Both the position numbers and the translations under genes were made by a program. From positions 1 to 64,000 of the forward strand of contig QEVO01000004.1 in NCBI GenBank assembly GCA_003577275.1: a DNA stretch of 64,000 nt, in the 5' to 3' direction. The notes under the pieces were generated by a model that worked only from the letters and a program-made list of their open reading frames with translations, made no database searches and was not told where the DNA came from. The stretch's first letter is position 1; every line of letters begins with the position of its first letter. This DNA is from Pseudomonadota bacterium (GTDB taxonomy: Bacteria > Pseudomonadota > Alphaproteobacteria > Sphingomonadales > Govanellaceae). This document shows positions 1 to 64,000 of the stretch, one piece after another.

Positions 1-402
1 ACGGCGGTTCGCCCGAAAAATATACGGTATCAAGGGGTTAAGCCGATTTTCTACCCTCGGCGCTTGTCCTGAATGGAGTGCAAAACTCTGTCATTTTGGG
101 GTCTGCTTGTCCCAAAAGAGCAATCCGCGCCGTGCCGCGCAAAAAGAGGGGCCGGGGTCGCCAAAAATGGCGGTTCCCTGCGGGTTTCCGTCCCATGATA
201 GCCCCGAACCTGACGCCATATCCCAGGTCCCCTGGTTGTCCTGAATGGATTACCTCGTCACAGTGGCGTCATTTTCCTGTGGGCGCAACTGTGGGAACAC
301 AAGACGTAGTCTATACGCCGCGTGATGCACCGCACATCTGACCGGCGCCCTTCCGAATGGCGCAAGAAGTCCATGAATACCCATTAGAGAGCCTGTTGGC
401 CT
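1..402. other. Gene-free stretch with imperfect short repeats
   Basis: No convincing gene is seen here. The only ORF (78-341, plus) has an unremarkable, Arg/Pro-rich translation with no domain. Two segments share the start TTGTCCTGAATGGA (64-77 and 236-249), and a 7-bp hairpin (TTTTGGG 94-100 with CCCAAAA 111-117) lies after the first. The region is downstream of the minus-strand gene at 403-648. It may be the far end of an intergenic region that continues outside the window. Confidence 0.5.
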
Positions 403-648
403 CTATACTCCCAGTGTAATGAGCCGATACTTCACCACCAGCCAGTATAAGAGCCACAGCGCCGCGGCGATGGCGGTGGTCAGCAGCATCTTGAAGGCGA
501 TTCTCGGTTTGATCGGCGCGCTTGCCGGGGTGCCGGGCTCGCGCTCCTCCCCGGCCTCCTCGGGCGTCTTGACCCCCACCGGCAGAAGCGTGAACAGCAC
601 CAGCCACCACAGGACCACGAAGACAACGATATGCCCGGTGATGCTCAT
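403..648 (-). CDS. DUF1467 family small membrane protein
   Basis: An 81-residue protein with two predicted transmembrane helices (about residues 6-26 and 52-75) separated by a short charged, proline-containing loop (about 28-47). Size and layout match the alphaproteobacterial DUF1467 family, which has no established function. It lies downstream of the mce gene in the same direction, and this small protein is often found next to mce and rnj in related genomes. A palindromic repeat (697-797) sits between it and mce, so it may have its own promoter. The product call is fairly safe; the role is unknown. Confidence 0.75.
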   Translation of the reverse strand: MSITGHIVVFVVLWWLVLFTLLPVGVKTPEEAGEEREPGTPASAPIKPRIAFKMLLTTAIAAALWLLYWLVVKYRLITLGV

Positions 649-696
649 GGGAAATGATCCTTATTTAGCGGACTTTCTCTCTTCATCACTCTTCAT

Positions 697-797
697 CTCT
701 CCCCCTCACCCTACCCTCTCCCCCTGGCAGGGGGAGAGGGATGTGAAGGCTTAGCGAAGTCGAAGACTGAGCTTAGCCGGAGCCGGGTGAGGGGGTC
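697..797. repeat. Intergenic palindromic repeat (CTCTCC/GGTGAGG family, copy 1)
   Basis: An inner perfect hairpin, CCCTCTCCCCCTG followed by CAGGGGGAGAGGG (713-739), is enclosed by an outer inverted repeat, CCCCCTCACC (701-710) against GGGTGAGGGGG (785-795). Two more elements of the same design lie at 9790-9896 and 50134-50235, all between genes. It reads as a dispersed REP/BIME-like element with strong RNA folding potential. Confidence 0.7.
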
Positions 798-813
798 GAA
801 TTTTCACCATCCC

Positions 814-1218
814 TTACGCCTCCTCGATCTCCACCAGGACGCCATTGAAGTCCTTGGGGTGCAGGAACAGGATCGGCTTGCCGTGAGCGCCGATCTTCGG
901 TTCGCCGTCGCCCAGCACCCGCAGGCCATCGGCCTTCAGCTTATCGCGCGCGGCCTTGATGTCGGCGACTTCATAACAGACATGATGAATGCCGCCGGCC
1001 GGGTTCTTGGCCAGAAAATTGGCGATGGGCGAATTGGCCCCCAGGGGATGCAGCAATTCGATCTTGGTGTTGGGCAGCTCGATGAACACCGTGATCACCC
1101 CATGGTCCGGCTGATCGACGGGGGCGGACACCTTCGTACCCAGGGTATCACGGTAGAGCCTTGACGCCGCCGCCAGATCCGGCACCGCGATCGCCACGTG
1201 ATTTAAGCGTCCAATCAT
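814..1218 (-). CDS. mce: Methylmalonyl-CoA epimerase
   Basis: A 134-residue vicinal-oxygen-chelate (glyoxalase-fold) protein that interconverts the (S) and (R) epimers of methylmalonyl-CoA between propionyl-CoA carboxylase and methylmalonyl-CoA mutase. The expected metal ligands are visible: His7 in LNHVAI, the GIHHVCYEV block near residue 76, and a Glu near 130 in VLVEIEE. Length is normal. It follows rnj by 12 nt in the same direction and is probably the last or near-last gene of the nuo-birA-coaX-rnj-mce string. A generic glyoxalase-family member is the only alternative. Confidence 0.92.
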   Translation of the reverse strand: MIGRLNHVAIAVPDLAAASRLYRDTLGTKVSAPVDQPDHGVITVFIELPNTKIELLHPLGANSPIANFLAKNPAGGIHHVCYEVADIKAARDKLKADGLRVLGDGEPKIGAHGKPILFLHPKDFNGVLVEIEEA

Positions 1219-1230
1219 GATCGTTTCCTC

Positions 1231-2883
1231 TTATACGCGCAGAACATGCACTTTGGTGATCGGGCCGGTTTCCTTGCCGGTGGCCTCCTTGGCGGCGCGG
1301 CGGGCGGCCACCCGCAAGTGCTCCGCCACCTTGGCGTCGTCCCGCCGCTCGGCGGGCTTCAGCTTTTCATAGGCCGCTTCGATGACCTCGGCAAGGCGAT
1401 CGGCCAGGTTACCGTCGGCGTCCGGCAAGCCTTGCAGGTCGAGACTGGGGTCGGACGCCAGCTCGCCATCCTCGTCGAGCGCGACGGCGATGCCCAGGTA
1501 GCCGTTATAGCTGATCCGCCGCCGGCCGACGATGGCGTCGCCGTCAGCCTCCACCAGCACCCGGCCGTCGAGCGCCAGCCGCCCCGATTCGGCGTACTCA
1601 ATGATCTCCGCCGGACCGGGGGCCAAGCGCACGATATCGCCATTCTCCACCCCCACCACCTGCGGCACGCCAAGCTCGCGGGCGAGCCAGCCCTGCCGCG
1701 CCATGTGGCGAATTTCGCCATGCACCGGCACCGCGATCTGCGGCCTGATCAGGCGATAGAGCCGCTCCAGCTCGGCCCGTCCGGGATGGCCGGAGACATG
1801 GACGAAGGCGTCCTTTTCGGTGATGACCTCGATGCCTTCCTTGATCAACTGATTGATGACCATGCCGATCGGCACCTCGTTGCCGGGGATCATCTTCGAG
1901 GAAAACACCACGAGATCGCCGGGATCGAGCGCAATGTCGCGATGCTGGCCGGTGGCGATGCGCGCCAACGCCGCGCGCCCCTCGCCCTGACAGCCGGTGC
2001 AGACGATCATCACCCGTTCGGGCGGCAGGTAGCCCAAGTCTTCAGCCGATACCAAGGGCGGCAGGTCGCGCAAGTAGCCAAGCGCACGGGCGATCTCAAC
2101 GTTGCGCTCCAAGGCGCGACCGATGAGGCACAGTTCGCGGCCATGGGCGACGGCGACGGCAGCCAATGTCGCCACCCGGGCGATGTTGGAGGCAAAAGTG
2201 GTGACCACGACGCGCTGCGGCCGGTCAGCGAGCAGCGTCATCAGGCTTTGCCGCACCGCGCCTTCCGAGCCTGAGGCCTCGGCGTTAAACACGTTGGTGG
2301 AATCGCAGACCATGGCAAGGACGCCGTTATCACCGATCGCCTGCAAGGCGGCTTCGTCCGTCGGCTTACCCACCAGCGGCTCGGGATCGAGCTTCCAATC
2401 GCCGGTATGAAAAATGCGGCCCGCCGGCGTTGAGATCAACAGCGAGTTGGGTTCAGCGATCGAATGGGTGATGGAAATATAATCCACGGTAAAGGGATCG
2501 AGTTTCACCCGTCCGCCCAACGGCACTTCATGAACCGGCACCACCTCCAACAAGCCCATCTCTTTCAAGCGAGTGCGCAGGAACGCCGCGGTAAACGGCG
2601 TCGCATAAACCGGGCATTTCAGGCGCGGCCAGAGATGCGCCACCGCGCCGGCGTGATCCTCGTGGGCATGGGTGAGGACAATGCCCAGAAGATCCTTGCG
2701 CCGATCCTCAATGAAAGTGGTCTTGGGCAAAATCAGATCGACGCCGGGAAAATAATCATCGGCGAAGGTCACGCCCAGATCGACCATCAGCCATTTATCG
2801 CCATAAGCATAGAGATTGAGATTCATCCCAATCTCGCCCGCCCCGCCCAGCGGGACGAACAGCAGATCCTGGGAGGCTGTCAT
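1231..2883 (-). CDS. rnj: Ribonuclease J
   Basis: A 550-residue metallo-beta-lactamase/beta-CASP ribonuclease with 5'-to-3' exonuclease and endonuclease activity in RNA maturation and decay. The zinc-binding motif HAHEDH is at residues 72-77. A second block (FHTGDWKLDPEP) and the beta-CASP signature region (VHVSGHPGRAELERL, with VPVHGE after it) are also present. Length is typical. Its start codon overlaps the coaX stop as ATGA, implying translational coupling. Alphaproteobacteria commonly have RNase J alongside RNase E. Confidence 0.95.
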   Translation of the reverse strand: MTASQDLLFVPLGGAGEIGMNLNLYAYGDKWLMVDLGVTFADDYFPGVDLILPKTTFIEDRRKDLLGIVLTHAHEDHAGAVAHLWPRLKCPVYATPFTAAFLRTRLKEMGLLEVVPVHEVPLGGRVKLDPFTVDYISITHSIAEPNSLLISTPAGRIFHTGDWKLDPEPLVGKPTDEAALQAIGDNGVLAMVCDSTNVFNAEASGSEGAVRQSLMTLLADRPQRVVVTTFASNIARVATLAAVAVAHGRELCLIGRALERNVEIARALGYLRDLPPLVSAEDLGYLPPERVMIVCTGCQGEGRAALARIATGQHRDIALDPGDLVVFSSKMIPGNEVPIGMVINQLIKEGIEVITEKDAFVHVSGHPGRAELERLYRLIRPQIAVPVHGEIRHMARQGWLARELGVPQVVGVENGDIVRLAPGPAEIIEYAESGRLALDGRVLVEADGDAIVGRRRISYNGYLGIAVALDEDGELASDPSLDLQGLPDADGNLADRLAEVIEAAYEKLKPAERRDDAKVAEHLRVAARRAAKEATGKETGPITKVHVLRV

Positions 2884-3650
2884 GGCCGATTACGCTGGTA
2901 GATTTTGAACAGACCCTTGATGGTCAATTCTTGATCGACGTCTTCGATCACCGGCGCCACGCCGGCAAACAAGGGCGCCAAGCCGCCGGTGGCCACCACC
3001 TTCATCGGCTTGCCGTATTCGGCGATGATGCGGCTGCAAAGTCCTTCGATCAAGCCGACGTAGCCCCAAAACACGCCCGACTGCATGGCTGGCACGGTGG
3101 AGCGTCCGATAACTTTTTCCGGCCGCTCGACGGCGACGCGGGGCAGCTTGGCCGCCGCCATGTGCAACGCCTCCAGCGACAGATTGATGCCCGGCGAGAT
3201 GACGCCGCCGATGTAGCGGCCCTTGTCATCCACCACGTCGAAGGTGGTGGCGGTGCCGAAATCAAGGACGATCAACGGCGCGCCATAGTTATCACGCGCC
3301 GCCACCGCGTTGACCAGGCGATCGGCGCCCACTTCGCGGGGATTATCCAGCGCCACCTCGATGCCCAGATCGACGCCGGGCGCGCCCACCACCACCGCCT
3401 CGCAAGAAAAATAGCGTCGGCACAAGAGTTGCAGCGGAAACAGCGCCTGCGGCACCACGGTGGCGATGATCGCGCCCTTGATGCTGGCGGTATCGAAGTC
3501 TTCCAGGCGCATGAGCTGGGACAGCCACACCATGTATTCATCAGCGGTGCGGCTATCGACGGTGGAGATGCGCCATTTCTGTCGCAGCTCCTTGCCATCA
3601 TGGAGTGCGAAGACAATGTTGGTGTTGCCTGCGTCAATGGCGAGGATCAT
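2880..3650 (-). CDS. coaX: Type III pantothenate kinase
   Basis: A 256-residue ASKHA-fold kinase that phosphorylates pantothenate in the first step of coenzyme A synthesis. The phosphate-binding motif DAGNTN occupies residues 6-11, GADRLVNA follows near residue 108 with the likely catalytic Asp, and DFGTATTFD lies near residue 130. An AGGAG sequence stands 7 nt before the ATG. It lies 11 nt after birA and overlaps rnj by 4 nt. No CoaA-type kinase is in the window, so this is probably the organism's pantothenate kinase. Confidence 0.95.
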   Translation of the reverse strand: MILAIDAGNTNIVFALHDGKELRQKWRISTVDSRTADEYMVWLSQLMRLEDFDTASIKGAIIATVVPQALFPLQLLCRRYFSCEAVVVGAPGVDLGIEVALDNPREVGADRLVNAVAARDNYGAPLIVLDFGTATTFDVVDDKGRYIGGVISPGINLSLEALHMAAAKLPRVAVERPEKVIGRSTVPAMQSGVFWGYVGLIEGLCSRIIAEYGKPMKVVATGGLAPLFAGVAPVIEDVDQELTIKGLFKIYQRNRP

Positions 3651-3661
3651 GGGGCGTCTCC

Positions 3662-4414
3662 TCAGACAAAAAACACGTCGCCGGCGGCGACGCGCTCGAT
3701 TGTGCCTTCGGAAAGGCGAACCAGCAAGGCGCCTGTTTCATCGATATCCATAAAGCTGCCGGTAAATTCCCGCGCCTCCAGGCGGACGCGGATGGCCTCG
3801 CCGATGCCGGCGGCGCGCTGCCGCCAAGCGTCGCGGATGGGGACAAAACCGCCCGCGCGCCAGATTTCATACCAGCGCTCAAAGGCGGCGGCGAGGGATT
3901 GAAGGACATCCGGGGCCGAAGCCCTGCCGCCATGCTCCCGCAGCGAGGTAGCGGGAAACTCGACGCCCGCTGGCGCCGACATAACATTGACGCCGATGCC
4001 GATCACCACCCAGCCCGATGCGCCCTCGCTTTCCAACAACAGCCCCGCCGCCTTGCAGCGATTAATCAGAATATCGTTGGGCCATTTGCAGGTCACGGTA
4101 GCGGATGCCGGCGGCAAATGGGCGCTCACCGCATCAAAGGTCGCCAGGCTGGCGACGAAGGAAAGTTCCGGCGCGCGGAATGCCGGCATGCGGGGTTCGA
4201 GAATGCGCGAGGCGAACAGGTTGCCTTCTTCCGATATCCAGGCGCGGCCCCGCCGGCCCCGCCCCGCCGACTGCGTGCGGGCGACGATCCAGCCGTCCGT
4301 CGCTTGGCCCGTGGCGATGCGGCGGCGCGCCTCGGCGTTGGTGCTGGGCAGATGATCGTAAATCTCGATGGCGGGAAGCCCGGGCAGGATCAGCCGTTCG
4401 GGGTCCCGCAGCAT
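3662..4414 (-). CDS. birA: Biotin--[acetyl-CoA-carboxylase] ligase
   Basis: A 250-residue biotin protein ligase that activates biotin with ATP and transfers it to a carrier lysine on biotin-dependent carboxylases. The adenylate-binding loop GRGRRG is at residues 51-56 and KWPNDI at 110-115. The winged-helix DNA-binding domain of the E. coli bifunctional BirA is absent, so this is a monofunctional ligase. It starts 10 nt after the nuoN stop and sits between nuoN and coaX, a common alphaproteobacterial arrangement. Confidence 0.95.
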   Translation of the reverse strand: MLRDPERLILPGLPAIEIYDHLPSTNAEARRRIATGQATDGWIVARTQSAGRGRRGRAWISEEGNLFASRILEPRMPAFRAPELSFVASLATFDAVSAHLPPASATVTCKWPNDILINRCKAAGLLLESEGASGWVVIGIGVNVMSAPAGVEFPATSLREHGGRASAPDVLQSLAAAFERWYEIWRAGGFVPIRDAWRQRAAGIGEAIRVRLEAREFTGSFMDIDETGALLVRLSEGTIERVAAGDVFFV

Positions 4415-4424
4415 GACCCGACCA

Positions 4425-5876
4425 TTACGGCATCAGCCACGACGCGGCATTGGCGGCCGTGGTCAGCAAAGGCGTCGGGTAAATGACGAACAGCGCGGTT
4501 ACTACCGCCGCCACGGTGACGATCAGCCCCATATCGCGCGCCATCGGCCGCTCGAACTCCACCACCGGGTCGTCGAAATACATCACCTTGACGATACGCA
4601 GGTAATAGTAGGCGCCGATGACGCTGGCGACCACGCCGATCACCGCCAACGGCACCAGGTCGGCGTGCACGGCGGCAAGGAAGATGTAGAACTTGCCGAA
4701 GAAGCCGGCCAACGGCGGAATGCCGGCCAGCGAGAACATGAAAATGGCGAAGGCGGCGGCAAGCCCGGGGCGGGTGCGCGCCAAGCCGGCGAGATCGGAG
4801 ATTTCCTCGCTCATGCCCTCGGTCTTGCGCATGGCGAGGATGCAGACGAAAGTGCCGATGTTCATGGCAAGATAAATGGCGAGATAAATCAGCAGTCCGC
4901 GCAAACCTTCCTCGGTACCGGCGGCAAGACCGATGAGCGCATAGCCGACATGGCCGATGGAGCTGTAGGCCATCAGCCGCTTGATGTTGGTCTGCACGAT
5001 GGCCGCCACCGCGCCCAGCGCCATGGAGGCGATGGACAGAAAGATGATGATCTGCTGCCATTGGTCATGGAGCGCCGCGAACGGCTCATAGACGACGCGA
5101 GCGAACAAAGCCAACGCGGCGATCTTCGGCGCCACCGCGAAAAAGGCGGTAACCGGCGTCGGCGCGCCTTCGTAAACATCCGGCGTCCACATATGGAACG
5201 GCACGGCAGAGACCTTGAAGGCAAGGCCGGCGGCGATAAAGGCGATGCCGAAGATGAGGCCGACGGGAGCCTCATAACCGGCGGCGGTGAAGAGCGCGCC
5301 CATGGCGTCGAAACTGGTGGTGCCGGTATAGCCGTAAACCAGGGACGAGCCGTAAAGCAGCATGCCCGAGGACAGCGCGCCGAGCACGAAATATTTCAAG
5401 CCCGCCTCGGTGGAGACCACGCTGTCGCGGCGAAACGCGGCGAGCACGTAAAGGCTCAAGCTTTGCATTTCCAGACCGACATAGAGCGAGATTAAATTGT
5501 TGGCCGAGATCATCATCAGCATGCCCAGCGTGGCGAGCAGCATCAGAATGGGATACTCGAATCGCTCCAGCCGTTCGGCCTTCATGTAGCCGCCGGACAT
5601 CACGACAGCGAGCATGGAGGCGATCAGCACCATGGCTTTCGCAAACTGGCCGAAACCGTCCATCACGAACATGCCGCCGAACGTCAACGCCCGGTCCGGC
5701 ATCATGGAAAGAACGCCCACCAGCGCCACGCCCATGGCGACGACAGCGCCCAACGCCACCGAGCCGGCGGCGTCATCGCGGCGAAACACGCCGAACACCA
5801 GAAGCGCCATGGCGGCGATGGCCAGCACCAACTCGGGGATGGCCGGAATGAGATCAGGCAGAACGGCGGGGGTCAT
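4425..5876 (-). CDS. nuoN: NADH-quinone oxidoreductase subunit N
   Basis: A 483-residue, very hydrophobic antiporter-like (Mrp-type) subunit of the complex I membrane arm, with about 14 helices. The proton-antiporter family block around [20 protein letters not shown] is present, with the conserved Lys/Glu pattern of helices 5-8. Its ATG overlaps the nuoM stop by 4 nt (ATGA). It is the last of the 14 nuo subunits; birA follows at once. Confidence 0.97.
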
Positions 5877-7399
5877 TGCGCGGCCTCCACGCTGGCAAGC
5901 TTGGTCGGCGCGTCATGGGCGGCGATGGCCTGCTGATATTGCGTCATCAAATGCTCGACGGATGGATGCAGAAAATCAGAGAACGATTTGGGATAAATCC
6001 CCATCCACAACACCACCGCGATGAGCGGCGCGAAGATGTAAATTTCCCGCCGGCTCAAATCGAGAATGTTTTTCAGATCCGCCTTCACCAGCTCTCCGAA
6101 AATCACCCGACGATAGAGCCACAGCATGTAGGCTGCGCCCAGCACCATGCCGGTGGCGGCGCCGAAGGCGATCCAGGTATTGACCTGATAAGCCCCGGCC
6201 AGCACCAAAAGCTCGCCGACGAAGCCGGAAGTGCCAGGCAGACCCACCGACGCCATGGTGAAGATCATGAACACCAGGGCATATTTCGGCATGCGATTGA
6301 CGAGCCCGCCGTAACGGTCGATCAGGCGGCTGTGAATGCGGTCATAAACCACGCCGACGCACAAAAAGAGCGCGCCGGAAACGATGCCGTGGCTGAGCAT
6401 CTGAATGATGCTGCCTTCCAGCCCCTGCTGGTTGAAGGTGAAGATGCCGATGGTGACAAAGCCCATGTGCGCCACCGAGGAGTAGGCAATCAGCTTCTTC
6501 ATGTCCTCCTGCATCAGCGCCACCAGCGAGGTATAGACCACGGCAATGACGCTCAAGGCGAAGATCAACACCGCGAAATAGTCGGAGGCCAGCGGAAACA
6601 TCGGCAGGGAGAAGCGCAGGAAGCCGTAGCCGCCCATTTTCAGCAAGATGGCGGCCAGCACCACCGAGCCGGCGGTGGGCGCTTCCACGTGGGCGTCGGG
6701 CAGCCAGGTATGCACCGGCCACATCGGCATCTTGACCGCGAACGAGGCGAAGAAAGCGAGCCACAGCCACTTTTGCACTTCCGGATCAAAGCCGTGCGCC
6801 ATCAGCGCCGGGATGTCGGTGGTGCCGGCCTCCAGATACATATAGATGATGGCCACCAGCATCAGCACCGAGCCCAAGAGGGTGTAGAGGAAGAACTTGA
6901 ACGCCGAATAGATTTTGCGCGGCCCGCCCCAGATGCCGATGATGAGGAACATCGGGATGAGACCGCCCTCGAAGAAGAGGTAGAACAGCACCAGATCGAG
7001 CGAGCAGAAGACGCCGATCATCAGCGTTTCCAACACCAGGAACGCCACCATGTATTCCTTGACGCGGGTCGTGATCGCTTCCCAACTGGCGAGAATGCAC
7101 ACCGGCATCAAAAACGTGGTCAAGAGAATGAACAGCACCGAAATGCCGTCGACGCCCAAATGATAGGTGATGGCCCCGCCCAGCCACTCGTTGCGCTCGA
7201 CGAACTGAAAGGCGGCGGTGGTGCGATCGAACCCGGTCCACAGGCCAAGGGATAAAATGAAGGTGATCAGCGTCGTCCACAACGCCACCTGACGGGCGTT
7301 GCGATTGGCGATCTCCGCCTCGCCGCGGATGAGGAGAATGAACAGCGCGCCGACAAGCGGCAGGAAGGTGACGACGGAAAGTATGGGCCAGCCGCTCAT
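5873..7399 (-). CDS. nuoM: NADH-quinone oxidoreductase subunit M
   Basis: A 508-residue antiporter-like membrane subunit of complex I with about 14 helices. Conserved segments include [20 protein letters not shown] and the functional Lys/His residues of the Mrp-type family. An upstream in-frame ATG at 7432 would overlap nuoL and add 11 polar residues that do not look like the family. MSGWPIL at 7399, one nucleotide after the nuoL stop, is the better start. It couples proton movement to NADH oxidation with NuoL and NuoN. Confidence 0.97.
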
Positions 7400-7400
7400 A

Positions 7401-9326
7401 TCACGCTCCCATCGCCATGAACCAGGTGACAATCGCCGCCACGCCGATCAGCATGGCGAAGGCGTAGTGGTAGACATAGCCCGACTGCAACCGCCGCGCC
7501 CGCGCCGCAAGGTTGGCCACCGCCGCCGAAACGCCGTCGGGGCCAAGGCCGTCGATAGTGGCGCCGTCGCCCTTCTTCCACAAAAAGCGCCCCAATGCCT
7601 TGGCCGGACGGACGAACAGGAAGTCATAAATCTCGTCGAAATACCACTTGTTCAACAGGAACTGATAGATCGGCGCGTGCATGCGAGCGATGCGGCCGGG
7701 CACGTCCGGCGCTTTGACATAGCACAGCCATGACAGGACAAAGCCCGAAGCGCTCATGATCAGCGGCATCAGCTTCACCCAGCCGGGCACGTGGTGCGCC
7801 GCCTCCATGACGTTCTCGCCGGCAAGGGTGAGCGCGCCGCGCCAGAACTCGGCGTAATCGTGGCCAACGAAATAGCCGGCAAAAAGCACGCCTGACAGCA
7901 TCGCGCCGCCGGCCAAGATGATCAGCGGCACGGTCATCACCGGCGGCGATTCATGGATGTGATGCATCACCTCTTCGCTCGCCCGGGGCGCGCCATGGAA
8001 GGTCATGAAAATCAGCCGCCAGGAATAGAACGAGGTTAAGAACGCCGCGCCGACGCCAAGAACAAAGGCGTAATGGCCCATCTCGCTGCCGGCGGCATAG
8101 GCTGATTCAATGATCATGTCCTTGGAATAATAGCCGGCGAAGAACGGCACGCCGGTCAGCGCCAGGGTGCCGATAACCATCAACGCATAGGTGAGCGGAA
8201 TTTTCTTCCAGATGCCGCCCATCTTGCGCATGTCCTGCTCGTTCGATAGGGCGTGAATGACCGAGCCCGCGCCAAGGAACAACAGCGCCTTGAAGAAGGC
8301 GTGGGTAAAGAGATGGAAGATCGCGCCGCCATAGGCCGATACCCCGGCGGCGAAGAACATGTAACCCAATTGCGAGCAGGTGGAATAGGCGATCACCCGC
8401 TTGATGTCGTTTTGCGCCAAGCCGACGGTGGCGGCGAACAGCGCCGTCGTGGCGCCGATGAAGGTCACCACGTCGCGGGCATAGGGCGAGAGCTCAAACA
8501 GCGGCGAGCAGCGCGCCACCATGAACACGCCGGCGGTGACCATGGTCGCGGCGTGGATCAAGGCGGAAACCGGCGTCGGGCCTTCCATGGCGTCCGGCAG
8601 CCAGGTGTGGAGCCCGATCTGCGCCGACTTGCCCATGGCGCCAATGAACAGCAGCAGGCAGATGGTGGTCAGCACATCAACCTGATAGTTGAGGAAAATG
8701 AAATCCTTGCCCACGAATTCAGCCGCGCGGGCGAACACCGCGTCATACTGCAAGGTGCCGAACACCAGGAAAATCGCGAAGATGCCAAGCGCAAAACCGA
8801 AATCGCCCACCCGGTTGACGAGAAAGGCCTTGATCGCCGCCGCGCAGGCCGACGGTTTTTTGTACCAGAAGCCGATCAGCAGATAAGACGCCAGCCCCAC
8901 CCCTTCCCAGCCGAAGAACAACTGCACGAAATTATCGGCGGTGACCAGCATCAGCATGGCGAAGGTAAAGAGCGATAGGTAGGACATGAAGCGCGGCACG
9001 TCGGGATCGTGCGCCATGTAGCCCACGGAATAGATATGCACCAGCGAGGAGACGCCGGTGACCACCACCAGCATCACCGCGGTCAGGGTATCGATCTTCA
9101 ACGCCCAGTTGACGGCAAAATCGCCAGACTGGATCCACGGCAGCACGTTGACGTGATACGTCTGGCCGCCCAAGGCGACATCGGCGAAGGCAAAAAGTGA
9201 CAGCACGGCGGAGATGACGAGCGCGCCGCAGGTGACGAGTTGCGATCCGCGATTGCCCAGCGTGCGGCCAAACAGTCCGGCGACGATGGCGGCAACAAGC
9301 GGCAGGAAGACGATGGTTGTGTACAT
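7401..9326 (-). CDS. nuoL: NADH-quinone oxidoreductase subunit L
   Basis: A 641-residue distal antiporter-like subunit of complex I. It has the core Mrp-type domain, with [22 protein letters not shown] near residue 235, and the C-terminal extension carrying the long lateral helix expected of NuoL. Length is typical. A palindromic repeat (9346-9416) separates it from nuoK, so the operon has a small internal intergenic gap here. Confidence 0.97.
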
Positions 9327-9345
9327 GCTATCCGTCCCTAAAGTC

Positions 9346-9416
9346 CGTCATTCCCGCGAAAGCGGGAATCCATGGAAATATCGTGTGCCTGGATCCCCGC
9401 TTTCGCGGGGATGACG
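9346..9416. repeat. Palindromic repeat, CGTCATTCCCGC family (copy 1)
   Basis: Two hairpins back to back: CGTCATTCCCGC-GAAA-GCGGGAAT at the left and ATCCCCGC-TTTC-GCGGGGATGACG at the right. The outer ends CGTCAT and ATGACG are inverted repeats of each other. It lies between nuoL and nuoK. Close relatives are at 24851-24922 and 63791-63848. This is a dispersed REP-like element. Confidence 0.8.
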
Positions 9417-9461
9417 ATATAGCATGAGTGTTTTGCGATCTCGTCCAACCGAAACACCCCT

Positions 9462-9770
9462 CTACCCCTTCATCACGTTGATGTCTTCAACCGCGATGGT
9501 GCCGCGGTTGCGGAAATAGACCACCAGAATGGCAAGGCCGATCGCCGCCTCGGCCGCCGCCACGGTGAGCACGAACATGGCGAACACCTGGCCCACCAGG
9601 TCATTAAGGAAGCTGGAGAACGCCACCAGGTTGATATTGACGGCCAACAGCATCAGCTCCACTGACATCAAAATGATGATGACGTTCTTGCGGTTGAGAA
9701 AAATGCCGAAAATGCCCAGGGTGAACAGGATCGCCGCCACGGTAAGATAATGTCCCAAGCCGATCGTCAT
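9462..9770 (-). CDS. nuoK: NADH-quinone oxidoreductase subunit K
   Basis: A 102-residue membrane subunit with three predicted helices (about 4-24, 30-50 and 60-85), the normal size for NuoK. Glutamates within the second and third helices (VELMLLAVN near residue 37 and [11 protein letters not shown] near residue 72) match the conserved acidic pair needed for proton transfer. It sits between nuoJ and nuoL, with repeats on both sides. Confidence 0.97.
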
Positions 9771-9789
9771 AGAGTATCTCCCGCTATCT

Positions 9790-9896
9790 CCCCTCTCCTT
9801 CGAGGAGAGGGGGTGGGGGTGAGGTGGCCCGCCGATAATTCAATCGTCACCTCACCCGGACGCTGACGCGCCCCCCCTCTCCTCATAGGAGAGGGG
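9790..9896. repeat. Intergenic palindromic repeat (CTCTCC/GGTGAGG family, copy 2)
   Basis: A left hairpin (CCCCTCTCCT-TCG-AGGAGAGGGG near 9790) and a right hairpin (CCCTCTCCT-CAT-AGGAGAGGG near 9874-9896) are joined by an inverted GGTGAGGTGG / TCACCTCACC pair. It falls between nuoJ and nuoK inside the nuo transcription unit, where it could reduce or protect the downstream message. Confidence 0.75.
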
Positions 9897-9924
9897 AAAA
9901 ATAAACGTGCTATCCTCACCGACA

Positions 9925-10530
9925 TCATATCCCCTGCCCCGGCTGGACCTTGCGAATCTCCACCGCGTCCTCCCGCCGGCGTCTGACCTGGCGCGAGATG
10001 TCCTGCTTTTTCACACCCTTGCGGGTGCGGTGCGTCAACACGATGGCGCCGATCATGGCCACCAGAAGGATCATGCCCGCCGCCTGGAAGAGGTAGATGT
10101 AGTCGGTGTACAGGATCTGGCCCAGGGCCTCCGTATTGGTCACATCGCCGGGCGCGGGCGCGGCCACCGCCGCTCCTTCTGGCGGCGTGACGCCCAGGCC
10201 GAGCATGATCAGGAGCAGTTCCGCCAACAGCACCACGCCAATAAGCGCGCCGATGGGCAGGTAACGCGCCGCTCCCTTGCGCAGTTCCTCAAAATCGATG
10301 TCGAGCATCATCACCACAAAGAGGAACAGCACCGCCACCGCGCCGACGTAGACGATGACCAGGATCATGGCGAGGAATTCCGCCCCCATGAGCAAGAACA
10401 GCGCCGCCGCGTTGAAGAAGGCGAGGATCAAGAATAGCACCGAGTGCACGGGATTGCGCGCCGAGATCACCATGAACCCGGAAAGGATGGTGATGGCGGC
10501 AAAGACATAGAAGCATATGGCCTCAATCAT
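9925..10530 (-). CDS. nuoJ: NADH-quinone oxidoreductase subunit J
   Basis: A 201-residue membrane subunit with five predicted helices. The family signature FLVISARNPVHSVLFLI-like segment near residue 25 is visible, as is the conserved VIVYVGAVAVLFLFVVMML block in helix 3, which carries the pi-bulge of NuoJ. A charged C-terminal tail (from about residue 170) is normal for alphaproteobacteria. It lies between nuoI and nuoK. Confidence 0.97.
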   Translation of the reverse strand: MIEAICFYVFAAITILSGFMVISARNPVHSVLFLILAFFNAAALFLLMGAEFLAMILVIVYVGAVAVLFLFVVMMLDIDFEELRKGAARYLPIGALIGVVLLAELLLIMLGLGVTPPEGAAVAAPAPGDVTNTEALGQILYTDYIYLFQAAGMILLVAMIGAIVLTHRTRKGVKKQDISRQVRRRREDAVEIRKVQPGQGI

Positions 10531-10579
10531 GCCGCTTGTCCCCCAGTTTTATAGTGCCCCATGGTGTGTCCCGTTTTCC

Positions 10580-11068
10580 TTAGCGATACGGCGCGTCGGC
10601 GGCGATGTTAGCGGCAATCTCCCGCTCCCACCGTTCGCCGTTGGCCAGCAGTTTATCCTTGTTGTACATCAGTTCTTCGCGGGTCTCGGTGGCGAACTCG
10701 AAGTTCGGCCCCTCGACAATGGCGTCCACCGGGCAGGCTTCCTGGCAGAAGCCGCAGTAGATGCACTTGGTCATGTCGATGTCATAGCGCGTGGTGCGGC
10801 GGCTGCCGTCGGCGCGGGGTTCGGCCTCGATGGTGATCGCCTGGGCCGGGCAGATCGCCTCGCACAGCTTGCAGGCGATGCAGCGCTCCTCGCCGTTGGG
10901 ATAGCGACGCAGCGCATGCTCGCCGCGAAAGCGCGGGCTTAGCGGCCCCTTTTCGTAAGGGTAATTGATGGTCGCCTTGGGGCGGAAGAAGTACTTCAAG
11001 GTCAGCCACATCGCCGCGACGAATTCGCCGAGGAGAAAGGTGCGGGCGGTACGATCTAACACGGACAT
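10580..11068 (-). CDS. nuoI: NADH-quinone oxidoreductase subunit I
   Basis: A 162-residue subunit carrying two 4Fe-4S clusters (N6a and N6b) that pass electrons to NuoB. The cluster ligands are Cys63, 66, 69, 73 ([12 protein letters not shown]) and Cys102, 105, 108, 112 ([12 protein letters not shown]). Length and spacing match the 8Fe ferredoxin-type family member. It begins 4 nt after the nuoH stop, as expected for coupled translation. Confidence 0.98.
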
Positions 11069-11072
11069 CGGC

Positions 11073-12122
11073 TCACCCCTTCACCGGCAACAGATCGAAG
11101 GTCACCAGCACGCCGGCGGTGATCACCACCCAGGCCAGCGAGATCGGCAGAAACACCTTCCATCCCAAACGCATCAACTGATCGTAGCGATAGCGCGGCA
11201 CCGTCGCCTTGACCCAGGCGAAGACGAAGAAGAAAAACGCGATTTTAAGCAGGAACCAGATGATCCCCGGAATAAGGGTAAAGGGCGCGAACGGCAAAAT
11301 CGGATCCCAGCCGCCGAAGAACAGGATCGAGGTCATGGCGCACATCAGGAGGATGTTGGCGTATTCGCCGAGGAAAAACAGGGCGAACGCCATGGACGAG
11401 TATTCCACCTGATAGCCGGCCACCAGCTCCGCCTCCGCTTCCGGCAGGTCGAACGGCGGACGGTTGGTTTCCGCATGGGCCGAGACCAGGAACACCACGA
11501 ACATGGGAAATAGCCAGATCACGTACCAGTTCCAGAAGCCGCCCGACTGCGCCTTGACGATATCGCTTAAATTGAGCGAGCCGACGCAGAGGAGCACGGT
11601 GACGATGACGAAGCCGATGGAGACTTCATAGGACACCATCTGCGCCGCCGAGCGCAGACCGCCCAAGAACGCATACTTGGAGTTCGACGCCCAACCTGAC
11701 ATGATGATGCCGTAGACGCCCAACGATGAAATGGCGAACAGATAAAGGATGCCGACGTTGATGTCGGCCAGCACCACCCCGGCATCGAACGGAATCACCG
11801 CCCAGGCGATCAGCGCCAGGGTGAAGGTGATCATCGGCGCAATCAGGAATACGCCCTTGTTGGCCCCCGCCGGCACCACCGTTTCCTTGAAAAACAGCTT
11901 CATGCCGTCGGCGAAGGATTGCAGCAAGCCGAAGGGACCGACCACGTTGGGGCCGCGCCGCATTTGCATTGCCGCCCAGATCTTACGGTCGAAATAGACG
12001 GCGAACGCCACCGACAGCAAGAGCGGCAGCGCGATCACCAGAATAAGCGCCAAATACCACACGAAGGTGCCGAGATAGACGCCAAGGTAGCCGTTCAAGT
12101 ATTCGGTGATGACATTAACCAT
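11073..12122 (-). CDS. nuoH: NADH-quinone oxidoreductase subunit H
   Basis: A 349-residue membrane subunit with about eight helices that forms the quinone chamber with NuoB and NuoD. Characteristic blocks include [21 protein letters not shown] near residue 53, the [20 protein letters not shown] loop, and the [20 protein letters not shown] segment near residue 217. Its start overlaps the nuoG end by 8 nt. Confidence 0.98.
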
Positions 12123-14178
12123 GGGTGCCGGTCGCCTCCGTCTTATCGCCGCTCATGGCGTCCTTGACCGTCGCCAGAATGCACGAAGCGCGGCAGATCG
12201 GATTGGTTCGATAATAATCGCTGACGGCAAGGGCAAACGGCGTCGGCTCCAGCGCGCCTGCCGTGCCGAACTTGCCCCATGGGGCCGCCGGCTTTTCGTC
12301 GATCACGGCCAAGTGGGGAACTTCCGAGCACAGCTTGGCGCGCAGTTCATTTAAATTGTCGAATGGCAGCGTCTTGCCCAGCGCGTCGGATAGCGCCCGC
12401 AGAATCGTCCAGTCCTCCCGCGCGTCGCCCGGCGCGAATACCGCCTTCAAGCCCCGCTGCACCCGGCCTTCGGTATTGACGTAGGTGCCGGGCTTTTCCG
12501 TATAGGCGGCGGCGGGCAGGATGACGTCGGCATGGCGCACGCCCTCATCGCCGTGGGTGCCGAGGTAAACGACAAAAGCGTCTTTTAAGGGATCGCTGTT
12601 AATCTCATCCGCGCCCAAGAGGAACACCGCTTCGATCGCGCCCGATTTCGCGCCATCCAAAATACCGGCGACGTCGCGACCGCCCTTTTGCGGCACGAAA
12701 CCAACGTCGAGCGCGCCGACCCGCGCCGCAGCGGTATGGAGCACGTTAAATCCGTTCCAGCCGTCCTTAATGAGGCCAAGCTTGTCGGCAATCTCGCGCG
12801 CCGCCGCCAAGACGCCTGCGCCGTCGGCGCGGGCAAGCGCGCCCTGGCCGACGATCAGCATCGGCTTTGCCGCCTTCTTCAAGACCTCGGCGAAGGGATG
12901 CGCGCCGCTGGCGATGGCCGACAACAATTTCGGATCGTTGCCGAGCTCGTCTACTTTATAAGTCAGATCGAGCGCCGGTCCAACATTGGCGATGGCAAAA
13001 CCGCCGCGCCGCGACCGCGCGCGCAGGCGCAGGTTAATACTGGTCGCCTCATGGCGCGGATTGACGCCGATGAGCAGGCAGGCGTCCGCCTCATCGATGC
13101 CGGCGATGCCGCTGTTGAAGAGATAGCCGGCGCGAGTTGTAACATCGAGTTTCGCGCCATCCTGCCGGCAATCGCGGTGGGGCGAACCCAAGCTATCCAT
13201 CAGGAGGCGAAGCGCATAGACGGATTCAACATCCTGCAAGTCGCCGGCGATGGCGGCGGTCTTGTCGCCGGCCATGCCTTTCAGCTTCTTGGCGATGGCG
13301 TCAAAAGCCTCGGCCCAGGTGGCTTCCGTCAGTTTACCGGCTTTGCGCACATAAGGCCGATCCAAACGGCGGCGCTTCAAGCCGTCATAGACGAAGCGCG
13401 TCTTGTCGGATATCCATTCCTCGTTCACCGCCTCGTTGACCCGCGGCAGGATGCGCATCACCTCGTTGCCGCGCGCATCGACGCGGATGTTGCCGCCCAC
13501 CGCGTCCATAACGTCGATGGTTTCGGTTTTCTTCAGCTCCCACGAACGCGCGGTGAAGGCATAGGGCCGCGAGGTCAGCGCGCCCACCGGGCAAAGGTCG
13601 ATGACGTTGCCGGAGACTTCCGAATGCAGCGTCTGCTCCAGATAGGTGGTGACTTCCATGTGTTCGCCGCGGCCGAGCGCGCCCAACTCCGGCACGCCGG
13701 CGATTTCCTTGGAAAAGCGGATGCAGCGGGTGCAATGGATGCAGCGGGTCATCACCGTTTTGATGAGCGGCCCCATATATTTTTCTTCGACCGCCCGTTT
13801 GTTTTCCAAAAAGCGTGATTGACCGGCGCCATAGGCCACCGATTGATCTTGCAAGTCGCATTCGCCGCCCTGGTCGCAGATCGGGCAATCCAGCGGATGG
13901 TTGATGAGGAGAAACTCCATCACCCCTTCGCGCGCCTTTTTCACCGCCGGTGTGTTGGTGCGGATCACCATGCCATCGCCCGCCGGCATGGCGCAGGAAG
14001 CCACCGGCTTTGGCGATTTTTCCATTTCCACCAGGCACATGCGGCAGTTGCCGGCGATCGACAACCGCTCGTGATAGCAAAAGCGCGGGACTTCCGCGCC
14101 CGCCGCTTCGCACGCCTGGAGCACGGTGGCTCCGGCGGGAACTTCAACCTCGATGCCGTCAACGGTCAGCTTCGGCAT
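12115..14178 (-). CDS. nuoG: NADH-quinone oxidoreductase subunit G
   Basis: A 687-residue peripheral-arm subunit. The N-terminal 2Fe-2S domain uses Cys34, 45, 48 and 62. A His/Cys 4Fe-4S site follows in the [15 protein letters not shown] region, then a second 4Fe-4S motif ([12 protein letters not shown]). The remainder is the molybdopterin-oxidoreductase-like domain, without molybdenum in complex I. Length is normal for alphaproteobacterial NuoG and shorter than the E. coli form. It starts 9 nt after the nuoF stop. Confidence 0.97.
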
Positions 14179-14187
14179 GATCTACTC

Positions 14188-15480
14188 CTACGCCGCCTGA
14201 GTCTTGCCGGCAGACGCCTTGTAGGCATCGATCCGACGTTCGACCTCGGGACGGAAATGGCGCATCAATCCCTGGATCGGCCACGCCGCGGCATCGCCCA
14301 GCGCGCAGATGGTGTGGCCTTCGATTTGTTTAGACACTTCCAAGAGGGTGTCGATTTCCGATTTCTCGGCGCGGCCTTCCACCAGTCGTTCCATCACCCG
14401 CCACATCCAGCCGGTGCCCTCGCGGCACGGCGTGCATTGGCCGCAGCTTTCGTGCTTGTAGAATTTCGACAGCCGAGCGATGGCGCGCACGATGTCGGTG
14501 GACTTGTCCATGACGATCACCGCCGCCGTGCCGAGGCCCGATTGCACTGCCCGCAGACTATCGAAATCCATCAACACCTCGTCGCAGATGGATTTGGGCA
14601 ACAGCGGCACCGACGAGCCGCCGGGAATGATGGCCAGGAGATTATCCCAGCCGCCGCGCACCCCGCCGGCGTGTTTTTCGATGAGCTCCTTTAACGGAAT
14701 GCCCATCTCTTCCTCGACGTTGCACGGCTTGTTGACGTGGCCGGAGATGCAAAACACCTTGGTGCCGGTGTTGTTGGGCCGTCCCAGACCGGCGAACCAC
14801 TTGGCCCCACGTCGCACGATGGTCGGCGCCACGGCGATGCTTTCCACGTTGTTGACGGTGGTCGGCCGGCCATAAAGCCCCATGTTGGCGGGAAATGGCG
14901 GCTTGAGGCGCGGCTGGCCCTTCTTGCCTTCCAGGCTTTCAATCAGCGCCGTTTCCTCGCCGCAGATGTAAGCGCCCGCGCCGCGATGGACGTAGACGTC
15001 GAAATCATAGCCCGAGCCGCAGGCGTTCTTGCCAATCAGGCCGGCGGCGTAACTTTCCGCGATGGCGGCTTCGAGCACGTCCGCCTCGGCGCGAAATTCG
15101 CCGCGAATATAAATGTAGGCGGCGGTGGCCCCCATGGCGAAGCCCGCCACCAGGCAGCCTTCAATGAGCTTATGAGGATCGTGGCGAATGATATCCCGGT
15201 CCTTGCAGGTGCCGGGCTCGCCTTCGTCGGCATTGACCACCAGGTAGGACGGCTTGCCATCCGACTGCTTGGGCATGAACGACCATTTAAGGCCGGTGGG
15301 AAACCCCGCGCCGCCGCGCCCGCGCAATCCTGACTCCTTGACCTCGCTGATGATCCAGTCGCGGCCCTTGTCCAGGATCGCCTTGGTATCATCCCAATCG
15401 CCGCGCTTTTTCGCCGCCGCCAACGACCACGGCTGAAAGCCATAAAGGTTGGTGAAAATCCGGTCCTTGTCGCTCAGCAT
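14188..15480 (-). CDS. nuoF: NADH-quinone oxidoreductase subunit F
   Basis: A 430-residue flavoprotein that oxidises NADH and holds FMN and cluster N3. GRGGAGF at residues 54-60 is the NADH/FMN glycine-rich site, [12 protein letters not shown] gives cluster ligands Cys346, 349 and 352, and Cys392 (HTICALGD) is the fourth ligand. The start overlaps the nuoE stop by one nucleotide, so translation is likely coupled. Confidence 0.98.
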
Positions 15481-16088
15481 CAGGCGTTCCCTCCGGTCGT
15501 CGCCTTCAGGGTCGTCGGCCCGCCGACGGGAGCCGAGGTTTGGCGATCGATTTGCGGTCCCGGCTTCGGCGCCTCGCCACGCTTCAACGCCTCGATGATC
15601 TTGGTGGCGCTATCGGCGGTCAGGTCTTCATAATAGGCGCCGTTATGAACCGCCACCGGCGCATTGACGCAAGCCCCGGCGCATTCCACCTCCAGAAGGG
15701 TAAATTCGCCGTCGGGCGTGGTCTCGCCCAGGCCGATGCCTAAGGTCTTCTTGCAGGCCTTGACGATCTCATCGGAGCCCCTGAGCCAGCATGGCGTGGT
15801 GGTGCACACCTCAATCACGTGCCGGCCCACCGGCTTTAGATTGTACATGGTGTAGAAGGAGGCCACTTCGAGCACCCGGATATAGGGCATCGCCAGATAA
15901 TCGGCGACGTATTCGATGGCTTCCTTGGTCAGCCAGCCGCCGCGCTGTTCCTGGGCGCGGGTGAGGAGCGGCATCACCGCGCTCGCTTTGCGCTCGGACG
16001 GATACTTGGCCAACTGCGTCTTTGCCCATGCCTCATTCTCCGGCGTGAAAGCGAAGGACTCGCCGGTGGCGATGACATGCACGCTCAT
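15480..16088 (-). CDS. nuoE: NADH-quinone oxidoreductase subunit E
   Basis: A 202-residue thioredoxin-like 2Fe-2S subunit holding cluster N1a. The ligands are Cys95, Cys100, Cys136 and Cys140 (CTTTPC and CAGAC). A proline-rich C-terminal extension beyond about residue 165 is common in alphaproteobacteria. The start overlaps the nuoD stop by 4 nt. Confidence 0.98.
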
Positions 16089-17263
16089 CTGTCGATCTCC
16101 CCGAAAACGATATCGATGGAGCCGATGATCGCCGGGATGTCGGCGAGCATATGGCCCTTGGCCAAGAAATCCATGGCCTGCAAGTGAGCATATCCGGGGG
16201 CGCGGATTTTGCAGCGGTAAGGTTTGTTGGAGCCGTCGGAGACGAGATAGACGCCAAACTCGCCCTTAGGGGCCTCAACAGCGGCGTAGACCTCGCCTTC
16301 CGGCACGCGGAAGCCTTCGGTATAAAGCTTGAAGTGGTGGATGAGCGCCTCCATGGAGCGCTTCATCTCGCCGCGCTTGGGCGGCACCACCTTGCGATCC
16401 ACCGAGGACACCGGCCCCGACGGCATCTTCTCGATGCACTGGCGGATGATGCGCAACGACTGCTTCAGTTCTTCCAGACGCACGATATAGCGATCATAAC
16501 AATCGCCGTGACGGCCGACGGGGATGTCGAAATCCATATCGTTGTAACATTCATAGGGCTGCGCCTTGCGCAAATCCCACGCCACGCCGGAGCCGCGCAG
16601 CATGACGCCGGTAAAGCCCCAATCCAGCGCTTCCTCCACCGTGACGACGCCGATGTCGACATTGCGCTGCTTGAAGATGCGGTTTTCCACCAGGAGCGTC
16701 TCGAAATCTTCCATCAGCTGCGGAAACGTCTCGGTCCAGGCGTAGATATCATCGAGAAGCTGTTGCGGCAGATCCTGATGCACGCCGCCCGGCCGAAAGT
16801 AGGCGGCGTGAAGCCGCGCGCCGCAGGCCCGCTCATAGAACACCATCAGCTTTTCGCGCTCCTCGAACACCCACAGGATGGGGGTTAGCGCGCCGACGTC
16901 CATGCCGTGCGAGCCGAGGTTCAAGAGATGGTTCAGAACCCGGCCGATTTCGCTATAAAGCACCCGGATGTATTGGCCGCGCTTGGGCACTTCCAGCCCC
17001 AAAAGCTTTTCCGTGGCCAGCACGAAGGCGTGCTCCTGGTTCATCGGCGCCACGTAATCGAGGCGGTCGAAATAGGGCATCGCCTGAAGATAGGTCTTGT
17101 ATTCGATGAGCTTTTCGGTGCCGCGGTGCAACAGGCCGACATGGGGGTCGGCGCGCTCGACGATCTCGCCATCGAGCTCCAAGACCAGGCGCAGCACGCC
17201 ATGAGCCGCCGGATGCTGCGGGCCGAAGTTGATGTTGTAATTTTGAATGCTGACGTCGGTCAT
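16085..17263 (-). CDS. nuoD: NADH-quinone oxidoreductase subunit D
   Basis: A 392-residue 49-kDa-type subunit that lines the quinone site. The conserved N-terminal stretch [14 protein letters not shown], the [11 protein letters not shown] loop, and the C-terminal DIVFGEIDR ending are all present. It is separate from NuoC, unlike the fused NuoCD of enterobacteria, and starts 13 nt after nuoC. Confidence 0.98.
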
Positions 17264-17276
17264 GGCATCCGGCCCC

Positions 17277-17894
17277 CTACTTCACCGGCTCTTTGCCGCC
17301 GGCCTTTTCGTCGCCGGGCAGAATGTATTGGGCGCCTTCCCACGGGCTCATGAAATCGAAGGTGCGAAAATCCTGCGGCAATTTCACCGGCTCGTAGACC
17401 ACCCGCTTTTCTTCTTCGCTGTAGCGCACCTCCACATAGCCGGTGAGCGGAAAATCCTTACGCAACGGAAACCCTTCAAAGCCGTAATCGGTCAGAAGCC
17501 GCCGCAGGTCGGGATTGCCGGAGAACAGAATGCCGTACATATCCCACGCCTCGCGCTCGTACCAGCCGGCGGAGCTGAAAAGCTTGATCACCGATGGCAC
17601 CGGGGTATCGGCGTCTGTCTCCACCTTCACCCGGACGCGTTGGTTCAACTGCGGGCTTAAAAGGTGATAGACGACATCAAAGCGCTTCTCCCGTTCCGGG
17701 TAGTCGGCACCGCACAGGTCGCTTAATTGGGTGAATTTGCAGTTGCTGTCATCGCGCAGAAAGGTCAACACCCGGCCAATCGCCTCGGCGCGAGCGGTAA
17801 CGGTCAGTTCGCCATAGGCGACCTGATAGCCGCTGATATCGGCCGCCAAGTTGCCCGCGATATGCGCGCCCAGTTCTTGCAATGCCTCGTCCAT
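17277..17894 (-). CDS. nuoC: NADH-quinone oxidoreductase subunit C
   Basis: A 205-residue 30-kDa-type peripheral subunit. The signature [21 protein letters not shown]-like block lies near residue 120, followed by [17 protein letters not shown] and [14 protein letters not shown]. The open frame reaches upstream to 18128 but that part overlaps nuoB. The start MDEALQ at 17894 leaves a 16-nt gap after nuoB and fits the family length. Confidence 0.96.
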
Positions 17895-17910
17895 CGCCGC
17901 CCCCTGCCCC

Positions 17911-18456
17911 TTACCGAACGATGGAGCAGGTGCGGCGAATTTTCCGCTGCAACTGCATGACGCCGTAAACCAGGGCCTCCGCCGTCGGCGGGCAACCGGG
18001 GACGTAGACATCCACCGGCACGATGCGGTCGCAGCCGCGCACCACGGCGTAGGAATAGTGGTAATAGCCGCCGCCGTTGGCGCACGAGCCCATGGAGATG
18101 ACGTAGCGCGGCTCCGACATTTGGTCATAGACCTTGCGCAGTGCCGGCGCCATTTTGTTGGTCAGGGTGCCGGCGACGATCATCACGTCCGACTGGCGGG
18201 GGCTGCCGCGGGGCGCGAAGCCGAAGCGCTCCAGGTCGTAGCGCGGCATGCTGGCCTGCATCATCTCCACCGCGCAGCAGGCAAGGCCAAAGGTCATCCA
18301 CCACAGGGAGCCGGTGCGCGCCCAGGCAATGAGATCATCAAGCTGGGTGACCAGGAAGCCCTTGTCGCCCAGCTCATCGGAGATCGCCTTGAAATACTGG
18401 GCGTCGGCCGGCGCGCCCGGGACCAGGCCGGCAGCGTTTGACGGCATCACTCCCAT
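17911..18456 (-). CDS. nuoB: NADH-quinone oxidoreductase subunit B
   Basis: A 181-residue subunit holding the last cluster, N2. The ligands are the tandem Cys60-Cys61 (LACCAVEM), Cys125 (GSCANGG) and Cys155 (CPPTAEAL). The start at 18456 has AAGGGAG about 7 nt upstream and overlaps the nuoA end by 10 nt. Alternatives are ATG at 18447 (exact TGATG junction but poor ribosome-site spacing) and the longer frame from 18477. Confidence 0.97.
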
Positions 18457-18812
18457 TCGAGCGCTCCCTTCTTCCACTCATAGATAAAGCCGACGGTGAG
18501 GATGCCCAGGAAGATCACCATCGACCAAAAGCCATAGACGCCGATGTCGCCCAAGGCCACCGCCCAGGGAAACAGGAACGCCACTTCCAGATCGAAAATG
18601 ATGAACAGAATGGACACCAGGTAGAAGCGCACATCGAATGGCCGGCGGGCATCGTCGAAGGCCTCAAAACCGCATTCGTAGGCTGACAGTTTTTCACTAT
18701 CGGGCCGTCGGGGCGCGATGATCACCGCAGCGAAAACGAAGATCAATGAGAACGCGATGGCGACGCCGAGAAAGATCAAAATCGGCAGGTATTCCAACAG
18801 GAACGCATCCAT
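18447..18812 (-). CDS. nuoA: NADH-quinone oxidoreductase subunit A
   Basis: A 121-residue membrane subunit with three helices (about 10-30, 63-83 and 90-110). The conserved loop [20 protein letters not shown] (about residues 42-61) carries the cysteine of the quinone-proximal loop. It is the first gene of the 14-gene nuo operon. The operon promoter should lie in 18813-19014, but I could not pick a convincing one by eye. Confidence 0.98.
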
Positions 18813-19014
18813 TAGGTGGTCCTTGACGCTTGCCCCCAGAAGCTCCGTCCCGGGCAGGGCCGCCGGGCCGGACGATGTGCCCTGTGTAGAACAAATCAGC
18901 GGGAAAGAAAAGCGGTCTTAACCCGATTTTTCATTACCCTAGACTTGCTGACGCAGGACTATCAGCCTAATGCAAAAAGCGAGCAATAACAGTCGCTTAT
19001 GGTGGTGGGGGAAG

Positions 19015-19091
19015 TGGCGGGAGTGACGGGACTTGAACCCGCGGCCTCTGGCGTGACAGGCCAGCGCTCTAACCAACTGAGCTACACCCCC
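19015..19091 (-). tRNA. tRNA-Asp (GTC)
   Basis: A full cloverleaf on the minus strand with encoded CCA. The acceptor arm GGGGGTG pairs with CACTCCC with one G-U pair, the anticodon stem CTGGC/GCCAG encloses loop CTGTCAC, and the T loop is GTTCAAGTC. The GTC anticodon gives Asp. It lies between nuoA and the tRNA-Val region, a typical alphaproteobacterial place. Confidence 0.97.
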
Positions 19092-19164
19092 GTGGGTGGG
19101 CGTGGTTTAGGGCAGATACCCCATACTGTCAAGCCGCTTTTGGCTGACGGTGAAGGCGGATGGC

Positions 19165-19195
19165 GGGCGATGACAGGCTCGAACTGCCGACCCTC
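19165..19195 (-). repeat. Duplicated 3' end of tRNA-Val (31 nt identical)
   Basis: These 31 nt are identical to 19350-19380, the T-arm and acceptor 3' half of the intact tRNA-Val gene, and are followed by GCCA where the intact copy has ACCA. The 5' half of a tRNA is missing, so this is a partial copy, not a gene. Such 3' duplications are typical of integrase attachment sites, or may come from tandem duplication. Confidence 0.85.
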
Positions 19196-19201
19196 CCCCG
19201 C

Positions 19202-19313
19202 CGCGTGTAGCGCGGCTATCAAATAAACCACCCGCGTGTAGCGCGGCTATCAAATAAACCACCCGCGCTTAGCGCGGCTATCAAATAAACCACCCGCGCT
19301 TAGCGCGGCAGTC
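19202..19313. repeat. 31-bp tandem repeat, about 3.6 copies
   Basis: Units begin at 19202, 19233, 19264 and 19295 with an exact 31-bp period; the fourth decays after about 19 bp. Each unit holds a short palindrome. In units 3 and 4 it is CCGCGC-TTA-GCGCGG, and in units 1 and 2 the CGCGTGTAGCGCG variant. No unique spacers exist, so this is a tandem repeat and not a CRISPR array. Confidence 0.9.
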
Positions 19314-19345
19314 CAATAATATCTGAGAGGGTCTCTAACCAGGAA

Positions 19346-19421
19346 TGGTGGGCGATGACAGGCTCGAACTGCCGACCCTCTCGGTGTAAACGAGATGCTC
19401 TACCAACTGAGCTAATCGCCC
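19346..19421 (-). tRNA. tRNA-Val (TAC)
   Basis: A complete cloverleaf on the minus strand with encoded CCA. The acceptor arm GGGCGAT pairs with ATCGCCC, and anticodon stem TCTCG/CGAGA holds loop TTTACAC. The TAC anticodon gives Val. Its 3' 31 nt recur at 19165-19195. Confidence 0.97.
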
Positions 19422-19528
19422 GCGATGCCAATGATCAAGATCGCCGGCCCCGTTTATCACCAGCGGACGGCACCTGTAAAGCGCCGAAAAAAGCGGCATG
19501 TTTCACTTTGAGCCGCCCGCGGGTCGAC

Positions 19529-19618
19529 AGGCCTGTCCTGAGCGACGCCGCAAGCGGCGTCGAAGGGATCACCTCGAACGGCTCTCCCCTCCGTTCGCCC
19601 TGAGCTTGTCGAAGGGCG
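19529..19618. repeat. Palindromic repeat with CGCCCTGAGCTTGTCGAAGGGCG core
   Basis: Two hairpins: GACGCCGC-AA-GCGGCGTC (about 19542-19563), flanked by GTCCTGAGC and GAAGGG, and CGCCCTGAGCTTGTCGAAGGGCG near 19596-19618. The TGAGCxxxTCGAAGG core is a known dispersed repeat type in alphaproteobacteria. It lies between tRNA-Val and the hupB terminator. Confidence 0.7.
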
Positions 19619-19638
19619 CATGGGACCAGGAGACCTTG

Positions 19639-19677
19639 CAAAAAACGACAGCCGCCCTTCTGCCGGACGGCTGTCGT
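19639..19677 (-). terminator. Intrinsic terminator of hupB
   Basis: On the minus strand a 10-bp perfect stem (ACGACAGCCG with CGGCTGTCGT), extended by a further near-match and a loop of about 13 nt, runs directly into a T-tract (the A run at 19639-19645 on the plus strand). It lies 27 nt past the hupB stop. Confidence 0.9.
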
Positions 19678-19703
19678 GAAACTTGACCTTGGGATGCGTG
19701 GAC

Positions 19704-19979
19704 TTACTTATTCACGGCATCCTTGAGCGCCTGGCCGCCGCGGAAGCGGACCTGCTTGGACGCATCGATCTTGATGGCCGCGCCGGTGCGCGGATTGCGA
19801 CCGGTGGTCGCCTTACGGGTGGCAACGGAGAACGTGCCAAAGCCGACGAGACGCACCTCATCCCCCTTTTTCAGGGCGACGGCAATGGAGTCCGTCATCG
19901 CATCAAGAGCTTTGGTCGCATCCGCTCTAGTCAAACCGGCCATATCAGCAATAGCGCTGATCAAATCGTTCTTATTCAC
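19704..19979 (-). CDS. hupB: DNA-binding protein HU
   Basis: A 91-residue histone-like protein that bends and compacts DNA. The family pattern is clear: MNKNDLISAIA at the N-terminus, the GFGTFSVATRKATTGRNPRTG beta-arm region near residue 47, and a Pro-free RFRGGQALKDAVNK end. The start is a GTG with GGGGGA a few bases upstream. It lies downstream of lon, the usual lon-hupB order, with its own terminator. Confidence 0.97.
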   Translation of the reverse strand: MNKNDLISAIADMAGLTRADATKALDAMTDSIAVALKKGDEVRLVGFGTFSVATRKATTGRNPRTGAAIKIDASKQVRFRGGQALKDAVNK

Positions 19980-20063
19980 TATCGTCCCCCTTCAAACAGG
20001 AATTGCCGTTCGGAAATGCATCGGAACGGAGCGCAGTCTAGTCAGCTCTCCTTTTCCCGTCAA

Positions 20064-20091
20064 AGAAAAAACCGCCAAAAATGGCGGTTTT
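20064..20091 (-). terminator. Intrinsic terminator of lon
   Basis: A 9-bp stem (AAAACCGCC 20068-20076 with GGCGGTTTT 20083-20091), short AT-rich loop, and T-tracts on both strands. It follows the lon stop by 44 nt and separates lon from hupB. The symmetry would also allow weak termination on the plus strand. Confidence 0.88.
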
Positions 20092-20134
20092 CCTCAAAAA
20101 ATGCAGCGTTAACGATAAAATTGCATAGGCAAGT

Positions 20135-22525
<2,391 letters not shown>

Positions 22526-22619
22526 CTGACACTCTACCTTCGGCCGTTTGGCTCCCAGACCGCCGCGCCTGCGGCTCATCCTGAGGCGGATCGACCTTTA
22601 CTGTGATGCTGCCTATGAG

Positions 22620-22646
22620 ATAGAGACTCTTGGCCCCACCTTCAAG
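22620..22646 (-). promoter_or_regulatory. Candidate sigma32 (RpoH) promoter of lon
   Basis: Read on the minus strand, CTTGAA (22646-22641) is followed after 16 nt by TCTAT (22624-22620) with CTCAT after it. This is close to the alphaproteobacterial RpoH pattern CTTGAA-N17-CYTATnT. It stands about 100 nt before the lon start, and Lon is classically heat-shock induced. The match is imperfect, so this is a candidate only. Confidence 0.45.
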
Positions 22647-22681
22647 GCATTACCGCCAACCCACAGAAATTAAGCAGATTT

Positions 22682-23950
22682 TCAGGCCCCGCCGGCGCCG
22701 ACATCGCTGCGGCGTTCGGCATAGATAAAGAGCGGACGGGCGCGGCCTTCCACCACCTCGACATTGACCACCACCTCCTCGACCCCTTCCAGGGACGGCA
22801 GTTCGAACATGGTGTCCAAAAGGATGTCTTCCATGATGGAGCGCAGGCCGCGGGCCCCGGTCTTGCGCTGGATCGCCCGTTTGGCCAATGCCTTCAAGGC
22901 CTCGTCAGAGAACGTGAGCTTGACGTTTTCCATGTCGAACAGCCGCTGGTACTGTTTGACCAGGGCGTTCTTCGGCTTCGACAGGATATCGACCAACGCC
23001 TCGACATCGAGATCATTCAAGGTGGCGATCACCGGCAGGCGGCCGATGAATTCGGGAATGAGGCCGAATTTGAGCAGATCCTCCGGCTCCACGTGTTGCA
23101 GCACCTCGCCGGTCCGCCGGTCGTCGGGATCGGCGACCTTGGCGCCAAAACCGATGGACTTGCCTTCCAGACGGTTGGAGATGATCTTCTCCAGGCCGGC
23201 GAAGGCGCCGCCGCAGATGAACAGGATATTGGTGGTGTCAACCTGCAGGAATTCCTGCTGCGGATGCTTGCGGCCGCCCTGGGGCGGGACGCTGGCCACC
23301 GTGCCTTCCATGATCTTCAGAAGCGCCTGCTGCACCCCCTCGCCCGACACATCGCGGGTGATCGACGGGTTGTCCGACTTGCGGCTGATCTTGTCCACCT
23401 CGTCGATATAGACGATGCCGCGCTGCGCCCGCTCGACGTTATAGTCGGCGGCCTGCAAAAGCTTCAAAATGATGTTTTCCACATCCTCGCCGACATAGCC
23501 CGCTTCGGTCAGCGTGGTGGCGTCGGCCATGGTGAAGGGCACATCCAGGATGCGCGCCAGGGTCTGCGCCAGGAGCGTCTTGCCGCAGCCGGTGGGGCCG
23601 ACCAGGAGAATATTCGATTTGGCCAGCTCGACATCGTTGTGCTTGAGGGCGTGATGGAGCCGCTTGTAGTGGTTGTGGACGGCAACCGAGAGCACCTTCT
23701 TGGCCCGCGCCTGACCGATCACGTAATCGTCGAGCACCGCCTGGATTTCCGAAGGCGTCGGCACCCCGTCGCTGGACTTGACGAAGGAGCTCTTGTGCTC
23801 CTCGCGGATGATGTCCATGCACAGTTCGACGCATTCATCGCAGATGAATACCGTCGGGCCGGCGATGAGTTTGCGCACCTCATGCTGGCTCTTGCCGCAA
23901 AACGAGCAGTAAAGGGTATTCTTCGAGTCAGTGCCGCCAGGTTTCGTCAT
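22682..23950 (-). CDS. clpX: ATP-dependent Clp protease ATP-binding subunit ClpX
   Basis: A 422-residue AAA+ unfoldase that feeds substrates to ClpP. The N-terminal zinc-binding domain uses Cys15, 18, 37 and 40 (CSFC and CDEC). GPTGCGKT near residue 117 is Walker A, and IDEVDKI is Walker B. Full length for the family. It lies 164 nt after clpP and before lon, the usual clpP-clpX-lon order. Confidence 0.98.
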
Positions 23951-24114
23951 CTACTATCGCCAAGTCCCGTCCTACTGACCCTTATGGTAAACCGCCCTTT
24001 GCCCAGGGGACAACGACTTTTTATCAGGCGGGTCAATCCGCTGCCGCCAGCGGTCCATCGAGCCCTCACCCATCTATATAGGGCGAACGCTCAAGATTTC
24101 ATTAACAAACGCCG

Positions 24115-24753
24115 TCAGGAGCCCTTTTTCGGCTCCTCCGAGAGCGTCGGACGGGATACCACCACCTCGTCAATCAGGCCGAATTCCTTGGCTTCCTGGG
24201 GCGATAGGAAGCGGTCGCGCTCCAGCGCCTGCTCGATGACGTCCTTTTTCTGGCCGGTATGATGAACATAGATTTCATTCAGCCGGTCCCGGGTTTTCAG
24301 GATTTCCCGGGCGTGGATTTCAATATCCGTGGCCTGCCCCTGGGCGCCGCCCGAGGGCTGGTGGACCATGATCCGCGAGTTGGGCAGCGCCTGGCGCTTG
24401 CCCCTGGCCCCGGCGGCCAACAGGAGCGATCCCATGGACGCCGCCTGACCCAAGACCAAGGTCTGCACGTCGGGCCGGATATACTGCATGGTGTCATAAA
24501 TCGACAGGCCGGAGGTCACCACCCCGCCCGGCGAGTTGATGTACATGTAGATGTCTTTTTTGGGGTTTTCGGCCTCCAGGAACAAGAGCTGGGCGGTGAC
24601 CAGGCTCGCCATGCCGTCATGCACCGGACCGGTCAAAAAGATGATCCGCTCCTTTAAGAGGCGGGAGAAGATGTCAAAGGCCCGCTCGCCGCGGCTCGTC
24701 TGTTCGACGACCATGGGCACGAGGTCCATGTAGAGTTCGCTTGCGTCCTTCAT
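24115..24753 (-). CDS. clpP: ATP-dependent Clp protease proteolytic subunit ClpP
   Basis: A 212-residue serine peptidase forming the tetradecameric chamber used by ClpX and ClpA. The catalytic residues are Ser106 (GQAASMGS) and His131 (MVHQPSGG), with an Asp near residue 180. The GGxV strand ([10 protein letters not shown]) is intact. An AAGGAAGG run lies just upstream of the start. Trigger factor lies upstream in the same direction. Confidence 0.98.
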
Positions 24754-24850
24754 GCTTAAACCTTCCTTTCAACCGATGACGGCAAGTCGCCCTCCTAAAC
24801 CTTCTTTAGAGTAAAAAACGTCTAAAGATAATCTCGGTATAGCCCCTGGC

Positions 24851-24922
24851 CGTCATTCCCGCGCAAGCGGGAATCCATAGCGAAGTCATAAAAACTGGAT
24901 CCCCGCTTTCGCGGGGATGACG
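24851..24922. repeat. Palindromic repeat, CGTCATTCCCGC family (copy 2)
   Basis: Same design as 9346-9416: CGTCATTCCCGC-GCAA-GCGGGAATCC at the left and GGATCCCCGC-TTTC-GCGGGGATGACG at the right. It lies between clpP and tig, just past the tig stop on the minus strand. Confidence 0.8.
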
Positions 24923-24967
24923 ATGAAAAGTATTTCGTTTGGCAATGCCGTTCCAACCGATATCACA

Positions 24968-26491
24968 TCATTCCTTGGCTTTGGCCGCCTTGGGCTTGGC
25001 CGGTTTCTTCGCCGCCGGCTTTTTGTCCTCGGCCGCCTCGTCCGATTTGGCGGCCTTCTTGGCCGGCTTTTTCTTCGGCTCGGCCTTGACCTTGGGCAGA
25101 TCGTCCTCTTCATCCAGGGACTTCAGCAGTTCTTCCTTGCTGACTTTCTTGTCCTTCAGCTCCACCAGCTCCAGGATGAAATCAACCACCTTGTCCTCAT
25201 AGATCGGCGCGCGGACCTGGGCCATGGCCTGCGGGTTCTTCTGATAGAACTCGAACACCTGCTTTTCCTGGCCGGGGAAGCGACGTGCCTCGCGGGCGAT
25301 CGCCCGGGTGACTTCGTCCTGGGGCACCGTGATCTTGTTGATCTGACCAACTTCCGCCAACAAGAGTCCAAGCCGCACCCGGCGGTCGGCGATGGCGCGG
25401 TATTCCGCCTTGACCTCCTCGCCCGGCTCCTCGATGTCATGGCTGCAATGCTCATGATCATGATCGTGGGCATGATCATGGTCATGCGCCTCGGCGTGAG
25501 CCTGATGATGCAGGTCTTCCATCACGTGGCGCCAGATCTGCTGGAATTCCAACTCCACCATGCCGGCCGGCACCTCGAATTTCTCGGACTCCGCCAGAGC
25601 GTCCAAAAGGCTGCGTTTCAGCCGCGAGCGGGTCATCGCCTTCAGCTCGCCCTCGATGCGCTCGCGCACCTTGGCCTTGAAGGCCTCCAGGCCGTCGAAG
25701 CCGAAGTTCTTGGCGAAGTCGTCGTTGACCTCGACCGGCTCCGGGGTGCGCACTTCCTTGACCTTGCAGTCGAAAACCGCGGCCTTGCCGGCCAGGTTCT
25801 TGGCCGGATAGGCCTCCGGGAAACTGACGTTTACCGCCACCTCGTCCCCCGCCTTAGCGCCGATAAGCTGATCCTCGAAGCCGGGAATGAAAGAGTTGGA
25901 GCCCAATTCCAAGAGGTAGCCCTCGGCGGTGCCGCCATCAAACGCCACGCCGTCGATCTTGCCGGCAAAGTCGATCAGTACGGCATCGCCTTTGCGCGCC
26001 TCGTGGCCGGCCTCGGCGGTCTTGAAGTTCTTCTGTCCTTCGGCGATGCGCGCCACTTCGGCGTCAACCTCGCTGTCATCGGCCGCCGCCACCAGACGCT
26101 CCAGCTTGAGCTTGGAGAAATCAGGCACGCTGATCGCCGGCACCACTTCCACCGACATCGTGTATTCAAGATCAAGGCCGCCGTCGCCGCTTTCAAAATC
26201 AAACCGGGTGATTTCGATCTTGGGCTGCAAAGCCGGCCGCAGACTGCGGTCTTCCAGCGCCCGCTGGCTGGTGGCGTTGATGGTCTCCTCCAGCACCTGG
26301 CCGATGACCGACTTGCCGTGCAACTTGCGCAGCAGCGACAGCGGCGCCTTGCCGGGACGGAAGCCGGGCAGCCGAATACGATCCTTCAGAGTCTCAAGCT
26401 GCGCATCAAGACGCTTGTTTATATCATTGCCGGGAATAGAGATTTTAAATTCCCGCTTCAGCCCTTCCGTGGTTGTCTCGGTAACCTGCAT
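24968..26491 (-). CDS. tig: Trigger factor with His-rich segment and basic C-terminal tail
   Basis: A 507-residue ribosome-associated chaperone and prolyl isomerase. MQVTETTTEGLKREF begins the ribosome-binding domain and GFRPGKAP (near residue 43) is the ribosome-docking signature; the FKBP domain and the helical substrate arms follow. It is longer than the usual 430-450 residues. The excess lies in a His/Asp-rich stretch (about residues 326-351, with HDHDHAHDHDHEH) and a Lys/Ala/Pro-rich tail (about the last 40 residues). The start MQV fits the family; two upstream ATGs at 26509 and 26506 are possible. Confidence 0.93.
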   Translation of the reverse strand: MQVTETTTEGLKREFKISIPGNDINKRLDAQLETLKDRIRLPGFRPGKAPLSLLRKLHGKSVIGQVLEETINATSQRALEDRSLRPALQPKIEITRFDFESGDGGLDLEYTMSVEVVPAISVPDFSKLKLERLVAAADDSEVDAEVARIAEGQKNFKTAEAGHEARKGDAVLIDFAGKIDGVAFDGGTAEGYLLELGSNSFIPGFEDQLIGAKAGDEVAVNVSFPEAYPAKNLAGKAAVFDCKVKEVRTPEPVEVNDDFAKNFGFDGLEAFKAKVRERIEGELKAMTRSRLKRSLLDALAESEKFEVPAGMVELEFQQIWRHVMEDLHHQAHAEAHDHDHAHDHDHEHCSHDIEEPGEEVKAEYRAIADRRVRLGLLLAEVGQINKITVPQDEVTRAIAREARRFPGQEKQVFEFYQKNPQAMAQVRAPIYEDKVVDFILELVELKDKKVSKEELLKSLDEEDDLPKVKAEPKKKPAKKAAKSDEAAEDKKPAAKKPAKPKAAKAKE

Positions 26492-26591
26492 CGATCCGAC
26501 TTTCATCATCCTTGTTCAACGAAGGCCCGGCGGGCCCGCCATGTCTATCATCACCCTGCCCTCTTGCCGCGCGCCCCTGCCAGTTCAAGGG

Positions 26592-26676
26592 TGGTGCGGG
26601 CGGAGGGACTTGAACCCCCACGAGCAAGCTCACGAGAACCTAAATCTCGCGCGTCTACCAGTTTCGCCACGCCCGC
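26592..26676 (-). tRNA. tRNA-Leu (TAG)
   Basis: A class II tRNA with a long variable arm (GTGAGCTTGCTCGT) and encoded CCA. The acceptor GCGGGCG pairs perfectly with CGCCCGC, and anticodon stem CGAGA/TCTCG holds loop TTTAGGT. It lies 100 nt upstream of tig on the same strand, a frequent arrangement. Confidence 0.97.
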
Positions 26677-26821
26677 ATCGGCAATGACCGGAGCCGGCAG
26701 AAATCTCTGCTCGATCAGCTGTTTTGCCCGGAAATCCGCGGCCTTCGCCCAGCGCGTGCAAGGGCCCAGGGCCCCATGTCGCGGCAAGCTATAGCATACC
26801 TGTTTCCAAAAAAACTAGGGA

Positions 26822-28315
26822 TTATGTACGGCCCTTCAAGGCGGCAAGATCGGCCAGAACGGCGGGAACCAAACCCGGCAAATCGTCAGCCGTCAGGCCG
26901 GGTCCGAACTTGGCCGCCGCCGCGCCGTGGAGCCAGGCGGCGCCGCACGCCGCGTCAAACGCCGGCATGCCCTGGGCGAGCAGGCCGACGATGAGGCCAG
27001 AGAGGACATCGCCGGCCCCGGCGGTGGCCAAGGTTGCCGGCGCATTGGTGTTGATGACGGCGCTGCCGTCAGGGGCGGCCACCACCGTATCGGGGCCCTT
27101 CAGGACCACCACCGCCCCGGCGCGTTCCGCCGCGTGGATGGCGCGCACCGCCTTAGAGGCTGTTGAGATACGATCGGACAAATCGGGAAACAAGCGGGCG
27201 AATTCGCCTTCATGGGGAGTAATCGCCACCTCCTCCTCGCCGATGGCCTTGAACAACGCCTGAGGATCGCCGGCAAAAACGGTCAAGGCGTCGGCGTCCA
27301 GGACCGTGCGCTTGGCCTCATCCAGCGTCGCCAGCACCCGCGCCCGGGTGGCCTTGGTTACCCCATTGCCGGGGCCCAACAGCACGGCGTTGCGCCGGGC
27401 GTCGCCGATGAAGCGGCGAAAGGCTTTAAGATCGCCGAAGGGCGCCGTCATGACGGCGTCAAGCTTGGCCGCCAAGGCCGGCAGGGCGTCATTGGTACAG
27501 GCCACGGTGACCAGCCCCGCCCCTACCCTTAAGGCGGAACGCGCCGCCAGCGCGGCCGCCCCGGTGCACGACAAGGGCCCGCTGACGACCACGGCATGGC
27601 CGCGGCGGTACTTATGGCCCATGGGCTCGGGCCACGGCCAGGATCTTAGCCAGCGCCCGGGATGGTTCTCATGAAGACGGGGTCGAATGATCGTCAGCAC
27701 GTCCTCCGCGATGCCGATGTCAGCCACCCGCACCTCGCCGCAATGGGCTCTGCCGGGATAGAGCACGTGCCCCGGTTTGCGGGCGAAGAAAGTGACCGTC
27801 AGATCGGCCGCAACCGCCGTCCCTCGAACCGCGCCGCTGTCGCTGTCGATGCCGCTGGGAATATCCACCGCCACTTTGTAGGCGGCAGCGGCGTTCACCC
27901 GTTCCGCCACCGCCGCCGCGACGCCATCCAGCGGCCGGCCAAGGCCGGTGCCGAACAGGGCGTCGATGATCACATCCTGGTCAGCGATGACGCCCGGCGT
28001 AAGCTCCGCCACCTGCCCCAGCCAGCGCGCCGCCATGACGGCGGCGTCGCCCTTCAGCGCATCCCGCGCGCCCAGCAACGCCAGGTCGACCCGCCAGCCG
28101 GCCGCCATCAGCCGCCGCGCCGCCACGAAGCCGTCGCCGCCATTGTTGCCGGGACCGCATAGCACCAGCGCCGCGCCGGGCTGCCGCGCCGCCATGACGG
28201 CATCCGCCACAGCGCGCCCGGCGGCCTCCATCAGCTCGAGCCCGGCTATGCCATGAGACATAGCCAGTTGCTCAGCCTTAAACATCTCCTTGGCGCTTAG
28301 CAGGACGTCACGCAA
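26822..28315 (-). CDS. nnrD: Bifunctional NAD(P)H-hydrate epimerase / ADP- or ATP-dependent dehydratase
   Basis: A 497-residue repair enzyme for damaged (hydrated) NADH and NADPH. The N-terminal YjeF-N epimerase half has GPGNNGGDGFVAARR (residues 54-68). The C-terminal ribokinase-like dehydratase half has TPHEGEFARL and the nucleotide site NAPATLATAGAGDVLSG with catalytic Asp. Both halves are full length. It is divergent from the small lipoprotein at 28469. Other names for the fused gene are nnr or yjeF. Confidence 0.96.
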   Translation of the reverse strand: MRDVLLSAKEMFKAEQLAMSHGIAGLELMEAAGRAVADAVMAARQPGAALVLCGPGNNGGDGFVAARRLMAAGWRVDLALLGARDALKGDAAVMAARWLGQVAELTPGVIADQDVIIDALFGTGLGRPLDGVAAAVAERVNAAAAYKVAVDIPSGIDSDSGAVRGTAVAADLTVTFFARKPGHVLYPGRAHCGEVRVADIGIAEDVLTIIRPRLHENHPGRWLRSWPWPEPMGHKYRRGHAVVVSGPLSCTGAAALAARSALRVGAGLVTVACTNDALPALAAKLDAVMTAPFGDLKAFRRFIGDARRNAVLLGPGNGVTKATRARVLATLDEAKRTVLDADALTVFAGDPQALFKAIGEEEVAITPHEGEFARLFPDLSDRISTASKAVRAIHAAERAGAVVVLKGPDTVVAAPDGSAVINTNAPATLATAGAGDVLSGLIVGLLAQGMPAFDAACGAAWLHGAAAAKFGPGLTADDLPGLVPAVLADLAALKGRT

Positions 28316-28391
28316 GGGTCGCCACCACGTCTATTGGGGTATTAATAGGTACAGGATGGACATTAATGCCTTCCTTGTTTCAGTATCTTAC

Positions 28392-28445
28392 GGTGGACTT
28401 GGAGAATGTCCAGGTCCGCCAATGCCTTCCTCCCCACAGGAAGGC
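28392..28445 (+). promoter_or_regulatory. Two tandem hairpins in the leader of a small lipoprotein gene
   Basis: An 11-bp RNA stem (28392-28402 with 28410-28420, two G-U pairs, 7-nt loop) is followed after 3 nt by a perfect 8-bp stem, GCCTTCCT-CCCCAC-AGGAAGGC (28424-28445). The lipoprotein ATG is 23 nt further on. No T-tract follows, so they are not simple terminators. They may be leader RNA structures or processing sites. Confidence 0.5.
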
Positions 28446-28468
28446 GATCGAGTGGGGGTTAAAAAAAT

Positions 28469-28651
28469 ATGAAAACGCTCAGCCAAGCTGCCCGACAAGG
28501 GCAGCGCCCGGTGTTTTGCTTCCTTGGATTACTGATCTTGACGATGCCTCTACTGGCTGCCTGCGCCAGCCATCGACACGATGAAGTCACTGATGGGCCC
28601 GCGCCGCGCGACGCCTACGGCGAGCCGGTGATGAGCCGTTACGAACGTTGA
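28469..28651 (+). CDS. Small putative lipoprotein
   Basis: A 60-residue protein with a basic N-terminus, a hydrophobic segment (about residues 15-30), and a lipobox LLAAC with the cysteine near residue 32. The mature part would be only about 29 residues, charged and Asp/Arg/Pro-rich. No family is recognised. GTGGGGG lies about 10 nt before the ATG, after two leader hairpins. The predicted fate is a signal-peptidase-II-processed outer- or inner-membrane lipoprotein. It converges on tRNA-His. Confidence 0.6.
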   Translation: MKTLSQAARQGQRPVFCFLGLLILTMPLLAACASHRHDEVTDGPAPRDAYGEPVMSRYER

Positions 28652-28666
28652 TGACATCAAGGAAAC

Positions 28667-28744
28667 TGGGGCGAGTGACCGGGATCGAACCGGCGACCTC
28701 CAGAGCCACAATCTGGCGCTCTAACCAACTGAGCTACACCCGCC
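28667..28744 (-). tRNA. tRNA-His (GTG)
   Basis: A full cloverleaf with encoded CCA. Anticodon stem CCAGA/TCTGG holds loop TTGTGGC. The extra 5' G(-1) opposite C73, diagnostic of tRNA-His, is encoded (start at 28744). It lies between the lipoprotein and the aminotransferase. Confidence 0.97.
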
Positions 28745-28766
28745 GCAGGGTAAAGAGGGGCCTTGT

Positions 28767-29975
28767 TTACGTCGCAGCCTCAGCCGCGTCAAGAGCCGCC
28801 CTCTTTCCTGCGGGGCGGTTGACGAAATAGCGCCGCAAACGGCGTCCGGCTTCGCTCAAGGCTGCCTCCGATTTGGCGAAACAGAAGCGCAGTAAGCTCA
28901 AGTCCGCCGGCGGCTCGGCATAGAATGCGGTCATGGGAATGGTGGCCACGCCGGCGTCGATGGTCAAGCGCTTGGCGATGATATCCGCCGCGCCGTGAAG
29001 GCCGAGCGGCGCATAGTCGGCGATCAGGAAATAGGTGCCCTGACAGGGCAGCACGGCAAAACCAATCGCGGCCAATTCCGCTGTCAGATGGTCACGCCGA
29101 CTTTCCATATCGGCGGCAAGGCCGTGATAATAGGAGTCATCCTTGGCCAGGCCGTAGGCTACCGCATGCTGCAGACTGGGCGGCGTGGTGAAGGTGAGAA
29201 ATTGGTGCGCCTTGGCGATCAGACCGATCAGCTCCGTTGACGCCGTGAGGTAGCCCACCTTCCAGCCGGTCAAGGAGAACGTCTTGCCGGCCGAACCGAT
29301 GCGAATGGCGCGCGCCGCCATGCCGTCAAAGGTCATCAGCGGCCGATGCCGGCGGCCATCCAGCACCAGATGCTCATAGACCTCATCACAGATGACATAG
29401 GCATCGAACCGCGCGGCGAATTCGGCCACCAAGGACAACTCGTCATCGCTGAACACCTTCCCCGTGGGATTCATCGGCGTATTGATGACAATAAGCTTGG
29501 TCTTGGGGCTAAAAGCCGCCGCCAGGGCTTCGCGGCTAAGGCGCCAATCGGGCGGGGCCAGGCGGATGGCGCGAACGCTGGCATGGGCGGCGGCGATGGC
29601 CGGGCGATAGCTGTCATAGGACGGATCAATGACGATGGCCTCGTCTCCCGGCGATAACAACGCCAGGAAGGCGGCCATCAAGGCTTCGGTGGCGCCCGAG
29701 GTCACCAGGACATTATCCGGCGAAACAGGCAGGCCATAGAACCTCCGATCGTGCGCGGCGACCGCCGCGCGCAGCTCGGGAATGCCGCGAAACGGCGGGT
29801 ACTGGTGCGGCCCATCGATCACCCGTTGCGCCGCCACTTGGCGCACGTCGTCAGGACCGCCGCCATCGGGCGCGCCTTGACCGAGATTGACCGCGCCGTG
29901 TTCCTCGGCCAGGGCCGACATCACCGAGAATATGGTGGTTCCAAGAGACGAAAAAACAGGATTTCCAGGCTTCAT
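28767..29975 (-). CDS. Class I/II PLP-dependent aminotransferase
   Basis: A 402-residue fold-type I aminotransferase. VTSGATEALMAA near residue 90 is the cofactor-phosphate region, NTPMNPTGKV holds the substrate-binding Asn, ICDEVYEHL the pyridine-contacting Asp/Tyr, and SAGKTFSLTGWKVGY the PLP lysine. It most resembles the YbdL/kynurenine-glutamine transaminase subgroup, but substrate cannot be fixed from sequence. The start at 29975 has AGGAG 5 nt upstream; the frame opens 9 codons earlier. Confidence 0.85.
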   Translation of the reverse strand: MKPGNPVFSSLGTTIFSVMSALAEEHGAVNLGQGAPDGGGPDDVRQVAAQRVIDGPHQYPPFRGIPELRAAVAAHDRRFYGLPVSPDNVLVTSGATEALMAAFLALLSPGDEAIVIDPSYDSYRPAIAAAHASVRAIRLAPPDWRLSREALAAAFSPKTKLIVINTPMNPTGKVFSDDELSLVAEFAARFDAYVICDEVYEHLVLDGRRHRPLMTFDGMAARAIRIGSAGKTFSLTGWKVGYLTASTELIGLIAKAHQFLTFTTPPSLQHAVAYGLAKDDSYYHGLAADMESRRDHLTAELAAIGFAVLPCQGTYFLIADYAPLGLHGAADIIAKRLTIDAGVATIPMTAFYAEPPADLSLLRFCFAKSEAALSEAGRRLRRYFVNRPAGKRAALDAAEAAT

Positions 29976-30101
29976 GGCTACTCCTGCCTGCGAATAAGGC
30001 AAATGCTCAGTTCATGGCTCTAGCACAACTCATCGGCAATCGCGAGTGCAGCCTAATATCGCCAATATTCAAGGCAACTGACTAAAAAATGGGCAGAAAC
30101 T

Positions 30102-30126
30102 GCGGGATAATTATGCAATCTCCCGC
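30102..30126. promoter_or_regulatory. Inverted repeat upstream of the glnB promoter
   Basis: GCGGGA (30102-30107) and TCCCGC (30121-30126) are separated by 13 bp, with the centre 55-60 bp before the -24 element at 30169. That position fits an activator site, but the sequence does not match the NtrC consensus (TGCACC-N5-GGTGCA). The assignment is tentative. Confidence 0.25.
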
Positions 30127-30168
30127 CGCTTCCTGCGCCAATCCGTTCATTTCCGCGCCCTATAAAAC

Positions 30169-30184
30169 TGGCATAAGGCCTGCA
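30169..30184 (+). promoter_or_regulatory. Sigma54-type (-24/-12) promoter of glnB-glnA
   Basis: TGGCATAAGGCCTGCA has the invariant GG and GC dinucleotides with the exact sigma54 spacing (consensus TGGCAC-N5-TTGCA). It lies 65 nt before the glnB ATG. glnBA transcription from sigma54 with NtrC under nitrogen limitation is established for Azospirillum and Rhodospirillum. Confidence 0.75.
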
Positions 30185-30216
30185 TACACCCGTGCGCCTG
30201 GTAACTCCAAGCTTAA

Positions 30217-30588
<372 letters not shown>

Positions 30589-30653
30589 CGCCCTGCCGGT
30601 TGCAACGCTCGCTCAACCCTTAGTCGTATTTTACAGCACACAGGAATAGATAG

Positions 30654-32066
30654 ATGTCAAAAGAAGTCGAAAACGTCTTGAAAATGGTCAAGGACAAGGA
30701 GATCGCCTACGTCGATCTTCGGTTCACCGACCCCAAGGGCAAGTGGCAGCATCTGACCATGGACCAGTCGGTGGTCAATGAGGACATGTTCAGCGAAGGC
30801 GTCATGTTCGACGGCTCCTCCATCGCCGGCTGGAAGGCGATCAACGAGTCCGACATGATCTTAAAGCTCGATGCCTCCAGCGCCGTCGTCGATCCCTTCA
30901 TGGGCCAGCCGACATTGGTGCTGTTCTGCGACGTAGTGGAGCCGTCCACCGGCGAGGGCTACAACCGCTGCCCGCGCACCATCGCGCGCCGCGCCGAGCA
31001 GTATCTTAAGTACACCGGCATCGGCGATACCGCCTATTTCGGACCCGAGCCTGAATTTTTCATGTTCGATGACGTCCGCTTCCATGTGGACTACAGCGGC
31101 GCCTCCTATTCGCTCGATGACATCGAGGGCCCCTACAACACCAACCGCCAGTATCCCGAGGGCAACCTCGGCCACCGGCCGCGAGTCAAGGGCGGCTATT
31201 TCCCGGTGGCGCCGGTGGATAGCTGCGCCGACATCCGCGGTGAAATGGTTCAGGTGGCGAAATCCATGGGCCTGCCCATGGACAAGCATCACCACGAAGT
31301 GGCGGCCTCCCAGCATGAACTGGGCTTGATGTTCAGCACCCTGGTGAAGTCCGCCGACAACGTGCAGATTTATAAATATGTGGTGCATCAGGTCGCCCAT
31401 TCCTACGGCAAGACGGCGACCTTCATGCCCAAGCCGGTGGCGCAGGACAACGGCTCGGGTCTCCACGTCCACCAGTCGGTATGGAAGGGCGGCAAGTCGC
31501 TGTTCGCGGGTAATGGCTATGCCGATCTGTCGGATACGGCCCTTTACTACATCGGCGGCATCATCAAGCACGCCAAGACCATCAACGCTTTCACCAACCC
31601 CACCACCAACAGCTACAAGCGCCTGGTGCCGGGCTTCGAAGCGCCGGTGCTGCTGGCCTATTCGGCCCGCAACCGTTCGGCGTCCTGCCGCATCCCCTAT
31701 GCGACAAGTCCCAAGGGCAAGCGGGTGGAAGTGCGCTTCCCCGATCCCGCCAGTAACCCCTACCTCGGGTTTGCGGCGATGCTGATGGCCGGCCTTGATG
31801 GCATCGAGAACAAGATCCACCCCGGCGATGCCATGGACAAGGACTTGTACGCCCTGCCGCCGGAAGAACTGATGCACGTGCCGACGGTCTGCGGTTCGCT
31901 GCGCGAAGCGTTAATGGCGCTGGAACAGAACAACGACTTCCTGAGAAAGGGCGACGTGTTCTCGGCCGACATGATCAGCTCCTACATCGCGCTGCGCTGG
32001 GACGAACTGATCGCCTATGAAACCGCGCCGCACCCCATCGAATACCAGATGTACTATTCGGTCTAA
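30654..32066 (+). CDS. glnA: Glutamine synthetase type I
   Basis: A 470-residue dodecameric enzyme that makes glutamine from glutamate, ammonia and ATP. The family blocks are intact: [16 protein letters not shown] near residue 50, the ATP-site [16 protein letters not shown] and NRSASCRIP. Tyr399, in [11 protein letters not shown], is the conserved adenylylation tyrosine, so this is a GSI-beta enzyme controlled by GlnE, whose gene is at 54564 in this window. A strong terminator follows. Confidence 0.98.
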
Positions 32067-32086
32067 TGCATCGCGACATATGAATT

Positions 32087-32125
32087 AAATATCCCCGGGC
32101 GGCGACGCCCGGGGATATTTCTTTT
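32087..32125. terminator. Strong bidirectional terminator after glnA
   Basis: A perfect 14-bp stem (32087-32100 with 32107-32120), 6-nt loop GGCGAC, then CTTTT on the plus strand and an A/T-rich tract on the other side. It lies 21 nt after the glnA stop and just past the stop of the minus-strand gene ending at 32132, so it can serve both. Confidence 0.93.
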
Positions 32126-32131
32126 CACCGC

Positions 32132-33886
32132 TCAGGCGCGCCGAACCAGCCGCATGACGTCGGCCTCCTCCGGAGCGGCCGCCCGCTGAATAATTCTATC
32201 CTCCGACCGCTTGGCTTTAAGATTGTAGCGTTCGCCCACCGTCACGCCGGCAAGCGCCGATGAGAGCCGCGACAGGCGGGCGATTTCACCGACCATGGTG
32301 CCGGCATGAATATGGATGGGCGCGAAATCAAGGCTGACGTCGAGCCGGCGCACCGCATCCCGACCGTGACGCACGCTATAGCGCGCATCTACCGCGCCCC
32401 GCGCTGCGGCATGGGCGCGCAAGGCGGCGATTTCTGCCAGGGGATCGGCGTTCGCCGCAAACAATGACAGGGGTATCCGCAATTCTGTCGCGGCATGGCG
32501 CTGGGCATTGGGATGCAGTGATCCCATCGCTGCTTCCGACACCTCTGCGCCATCGGCGAACGGCGGATGCGCCGCGGCATAGGCCAGCAAATGCGTCACG
32601 ACGTCGCCCGCCGCCAACCGGCGCTTGACGTCCGCCATGGCCAGCGCCGGATCGAGCAGCCCTGCGCCGGGGGCATCCAGGTCAATGACCGAGAAGCATC
32701 GGTAGACGTAGCCGGGCTGACGCATGAGCGGCGTCAGATCGCCGGGCGTCCCGTAGCGGCCGTCCGCGTCGGGGACGAGCAGCATCGGGCTGGCGCCTAT
32801 GAGCTCGAAGCGGTGCTCCGTTCCCGACCAGCGCCGTCCCAGCCGGATCAGGCTCAAAATGAGCGGCCGCCCGGCCAGGCATTCATAGGTCAGAATGACG
32901 CGCATGGCCTCGTAAATCGGCAGCAGCGGCAGGCGCGCTCCCTCCATGTCCTTAAAGGCCCGGGGCTTGGCGAGCATCACGGCGGCCGCTTCAAGGGCGG
33001 GAGCAGGTCGACGGCGGACCACATCGGCCGCCGCCCACGCCATCAGCGCCACCGTCATGCGACCCAGCGCCTCCAGCCCCCACGGGTCCACCGACAGAGG
33101 ATGCTTGCGGCGCACCCGGCTGGACACGGGCAGCAGGAAGTCGTCTTCCTGGAGGGAAGTCGCCAGGGTATAGCCCCGACACAGGCTTAGAAACAGTCTG
33201 GCGTCCACCGGATCGCCCGGCATGGTCAGTGCATCCGCAATCTGCCGCCATAACGCCATATCCTCCGCCTCTTCGGGATCGGCGGCCAGGTCAGCAGCCG
33301 TTCTGATGGCGGTCTCGTCCGGGTCGGCGGCATGACGGGCGCGATAGGCCGCCATCAGGCGCTGCGCCGTCGGCAACCGTATCCCCATGACCTCAAGGGC
33401 GCGCAGAGCCCGCTGGCGCAGATCCAGAAGAAAAAAGGGACGCATTTCGCAACTGGCGTCGCCGATGGCCGGATCAAGGGCATCGAAATCGCCGGCAATG
33501 AGGGCGTGCAGGCCCTCCATGAGATGTTTCTGGCGCAGGCGGCCCAGCAGCGCCGGATCAAGTCTGCGTTCGCGCAGCGCCGGTTGCCGTCCCGGAGCCT
33601 TCTGGCTCAGCGCCAAGCGCTTGCGGACGATGCCGGCCAGCGCCGCGCCGCTGCGCGCCTTCAGCTTCAACTCCTCAAGCTCGCCGACGGCGGCGGCCAG
33701 AACGTCGCGCAACGCCGCCATGGCGCCGCTGCCGTAAAGCGCCGCCAGCGCCCGCGCCAGGTCCGACCCCGGAGGCGTGATGAGCGCGTCAAGATCAGTG
33801 GCGTTTTGCCGCGCCATGGCCGAGAGCAGCGTATTGATCAGCTCGCGATGGGCCGACAGGTCAGTGTCCGGGTGAGTGGAATTCAT
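32132..33886 (-). CDS. Unrecognised 584-residue protein
   Basis: An Ala/Arg/Leu-rich, probably soluble protein with no signal peptide or membrane helix. I recognise no domain or catalytic motif. The N-terminal part (about 60-105) is predicted helical and rich in Glu/Leu/Lys, and the central part has several Arg-rich helices. GAGGAG lies 8 nt before ATG 33886, preferred over the frame opening at 34012. It is divergent from the 168-residue gene at 34124 (237-nt gap) and shares the glnA terminator. Coding looks real from length and codon pattern. Confidence 0.7.
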   Translation of the reverse strand: MNSTHPDTDLSAHRELINTLLSAMARQNATDLDALITPPGSDLARALAALYGSGAMAALRDVLAAAVGELEELKLKARSGAALAGIVRKRLALSQKAPGRQPALRERRLDPALLGRLRQKHLMEGLHALIAGDFDALDPAIGDASCEMRPFFLLDLRQRALRALEVMGIRLPTAQRLMAAYRARHAADPDETAIRTAADLAADPEEAEDMALWRQIADALTMPGDPVDARLFLSLCRGYTLATSLQEDDFLLPVSSRVRRKHPLSVDPWGLEALGRMTVALMAWAAADVVRRRPAPALEAAAVMLAKPRAFKDMEGARLPLLPIYEAMRVILTYECLAGRPLILSLIRLGRRWSGTEHRFELIGASPMLLVPDADGRYGTPGDLTPLMRQPGYVYRCFSVIDLDAPGAGLLDPALAMADVKRRLAAGDVVTHLLAYAAAHPPFADGAEVSEAAMGSLHPNAQRHAATELRIPLSLFAANADPLAEIAALRAHAAARGAVDARYSVRHGRDAVRRLDVSLDFAPIHIHAGTMVGEIARLSRLSSALAGVTVGERYNLKAKRSEDRIIQRAAAPEEADVMRLVRRA

Positions 33887-34123
33887 GTGCACGCTCCTCA
33901 AGCATGGATGTTTTATGGGAATTGCCGTCGTCGATGGCTCCGGCGGATGGATGACGGCCAAAGTCGGCAATCCGTGACGCGGTACTTGGTTGGACAGCAG
34001 GCGGCGACGCAATCTGAAGCTGTTCGGACGCCCGCGCCGAAGCCTCGCCTCGGTTAACCTTGCGACAGGATTTGCGCTTTATGATCGAATACCAACGAAA
34101 GATAACAGGCGAAGGTCGAACCG

Positions 34124-34630
34124 GTGTTGCCAACGACACAACAAAAAGGCGCGTCAGCGGAGGCGATAGATTGGCCGGCGCGATTGGCTAGCACCAACAT
34201 CAACCCGAAAACTTTTTTAGCCACGGATTACCTTAATCATTTCAATGAAGTAATCATGCTTCTTGAGATGTTGGACGAAATGCCGAGCTGCGCTGTCGAG
34301 ATCAGTCAGTGGCGGCCAATGAGTTATATCGAGCACTTCCAGGCAAGCGGCCTTTCCGATCGCGACCTGGCCATTGAGGCTTATGCCGCTGCGCCTGATG
34401 CGGCGCGCGAAGGTCTGCGATTGGTGGTCGATCGCCTGAACGCCAGAATCCTTGAGGCCCAGACTAGCCTGGCCAAATCCGCCGACCCCGTACTGCGGCG
34501 CCTGGTGGAACTCGCCGGGCTGGTGATCAACGGTTCACTCGCCCTGACCGATGAGGCGGAGCTTAACGCCCATCTGATGAGCAGCAGCTCGTCCTTGAGC
34601 CAAGACAGCATCGACAGCCTGTTTGATTAG
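34124..34630 (+). CDS. Unrecognised 168-residue protein with FliM-like C-terminal peptide
   Basis: A small, acidic, mostly helical protein. After a polar N-terminus comes TDYLNHFNEVIMLLEML (about 35-51), then a region rich in Ala/Glu/Leu. It ends in a Ser-rich linker and LSQDSIDSLFD, closely like the CheY-P-binding start of FliM (LSQAEIDALL). The N-terminal motifs of the phosphatase CheZ are not obvious. The start is a GTG with AAGG 8 nt upstream. No chemotaxis gene lies nearby. A tie to CheY-type signalling is inference. Confidence 0.65.
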   Translation: MLPTTQQKGASAEAIDWPARLASTNINPKTFLATDYLNHFNEVIMLLEMLDEMPSCAVEISQWRPMSYIEHFQASGLSDRDLAIEAYAAAPDAAREGLRLVVDRLNARILEAQTSLAKSADPVLRRLVELAGLVINGSLALTDEAELNAHLMSSSSSLSQDSIDSLFD

Positions 34631-34770
34631 GATCCATATCCATAAGTAATGGGTCTCGCGGCACGGATGATTTGTCGCGGGGTAAGGCGCTGTTGGGCGC
34701 GCCCCCTCCAGAAATGGACCCAATCCAGGTCGCAAAAAATGCTGGCATCCACCCTTATCGTATGCTATTG

Positions 34771-34787
34771 TCCTACGGAAAGTAGGA
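34771..34787. promoter_or_regulatory. Putative operator of the TacA-TacT-like pair
   Basis: A perfect 6-bp inverted repeat, TCCTAC-GGAAA-GTAGGA. It lies just after a possible -10 element (TATGCT, 34761-34766) and covers the Shine-Dalgarno sequence AGGAG of the antitoxin gene. Ribbon-helix-helix antitoxins usually repress their own operon at such short repeats. Confidence 0.5.
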
Positions 34788-34794
34788 GTACATG

Positions 34795-35061
34795 ATGGCC
34801 AATCTTGCCCCCGTCAGCGTCCGGATTTCCCCACGCGAGCGCGAGCTTCTCGAAGCCGCCGCCGAACAGTCGCGCACCAATTTGAGCGACTTCATTCGCC
34901 GCAGGGCGGTGGAAGCGGCAGAGGCGGATTTGTTCTTCAGGGCTCTTGTTACTATCCCGGCGGCGAATTGGAAAAAGTTCGAAGACTGGGCGAATGCTCC
35001 GGCCCGGGAAATTCCTGGTCTTAAGAACCTCGCAGATACCCGCGCCTCATGGCGGGATTAA
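34795..35061 (+). CDS. DUF1778 (TacA-like) antitoxin
   Basis: An 88-residue protein with an N-terminal ribbon-helix-helix domain (PVSVRISPRERELLEAAA, then NLSDFIRRRAVEAAE) and a C-terminal toxin-neutralising tail (AANWKKFEDWANAP). This is the DUF1778/TacA family that pairs with GNAT acetyltransferase toxins. Two adjacent ATGs are possible; the second (34795) has better ribosome-site spacing from AGGAG. It overlaps the toxin gene by 13 nt. Confidence 0.9.
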   Translation: MANLAPVSVRISPRERELLEAAAEQSRTNLSDFIRRRAVEAAEADLFFRALVTIPAANWKKFEDWANAPAREIPGLKNLADTRASWRD

Positions 35062-35561
35062 ACCCACCACGCCCGCTCAACCTGGGCGACGCGATCGAGG
35101 ATTTCGACTGCGGGCGTCCGTCCATGAATGACTGGTTTCGCCGTCATGCGAAACAAAACCAGGAAGCAGGCGTCTCCCGCACCACTGTTTTCATCGATAG
35201 CGAAAGTGGACGTATCGCCGGTTATGTGACGCTCGCGGCCGGGCAGATTGAGCGCGAATATCTGCCCAAAGCCGCGCGCCGCAATCGGCCGGAAGCCATT
35301 CCCGTCATCCTGCTTGGACAACTGGCCGTGGACCAGCAGTTCCAGCGGAGAGGCGTCGCGCGCCAGCTTCTCTTCTATGCTCTAAAAACGTGTTTTATCC
35401 TGTCGAAGGATATCGGCTGCTTCGGCGTCATCACCCATCCGCTCGACGAGGAGGTGCGCGCCTTCTATCGTCGCTACGGCTTTGTGGACCTGCCCGGAGA
35501 TCTCCGCCGGGCGATGATCGTGCGCATGAAGGATCTTGAGGCAAGCGGGTTTGGGGCGTGA
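35049..35561 (+). CDS. GNAT-family acetyltransferase toxin (TacT-like)
   Basis: A 170-residue GNAT protein. In the TacT family such toxins acetylate the amino group of aminoacyl-tRNA and stop translation. The acetyl-CoA loop is QQFQRRGVARQLL (near residue 96), and the catalytic-type tyrosine lies in AFYRRYGFVDLP (near residue 139). The start overlaps the antitoxin stop by 13 nt, typical for the pair. The tRNA target is inferred from the family. Confidence 0.88.
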   Translation: MAGLNPPRPLNLGDAIEDFDCGRPSMNDWFRRHAKQNQEAGVSRTTVFIDSESGRIAGYVTLAAGQIEREYLPKAARRNRPEAIPVILLGQLAVDQQFQRRGVARQLLFYALKTCFILSKDIGCFGVITHPLDEEVRAFYRRYGFVDLPGDLRRAMIVRMKDLEASGFGA

Positions 35562-35630
35562 GGGACCCCCTTGCGCTTTGCCCCGCGGCACAATATGTGG
35601 TAGCCACCCATCGTAATTCCCGATAATGAT

Positions 35631-35660
35631 GGGCTGATTTTTCAGCCCCTTTTGTGTTTT
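35631..35660 (+). terminator. Intrinsic terminator between the TacT-like gene and parE
   Basis: GGGCTGA (35631-35637) pairs with TCAGCCC (35642-35648) around a 4-nt loop, followed by CTTTTGTGTTTT. It ends the toxin operon. The parE ATG at 35667 is only a few bases after the T-tract. Confidence 0.8.
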
Positions 35661-35666
35661 GTCGCC

Positions 35667-37646
<1,980 letters not shown>

Positions 37647-37707
37647 ATAGCGTTCGCTTTTTTGCAGATTTAGAAAACTTCAGCATCTGCCTGACAGGCT
37701 TAACCGC

Positions 37708-38037
37708 CTATGCACTGTTGATGCTATTAATCAGCTCAGGCGTAAGACGATAGCCCAGCGCATGCATGATGGCGTTGACGTTATCAAATCGCGGATTGCC
37801 CTTGCTGGACAACGCATGCTGAATGCCCTGGCGTGTCATGCCCGTGGCTTGCGCGAGATTGGTAATGCCCTTGACCTTGGCGATTACACGCAAGGATGCC
37901 AGCAAGGCGGCTGAATTTCCGTCTTGGGCATAGTCATCGAATATCTCGTCGATATAAGCGGCAATTTCTTCCGGATGGTTATGGAAATAATCTTCCTCAA
38001 CATCCCGGAACGACCGATAATTTCTTTTCTTAGCCAT
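37708..38037 (-). CDS. HigA-like helix-turn-helix antitoxin
   Basis: A 109-residue protein of the COG3636 addiction-module antidote type. The C-terminal half is a Cro/CI-like HTH (LAQATGMTRQGIQHALSSKGNPRFDNVNAIMHALGYRL, about residues 65-102). It overlaps the end of the toxin gene by 8 nt and is the second gene of the pair, the HigB-HigA order. It probably binds the palindrome at 38392-38407 with the toxin as co-repressor. Confidence 0.88.
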   Translation of the reverse strand: MAKKRNYRSFRDVEEDYFHNHPEEIAAYIDEIFDDYAQDGNSAALLASLRVIAKVKGITNLAQATGMTRQGIQHALSSKGNPRFDNVNAIMHALGYRLTPELINSINSA

Positions 38038-38368
38038 GGGCTTTGTACTCTTTCCAGTATGCCTGAGCCGTTTTTATATCTTTGTGCTGCGTGCTCTTGT
38101 CGCCGCCGCATAAAAGCACAACGATATGACGCGCCTCTTCCGCGAAATAGACCCGGTAGCCGGGGCCAAGGAAAATACGCAATTCCGAAACTCCGTCGCC
38201 TACAGATTCGCAATCGCCGTATAAACCATATTCAAGCCTGCCGATCCGCTTCAATACAGCCCTGCGACCTTTCTCGTCGCGCAAGTTATTGAGCCAGTCA
38301 GTAAAAGGCTCTCGGCCGGAGGCGTCCTGATAAACGATAACCTTTTTCTGTTCCGTCGCCTGCGGCAG
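38030..38368 (-). CDS. RelE/HigB-like (COG3657) toxin, non-ATG start
   Basis: A protein of about 112 residues. GDGVSELRIFLGPGYRVYF and VLLCGGDKSTQ are the COG3657 signature of RelE-superfamily ribosome-dependent mRNA endonucleases. From the TTG at 38284 only 84 residues result, missing the first strand and helix (VIVYQDASGREPFTDWL). The upstream frame is open but has no ATG, GTG or TTG. A CTG at 38368 has GGGGAG 5 nt upstream and gives normal family length, so I use it. A frameshift from the ATG at 38373 would also join this frame. Confidence 0.72.
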   Translation of the reverse strand: MPQATEQKKVIVYQDASGREPFTDWLNNLRDEKGRRAVLKRIGRLEYGLYGDCESVGDGVSELRIFLGPGYRVYFAEEARHIVVLLCGGDKSTQHKDIKTAQAYWKEYKAHG

Positions 38369-38380
38369 GCCATCTCCCCA

Positions 38381-38409
38381 ATTATAGTTATGCCAAATAT
38401 ATTTGGCAA
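38381..38409 (-). promoter_or_regulatory. Near-consensus sigma70 promoter of the HigBA-like operon
   Basis: On the minus strand TTGCCA (38409-38404), a 17-nt spacer, then TATAAT (38386-38381). The likely transcription start falls about 38373-38375, at or next to an ATG in another frame, so the message may be nearly leaderless. Confidence 0.8.
38392..38407. promoter_or_regulatory. 16-bp palindromic operator of the HigBA-like operon
   Basis: GCCAAATATATTTGGC is a perfect palindrome that covers part of the -35 element and most of the spacer of the operon promoter. This is the expected place for an HTH antitoxin to block RNA polymerase. Confidence 0.75.
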
Positions 38410-38430
38410 TAAAATTTCAGATAATTACCC

Positions 38431-39126
38431 TCACCGCCCCAGCCACTCCCTCAGGGCCGCGTTGACCGCTTCGGGGCGCTCCAGGGTCGAAAGATGCCCG
38501 CAGCGCTCGATGACGGTAAGGGTAGCGCCGGGGATCAGGGCCGCCATTTCCTCATGCAGGCTTAAGGGGCTCGGCTTGTCCTCCCGCCCGCACAGGATGA
38601 GGGCCGGGCAGCGGATGGCCGGCAGGTGGGGCCGGCTGTCGATGCGGTTCATGATCGCCGTTTCCTGGCGGATGAAGACCTCAGTGCCGGTATCCCGCGC
38701 CATGTGAATAATGGTCAGCTTCAACTCATGGTCATCGAGCCGGTCGGGGTGGATGAGGTTCGGGATCAGGCGCGGGGTCACCCCCTTGAACTTGCCCCGC
38801 CCGGCCAAGGCAATGAAATCCTGGCGCATTTTCTTCTGTTCGGGGGTATCGGCCCGGGCGTTGGTGTCAAGGAGCGCCAGCCGGCTTACCCGTTCCGGGG
38901 CCTGGCGCACTATCTCCAGGGCGATATAGCCGCCCATGGACAGGCCGGCGAGCGCGAAGCGGGCGGGCGCTTGGGCCAATATATCCTGGGCCAGGGCCGC
39001 CATGCTGTTATGGCGGGTATGGTCGGCGACGGTCATATCGGCAATGTCGGCCAAGGCATCCAGCTGCGGCCGCCACAGCGCCGCGGTGCACAACAGACCG
39101 GGGATCAAAACCAAGGGCTGGGCCAT
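38431..39126 (-). CDS. Alpha/beta-fold hydrolase
   Basis: A 231-residue alpha/beta hydrolase. The nucleophile elbow is GLSMGGY (near residue 77), the acid is likely in CGREDKPSPLSLH, and the histidine in ERCGHLSTLERPE. AGGAGG stands 6 nt before ATG 39126; the frame opens 18 codons earlier. The sequence resembles the 3-oxoadipate enol-lactonase/MenH-like esterase groups, but the substrate is not determined. Confidence 0.85.
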   Translation of the reverse strand: MAQPLVLIPGLLCTAALWRPQLDALADIADMTVADHTRHNSMAALAQDILAQAPARFALAGLSMGGYIALEIVRQAPERVSRLALLDTNARADTPEQKKMRQDFIALAGRGKFKGVTPRLIPNLIHPDRLDDHELKLTIIHMARDTGTEVFIRQETAIMNRIDSRPHLPAIRCPALILCGREDKPSPLSLHEEMAALIPGATLTVIERCGHLSTLERPEAVNAALREWLGR

Positions 39127-39187
39127 GAGCAACCTCCTGAAAAGCGATGATAATAGCCCCCGCCGGCCGCGCCGATGCAAGTAGCGA

Positions 39188-39215
39188 TTGACATGGCATC
39201 GACTTTTCTTATGCT
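39188..39215 (+). promoter_or_regulatory. Sigma70-type promoter of the DEAD-box helicase gene
   Basis: TTGACA (39188-39193), 16-nt spacer, TATGCT (39210-39215). This predicts a transcript starting near 39222 with a leader of about 70 nt before the ATG at 39292. Confidence 0.65.
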
Positions 39216-39291
39216 CACCGGCGCGACGAGAGGCGCGCTCGACGTGATATTTTAGCCATTACGCGCCCGCATAAGGTCGCCTTTCCACGAC

Positions 39292-40680
39292 ATGAGCTTT
39301 CATTTTCTCGGACTAAGCGAAGAAGTCCTACGGGCGGTTGAGGACGCGGGGTACAAGGAACCCACCCCGATCCAACGCCAGGCCATTCCCAGCGTGCTGC
39401 AGGGTCGCGATATCCTGGGCATCGCCCAGACCGGCACCGGCAAGACCGCCTCCTTCACCCTGCCCATGATCGACATCCTGTCGGTGGGCCGGGGGCGGGC
39501 GCGCATGCCGCGCTCGCTCATCGTCGAGCCGACCCGCGAGCTCGCTGACCAGGTGTCCAAGAATTTCGAGACCTATGGCAAATACCATAAATTGACCATG
39601 GCGCTCCTCATCGGCGGGGTCAGCTTCGGCGACCAGGAAAAGCTTTTAGAGCGCGGCGTCGACGTGCTGATCGCCACCCCCGGCCGCCTCCTCGACCATT
39701 TCGAGCGCGGCAAGGTGGTGCTCTCGGGGGTTGATATCCTGGTCATCGACGAGGCCGACCGGATGCTCGATATGGGTTTCATCCCCGATATCGAGCGCAT
39801 CATGTCCTTGATGCCGCAAAAGCACCAGACGCTGTTCTTCTCCGCCACCATGCCGCCGGAGATCAAGCGCCTGACCGACCGCTTCCTCAATGAGCCCAAG
39901 GTCATCGAGGTGGCCCGCCCGGCCACCGCCGCCACCACCATCACCCAGGCCCTGGTGATGGTGAAGGGCAAGGACAAGGAAAAGCGGGCGGCGATGCGGA
40001 ACCTGATCGATGATCAGGCGGTCAGGAATGCCATCATCTTCTGCAACCGCAAGCGCGACGTGCAGGTGGTCTACCGCTCGCTGGCCCGCCATGGCTATAA
40101 CGCCGGCCAGCTCCATGGCGACATGGACCAGTCGACCCGCATGGAAACCCTGGCCAAGTTCCGCCAGGGCGATATCAAATTCCTGGTGGCCAGTGACGTG
40201 GCGGCCCGGGGGCTCGATATCCCCGACGTCTCCCACGTCTTCAATTTCGATGTGCCGATTCACGCCGACGACTATGTGCACCGCATCGGCCGCACCGGCC
40301 GCGCCGGCCGCGAGGGCACCTCCATCACCCTCGCCGCGGCGAGCGACGGCAAGTTCATCGCCGCCATCGAGAAGCTCATCGGCAATAAAATTCCGCCCTT
40401 GGCCGGCAGCCCGCCGCCACCGATAGCCGCCGAAGCCGCTGCGCCGAAGCCGGCTCGGGCACAGCCCCGTAAGCAAGCCGGAAAATCCCTACGTGAGACT
40501 GAGCAGCCCTCGGCCAAGCCGGAGCATTCTTCCCGCAAGCCCATGCCGGCAAAAGAAAAAACTCGCCCCAAAGGGTCCGATCGGGATGACGGGCCGGCGG
40601 TGAAGGGCATGGGCGACCATGTCCCCGCCTTCCTTTTGCGGGGCTTCACCGTCGCCAAGTCCGAGCCAGCGGACGACTGA
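39292..40680 (+). CDS. DEAD-box ATP-dependent RNA helicase (RhlE-like)
   Basis: A 462-residue RNA helicase. The Q motif is KEPTPIQRQAIP, Walker A AQTGTGKT (45-52), the DEAD box VIDEADRMLDMGF near residue 150, SAT in FFSATMPPE, and the C-terminal domain motifs ARGLDIPDVSHVFNFD and HRIGRTGRAGREG. A Pro/Lys/Arg-rich tail (from about residue 365) probably helps bind RNA. Such helicases act in ribosome assembly and RNA decay. RhlE-like is the best guess. Confidence 0.93.
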   Translation: MSFHFLGLSEEVLRAVEDAGYKEPTPIQRQAIPSVLQGRDILGIAQTGTGKTASFTLPMIDILSVGRGRARMPRSLIVEPTRELADQVSKNFETYGKYHKLTMALLIGGVSFGDQEKLLERGVDVLIATPGRLLDHFERGKVVLSGVDILVIDEADRMLDMGFIPDIERIMSLMPQKHQTLFFSATMPPEIKRLTDRFLNEPKVIEVARPATAATTITQALVMVKGKDKEKRAAMRNLIDDQAVRNAIIFCNRKRDVQVVYRSLARHGYNAGQLHGDMDQSTRMETLAKFRQGDIKFLVASDVAARGLDIPDVSHVFNFDVPIHADDYVHRIGRTGRAGREGTSITLAAASDGKFIAAIEKLIGNKIPPLAGSPPPPIAAEAAAPKPARAQPRKQAGKSLRETEQPSAKPEHSSRKPMPAKEKTRPKGSDRDDGPAVKGMGDHVPAFLLRGFTVAKSEPADD

Positions 40681-40826
40681 TTGATGGCGTCATAAAAAAC
40701 CTGAAAATTCCACCCTTTCCTTAGATTTTTGTTAGGACTTCCCGGCTTAAATTCAAGTCCAGCCGGCGCGTTTCCCGGCGTAATAAGACGTGGGCAAAGG
40801 GACGGCGAGTTCAGGGGCGTAAGTTT

Positions 40827-41900
40827 ATGAATGCGGTGAGAACACAAGTCAGGCCATCACAGCGCGCACAAGATACCTCCCAGGAATGGGCGAAACAGGC
40901 GCTGCAGTTGATGAGCGAGCAAGGCGTCTCGCCGACGCCGCGCAACTATCAGCTTTGGTATACGTATGCTTCCGGCGACGCGCCCCTCCTCAATCGTATG
41001 ATCGACAACTGCATCGCCCACACCAAAAAAGTGGGCGATGAATTATCGGAGCGTCTTTATCTTAAATTTTTTGGCGATACCGGCGCGCATGCCTTGGTGC
41101 AAGAAACCGGCCAGCTCATGCACGCCGAGTTGGACAAGGTCATCGCCCGACTGCATAGCGCGGAAAGCGACACCACCCGCTTTGGCAATGTTCTGATGGA
41201 ATACGGCGACGACATCGCCGATCTTGCCGACGGCGATGGCGTCAAGGCATTGGTTTCCGGACTGGCGCGGGAAACCAAGGAAATGGAAACCAAGACCCGC
41301 TCCTTGGAAAGCGAATTGAAAAAATCATCGGAAGAAATCAAAAAGCTCAAAGCCAACCTCGATGCGGCGCGGGCGGAATCCATGACCGATGAACTGACCG
41401 GCATCGGCAACCGCAAGCAATTCGACTGCGTATTGAAGATGACCACCGAGGACGCCACCATGTCGCATCAGCCATTGAGCCTGGTGTTCGGCGATGTCGA
41501 TCACTTCAAGAAATTCAACGATACCTGGGGCCACAAGCTGGGCGACCACGTTCTCAAGCTGGTGGCCCAGCAGATGAAACTGCTGGCCGGCGAGCGCGGC
41601 ACGCCGACGCGGTACGGCGGTGAGGAATTCGCCATCATTCTGCCCGGAACGCCGCTGCCGGATGCCTTGGCGTTCGCCGAAAGCCTGCGCATCGCCGTCA
41701 GCAAGAAACAGATGAAAACCAAGGCCACCGGCGTCGCCCTCGGCCACATCACCATGTCCTTCGGCGTGACGCAGTATGCGGTGGGCGAAAGCATGGACGC
41801 CTTCGTCGAGCGGGCCGACAGCGCCCTTTACGCCGCCAAAGCCGCCGGGCGCAACAAGGTTACTCCCGCCGATCCGCCGCAAATCCGGGCCGCCAGTTAA
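40827..41900 (+). CDS. GGDEF-domain diguanylate cyclase
   Basis: A 357-residue soluble protein with no membrane helix. The N-terminal half (about 1-180) is helical and holds a probable coiled coil (about 150-178, ETKTRSLESELKKSSEEIKKL region); it resembles the alphaproteobacterial sensory/dimerisation region seen before GGDEF. The GGDEF domain (about 185-350) has an active-site GGEEF at residues 264-268, so it should make cyclic di-GMP. No RxxD inhibitory site precedes it. AGGGG lies 8 nt before the ATG. Confidence 0.93.
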   Translation: MNAVRTQVRPSQRAQDTSQEWAKQALQLMSEQGVSPTPRNYQLWYTYASGDAPLLNRMIDNCIAHTKKVGDELSERLYLKFFGDTGAHALVQETGQLMHAELDKVIARLHSAESDTTRFGNVLMEYGDDIADLADGDGVKALVSGLARETKEMETKTRSLESELKKSSEEIKKLKANLDAARAESMTDELTGIGNRKQFDCVLKMTTEDATMSHQPLSLVFGDVDHFKKFNDTWGHKLGDHVLKLVAQQMKLLAGERGTPTRYGGEEFAIILPGTPLPDALAFAESLRIAVSKKQMKTKATGVALGHITMSFGVTQYAVGESMDAFVERADSALYAAKAAGRNKVTPADPPQIRAAS

Positions 41901-41966
41901 CCCCCCTATCCTCCCTCCCCATCGACTGCTATAAGTCACCCGTTTAATTTAGCTCGGGTGTTCGCC

Positions 41967-42761
41967 ATGGCCTATAAAACCTTACTGGTCGATATCAAGA
42001 ACGACGTTCTGACGCTGACTCTGAATCGTCCGGCGGCGCTTAATTCCTTTACCCTAGAAATGCATGCCGAATTGAAAGACGTCATCGCCAAGCTCGCCAA
42101 GGGTGAACTGGCCGCCCGCGCCCTGCTGATCACCGGCGCCGGACGCGGCTTTTGCGCCGGCCAGGACTTGTCCGACGGCATCAACCTGAAGGAGGGCCAA
42201 CTGCCCGACCTCGGTCTGGTGGTCGAGCAGTGCTATAACCCCCTCATCAAGGCCATACGCGCGCTGCCGCTGCCGGTCATTGCCGCGGTCAACGGGCCGG
42301 CGGCCGGCGCCGGTATGAGTCTCGCCATGGCTTGCGACCTGATCTATGCCGCCCGCTCGGCGTCATTCCTCCAGGCGTTCGTCAACATCGCGCTGGTGCC
42401 GGATGCCGGCAGCTCCTATTTCCTGCCGCGCTTGGTGGGACCGATCCGGGCGGCGCGCATGGCGCTTCTGGGCGAAAAGATCGGCGCCGAGGAAGCCGAG
42501 CGATGGGGATTGGTGACCAAGGTCATGGATGACGACAAGCTGATGGCGGAAACCACCGCCGTGGCGGAGAAGCTCGCCAAAGGGCCAACCGCCGCCATCG
42601 CCCTCATTCGCCAGCAACTCCATGCCTCCGAGACCAATTCGCTGGCCGAACAACTTGACCTGGAGTGCGCCAACCAGCGGGCGGCAGGCCAAGGCCGCGA
42701 CTTTATCGAAGGGGTGACGGCGTTTATGGAAAAGCGTCCGGCGAAATTCTCGGGACGTTGA
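41967..42761 (+). CDS. Enoyl-CoA hydratase/isomerase family protein (PaaG-like)
   Basis: A 264-residue crotonase-fold protein. The oxyanion-hole loops are GAGRGFCAGQDLSD and NGPAAGAGMSLAMACDLIYA, and an acid in the PDAGSSYFLPRLVG region fits the PaaG (ring-1,2-epoxyphenylacetyl-CoA isomerase) subgroup. No other phenylacetate gene is near, so a general enoyl-CoA hydratase is possible. ATG 41967 is preferred over GTG 41958. Confidence 0.82.
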   Translation: MAYKTLLVDIKNDVLTLTLNRPAALNSFTLEMHAELKDVIAKLAKGELAARALLITGAGRGFCAGQDLSDGINLKEGQLPDLGLVVEQCYNPLIKAIRALPLPVIAAVNGPAAGAGMSLAMACDLIYAARSASFLQAFVNIALVPDAGSSYFLPRLVGPIRAARMALLGEKIGAEEAERWGLVTKVMDDDKLMAETTAVAEKLAKGPTAAIALIRQQLHASETNSLAEQLDLECANQRAAGQGRDFIEGVTAFMEKRPAKFSGR

Positions 42762-42803
42762 AATATAGGACTTCCGCATACCAAGCTATAAATAAACACC
42801 CAT

Positions 42804-42968
42804 CGTCATCCCGGAAGCCGGTTTGCCCGAAATCTAAAGATTTTGTTGGCAAACCGAGCTATCCGGGATCCAGAAATTCCGTAAGATGGCAAGATGGATC
42901 CCGGCTCGCAAGGCTCACAACCCGAAAGCTTCTATGGCTTTCGGGTTCGCCTAGCGTCCGGGATGACG
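42804..42968. repeat. 165-bp element with 12-bp terminal inverted repeats
   Basis: The ends CGTCATCCCGGA and TCCGGGATGACG are perfect inverted repeats. Inside, GGTTTGCC/GGCAAACC and CCCGAAAGC/GCTTTCGGG form two further hairpins. No ORF is present. It looks like a compound REP/BIME or small non-autonomous element between paaG-like and the TfoX-domain gene. Confidence 0.7.
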
Positions 42969-43005
42969 GGAAAAAGTGATTTCTTAGCGCTCTATCTGAC
43001 TACGC

Positions 43006-43356
43006 CTAGCTTTCTTTCTTCTTCACCCTGAGCGCGGCGGCGATGGCGTCGCGGGCCCAGGCTTCCATGCTCTCCGGCTCGTCGAACAGCGCCTCGGGAA
43101 CGGCATAGTAGGGCAGCTTTACCGTCTTGCCGCGCTGTTGGTAGATAAAAGGATCGCAGCCGGCGGCAATATAGTCAGGCTCGGTTTTCTCATCGACGCG
43201 AAAGTACAGCGTCTCCTCGGACAAGATCGCAAAAAACACGTCTTGCCAATAAAGCCCCGCGCCGCCGAACATGCGGCGCACGCGCACTGCTCCAAGACTG
43301 GTCAGCGCATCCTGAACATGGTCAAGAAATTCTCGGCTGACCGCCACGATCGTCAA
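43006..43356 (-). CDS. TfoX/Sxy N-terminal domain protein
   Basis: A 116-residue protein consisting only of the TfoX N-terminal domain. The signature VRRMFGGAGLYWQDVFFAILSE (about residues 26-47) and the LYFRVDEKTEPDY stretch are clear. The E. coli two-domain protein regulates competence genes; the role of the lone N-domain form is not established. Its start overlaps the ferredoxin stop by 4 nt, so the two are likely coupled. Confidence 0.9.
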   Translation of the reverse strand: MTIVAVSREFLDHVQDALTSLGAVRVRRMFGGAGLYWQDVFFAILSEETLYFRVDEKTEPDYIAAGCDPFIYQQRGKTVKLPYYAVPEALFDEPESMEAWARDAIAAALRVKKKES

Positions 43357-43688
43357 TCCAAGAGCAGATTGTTGGTGCGGCGCGGCAGGCGCACGGTCAG
43401 GCCATCGAGCTTGTCGTTCAGCACGATTTGGCAGCCGAGCCGCGAGGTTGGCGATACCTGATAGGCAAGATCCAAGAGATCCTGTTCCTCCTCGGATGGC
43501 GGCGGCAGGCGGTCGATATCCTTGGCGTCAACGATCACGTGACAAGTCGAACAGGCCATCGACCCTTCGCAGGCGCCCTCGATATCGATATCGTTGGCGT
43601 GTGCGACATCGAGCAAACTCTCGCCGCTTGGCGCATCGATTTCCCACCGCTTCTGGCCATCGGCGCTGACAAATACAACTTTAGGCAT
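43353..43688 (-). CDS. fdx: 2Fe-2S ferredoxin (adrenodoxin type)
   Basis: A 111-residue ISC-type ferredoxin. Cluster ligands are Cys40, Cys46, Cys49 and Cys86, with the adrenodoxin spacing C-x5-C-x2-C-x36-C. ISC ferredoxins supply electrons for Fe-S assembly on the scaffold with the cysteine desulfurase. It overlaps the IscS-like gene by 8 nt and is part of the desulfurase operon. Confidence 0.95.
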   Translation of the reverse strand: MPKVVFVSADGQKRWEIDAPSGESLLDVAHANDIDIEGACEGSMACSTCHVIVDAKDIDRLPPPSEEEQDLLDLAYQVSPTSRLGCQIVLNDKLDGLTVRLPRRTNNLLLD

Positions 43689-44877
43689 GCAATACTTTAA
43701 ATTCTCCGCGACTGCGACGAACGGCGGCGATCAGCGTATCCGCCGCCGCGGTAATATCCTCGTCTGTGGTGAAGCGGCCAAAGCCGATCCTGAGTGATGA
43801 TTTGGCTTGCCGATCTGATACGCCGATGGCGGCCAGCACATAGGACGGTTCCTTGGAGCCCGAGGCGCAAGCCGCCCCCGACGAGACGGCGATATCGCGC
43901 AGCCCCGCCAACAAACGCTCGCCGTCCACGCCGTCAAAACTGAGGTTAAGATTGCCCCAGTAACGCCGCGCTTCGCTGCCGTTCAAGGTAACGCCGTTCA
44001 GCGCCCGATGAAGACGGGCGAGAAAAGTCTTCGACATCTCCTCGATGCGCGCCGTTTCCGTCGCCATATTGCGCGCGGCGATCGCTGCCGCCTCGCCAAA
44101 GCCGACGATCAGCGCCGGCGCCAACGTGCCGGAGCGCAATCCCTGCTCCTGACCGCCGCCATGGAATAAAGGCTCCAACACCACGCGAGGTTTCTTGCGC
44201 ACATAAAGCGCGCCCACGCCCTTTGGGCCATACATCTTATGGGCCGACAGGCTCATCAGGTCGATGTTCATGGCCTCCGCATCAAGCGCAATTTTGCCCG
44301 CCGCCTGCGCCGCATCGACATGAAATTTTGCGCCCCGCTCCCGGCACAGGCGGCCAACCTCGGCAATGGGTTCGATGACGCCGATTTCGTTGTTGACCGC
44401 CATCACCGATACCAACGCCGTATTATCATCAATCGCCGCCGCCGCGTCGGCAAGCTCAATCAGGCCATCGCGATTTACCGGCAAATAGGTGACGCTAAAA
44501 CCCTGCCGCTCCAGGGCGCGCATGCTTTCCAGCACGCATTTGTGTTCAATGACGGTAGTAACGAGATGACGCTTCTTGTGGCCATAGGCGTGGGCCACAC
44601 CCTTGATGGCGAGATTGTTGGCTTCGGTGGCGCCCGAGGTGAAGATGATTTCTTCCGGTTTCGCACCGATCAACTGCGCGATCTTTTGCCGCGCCACATC
44701 CACCGCCGCCGCCGCCTCCCAGCCGAAGCGATGGGCGGCGGAATGCGGGTTGCCATAGCGCTCGGTCAAATAGGGCAGCATGGCGTCGAGCACGCAAGGG
44801 TCGATGGGCGTGGTCGCCTGATAATCGAGATAGATCGGCGCACGCGACGCGCTCCGAACGGGCGGTCGGGAGGTCAT
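43681..44877 (-). CDS. Cysteine desulfurase (IscS-like)
   Basis: A 398-residue PLP enzyme that removes sulfur from cysteine. The PLP lysine is Lys214 (SAHKMYGPKG) and the persulfide cysteine Cys337 (SSGAACASGSKEPSYVL), a loop of the IscS/NifS group I type. TGATEANN and VIEHKCVLE contact the cofactor. ATG 44877 makes an ATGA overlap with the upstream desulfurase; the frame opens 29 codons earlier inside that gene. Confidence 0.92.
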   Translation of the reverse strand: MTSRPPVRSASRAPIYLDYQATTPIDPCVLDAMLPYLTERYGNPHSAAHRFGWEAAAAVDVARQKIAQLIGAKPEEIIFTSGATEANNLAIKGVAHAYGHKKRHLVTTVIEHKCVLESMRALERQGFSVTYLPVNRDGLIELADAAAAIDDNTALVSVMAVNNEIGVIEPIAEVGRLCRERGAKFHVDAAQAAGKIALDAEAMNIDLMSLSAHKMYGPKGVGALYVRKKPRVVLEPLFHGGGQEQGLRSGTLAPALIVGFGEAAAIAARNMATETARIEEMSKTFLARLHRALNGVTLNGSEARRYWGNLNLSFDGVDGERLLAGLRDIAVSSGAACASGSKEPSYVLAAIGVSDRQAKSSLRIGFGRFTTDEDITAAADTLIAAVRRSRGEFKVLHA

Positions 44878-45986
44878 GCCGCCGCTCCCGCCGCCAGGGC
44901 GCGCTCGGCCAGCGTATCCCAAGCGGCCAAGAATCGGTCGATGTCCCGCGCTGTGGTCTCCCAACCGAGGCTGATGCGAATGGCCGAGGCGGCAAGTTCC
45001 GGCGCTACCCCCATGGCATCCAGCACGTGAGAGAGGGCGACCTTGCCCGACGAGCAGGCCGCCCCGGCGCTGATACAGACGCCGGCCAGATCGAGCGCCA
45101 TGACCTGGGTTTCGCTGGCGATCCCGGGCAGGCTGACGCAGGTGGTGTTGGGCAGACGGGGCGCGGCCTGGCCGAAAATGCGCGCCGTCGGCATGCGGGC
45201 GGCAATATCCGCCTCCATCCGGTCACGCATGGCGCGGATGGCATCCCAATCGCCCCTCGCCTCAAGGGCGGCGGCGAAGCCGACGATCCCCGGCAGGTTT
45301 TCCGTCCCGGCGCGGCGGCGACGCTCCTGACCGCCACCCCGGATCAGCGGCGCAATCTCCAAGCCATCTTTCAAGATCAGCGCGCCGACCCCCTTCGGGC
45401 CGCCAGCCTTGTGCGCCGACAAGCTCAGGCTATCAACGCCCAGCTCCCTAAAATTGAACGGGATTTTTCCAAGCGCCTGAATCGCGTCGCAATGCACGAG
45501 GCCGCCGTGGCGATGCGTCAGGTCGGCTATCTTAGCAAGGGGCGCGATGACGCCGGTCTCGTTGTTGGCCAGCATGACCGCCACCAGCGCCGGTCGGGGC
45601 GCTTTCTTCAGGTGGTCTTGCAGAATATCCAGGTCGAGAAGCCCGTCGCCATCAACAGCGATGACATCCCCGCCGCGCATCCTGGCCGGCGCTCGCACCG
45701 CGTCATGTTCGGTGGCGGCGTAAAGTACGCTTTGGCCCAGCCCAAGCACGGCCAGGTTATTGGCCTCGGTGCCGCCGCTGGTGAAAATCACCTCGGAGAC
45801 GACGCAGCCCACCGCCGCGGCCACCTGAGCGCGAGCGTCTTCCAGGGCGTGGCGCGCCGCCCGTCCCGCCGCATGCGACGAGGACGGATTGCCCACGAGC
45901 CGCGTCGACGCCGTCATCGCCTCCAGGGCTGAGGAACGCAGCGGCGTCGTGGCATTGTAGTCGAGATAGGCGATGGCCTCGCCCAT
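44874..45986 (-). CDS. Cysteine desulfurase (NifS/IscS-like, second paralogue)
   Basis: A 370-residue PLP enzyme. The PLP lysine is Lys193 (SLSAHKAGGPKG) and the catalytic cysteine Cys311 (ISAGAACSSGKV). The shorter active-site loop and sequence differ from the next gene, so this is a distinct paralogue and not a recent duplicate. It follows cysE by 34 nt and overlaps the IscS-like gene by 4 nt. Which of the two serves general Fe-S assembly is not clear from sequence. Confidence 0.92.
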   Translation of the reverse strand: MGEAIAYLDYNATTPLRSSALEAMTASTRLVGNPSSSHAAGRAARHALEDARAQVAAAVGCVVSEVIFTSGGTEANNLAVLGLGQSVLYAATEHDAVRAPARMRGGDVIAVDGDGLLDLDILQDHLKKAPRPALVAVMLANNETGVIAPLAKIADLTHRHGGLVHCDAIQALGKIPFNFRELGVDSLSLSAHKAGGPKGVGALILKDGLEIAPLIRGGGQERRRRAGTENLPGIVGFAAALEARGDWDAIRAMRDRMEADIAARMPTARIFGQAAPRLPNTTCVSLPGIASETQVMALDLAGVCISAGAACSSGKVALSHVLDAMGVAPELAASAIRISLGWETTARDIDRFLAAWDTLAERALAAGAAA

Positions 45987-46020
45987 GGGGAAGTCCTTAA
46001 ACTGCCAACAAAACGAATAA

Positions 46021-46767
46021 TCACGCCCCGAGAGAGGCGCGTTTTTCCTCTTCCGCCACGGCAGCCGCCTCCGCCGCCGCCTTTTCAGCAGCGTTGCGAG
46101 CGGCCAGTTCCTTTTCCAGGCTTTCGATCCGCGCCCGCAGCGCGCACATCATTTCGACCATGCTTTCCAGGCTGCGCGCCACCGGGTCGGGCAGATCGTC
46201 GGTGGGCAGGCCATAGGCGCAGAAATCCCGAACCTTGACCGGCGCGCGCTTGTCGCGGCGCTGCACTTCGCGGGCCGGGATGCCGACCACGGTGGTATCC
46301 GCCGGCACGTCCTTCATCACCACCGCGTTGGAGCCGACCCTGCCATTGCGGCCAATGGTGATGGGGCCGAGAATTTTCGCCCCGGCGCCGACAATCACGC
46401 CGTCCTCTAGGGTGGGATGGCGCTTGCCCTTCTCCAGCGAGGTGCCGCCCAGGGTCACCCCCTGGTAGAGGGTGATATTGGCGCCAAGCTCGGCGGTCTC
46501 GCCGATCACCACGCCGGAGCCATGGTCGATAAAGCAGCCAGCGCCGATGGTGGCCCCGGGGTGAATTTCGATGCCGGTCAAAAATCGCCCGAACTGGGCC
46601 AGAAAGCGACCCAAGAACTTCCAATTCCGCACCCACAAGGCATGGCCGAGGCGATAGAAAAACAGCGCATGCACGCTGGGATAGGTAATAATGACCTCGG
46701 CCTTATGGCGGGCCGCCGGGTCGCGATCCATGACCGCCTGGACATCCGCCTTCAATTCGCTCCACAT
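46021..46767 (-). CDS. cysE: Serine O-acetyltransferase
   Basis: A 248-residue left-handed beta-helix acetyltransferase that makes O-acetylserine, the carbon skeleton for cysteine. The hexapeptide repeats run from about residue 68 to 165 ([40 protein letters not shown]), with the HPxxxD-type catalytic residues [10 protein letters not shown] and [11 protein letters not shown] Glu/Ala-rich helical tail follows. It lies upstream of two cysteine-consuming desulfurases, a sensible metabolic link. Confidence 0.95.
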
Positions 46768-47059
46768 CTTAGTCTACCCCTTCCGGCCTCAAGACCGCTT
46801 TGGTCCTCTGCCTCATATCCTACATCACGGACGCCCCGCCGCAAAACAAGCTCCTTAGTAAACTCGTTTTTCTTGCGTCGGCGCTGCCCCACCCTATATA
46901 ACAGGCGGCTGTTGCTTTTATATGGGGCCAAGCCTTGTCGGATCAAGCAAGCTCCACGCCGGGCCAAACCCGGCGGCGCATCACACATGCGTGAAGGCAG
47001 CCGCCCCCAGGCGAGGCTAACGATAGCCGCACCCGACATATAAAGGTTGAAAGGATACG
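46768..47059. other. Divergent intergenic region cysE / hydrolase
   Basis: These 292 nt hold the 5' regions of two divergent genes. A perfect 7-bp hairpin CGCCGGG-CCAAA-CCCGGCG lies at 46957-46975, within the probable leader of the plus-strand gene. AAAGG lies shortly before the hydrolase ATG. No convincing promoter or extra gene is seen. Confidence 0.5.
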
Positions 47060-47716
47060 ATGCCGGAAGTCATTTTCAACGGTCCGGACGGCCGCCTCGA
47101 AGGACGTTACCAGGCCGGACAGCACGTCAATTCGCCAATTGCGCTGATCCTGCACCCCCACCCGCAGTTCGGCGGAACCATGAACAACAAGGTCGTCTAT
47201 AACCTTTATTACGCCTTCGCCAAGCGGGGATTTGCCGTCCTGCGCTTCAACTTTCGCGGCGTTGGCCGCAGCGAGGGCTCGTTTGACAACGGCATCGGCG
47301 AGTTGAGCGATGCGGCGGCGGCGCTGGATTGGATTCAGACCCTGCACAAGGACGCCCGTTCCTGCTGGGTGGCGGGGTTCTCGTTCGGCGCCTGGATCGC
47401 CATGCAGCTCCTGATGCGCCGGCCGGAGATTGAGGGTTTCATCTCAATATCCCCGCCGGCCAACATGTACGATTTCGCCTTCCTCGCCCCCTGCCCGTCC
47501 TCCGGCCTCATCGTCCAGGGCGCCGCCGATGAGCTGGTGACCGAGGAATCGGTGCAAAAGCTCGCCAACAAGCTGGGCGCGCAAAAGGCCATCAACGTTC
47601 AGTACCGCAAAATCCAGGGCGCCAGCCATTTCTTTGAAAACCATATGGAAACGCTGGTGGGCGAGGTCAACAAGTACCTCGACAAGCGGCTGGCCGAGAT
47701 CGCCGCTACGGCATAA
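47060..47716 (+). CDS. Alpha/beta hydrolase (COG2945 type)
   Basis: A 218-residue alpha/beta hydrolase. HPHPQFGGTMNNKVV near residue 33 and FNFRGVGRSEGSFDNG near residue 62 are typical of the COG2945 group. GFSFGAW (near residue 114) holds the nucleophile, GAADELVTEESV the acid, and GASHFFENH the histidine. Substrate unknown. Its end overlaps the end of the convergent anmK gene by 11 nt. Confidence 0.88.
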   Translation: MPEVIFNGPDGRLEGRYQAGQHVNSPIALILHPHPQFGGTMNNKVVYNLYYAFAKRGFAVLRFNFRGVGRSEGSFDNGIGELSDAAAALDWIQTLHKDARSCWVAGFSFGAWIAMQLLMRRPEIEGFISISPPANMYDFAFLAPCPSSGLIVQGAADELVTEESVQKLANKLGAQKAINVQYRKIQGASHFFENHMETLVGEVNKYLDKRLAEIAATA

Positions 47717-48812
47717 ACGTCTGCCCCCCGGTCAGAGGGCGCGGTACGCCGGTGGTGCCCGGCAGGCTGAGCGGCAGCTTTAACAGACTGCGCACCGCCA
47801 GAAAGGCGAACGCCTCCGCCTCCAGGTAATCGCCGCGCCAGCCCACCTCCTCCACCGCCAACACCGGCGATCCCAACCGGGCCGCCAGTTCGGCCATCAA
47901 GGTCGGGTTGTGCCGGCCGCCGCCGGTGACGAACCAGCGCCGGGGCGCGGCCGGCAAGCATTCGACGGTGCGGGCAACCGCCGCGGCGGTAAAGGCGGTC
48001 AACGTCGCCGCCCCATCCTCCACCGGCATGTCGTTCCGCAGCTGGGCGGCAAAGGCGTCGCGGTCCAAGGATTTGGGCGGTCGGCGGGCGAAAAACGGAT
48101 GCGACAGCCACCGTTGCAGTCGGCCTTCGTCCACCTTGCCGGCGGCGGCAATCCGTCCTCCCAAGTCGCAATCACCCAAGCCATGGGAGGATACCCAGTC
48201 GTCGAGCAGGGCATTGCCCGGCCCGGTGTCGCAGGCGATCACCTCGCCGCCAACGCCGCCGATCCAGGTCAGGTTGGCCACCCCGCCGATGTTCAAGACC
48301 GCCAGCGGATAATCAATCTGCCCCCCTAGGCCAGCCGCCAGCGCCTGATGGTAAAGCGGCACCAAGGGCGCGCCCTCGCCGCCCGCCGCCACGTCGGCCA
48401 GGCGGAAACCGCCGACCACGGGAACCTTAAGCCGCGCCGCTAGATGGGCAGCGTCACCGAGTTGCCAGGTCAGCCCTAGATGCGGGGCATGGCGGATGGT
48501 CTGGCCATGAAAGCCGACCACATCCACTTGCCCTAGGTCGATGCCGGCGGCGGCGACGGCCCGCGCGTGATGCTCGGCGATGTCCCGGCTTAACAGCGAA
48601 AAGGCCGGGGGCGGCTCGACGCTGGCCGGAAGCTGGGCGGCCTCGGCCATGGCGGCGCGGATGCGCTGGCGCAAGGCGGGGTCCAGGGGCACGCTTGCAG
48701 CCGGACCGAAGCCTTGGACCGCGTAACCGTCGGTTTCAATCAACGCCACGTCGATGGCGTCCACCGAGGTGCCACACATCAGGCCCACCGCCCTATATCC
48801 GGTTTTTTTCAT
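47706..48812 (-). CDS. anmK: Anhydro-N-acetylmuramic acid kinase
   Basis: A 368-residue ASKHA-fold sugar kinase that recycles anhydro-MurNAc from peptidoglycan by cleaving and phosphorylating it. [12 protein letters not shown] (residues 10-21) holds the catalytic Asp region, [10 protein letters not shown] and [11 protein letters not shown] are also conserved, and GDTGPGN-like [13 protein letters not shown] contacts the substrate. The frame opens 55 codons upstream, but [11 protein letters not shown] is the family start. It is divergent from tyrS with a 55-nt gap. Confidence 0.95.
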
Positions 48813-48867
48813 TGCCTCTCGCCCGCGTATTGGCGCTTCCCTCAAAGCTGTGCTACATCCCGGCCCC

Positions 48868-50121
48868 ATGAGCAAGGTGAAATCAGAATTTTTAAACGTC
48901 CTCATCGAGCGCGGCTTCTTGCACCAGTGCACCGATCTTGAGGGACTGGATGCGGCGCTCCTTTCGGGCGCAGTCACCGCCTATAACGGCTTCGACCCCA
49001 CTGGCCCCAGCCTGCATGTGGGGCACCTGCTGCCGATCATGCTGTTGCGCCATTATCAGCGCAGCGGGCACAAGCCCATCGTGCTCCTGGGCGGCGGCAC
49101 GGCCAAGGTCGGCGACCCATCGGGCAAGGATGAGGCCCGGCAATTGATCACCGACGACACCATCAAGAGCAACATCGCCAGCATCCGCAGCTCGTTTGAA
49201 CGATTCTTGAGTTTCGGCGACGGCCCCACCGACGCCCTCATGGTCGACAACGATGAGTGGCTGTCGGAACTGAAGTACATTCCCTTCCTGCGCGACATCG
49301 GCCGCTTGTTTTCGGTCAACCGCATGTTGACCATGGACAGCGTGAAATTGCGCCTGGAGCGCGAACAGCCGCTGACCTTCCTCGAATTCAATTACATGAT
49401 CCTGCAAGCCTATGACTTCGTAGAGCTCAACCGCCGCTTCGGCTGCACGGTGCAATTCGGCGGTTCCGATCAGTGGGGCAACATCGTCAGCGGCGTCGAC
49501 CTTGGCCGGCGCATGGAAACGCCGCCGCTTTATGGCTTGACGGTGCCGCTGATCACCACCGCGAGCGGCGCCAAGATGGGCAAGACCGCCAAGGGCGCGG
49601 TGTGGCTTAATGAGACGATGTTGTCGCCTTATGACTACTGGCAGTTCTGGCGCAATGTGGAGGACGCCGACGTCGGCCGCTTCCTGCGCCTGTTTACTGA
49701 CCTGCCCATGGCTGAGGTGCGCCGTCTGGAAGCGCTGCAAGGCGCCGAGATCAACGACGCCAAGAAAGTGCTGGCCAATGAAGCGACACGGTTGCTCCAT
49801 GGTGCGGCGGCGGCGCGTCATGCCGAAGACACCGCGCGCAAAACCTTCGAGGAAGGCGCATTTGGCGATGATCTGCCGACGGTGGAGATTGCCCATGCGC
49901 GTTTGAGCGCCGGCATCGCCGCCATCGATCTCTTCGCCGAGGCGGGGCTGTGCGCCTCCAAGGGCGAAGCGCGGCGGCTCATTCGCCAGAACGGCGCGCG
50001 GCTCAATGACGCGCCGATAACCAACGAATTGGCGCAGATCGGCCTGGATGCGCTCAACGCGCAAGGGGTGATCAAGCTGACCGCCGGCAAAAAACGCCAC
50101 GCCTTGATTAAGCCGGTTTAA
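48868..50121 (+). CDS. tyrS: Tyrosyl-tRNA synthetase
   Basis: A 417-residue class I synthetase. HVGH (50-53) is the HIGH motif and KMGKT (236-240) is the KMSKS loop. [10 protein letters not shown]-like [12 protein letters not shown] and GGSDQWGNI bind tyrosine. A C-terminal S4-like RNA-binding domain ([21 protein letters not shown]) is present. The frame extends 38 codons upstream across the anmK start region, but MSKVKSEF at 48868 is the natural start. A palindromic repeat follows. Confidence 0.97.
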
Positions 50122-50133
50122 ATACTGTTTAAT

Positions 50134-50235
50134 ACCTTCTCCTTGAGGAGAAGGTGCGCGAGCGGCATGCGAAGCGCGGATGAGGTGAGTTGCATAAATC
50201 ATCACCTCACCCCATCCCTCTCCTCAAGGAGAGGG
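50134..50235. repeat. Intergenic palindromic repeat (CTCTCC/GGTGAGG family, copy 3)
   Basis: The left hairpin ACCTTCTCCT-TG-AGGAGAAGGT (50134-50155), right hairpin CCCTCTCCT-CA-AGGAGAGGG (50216-50235), and the inverted GATGAGGTGAG / CACCTCACC pair between. It lies between the tyrS stop and the convergent gene's end and may stop transcription from both sides. Confidence 0.75.
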
Positions 50236-51012
50236 AGACGTACCCCCGCAATTCAATCTCGCGCCCTCCGCTTCGGCCAGCGCCAGGGTGTGAGACAATA
50301 AGCCAAGACCGCCGGGGTCGCCGTGGCCGGGCACGACGATGCGCGCCCGGCTATAGCGCATTTGAAGCGCGCGTATCGCCTGTGGCCAGCGGCAAACGTC
50401 GGCGCTGCCCAGGCCGCCCAGATTGGTGCGATCAAGCGCCCGCACCAGACACGCGCCATAAAGCAGCGCGCAGTCCTCGATATAGACCACGGTATTGTCG
50501 GTAGTGTGGGCGGGGCCGGGATGATAGAGCTCGACCTTGCGACCGCCAATGTCGAGGATATGCGCCGCGCCGCTCCACGCCTCGTCAATCGTCCCTTGCT
50601 GGCGCTCCACCGCCGCCGCCACCGTCGTTTGGTGGGCGAGCGAGGAAATGCCGCACGCCTGCATCGCCGGCAGCCCCGCCATGCGGTCGTCATGGGCGTG
50701 GGTAATGACCAGTCGTTTATCTGCGTGCTCCAGAATGCGCCCCAGCATCTCTTCCGTTTGCGCCATCGAGCAGGGCGTATCAACAAATAGCAGGCGATCC
50801 TGGCCACGAATGACAAGACCATTGGATGACACAACGCCGTGGGAACTGGAAAACCAGCTCACATGCATATAGACGCCATCGGCGATCCATCTGAATTGCA
50901 GCGCCGGCAGGGCTGAGGCGCGGCTCGCCGTCATCACGACGGCGGCGCCCGCCATACCGCCAAGAAACCGGCGTCGCGTCAATAACCGAGGCTTAAGGAT
51001 TTTCTTGTTCAA
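50224..51012 (-). CDS. Metallo-beta-lactamase-fold protein with Tat-like signal
   Basis: A protein of about 262 residues. The N-terminus LLTRRRFLGGMAGAAVVMTASRASA-type segment has a twin-arginine signal and a cleavage site, pointing to export. The metal motif is THAHDDRMAG, HPGPAHTTDN gives another His, and VVPGHGDPG the last His; this is the subclass B1/B2-like fold used by many hydrolases, so substrate is open. There is no suitable ATG: TTG 51012 (20-nt overlap with the AsmA-like gene) or TTG 50982 are the likely starts. ATG 51096 would overlap by 104 nt. Confidence 0.8.
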   Translation of the reverse strand: MNKKILKPRLLTRRRFLGGMAGAAVVMTASRASALPALQFRWIADGVYMHVSWFSSSHGVVSSNGLVIRGQDRLLFVDTPCSMAQTEEMLGRILEHADKRLVITHAHDDRMAGLPAMQACGISSLAHQTTVAAAVERQQGTIDEAWSGAAHILDIGGRKVELYHPGPAHTTDNTVVYIEDCALLYGACLVRALDRTNLGGLGSADVCRWPQAIRALQMRYSRARIVVPGHGDPGGLGLLSHTLALAEAEGARLNCGGTSPSP

Positions 51013-54000
51013 GTTTCGGCGCGCCCTCGAAAATACCGCGCAAGAAGCCGGGAGTGAGCACCGACAGCGGATTGACCGACACGTCGGGATCATCAAGATC
51101 GCCCGTCACCTGATAGGTGAAGGCGAACAATCCCTCGCCCCTGCCGCCAACGATCAATGTTCCCACCAGCGGCAACTTGCCGAGAATCCGATTGGCGGTA
51201 TAGGCCGGCACCACGTTGCCATGCAATGCCGCCTCGCCCGCCGTTGTGTTGATCTTGCCGTCGATGGTAATGCCGATGGCCGGCCCCCAGGCGCGGGCGC
51301 GCTTGAATTCCATGATGCCATTGGAGAAGGTAAACGGCGTCGTCATCCGCTCGAAGCGAATGCCTTCGCCGCGCAACAAGTCGCTCACGCCGGTGAGCGA
51401 TCCGACGGCCAGAATTTTGGCCAGCACCGGCGCGCGCACGACGCGGAATTCGTGGATCCTGATATCGCCGTTGATCACCTGCGCCGGACCCGGCGGCGTC
51501 ATGGTGCCGGAAAAATCCAGCGTGCCGCCGAGGGCGTCGGAAAACAGACCGATGCCGCGCACCACCTTGGCGGCATCGTCGGAACGCAAGGTAAAACGCC
51601 GCAGCGACGCCGCCTGATCGCCGGCCGTCGCCGGCGGATTGAGCGCAAAGTCAACGCTGCCGCCGCCGACGATCTTGCCGGCGCCAACACTTTTTCCCCA
51701 TTGGCCATCAGCGAACCGCGCCGTTACCGTGACATCCTGGAGCGCCGTATCATGGAGCGCCTTGACCTTCGCCGCCATGACATCAAGGGTGAAGTCCGGC
51801 AGCTCCGGCTTCGCCCCGTCGCTGGCGAAAAGCCGCGATAGAAACGGCTGCGCATCAAACGATGAGGCGGTCACGGCGATGCCGTATGCGCCCGCGTCGC
51901 GGCGCGATGCGGTGGCCGCCAACAGCGTATCGCCTATCTTCAGACTGTCGATGACGATCTCTTCGATGCCCTTGTTGTCGACGACCTTCACCGTGCCGCT
52001 GGCCCGCATGGCCTGGTCTTCATACACCAGATCGCGAATGACCATGGTATCGGCCTTGGTGCGATTGAAGGCAAAGCGCGCCAGTCCCGGCTTGCGCGCT
52101 TCCTTGTTCCAGCCCAACGCCTTGACGCCAGTTTCCGCCGACCAGAAATCGAACGCGCCTTGCCCCCGGCTGATCTTGAAGCCTTGCCCCTGCAATTCCA
52201 GCCGCACCATGACCGGCCCTTTCACCACATCCTCGAACGGCAGCGACAGCACTTTCCAGCCTTCGCCCTCGACCGCGCCGGTCAAAACATAATGCGCCGA
52301 TGGGCCTTTGCCGGGCTTGAAGTTTTCGCGCCAGTCAAGGGCAAACGGCGTGTCGTTGAGCTTGATGTCGCCGCGACCCGTCAATGATTTTGCGTCGACG
52401 GCGAGCTTTAACAAAGGCGAACTTAAATTCACCTCCTTTAATATCTCGCGCGCTTGCAGGTCGCGCACGTCGGCCTTGACCTTGAATTTGACATCATCAA
52501 GCGAGACCGATTTGAGCAAGGGAAAATCAAGTTGTAAGGCGACTGCGCCGCTGCCGGCCAAAGCCGCAGGATTGATGCCATATTTCGAGGTGTAGCCGAG
52601 CGGCTTGTGATCGATCAGGCGCATGATCGCCGGCGCCGATCCTTTAAGCGTCGCCTCGACGTGAGCGGCGGAGCCGCCCTTGGTCTGAAAGCCGCCTAAA
52701 TGAATCTTGCTGCCCGCCGCCGCCACGCCATCGGCGACGCCGCCTTTGACATCAATGTCCAGTTTGTGCAGCGACAGGTGGGCATGGCCCGCGCCGCCGA
52801 CGATGGGCGGCATGGGGCGCAAATAATGCACCAAGAGGTCCTTGAAATCGAATTGGAAGTCGAGAGCGTCGTCGGGCAAGGCGGCGCCATCTTCATGGGG
52901 CGGTATGTTTATAGAGAATTGACCGCGCGTCGCCACGCCGGAGGGAATATTGCGGCTGATCCAATCATGGGCGCCGCGCGACAAGTCTTGCGGCCAATAG
53001 CGCGGTAGAGTGGCGAACGAGATGTTGGCGATGTCGCCATGCATGCGCGCACCGAGCTTGCCGTTCTCGCGCCACATCACGCCATCCGCGGTAATCGTCG
53101 CGCCGGCGAAGCGCACTTCAAGGGATTCGATGGCGAGGGTATCTTTCGCCGGATCGAAGCTCGCCTTATGCGCCAGACGTTCGATCGCCAGTGGTTCGAG
53201 GTAGCGCTCAGGGATGCTCAGCCGACCGGCGCCGGCGCCGATGTCCCAGGAAACGAGGGTGAGCGCCAAGTCGCGGTTGAAAGTCAGCGACACCGTACCG
53301 GTCGCGGGCACGTCGATGCCCCGCAGACGGCCCAAGAGCACCGATGCGCCGGCGATCCGCGACGGATTGAGACCCTCAAACGCCAGATGCAGGAGGCTGG
53401 TCTCGTCGCTCTGTTGGTAGCGGCCGTCCAGCCGCAATGGCACGGCGGCATTCGCCGGTCCGCTGAGCGCTCCCTCGCCCAACAGCTCGATGCCGGCGGC
53501 GGCGCGTTTCAAATCGAAATTCAAGCCGGCGATTTTCCAGGTCTCGTTGCTCTCCGCCTCGCGCAAGGTCAGGGTGGCGTCACGAATGCGCACCCGGCGC
53601 AGGGCGCTGGAGCGATCCCCTTCCGGCGGCAGCAGCAGCCGGATCAGGATCTTGCCGAATGCCGAACCGCCCTGGTCTTGGGCCAGCGCGGCGAAAAGTT
53701 CGCCGTCTCGCCATTCTGCGGCTAGATTGAGCCCGCGCAACTCCAGGGTGCGGGCAGCGATCTCGCCGCGCAGCAACGCCGACAGACTCAAGGTCATCGC
53801 CCCCTCGGGAAGCGCCACCGCCGCGCCACTGTCGGCGGTCATCAGCCGCAAGTTGGTCAGCCGGATTTCCAGCCCCGGCGCGGCGCGCCGCCCGCTGAAG
53901 GAGGGACGCCGCAAGGCCAGCGTCACGTCATCGAATTCAACCTCCGCCGCCGCGCCGCCGACGCTCAGGCTGTCCTTCAGATAAGGTTGTAGAAAGGCGA

Positions 54001-54136
54001 TGGAGAGCGGGCCGAAAGACAGCCGAAGCACCAACAGGCCGGCCGCAACAAACGATACGATACCGGCCCAGATCAGCACCTTCAACGCCAGATGCAACCG
54101 TCGGCCATGGCTTATGGGGGGGCGCTTGGACGCCAT
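50993..54136 (-). CDS. AsmA/YhdP-like (DUF3971) large envelope protein
   Basis: A protein of about 1,047 residues with one N-terminal helix (about 13-35, LKVLIWAGIVSFVAAGLLVL) and a long beta-rich periplasmic part. The layout matches DUF3971/AsmA-like C-terminal proteins, related to YhdP, which in the family act in lipid transport between membranes. The C-terminal segment RVVRAPVLAKILAVGSLTGVSDLL-like (near 900) is typical. ATG 54136 has AGGA 5 nt upstream; ATGs at 54166 and 54184 are alternatives. It is divergent from glnE. Confidence 0.85.
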   Translation of the reverse strand: MASKRPPISHGRRLHLALKVLIWAGIVSFVAAGLLVLRLSFGPLSIAFLQPYLKDSLSVGGAAAEVEFDDVTLALRRPSFSGRRAAPGLEIRLTNLRLMTADSGAAVALPEGAMTLSLSALLRGEIAARTLELRGLNLAAEWRDGELFAALAQDQGGSAFGKILIRLLLPPEGDRSSALRRVRIRDATLTLREAESNETWKIAGLNFDLKRAAAGIELLGEGALSGPANAAVPLRLDGRYQQSDETSLLHLAFEGLNPSRIAGASVLLGRLRGIDVPATGTVSLTFNRDLALTLVSWDIGAGAGRLSIPERYLEPLAIERLAHKASFDPAKDTLAIESLEVRFAGATITADGVMWRENGKLGARMHGDIANISFATLPRYWPQDLSRGAHDWISRNIPSGVATRGQFSINIPPHEDGAALPDDALDFQFDFKDLLVHYLRPMPPIVGGAGHAHLSLHKLDIDVKGGVADGVAAAGSKIHLGGFQTKGGSAAHVEATLKGSAPAIMRLIDHKPLGYTSKYGINPAALAGSGAVALQLDFPLLKSVSLDDVKFKVKADVRDLQAREILKEVNLSSPLLKLAVDAKSLTGRGDIKLNDTPFALDWRENFKPGKGPSAHYVLTGAVEGEGWKVLSLPFEDVVKGPVMVRLELQGQGFKISRGQGAFDFWSAETGVKALGWNKEARKPGLARFAFNRTKADTMVIRDLVYEDQAMRASGTVKVVDNKGIEEIVIDSLKIGDTLLAATASRRDAGAYGIAVTASSFDAQPFLSRLFASDGAKPELPDFTLDVMAAKVKALHDTALQDVTVTARFADGQWGKSVGAGKIVGGGSVDFALNPPATAGDQAASLRRFTLRSDDAAKVVRGIGLFSDALGGTLDFSGTMTPPGPAQVINGDIRIHEFRVVRAPVLAKILAVGSLTGVSDLLRGEGIRFERMTTPFTFSNGIMEFKRARAWGPAIGITIDGKINTTAGEAALHGNVVPAYTANRILGKLPLVGTLIVGGRGEGLFAFTYQVTGDLDDPDVSVNPLSVLTPGFLRGIFEGAPKLEQENP

Positions 54137-54258
54137 CGTTTCCTGCCCTGGCGGATCAGCCGTCATGCCGCCGCTCCATGGCAAGATCGGTTGTGTTCAG
54201 CACCGATCCAGGGCAGATATGGGGTATGGCGTCACTCATAAGGCTACTTGTAGCAGGT

Positions 54259-54532
54259 TTAGGGCCTGTTGACATTCATCACGTGAGCCGCGATGGGAGC
54301 AAAAATGGCCATATGGAAGAAGAAAAGCGAAGAGCGTATCGGCAATACGGTCGAGCTTTTCGACGCGCCAGATGGCCATTTTCGCCCCACCCCAAAAGGG
54401 GCGCGGCGGATTTGGCCATCCAGGGCGTCGCCGGGCTTGCCCGATGCCCCACATCGCGCTTCTCCCGGCTCCTGCTGGGCTGGCCAAATCCGCCAGCGTC
54501 ACGGCCACGCGATGAATGTCAACAGGCCCTAA
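54259..54532. mobile_element. MITE-like element with 22-bp terminal inverted repeats
   Basis: The ends read TTA followed by GGGCCTGTTGACATTCATC on both sides, as perfect inverted repeats, and are flanked by or include a TA pair as expected for insertion at TA. Inside are more inverted repeats: AAAATGGCCAT / ATGGCCATTTT, and GGCGGATTTGGCC / GGCCAAATCCGCC. No transposase ORF fits in 274 bp. It sits between the AsmA-like gene and glnE, its right edge 31 nt before the glnE ATG. Confidence 0.82.
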
Positions 54533-54563
54533 TGTCGGAGCACAGGTTGAAAGACGCGTTGTC

Positions 54564-57515
54564 ATGAGTCGCGGCATCCCCCCCCGCCCCTTCTATCCGG
54601 CCCGTGTGGCGCCGTTGTGGCGGGATTTTTGCGAAGCCGCCGTGAACGCCGGCTTAACCGATCCGGCGGTGCGCCTTGGCGACGGCGAGCGGCGGCTTCT
54701 GGAAGCGATCTTCGGCAACAGCCCCTATCTGACCCGCCTCGCCATTCTACAGCCGGCGTTTACTCTCTCCCTCCTTGCCGATGGCCCCGATTTGGCGCTG
54801 ACGGCGGTTTGCGAGGAGCTCGTCCACCGCGTGCCCGAGGTGACCGATGTAAGCGCCGTGAAAGCGGTGCTGCGAATCGCCAAGCAGAAGGCGGCGCTGG
54901 CGGTGGCACTCGCCGACATCGCCGGCCTCTGGCCGCTGCCACAGATCACCGCCGCCTTGAGCGATTTTGCCGAACTGGCGGTGGACCTGGCGGTGGCGCA
55001 TCTGCTGCGCCACGCCATGCAGAAGGGGGAATTGACGCCGCCGGCGGGCTGCGCCGATGTCCTGGCGCTTAGAGCCGAACCGGACATCGCCAAAGGCTGC
55101 GGCTATTTCGTCCTCGGCATGGGCAAGCTCGGCGCGCGGGAGCTGAATTATTCCAGCGACATCGACCTCATCGTTCTCTACGACAATGAAGTGGCCAGCT
55201 ATATCGGTCCCAAGACGCCGCAGGACTGCTTTATTCGCATCACCCGCGATCTGGCGCAGATCATGCAAGAGCGCACCGGTGATGGTTATGTGTTCCGCAC
55301 CGATCTCAGGCTCCGTCCCGACCCCGGAGCGACGCCGGTGGCGCTGTCGGTGGCGGCGGCGGAAATCTATTACCAAAGCGTCGGCCTCAACTGGGAGCGG
55401 GCGGCGATGATCAAGGCCCGCCCCATCGCCGGCGACCGCGCGGCGGGCGAAGCATTCCTTGACATGCTGACCGGCTTTGTCTGGCGCAAGCACCTCGACT
55501 ACGCCGCCATGGCCGACATCCACGCCATCAAGAACCTCATTCATCAGCACCACCGTCACGGCGCCATCGTGGTCAAGGGCCATGACGTCAAGCTCGGGCG
55601 CGGCGGCATCCGCGAGATAGAATTTTTCGCTCAGATCCAGCAACTGATCGCCGGCGGCCGCGAGCAGGCGCTGCGGGTGCGCGATACCATGACCGCGCTG
55701 ACCGTGCTGCAAAACAGCGGCCGGATCACCGCCGAGGAACGCTGCGATCTGGTGGCCGCCTATGAGTTGTTTCGCACCGTCGAGCATCGCTTGCAGATGA
55801 TCAACGACGATCAGACCCACGTCCTGCCGGCCAGCGAGGAAGGCCTGGAGCACATCGCCGCCTTCCTCGGCTACCAAGACGCGGCGGCGATGGCGGCCGA
55901 TCTCTTGCCCGCCTTTACCCGCGTTCATGGGCTCTACCAGGAGCTTTTGGAACCCAAAGGCGATGGCGAAACCGCGCCGCCGGAAGCGCGCGCCTTCAGC
56001 CCCGCCGCCCCCGATGCCGCGGCGCGCCTTGCCGGCTTAGGCTTTAAGGATGCCGAGCGCATGCGGATGGTGATCGAAGGCTGGCTGTTCGGCCGCTATC
56101 GCGCGCTGAGAACGCCCCGCGCCCGCGCGCTGTTGGAACGGCTGCTGCCTTATCTGTTGGATGCCTTGAGCGATACCGGCGACGCCGACGGCGCGCTGAT
56201 GAAATTCGATGACTTCCTATCGAAACTGCCGTCCGGCGTGCAATTGCTGTCGTTGTTCCAGGCCAATCCCTGGCTCTTGGAACTGGTGGTGGAGATCATG
56301 GGCATCGCGCCGGCGCTGGCGGCTGAGCTTTCTCACCGTCCGGTGCTCCTGGACGCGGTGTTAAGCCCCGACTTTTTCAATCCATTGCCGACCACCGACT
56401 TGTTGCGCCAAAGCTTGGCCGAGGCGCTGGCCCGCGGCCGGGATTTCCAGGACGTGCTCGATCTGGCGCGGGTGTGGGCCAATGAGCAGCGCTTCCGCAT
56501 CGGCGTGCAGCTGTTGCGCGCCACCATCGACGGCAGCGCCGCCGGCGCGGCCATGACCCGCGTCGCCGAGGCGACGCTTCATGAGCTACTGGCGCGCGTG
56601 GAGGCGGATTTCGCGGCCCGCCATGGTCGCATTCCCGGCGGCCGGCTCAGCGTCATCGGCATGGGCAAGCTGGGCGGCGGCGAGCTGACGTTCACCTCCG
56701 ACCTTGACATGATCTTCGTCTACGACGCGCCGGCGGACGCCGCTTCCGATGGACCGCGGTCTTTAAGTCCCAGCCATTATTACGCCCGGCTGTCGCAGGC
56801 CTTCATCAACGCCCTGACCGCCTTGACCGCCGAGGGCCGGCTGTTTGAAGTCGATATGCGGCTGCGTCCCTCGGGCAGCGCCGGGCCGGTGGCGGTGTCA
56901 CTCGTCGCCTTCGACGCCTATCAGCACGCCAGCGCCTGGACCTGGGAGCATATGGCGCTGACCCGGGCGCGGCCCATCGTCGGCGACGCCGCGCTTAATG
57001 AGCGCATCGCCGCCATCATCCGCGACGTGCTGACCAAGCCGCGCGACGAGACGCAACTGCTGCGCGACGTCGCCGACATGCGCCAACGCCTGCGCAAGGA
57101 GTTCGGCACCGGCAACATGTGGTCGGTCAAGCACTGCCCCGGCGGACTGGTGGACGCTGAATTTGTCTGCCAGTACCTGGAATTACGGCACGCTGCGGCG
57201 GCCCCTGAGGTACTCTCCCCCCATACCGCCGACGCCATAGAGCGCCTGACGGCGGCGGGTTTTTTGCGCGCCCATATCGGCGCGCAACTGGCCGAGGACT
57301 ATAAACTCCTTCATCAGGCGCAAAGCGTGGTGCGCCTCTGCGTCGGCGGCGCGTTCGACGAAGAAACGGCGGCAGGCGGCTTGAAGACGGCGCTGGCCAA
57401 GGTCATCGCCGGGGCATCCTTCGAGGAGGTGCGGGACCGCGTGGCGGCGGCGCAGGCGCGCATCGCCGCCCTCCATCGTGATATCATCGACGAACCCGCC
57501 GCTGCGGCATCTTAA
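54564..57515 (+). CDS. glnE: Bifunctional glutamine synthetase adenylyltransferase/adenylyl-removing enzyme
   Basis: A 983-residue enzyme that adds and removes AMP on glutamine synthetase under P-II control. Two nucleotidyltransferase domains are seen: the adenylyl-removing one with GMGKLGARELNYSSDIDL (from residue 185) and the adenylylating one with GMGKLGGGELTFTSDLDM (from residue 699). Its targets glnA and regulator glnB are in the window. MSRGIPPRPF at 54564 is the natural start, lying after a MITE-like element; upstream ATG 54516 lies inside that element. Confidence 0.96.
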   Translation: MSRGIPPRPFYPARVAPLWRDFCEAAVNAGLTDPAVRLGDGERRLLEAIFGNSPYLTRLAILQPAFTLSLLADGPDLALTAVCEELVHRVPEVTDVSAVKAVLRIAKQKAALAVALADIAGLWPLPQITAALSDFAELAVDLAVAHLLRHAMQKGELTPPAGCADVLALRAEPDIAKGCGYFVLGMGKLGARELNYSSDIDLIVLYDNEVASYIGPKTPQDCFIRITRDLAQIMQERTGDGYVFRTDLRLRPDPGATPVALSVAAAEIYYQSVGLNWERAAMIKARPIAGDRAAGEAFLDMLTGFVWRKHLDYAAMADIHAIKNLIHQHHRHGAIVVKGHDVKLGRGGIREIEFFAQIQQLIAGGREQALRVRDTMTALTVLQNSGRITAEERCDLVAAYELFRTVEHRLQMINDDQTHVLPASEEGLEHIAAFLGYQDAAAMAADLLPAFTRVHGLYQELLEPKGDGETAPPEARAFSPAAPDAAARLAGLGFKDAERMRMVIEGWLFGRYRALRTPRARALLERLLPYLLDALSDTGDADGALMKFDDFLSKLPSGVQLLSLFQANPWLLELVVEIMGIAPALAAELSHRPVLLDAVLSPDFFNPLPTTDLLRQSLAEALARGRDFQDVLDLARVWANEQRFRIGVQLLRATIDGSAAGAAMTRVAEATLHELLARVEADFAARHGRIPGGRLSVIGMGKLGGGELTFTSDLDMIFVYDAPADAASDGPRSLSPSHYYARLSQAFINALTALTAEGRLFEVDMRLRPSGSAGPVAVSLVAFDAYQHASAWTWEHMALTRARPIVGDAALNERIAAIIRDVLTKPRDETQLLRDVADMRQRLRKEFGTGNMWSVKHCPGGLVDAEFVCQYLELRHAAAAPEVLSPHTADAIERLTAAGFLRAHIGAQLAEDYKLLHQAQSVVRLCVGGAFDEETAAGGLKTALAKVIAGASFEEVRDRVAAAQARIAALHRDIIDEPAAAAS

Positions 57516-57527
57516 AGGAGGAGCCCC

Positions 57528-57989
57528 ATGCCCGACGTCAACGACAAAGCCCCTGACTTCTCGCTACCCACCGAAAGCGGCGACACCCTGTCCTTGAAGT
57601 CCCTGAAGGGTAAAGCCGTGGTGCTTTATTTCTATCCCAAGGACGACACCCCCGGCTGCACCCAGGAAGCCCTGGGGTTTACCGCGCTGGCCGGAAAATT
57701 CGCCAAGGCCGGCGCGGTAATCGTCGGCGTATCCAAGGATAGCGTCGAGCGGCACCGCAAATTCATCGACAAGCATGACCTTGCCGTCACCCTGGTTTCC
57801 GATGCGGACGGGGCTTTATGCGAAAAATATGGGGTGTGGGTGGAAAAGAGCCTTTATGGCCGCAAGTACATAGGTATCGAGCGCGCCACCTTCCTGATCG
57901 ACGGCAAGGGCGTCATCCGCCAGATCTGGCGCAAGGTGAAGGTCAAGGGCCACGCCGAGGAAGTGCTGGCGGCGGTCAAGACGCTGTGA
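57528..57989 (+). CDS. bcp: Thioredoxin-dependent thiol peroxidase (BCP/PrxQ type)
   Basis: A 153-residue peroxiredoxin that reduces hydroperoxides. The peroxidatic cysteine is Cys44 in the motif PKDDTPGCTQEA. The usual nearby resolving cysteine five residues later is replaced (TPGCTQEAL), so it is a 1-Cys variant or uses another thiol such as Cys97. It starts 12 nt after glnE with AAAGGAGGA upstream, so the two are probably co-transcribed. Confidence 0.94.
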   Translation: MPDVNDKAPDFSLPTESGDTLSLKSLKGKAVVLYFYPKDDTPGCTQEALGFTALAGKFAKAGAVIVGVSKDSVERHRKFIDKHDLAVTLVSDADGALCEKYGVWVEKSLYGRKYIGIERATFLIDGKGVIRQIWRKVKVKGHAEEVLAAVKTL

Positions 57990-58224
57990 CGGCGAATCGG
58001 TTCTCCATCCAAGCATTAACCATGTTGAGCGCGATCGAAGCCGGGCGACGGTCTCTATCAATTTAGGTGTTATTTTAGAAAATGATTTTATATTAAATGG
58101 TTGTAAGAAGTTTATGTTAAATTACTTTAATTTTTTCCAATTGTGGATTGATCTCTCGCGGGGCAAAAGATTAATTTCCTAACCTTTAAATTAACCAATA
58201 ATTAACCGCGACGTCCGATAAAGG
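57990..58224. other. AT-rich intergenic region before the M23-bactofilin pair
   Basis: The part from about 58065 to 58205 is strikingly AT-rich against the GC-rich surroundings. It holds several TTAA sequences, including a CtrA-like box at 58191-58205 and TTAACCAT at 58016-58023. It likely holds the promoter of the M23-bactofilin genes. No gene is seen in it. Confidence 0.6.
58191..58205. promoter_or_regulatory. CtrA-like binding site
   Basis: TTAACCAATAATTAA matches the CtrA consensus TTAA-N7-TTAA exactly, with CC following both halves. It stands about 85-140 nt before the plausible starts of the M23 peptidase gene. CtrA controls cell-cycle, polar and flagellar genes in alphaproteobacteria. 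Confidence 0.6.
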
Positions 58225-58287
58225 ATGGCATCAACAGTAAAACGGCGAGTCCCCGGACTTTGCTGTTGCATTGACTCCCGCCTTGGG

Positions 58288-59529
58288 ATGAAATGCGCCC
58301 GGGGTTCTCGACAAGATAAGGACGCGAAGGCTGTGTCTCGCCACCCGGCGATCAGAGACGTCGTACGACGGCTGCGCCATAGGTATTTCCCGGAAAGGCA
58401 ATTGTACTTCCGGGCCAATGGCGTCGTGCGCTTCATCTCCTTCACCCCGCGCATGCAAATGACCGGCGCCGCCGCGGCCTCTGCCTTTCTGCTGTGGGTC
58501 GCCTTCGCCACGTTCAACGTCCTCGCCCATGACGAAATCATGGCCGCCAAGGATCGCCGCATCGCCGAAATATCCCGCTCTTATGATGAGCTGGATGCCT
58601 CCATGCGCCGTCTGCAACAGGAGGTGGCGTTAACTGCAGAGCGGCTTAAAGAACGGCAGAACTATTTACGCCGCTTCATGACCGAGGACAGCGCCGCCGC
58701 AACCGACGGCCAAGCCGCCGAGGACGAGGGAAAATCCCGCCGTCTGTCGTGGACGCGCTCATGGGATAATTTCTCGCTGCGTTCCTTGAAAAATGAACTT
58801 GACGCCCTGGATGGCCAGCAGCGCGACATCGCCGGCCATCTCTTGGGTTTGACCAACGAGACCATCGCCTCCCTGGATGCGGCGCTCAAAGGCGCAGGGT
58901 TATCGAAAGACACCCTGCTGGCGGCGGTGGAGACGTCCCCCTCCCTGGGCTCGGGTGGTCCTTATATCGCCGCCGGCCAGGGGCCTGACGATGGCGACAC
59001 GGTGCTGTCCGAGCCTGCCTCGCCGGCCGATCCCTTCGCCGAGCTGTTGTTGCGGCGCAGCGAGCTGGAGCTATTGAACCAAATTTTGACCAACGCCCCG
59101 TTCGATATGCCGGTGGAGAATTATTATATCTCCAGCCGCTATGGCCGGCGCAGTGATCCCCTAACCCATCGCGGCGCGGTGCATTACGGCATCGACATGG
59201 CGGGCTGGTGGAACAGCCCCATTCACGCCACCGCCGACGGCAAGGTGACGCGGGCCGGCCGCAACGGCGCTTACGGCAATTATGTCGAGATCGATCACGG
59301 CAACGGTTTTCGCACCCGCTATGGTCATTTAAGCAAGATCAAGGTGAAAGCCGGTCAGCGCTTGGAGCGCGGCGATGTCGTCGGGCTGATGGGCAGCACC
59401 GGCCGCAGCACCGGCACCCACCTGCATTATGAAATCTGGTTCGCCAAACGCCCGCTCAACCCGCTCAACTTCTTTAAGGCAGCAGACGATGTTCGGAAAA
59501 TCCAATACGCCAACTCCCGCTCCGGTTAA
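58288..59529 (+). CDS. M23-family (LytM) metallopeptidase
   Basis: A protein of about 413 residues: basic N-terminus, one membrane helix (about residues 56-77), a coiled-coil periplasmic region, and a C-terminal LytM domain. The zinc and catalytic residues are His299 and Asp303 (HYGID) and His378/His380 (HLHYE), all intact, so it should cut peptidoglycan cross-links. ATG 58288 is tentative: GTG 58333 is another candidate, and ATG 58225 has poor spacing. Its end overlaps the bactofilin start by 41 nt. Confidence 0.88.
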   Translation: MKCARGSRQDKDAKAVSRHPAIRDVVRRLRHRYFPERQLYFRANGVVRFISFTPRMQMTGAAAASAFLLWVAFATFNVLAHDEIMAAKDRRIAEISRSYDELDASMRRLQQEVALTAERLKERQNYLRRFMTEDSAAATDGQAAEDEGKSRRLSWTRSWDNFSLRSLKNELDALDGQQRDIAGHLLGLTNETIASLDAALKGAGLSKDTLLAAVETSPSLGSGGPYIAAGQGPDDGDTVLSEPASPADPFAELLLRRSELELLNQILTNAPFDMPVENYYISSRYGRRSDPLTHRGAVHYGIDMAGWWNSPIHATADGKVTRAGRNGAYGNYVEIDHGNGFRTRYGHLSKIKVKAGQRLERGDVVGLMGSTGRSTGTHLHYEIWFAKRPLNPLNFFKAADDVRKIQYANSRSG

Positions 59530-59962
59530 CAAGACGCTGCGGCCGACGCTCGCAACCGGCGCGCCCTCACTCATCGCGGCGGACGTGCGCATTACCGGCA
59601 ATATGATCGCCAAGGGGGAAATTCAGCTCGACGGCATCGTTGAGGGCGACGTTCGCGCCGATACCCTGATCGTCGGCGACAGCGGCGCCATCAAGGGCGC
59701 GGTCAGCGCCGATACAGTCACCGTTCGCGGCGTGGTCGAGGGACAGATCCGCTGCCGCTCGGTGCGGCTGGAAAAAACCGCCCGCGTCAAGGGTGACGTG
59801 TGGCATGAGACGGTAAGCGTCGAAGCCGGCGCGATGATCGAAGGCCACTTCGTGCACACGCAACACAACAACGATAAAATCGCCAAGGTGGTGGGCGATA
59901 TTTCAGATCACGCCAAAAAGCCTGCTGCAGTGGTCAACGGCGCGAGCGTGAGCGCTTCATAA
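59489..59962 (+). CDS. Bactofilin
   Basis: A 157-residue polymer-forming cytoskeletal protein (DUF583). A polar, Pro-containing N-terminus precedes a right-handed beta-helix from about residue 28 to 125, with repeats such as IAKGEIQLDGIVEGDV and GDSGAIKGAVSADTV, then a polar tail. ATG 59489 has AAGG 9 nt upstream and lies inside the end of the M23 gene. Bactofilins commonly position cell-wall hydrolases or synthases, and pairing with an M23 peptidase is a known arrangement. Confidence 0.93.
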   Translation: MFGKSNTPTPAPVNKTLRPTLATGAPSLIAADVRITGNMIAKGEIQLDGIVEGDVRADTLIVGDSGAIKGAVSADTVTVRGVVEGQIRCRSVRLEKTARVKGDVWHETVSVEAGAMIEGHFVHTQHNNDKIAKVVGDISDHAKKPAAVVNGASVSAS

Positions 59963-59970
59963 GCGCATCT

Positions 59971-60061
59971 CGTCATCGCGAGCCGCCGCCAGGCGGCGTG
60001 GCGATCCAGGATTTGTTATGTATCTGGATCGCTTCAGTCGCTATCGCTCCTTCGCGATGAC
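59971..60061. repeat. Palindromic repeat (CGTCATCGCGAG family)
   Basis: The ends CGTCATCGCGA and TCGCGATGAC are inverted repeats, and inside GCGATCCAG / CTGGATCGC are inverted too, with GCCGCC-AGGCGGC near the left end. It lies between bactofilin and the end of prfB, where it may terminate both. Confidence 0.65.
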
Positions 60062-60072
60062 AAATCTGCCTC

Positions 60073-61201
60073 TTACGCCAAATCCTCGACCGCCTCGGCG
60101 CCGCCATGCACGCGGGCGGCGAGCGAGGCGTTGAGAAACGGATCAAGATCGCCGTCGAGCACCTTGGCTGGCTGTGACGACTCCACGCCGGTGCGCAAAT
60201 CTTTCACCATCTGATAGGGCTGCAAGACGTAAGAGCGGATCTGGTGGCCCCAGCCGATGTCGGTCTTGGCCGCCGCTTCGGCGTTGGCCGCCTCCTCGCG
60301 CTTTTGCAACTCCAATTCATAAAGCCGCGCTTTGAGCATCTTCATGGCGGTGGCGCGGTTCTTGTGCTGCGAGCGTTCGTTCTGGCACTGCACCACGATA
60401 TTGGTGGGTATATGAGTGATCCTGACTGCGCTGTCGGTGGTGTTGACGTGCTGCCCGCCGGCGCCCGACGAACGATAGGTATCGATGCGCAAATCCTTGT
60501 CGTTGATGTCCACTTCGATGTTGTCGTCCACCACGGGATAGACCCAGACGCTGGCGAAACTGGTATGCCGACGGGCGTTGGAGTCAAAGGGCGAGATGCG
60601 CACCAGGCGATGCACGCCGCTTTCCGATTTCAACCACCCGTAGGCATTGTGGCCTTTGATCTGAACGGTGGCCGACTTGATGCCCGCCTCTTCGCCCACA
60701 TGCTCCTCGATGTACTCGGATTTATAGCCGTGGGCCTCGGCCCAGCGCAGATACATGCGCAAGAGCATTTGCGCCCAGTCCTGGCTTTCGGTACCGCCGG
60801 CCCCGGAGTGCACTTCGAGGTAACAATCGTAGCCGTCGGCTTCGCCGGAGAGCAGGGTTTCGACTTCCCGCGCCGAAGCGTTTTTTTCCAAGGCGCTCAA
60901 GGCGGCCATGGCCTCGCTCACCATCGCCTCGTCGCCTTCAGCTTCGGCGAGCTCGATCAAGTCGACGGTGTCGGCAAGCTCGCGCTCCACCTCCCGGCAG
61001 GCCGCAATGGCGGCCTCCAGCCGGGTGCGTTCCTGCATCAGCTTTTGGGCTTTTTCCGCGTTATCCCAAAGTTTGGGGTCTTCGACCAGGGCGTTCAGTT
61101 CATCCAGGCGGTCAAGGGCGCGATCCCAGTCAAAGATGCCTCCGTAACAGGGCGATCGACTGCTGGATTCTATCGACGGACGTTTGTGCTTCGGCGCGCA
61201 T
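60073..61201 (-). CDS. prfB: Peptide chain release factor 2, with programmed +1 frameshift
   Basis: Joined coding is 61201-61133, then 61131-60073, about 375 residues. RF2 ends translation at UGA and UAA. The first 23 codons ([13 protein letters not shown]...) reach CTT TGA at 61135-61130; a +1 shift, skipping the T at 61132, continues with [15 protein letters not shown] is in [10 protein letters not shown]-like [11 protein letters not shown], the peptidyl-hydrolysis motif. From the later ATG at 61038 only a truncated 321-residue product would result. It lies after mrcA. Confidence 0.96.
61129..61144 (-). promoter_or_regulatory. prfB frameshift site
   Basis: On the minus strand CGGAGG (61144-61139), then CAT, then CTTTGAC. 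The anti-Shine-Dalgarno match just upstream of the CTT-TGA-C slippery stop reproduces the classical E. coli prfB signal. It makes RF2 production depend on how fast RF2 reads the in-frame UGA. Confidence 0.95.
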
Positions 61202-61269
61202 GGGTACTCCTTGGCAAGCTCATATCGGCGCTCGTCTTTACATATTCAAGCGGCGGATGCAACCACCGC

Positions 61270-63750
61270 TCAATAAAGCCCGCCGGTACCGGTTTTGATC
61301 TGCGAGCTTTCGTCGGCGCCCACGCCGCCTAAGTCGCCGCCGCCATCGAGCACGGTCTGGCTGCCGCCGGGCTCGCTGCCGGGCTTGAAGGCTTCGAGAA
61401 TGGCCTTAGGCTCGCCATAGCGCGCCGGCAGCCCGGTTTGGGCGTTGACCCGCACCAGACGGATGCCTGCGGGGATGCGGAAGGGAATCGCCGGCTCTTT
61501 TTCCAGCGCCGCGGCCATGAAGTCGCGAAAGATCGGTCCCGCCACGGAGGCCCCCTGCTCCGCCTTACCGAGCGTGTGGGGCTGATCGAAGCCGACATAG
61601 ACGCCAACCGCCAGGTTGGGCGAGAAGCCGACGAACCAGGCATCATTGATGTCATTGGTGGTGCCGGTCTTGCCGGCCAGCGGCTTGCCGACGCTGGCGA
61701 CGATGCGGCCGGTGCCGCGCTGCACCACACCCTCCAGCATCGACACCACCTGATAGGCGGTCTGCGGCGAGATCACCTGGAGGCGGGTATCGGGCAATCG
61801 GGGCGGCGGCTGATCGGCCCAGCGACCGGCCGTGCAGCCGTCGCACACGCGCCCGTCATGGCGATAGACGGTCTTGCCGCGCCGGTCCTGAATGCGGTCG
61901 ATCAGCGTTGGCGTGATCTTCTTGCCGCCGTTGACCAACATGGCGTAGGCGGCGGTCAGCTTCAGGACCGTGGTTTCGCCCGAGCCCAGCGCCATGGCCA
62001 GCGTCGGCTGCATGTTGTTTTGGATGCCGAAGCGATCGGCGTAATTGGTGACGATGCCCATGCCGATATACTGCGCCAGGCGCACCGTCATCAGGTTGCG
62101 CGACATCTCGATGCCCATCCGGAGCGTGCTCGGGCCATAAAACTTCGTGCTGTAGTTTTCCGGCTTCCACCTGCCGCCGGCCTGATCGATGACAAAAGGC
62201 GCATCAAGCACCAGGCTCGATGGCGTAAACCCGGAATCGAGCGCCGCGGCGTAGACGAAGGGTTTGAACGCCGAGCCGGGCTGGCGCAGCGCCTGCGTGG
62301 CGCGGTTGAACTCGCTGGCCGCGTAATCAAAGCCGCCCACCAGCGCCAGGACGCGGCCGGTCTGCGGGTCAAGCGCCACCAGCGCTCCCGACGCCTCGGG
62401 CACTTGGCGCAAGGCATAACGGCCGGCGGGCGCGCCGGCCAGCGGCTCCACGGCGATGATATCGCCCACCGAGAGCACCTCCTGCGCCGACTTGATCGGC
62501 GGGCCTATGTAGGCATCAGGCAAACGGCGGCGAGCCCAGGTCATTTCCGCCAGAGGGATACGGCCCGCGCCGCCGTCGTCAAGACCGATGCGCGCTTCCT
62601 CGTCCGCGACCCCCAACACCACGGCGGCGCGCCAGCCCGGCATGCCGATCTTCAGATCCTGGTCGGCCAGAGCCTCGCGCCATCCCTTCTCCTTGATGGC
62701 GGCCGGCGACAGGCGGGCCAGCGGACCGCCCCAGCCATGGCGGCGGTCATAGGCGATCAGACCGCGTTGCAGCACCCGCTCGGCGATCGCCTGGAGGCGC
62801 GGCTCCAAGGTGGCGCGCACCGAAAGGCCGGCTTCATAGAGCGTCTTTTCGCCGTATCTGCGGTAAAGCTCGCGCCGCACTTCCTCGGTAAAGTAATCGG
62901 CGCGGTAGATATCGCCGCCGCGACGCTTGCGCACCACCAGCGGCGCGGCTTCCTCGGCGCGCAGCATTTGTTTGTCGATGTGGCCGTCTTCGTACATGCG
63001 CGACAGCACCCAGTTGCGCCGCGCCACCGCCGCTTTGTAGTTCCGCGTCGGGTGATAGTTGTTGGGCGCTTTGGGCAAGGCGGCAAGATAGGCCATCTCG
63101 CCCACCGTCAGCTCATCAAGCGATTTATCAAAATAGTTGAGCGCCGCCGCCGCCACCCCGTAGGAGCTGGCGCCAAGATAGATCTCGTTCAGATAGAGTT
63201 CGAGAATCTGATCCTTGGTAAAGGCCCGCTCGATGCGATAGGCAAGGATCGCCTCCTTGATCTTACGCTCGTAGCTGACCTCGTTGGTCAAGAGAAAATT
63301 CTTCGCCACCTGTTGGGTGATGGTGGAAGCGCCCACCGGACGATGACCGACCAGGGCGTTCTTGATGTTCGTAATCGCGGCGCGCACGATACCCAGATAA
63401 TCAAGTCCGGCATGGCTGTAGAAATGCTTGTCCTCGGCGGACAGAAAGGCGTGGATCACCGGCTTGGGGAAGGCCTCCACCGGCACGAACAGCCGATGCT
63501 CGCGGGCGAATTCGCCGATCAGGCTGCCGTCGCCGGCGTGAATGCGGGTGATCACCGGCGGCTCGTAGGCCGCCAGCTGCTTGTAATCCGGTAGCGCCCG
63601 TCCATAGTGGTGCAGCAGCAGAAAGAAGCCGATGACGCCGACGACGGCCAGGATGATCGCGCCGGCGACGACGCCGAGCCCAATATTCAGCCACAGCCGC
63701 CGCCGTTTATGGCTGTCGGCGATGGATTGGCCGTTGCCCACTTCGCTCAT
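61270..63750 (-). CDS. mrcA: Penicillin-binding protein 1A
   Basis: An 826-residue bifunctional peptidoglycan synthase. A membrane helix lies at about residues 20-46. The glycosyltransferase domain (about 65-240) has the catalytic Glu106 in SAEDKHFYSHAG. After an OB-like linker comes the transpeptidase with Ser493-x-x-Lys496 (GSAFKP) and Lys694-Thr-Gly (AGKTGT). It lies between a probable amidase gene and prfB, a usual alphaproteobacterial order. Confidence 0.97.
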   Translation of the reverse strand: MSEVGNGQSIADSHKRRRLWLNIGLGVVAGAIILAVVGVIGFFLLLHHYGRALPDYKQLAAYEPPVITRIHAGDGSLIGEFAREHRLFVPVEAFPKPVIHAFLSAEDKHFYSHAGLDYLGIVRAAITNIKNALVGHRPVGASTITQQVAKNFLLTNEVSYERKIKEAILAYRIERAFTKDQILELYLNEIYLGASSYGVAAAALNYFDKSLDELTVGEMAYLAALPKAPNNYHPTRNYKAAVARRNWVLSRMYEDGHIDKQMLRAEEAAPLVVRKRRGGDIYRADYFTEEVRRELYRRYGEKTLYEAGLSVRATLEPRLQAIAERVLQRGLIAYDRRHGWGGPLARLSPAAIKEKGWREALADQDLKIGMPGWRAAVVLGVADEEARIGLDDGGAGRIPLAEMTWARRRLPDAYIGPPIKSAQEVLSVGDIIAVEPLAGAPAGRYALRQVPEASGALVALDPQTGRVLALVGGFDYAASEFNRATQALRQPGSAFKPFVYAAALDSGFTPSSLVLDAPFVIDQAGGRWKPENYSTKFYGPSTLRMGIEMSRNLMTVRLAQYIGMGIVTNYADRFGIQNNMQPTLAMALGSGETTVLKLTAAYAMLVNGGKKITPTLIDRIQDRRGKTVYRHDGRVCDGCTAGRWADQPPPRLPDTRLQVISPQTAYQVVSMLEGVVQRGTGRIVASVGKPLAGKTGTTNDINDAWFVGFSPNLAVGVYVGFDQPHTLGKAEQGASVAGPIFRDFMAAALEKEPAIPFRIPAGIRLVRVNAQTGLPARYGEPKAILEAFKPGSEPGGSQTVLDGGGDLGGVGADESSQIKTGTGGLY

Positions 63751-63790
63751 ACTCTCCGCCTACCCGCGATAAAGCACTGTCTTCCCTTGA

Positions 63791-63848
63791 TAAGCGGGGA
63801 TCCAGCTCTTTGATTTTACGATGGATTCCCGCTTACGCGGGAATGACG
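63791..63848. repeat. Palindromic repeat, CGTCATTCCCGC family (partial copy)
   Basis: AAGCGGGGATCC at the left and TGGATTCCCGC-TTAC-GCGGGAATGACG at the right. The left hairpin is incomplete compared with 9346-9416 and 24851-24922. It lies between the amidase-like gene and mrcA. Confidence 0.6.
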
Positions 63849-63941
63849 AAAGAGAATTGGCCATACATGCGTCCGAATGGTACAGATTTCAGCCCCTCTG
63901 CCATAGCCGCGAAATATGTCGCGGCCGTGGCGACATATAGC

Positions 63942-64000
63942 CTACTGACTTGCCAGCTTGAGGAAGTATTGGTCAAGGGCGCTCTTCATCGCCGCGGCGA
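63942..64000 (-). CDS. C-terminal fragment, probable N-acetylmuramoyl-L-alanine amidase
   Basis: The minus-strand frame is open from the window edge to a TAG at 63944-63942 and ends AAMKSALDQYFLKLASQ. A basic helix of this kind ends many AmiC-type amidases, and an amidase gene commonly precedes mrcA in alphaproteobacteria. Only about 19 residues are visible, so the identity rests on context. Confidence 0.45.
   Translation of the reverse strand, partial: AAAMKSALDQYFLKLASQ

Follow-up and report, generated by a model that had tools for sequence, protein, structure and literature searches.

The window, that is the whole 64,000-nucleotide stretch of DNA analysed here, comes from a 3.25-Mb genome (labelled G000), where it forms the beginning of contig C4. 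Its minus strand carries, in gene order, the nuo operon, tRNA-Asp (19015–19091), tRNA-Val(TAC) (19346–19421), HU (19704–19979), lon, clpX, clpP and tig; the neighbouring genes were named by eye from their translations and from established gene order. The tRNA-Val gene is intact, with anticodon TAC and an encoded CCA (ARAGORN; Rfam tRNA model, 66.7 bits). The next gene downstream is tRNA-Asp(GTC), a neighbour that is conserved in relatives. Between the two tRNA genes, all on the minus strand, lie a unique 36-bp spacer running from the 3' end of tRNA-Val to the first hairpin (19310–19345), a 31-bp tandem array (19201–19309), a partial, attR-like copy of the tRNA-Val 3' end (19160–19195) and an ancestral-looking flank reaching to tRNA-Asp (19092–19159). 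This flank includes an apparent tRNA-Asp promoter (TTGACA...CCTAAA), which was spotted by eye and is absent from the listing of the consensus scan; the TTGACA lies ~28–54 nt past the CCA of tRNA-Val or of the fragment in G000, G002 and G009.

The partial copy comprises tRNA positions 42–76 plus 1 nt and forms with 19345–19380 a pair of 36-nt repeats, 185 bp apart, that differ at one position (97% identity). The exact recurrence of the last 31 nt of tRNA-Val, which had been claimed from the sequence, was confirmed (19165–19195 and 19350–19380). However, these 31 nt are the core and not the limit of the repeat, for the copy continues on the CCA side, with GCCA in place of ACCA. The single mismatch thus falls on the discriminator base, A73 in the gene and G73 in the copy. 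The fragment has sharp boundaries, is situated downstream of tRNA-Val, shares the orientation of the gene and extends to its 3' end. Since only ~1e-9 exact self-matches of 31 nt are expected by chance in 64 kb, the fragment is beyond chance. A second genomic site of the 36-nt block was not found in G000, and a tRNA 5' half was undetectable upstream of the fragment. As originally predicted, neither an integrase ORF nor a cargo gene is present in the interval between tRNA-Val and the fragment, and no PF00589 match was obtained anywhere on contig C4. The tRNA-Val 3' end also matches two viral contigs; as phage att sites these were rejected, for they hold full tRNA genes and no fragments.

The array was delimited by TRF to 3.5 units with 97% matches, in good agreement with the ~3.6 copies of a palindromic 31-bp repeat that had been predicted, and is the sole strong array in the window. 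Read on the tRNA strand, a unit consists of CCGCGCTAAGCGCGG or CCGCGCTACACGCGG followed by GTGGTTTATTTGATAG, the array containing four CCGCG-loop-CGCGG hairpins. No other copies of the unit were found in the G000 genome. Terminator-like hairpins on the tRNA strand number five in the region, compared to 1.2 expected, and three of them are within the array. Their U-tract is poor (GTGGTTTATT), although the T-rich tails score as terminator-like. As a guess from these features, the array hairpins, which resemble weak intrinsic terminators, could end the tRNA-Val transcript.

Within the genus, a single further genome was retrieved, a MAG labelled Sphingomonadales bacterium by its submitters (JACFMS010000004.1; G001). 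It aligns with G000 over ~36 kb at 93% identity, rising to ~96–97% from tRNA-Val to clpP. The tRNA-Val gene is the same in both genomes, the fragment is identical at 36 of 36 positions, and the spacer and the flank are also identical. The array of G001, in contrast, has two hairpins (1.5 units) versus four (3.5 units) in G000, and the locus is shorter by exactly 62 bp (2 × 31); the spacing from fragment to gene is 123 bp in G001 and 185 bp in G000, and the interval between tRNA-Val and the fragment is 88 bp and ~150 bp, respectively. The two species therefore differ in the array by whole units, whereas the tRNA fragment is fixed and older than the split of G000 and G001. The order of the hairpin loops (AAG, AAG, ACAC, ACAC in G000; AAG, ACAC in G001) is consistent with two duplications of one unit each on the way to G000, or with the reverse deletions on the way to G001. 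The comparison of unit number among relatives that the original prediction had proposed thus identifies the array as a VNTR. It shares with bacterial minisatellites the head-to-tail repetition of its 31-bp unit and the whole-unit length differences between related genomes, and differs from them in nothing notable, its unit bearing a palindrome. Whole-unit changes in such arrays are conventionally explained by replication slippage assisted by hairpins. The original prediction had also called for a search for relatives with an island between the two tRNA-Val copies and had held that it would be contradicted if every relative shared the arrangement and none carried an insertion. No island was found at this position in G000 or G001, and the arrangement is fixed in both, although these are two genomes only.

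A sample of 398 genomes of the order (G000, G001 and 396 others) was searched for the fragment, recognised by any base but the tRNA's own A standing before the 3' block. It was found in G000 and G001 alone and in none of the 396 others. These were also devoid of the 31-bp unit save for one match with three mismatches in G144, which was treated as chance. An exact GTDB-wide scan of 84,980 species, from which G000 itself was possibly excluded, returned the 3' block with a non-A discriminator in G001 only. In the family relative G003, tRNA-Val and tRNA-Asp are each present once and are separated by a gene for a GNAT-like acetyltransferase, and in other relatives small membrane proteins occupy this position (all named by eye from translations); no integrase was recognised between tRNA-Val and tRNA-Asp in relatives. 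The contig of G002 terminates inside tRNA-Val and is uninformative for the fragment. The distance from the fragment to tRNA-Asp, 68 bp, is within the range of ~20–180 bp seen between adjacent tRNA-Val and tRNA-Asp genes of relatives. In addition, the flank following the fragment is weakly closer to the tRNA-Val flank of G003 (SW 20, p 0.023) than is the flank of the intact gene (SW 13, p 0.23), these being two of several comparisons made. Both the spacing and the flank similarity suggest that the 3' end of the gene formerly lay at the fragment, and that the interval is an insertion separating it from the tRNA.

Mapping of islands by Islander requires a tRNA 3' fragment on the downstream side, oriented like the gene and extending to its end (PMC4383910). 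The tRNA-Val locus presents all of these features, but differs from an Islander-type attR in that an integrase in or overlapping the interval is lacking, as is cargo, and in that the interval of ~90–150 bp falls far outside the 2–200 kb range. As for occupied and empty sites, both genus members share the short form, and more distant relatives are without the fragment. A genuine island in the same genome serves as a positive control. This island of ~21.9 kb (C1:163377–185327) begins at tRNA-Phe (163377), encodes an integrase beside it (163608–164102) and ends with an exact 52-nt displaced 3' fragment (C1:185276–185327). Both loci have a tRNA 3' fragment displaced downstream; that of tRNA-Phe starts in the anticodon loop, whereas the 36-nt fragment of tRNA-Val starts at the end of the anticodon stem, and the tRNA-Val interval has no genes.

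The geometry of the fragment matches the Islander footprint and therefore argues for a mobile element. In the cases examined, prokaryotic partial tRNA copies have mostly come from mobile-element integration (PMC9897764). The reading that we prefer, and regard as having about an even chance of being correct, is that the fragment is the displaced attR-like 3' end left by an ancient tRNA-Val-targeting element whose interior was deleted, and that the array arose by palindrome-assisted slippage. Before the genus diversified, an element recombining with the 3' half of tRNA-Val(TAC) would have integrated, its own 3' half restoring the gene and the 3' half of the host being displaced downstream to 19160–19195. 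The interior, including any integrase, would have been lost later by internal deletion, leaving an interval of ~90–150 bp in which the 31-bp hairpin unit may have arisen, its copy number then shifting by replication slippage. The locus displays the fragment with its sharp boundaries and orientation, a distribution confined to the genus, the two-unit difference and no integrase or cargo; from these we infer the integrase origin, the internal deletion and the slippage.

A tyrosine integrase that excises its element precisely joins attL to attR by recombination, so that a single copy remains. Two copies lying so close together thus point to internal deletion and not to excision, and the original proposal of a scar left by an excised island is mechanistically unlikely; the remnant ends of an internally deleted element describe the locus better. 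The attL/attR footprint on which that proposal drew holds as far as the geometry of a displaced tDNA fragment goes, but finds neither an integrase or cargo nor a relative with an island. The suggestion of a site still open to integration has nothing in its support apart from the intact tRNA gene. The locus is a commonplace genome scar with no active element now. It is real, ordinary and mostly explained, a genus-specific tRNA-Val 3'-end relic beside a minisatellite.

The integrase origin of the fragment is itself an evenly balanced matter. Counting against it are the lack of an integrase, of cargo and of an occupied- or empty-site relative, the small interval, the absence of fragments of this tRNA from all other sampled genomes of the order, and the shortness of the identity block, 36 nt ending 1 nt past the CCA; a simple duplication would look similar. 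It is quite possible, if short of probable, that the 36-nt copy was placed by illegitimate recombination, hairpin template switching or repair copying with no integrase involved, the array again growing by slippage. The short spacing in both genomes and the lack of mobile genes accord with such a duplication, the intervening palindromes favour template switching, and the locus demonstrably changes by whole units. The original alternative that slippage made both repeats fits the array; the tRNA end, however, was copied without the spacer contiguous to it, whereas simple slippage copies a contiguous unit. Moreover, a copy that reaches the CCA end plus 1 nt is typical of an att block. A literature search on partial tRNA duplication by slippage yielded nothing useful, and with only two genomes of the genus an old relic is not to be told from an old duplication. 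That the fragment is a decayed tandem duplicate of the whole tRNA-Val, with the 5' half lost, is improbable. Tandem tRNA-Val copies do exist elsewhere in the order, in a different family (for example three at 117-bp spacing in G048 and two each in G012 and G033), but the family relative G003, which has both genes, has a single tRNA-Val. Local alignment of the interval to tRNA-Val positions 1–42 gave p 0.3–0.6 (dinucleotide shuffles), a tRNA-like reading of the last hairpin fails to fold as a tRNA, and Rfam reported no tRNA match there even at E<=10; a full decayed copy was rejected on these three grounds. The interval was likewise not supported as a tandem copy of the region upstream of the tRNA (p 0.115).

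In Escherichia coli, the tyrT gene is followed by repeats, each beginning with a piece of the tRNA 3' end, for which a selected RNA (rtT) has been suggested. The tRNA-Val locus resembles tyrT in that the tRNA 3' end recurs downstream of the gene, with similar spacing, but here the 31-bp unit is without a tRNA piece, the tRNA fragment is single and the Rfam rtT model gave no match at E<=10. A selected RNA made up of the fragment and the hairpins is very unlikely. In its favour, the 138 non-tRNA bp of fragment, spacer and promoter flank contain no substitution between G000 and G001, whereas the neighbouring genes differ by ~3–4%; the excess of terminator-like hairpins and a stable fold (z −3.7) point the same way. 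Identical runs of 100–200 bp are nevertheless common in this stretch, so that the 138 bp can be accounted for without invoking selection on a fragment RNA, and constraint on the fragment region was rejected, such runs being locally unexceptional. The conserved DNA is also partly tRNA-Asp promoter, and the array is restricted to one genus, within which it differs by two units. It would be more surprising still if fragment and array were a 3' trailer under selection, the displaced 3' half rivalling the true one for the tRNA 5' half and so tuning tRNA-Val maturation, with hairpin number setting the effect.

If the fragment does stem from an integrated element, the locus is a small instance of a tRNA-targeted element being outlived by its own ends. 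The array is a minisatellite in which two congeneric species differ by exactly two units. The locus also cautions against scoring a tRNA fragment as an island or an excision scar when no integrase accompanies it.

Several minor observations were made in the vicinity. In G001, contigs C56 and C17 break off at points corresponding to 19094 and 18172 of the window; the ~920 bp of G001 concerned (tRNA-Asp, nuoA and the start of nuoB) are unassembled or rearranged, and an insertion there is possible. A possible frameshift at nuoB/nuoC was discounted, as the overlap only reflects the nuoC frame running on upstream. The spacer carries at 19323–19333 the sequence GAGACCCTCTC (tRNA strand), nine bases of which are the exact reverse complement of GAGAGGGTC in tRNA-Val (19372–19382); it could pair with the tRNA or the fragment in a transcript, and the alignment is within chance (p ~0.16). 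Between tRNA-Val and HU, ~147 bp (19493–19639) are missing from this spot in G001. This stretch contains the palindromic motif GCCCTGAGCTTGTCGAAGGGC (19597–19617), which, with ~10 copies in G000, ten in G001 and none in G003, looks like a dispersed REP-like repeat.
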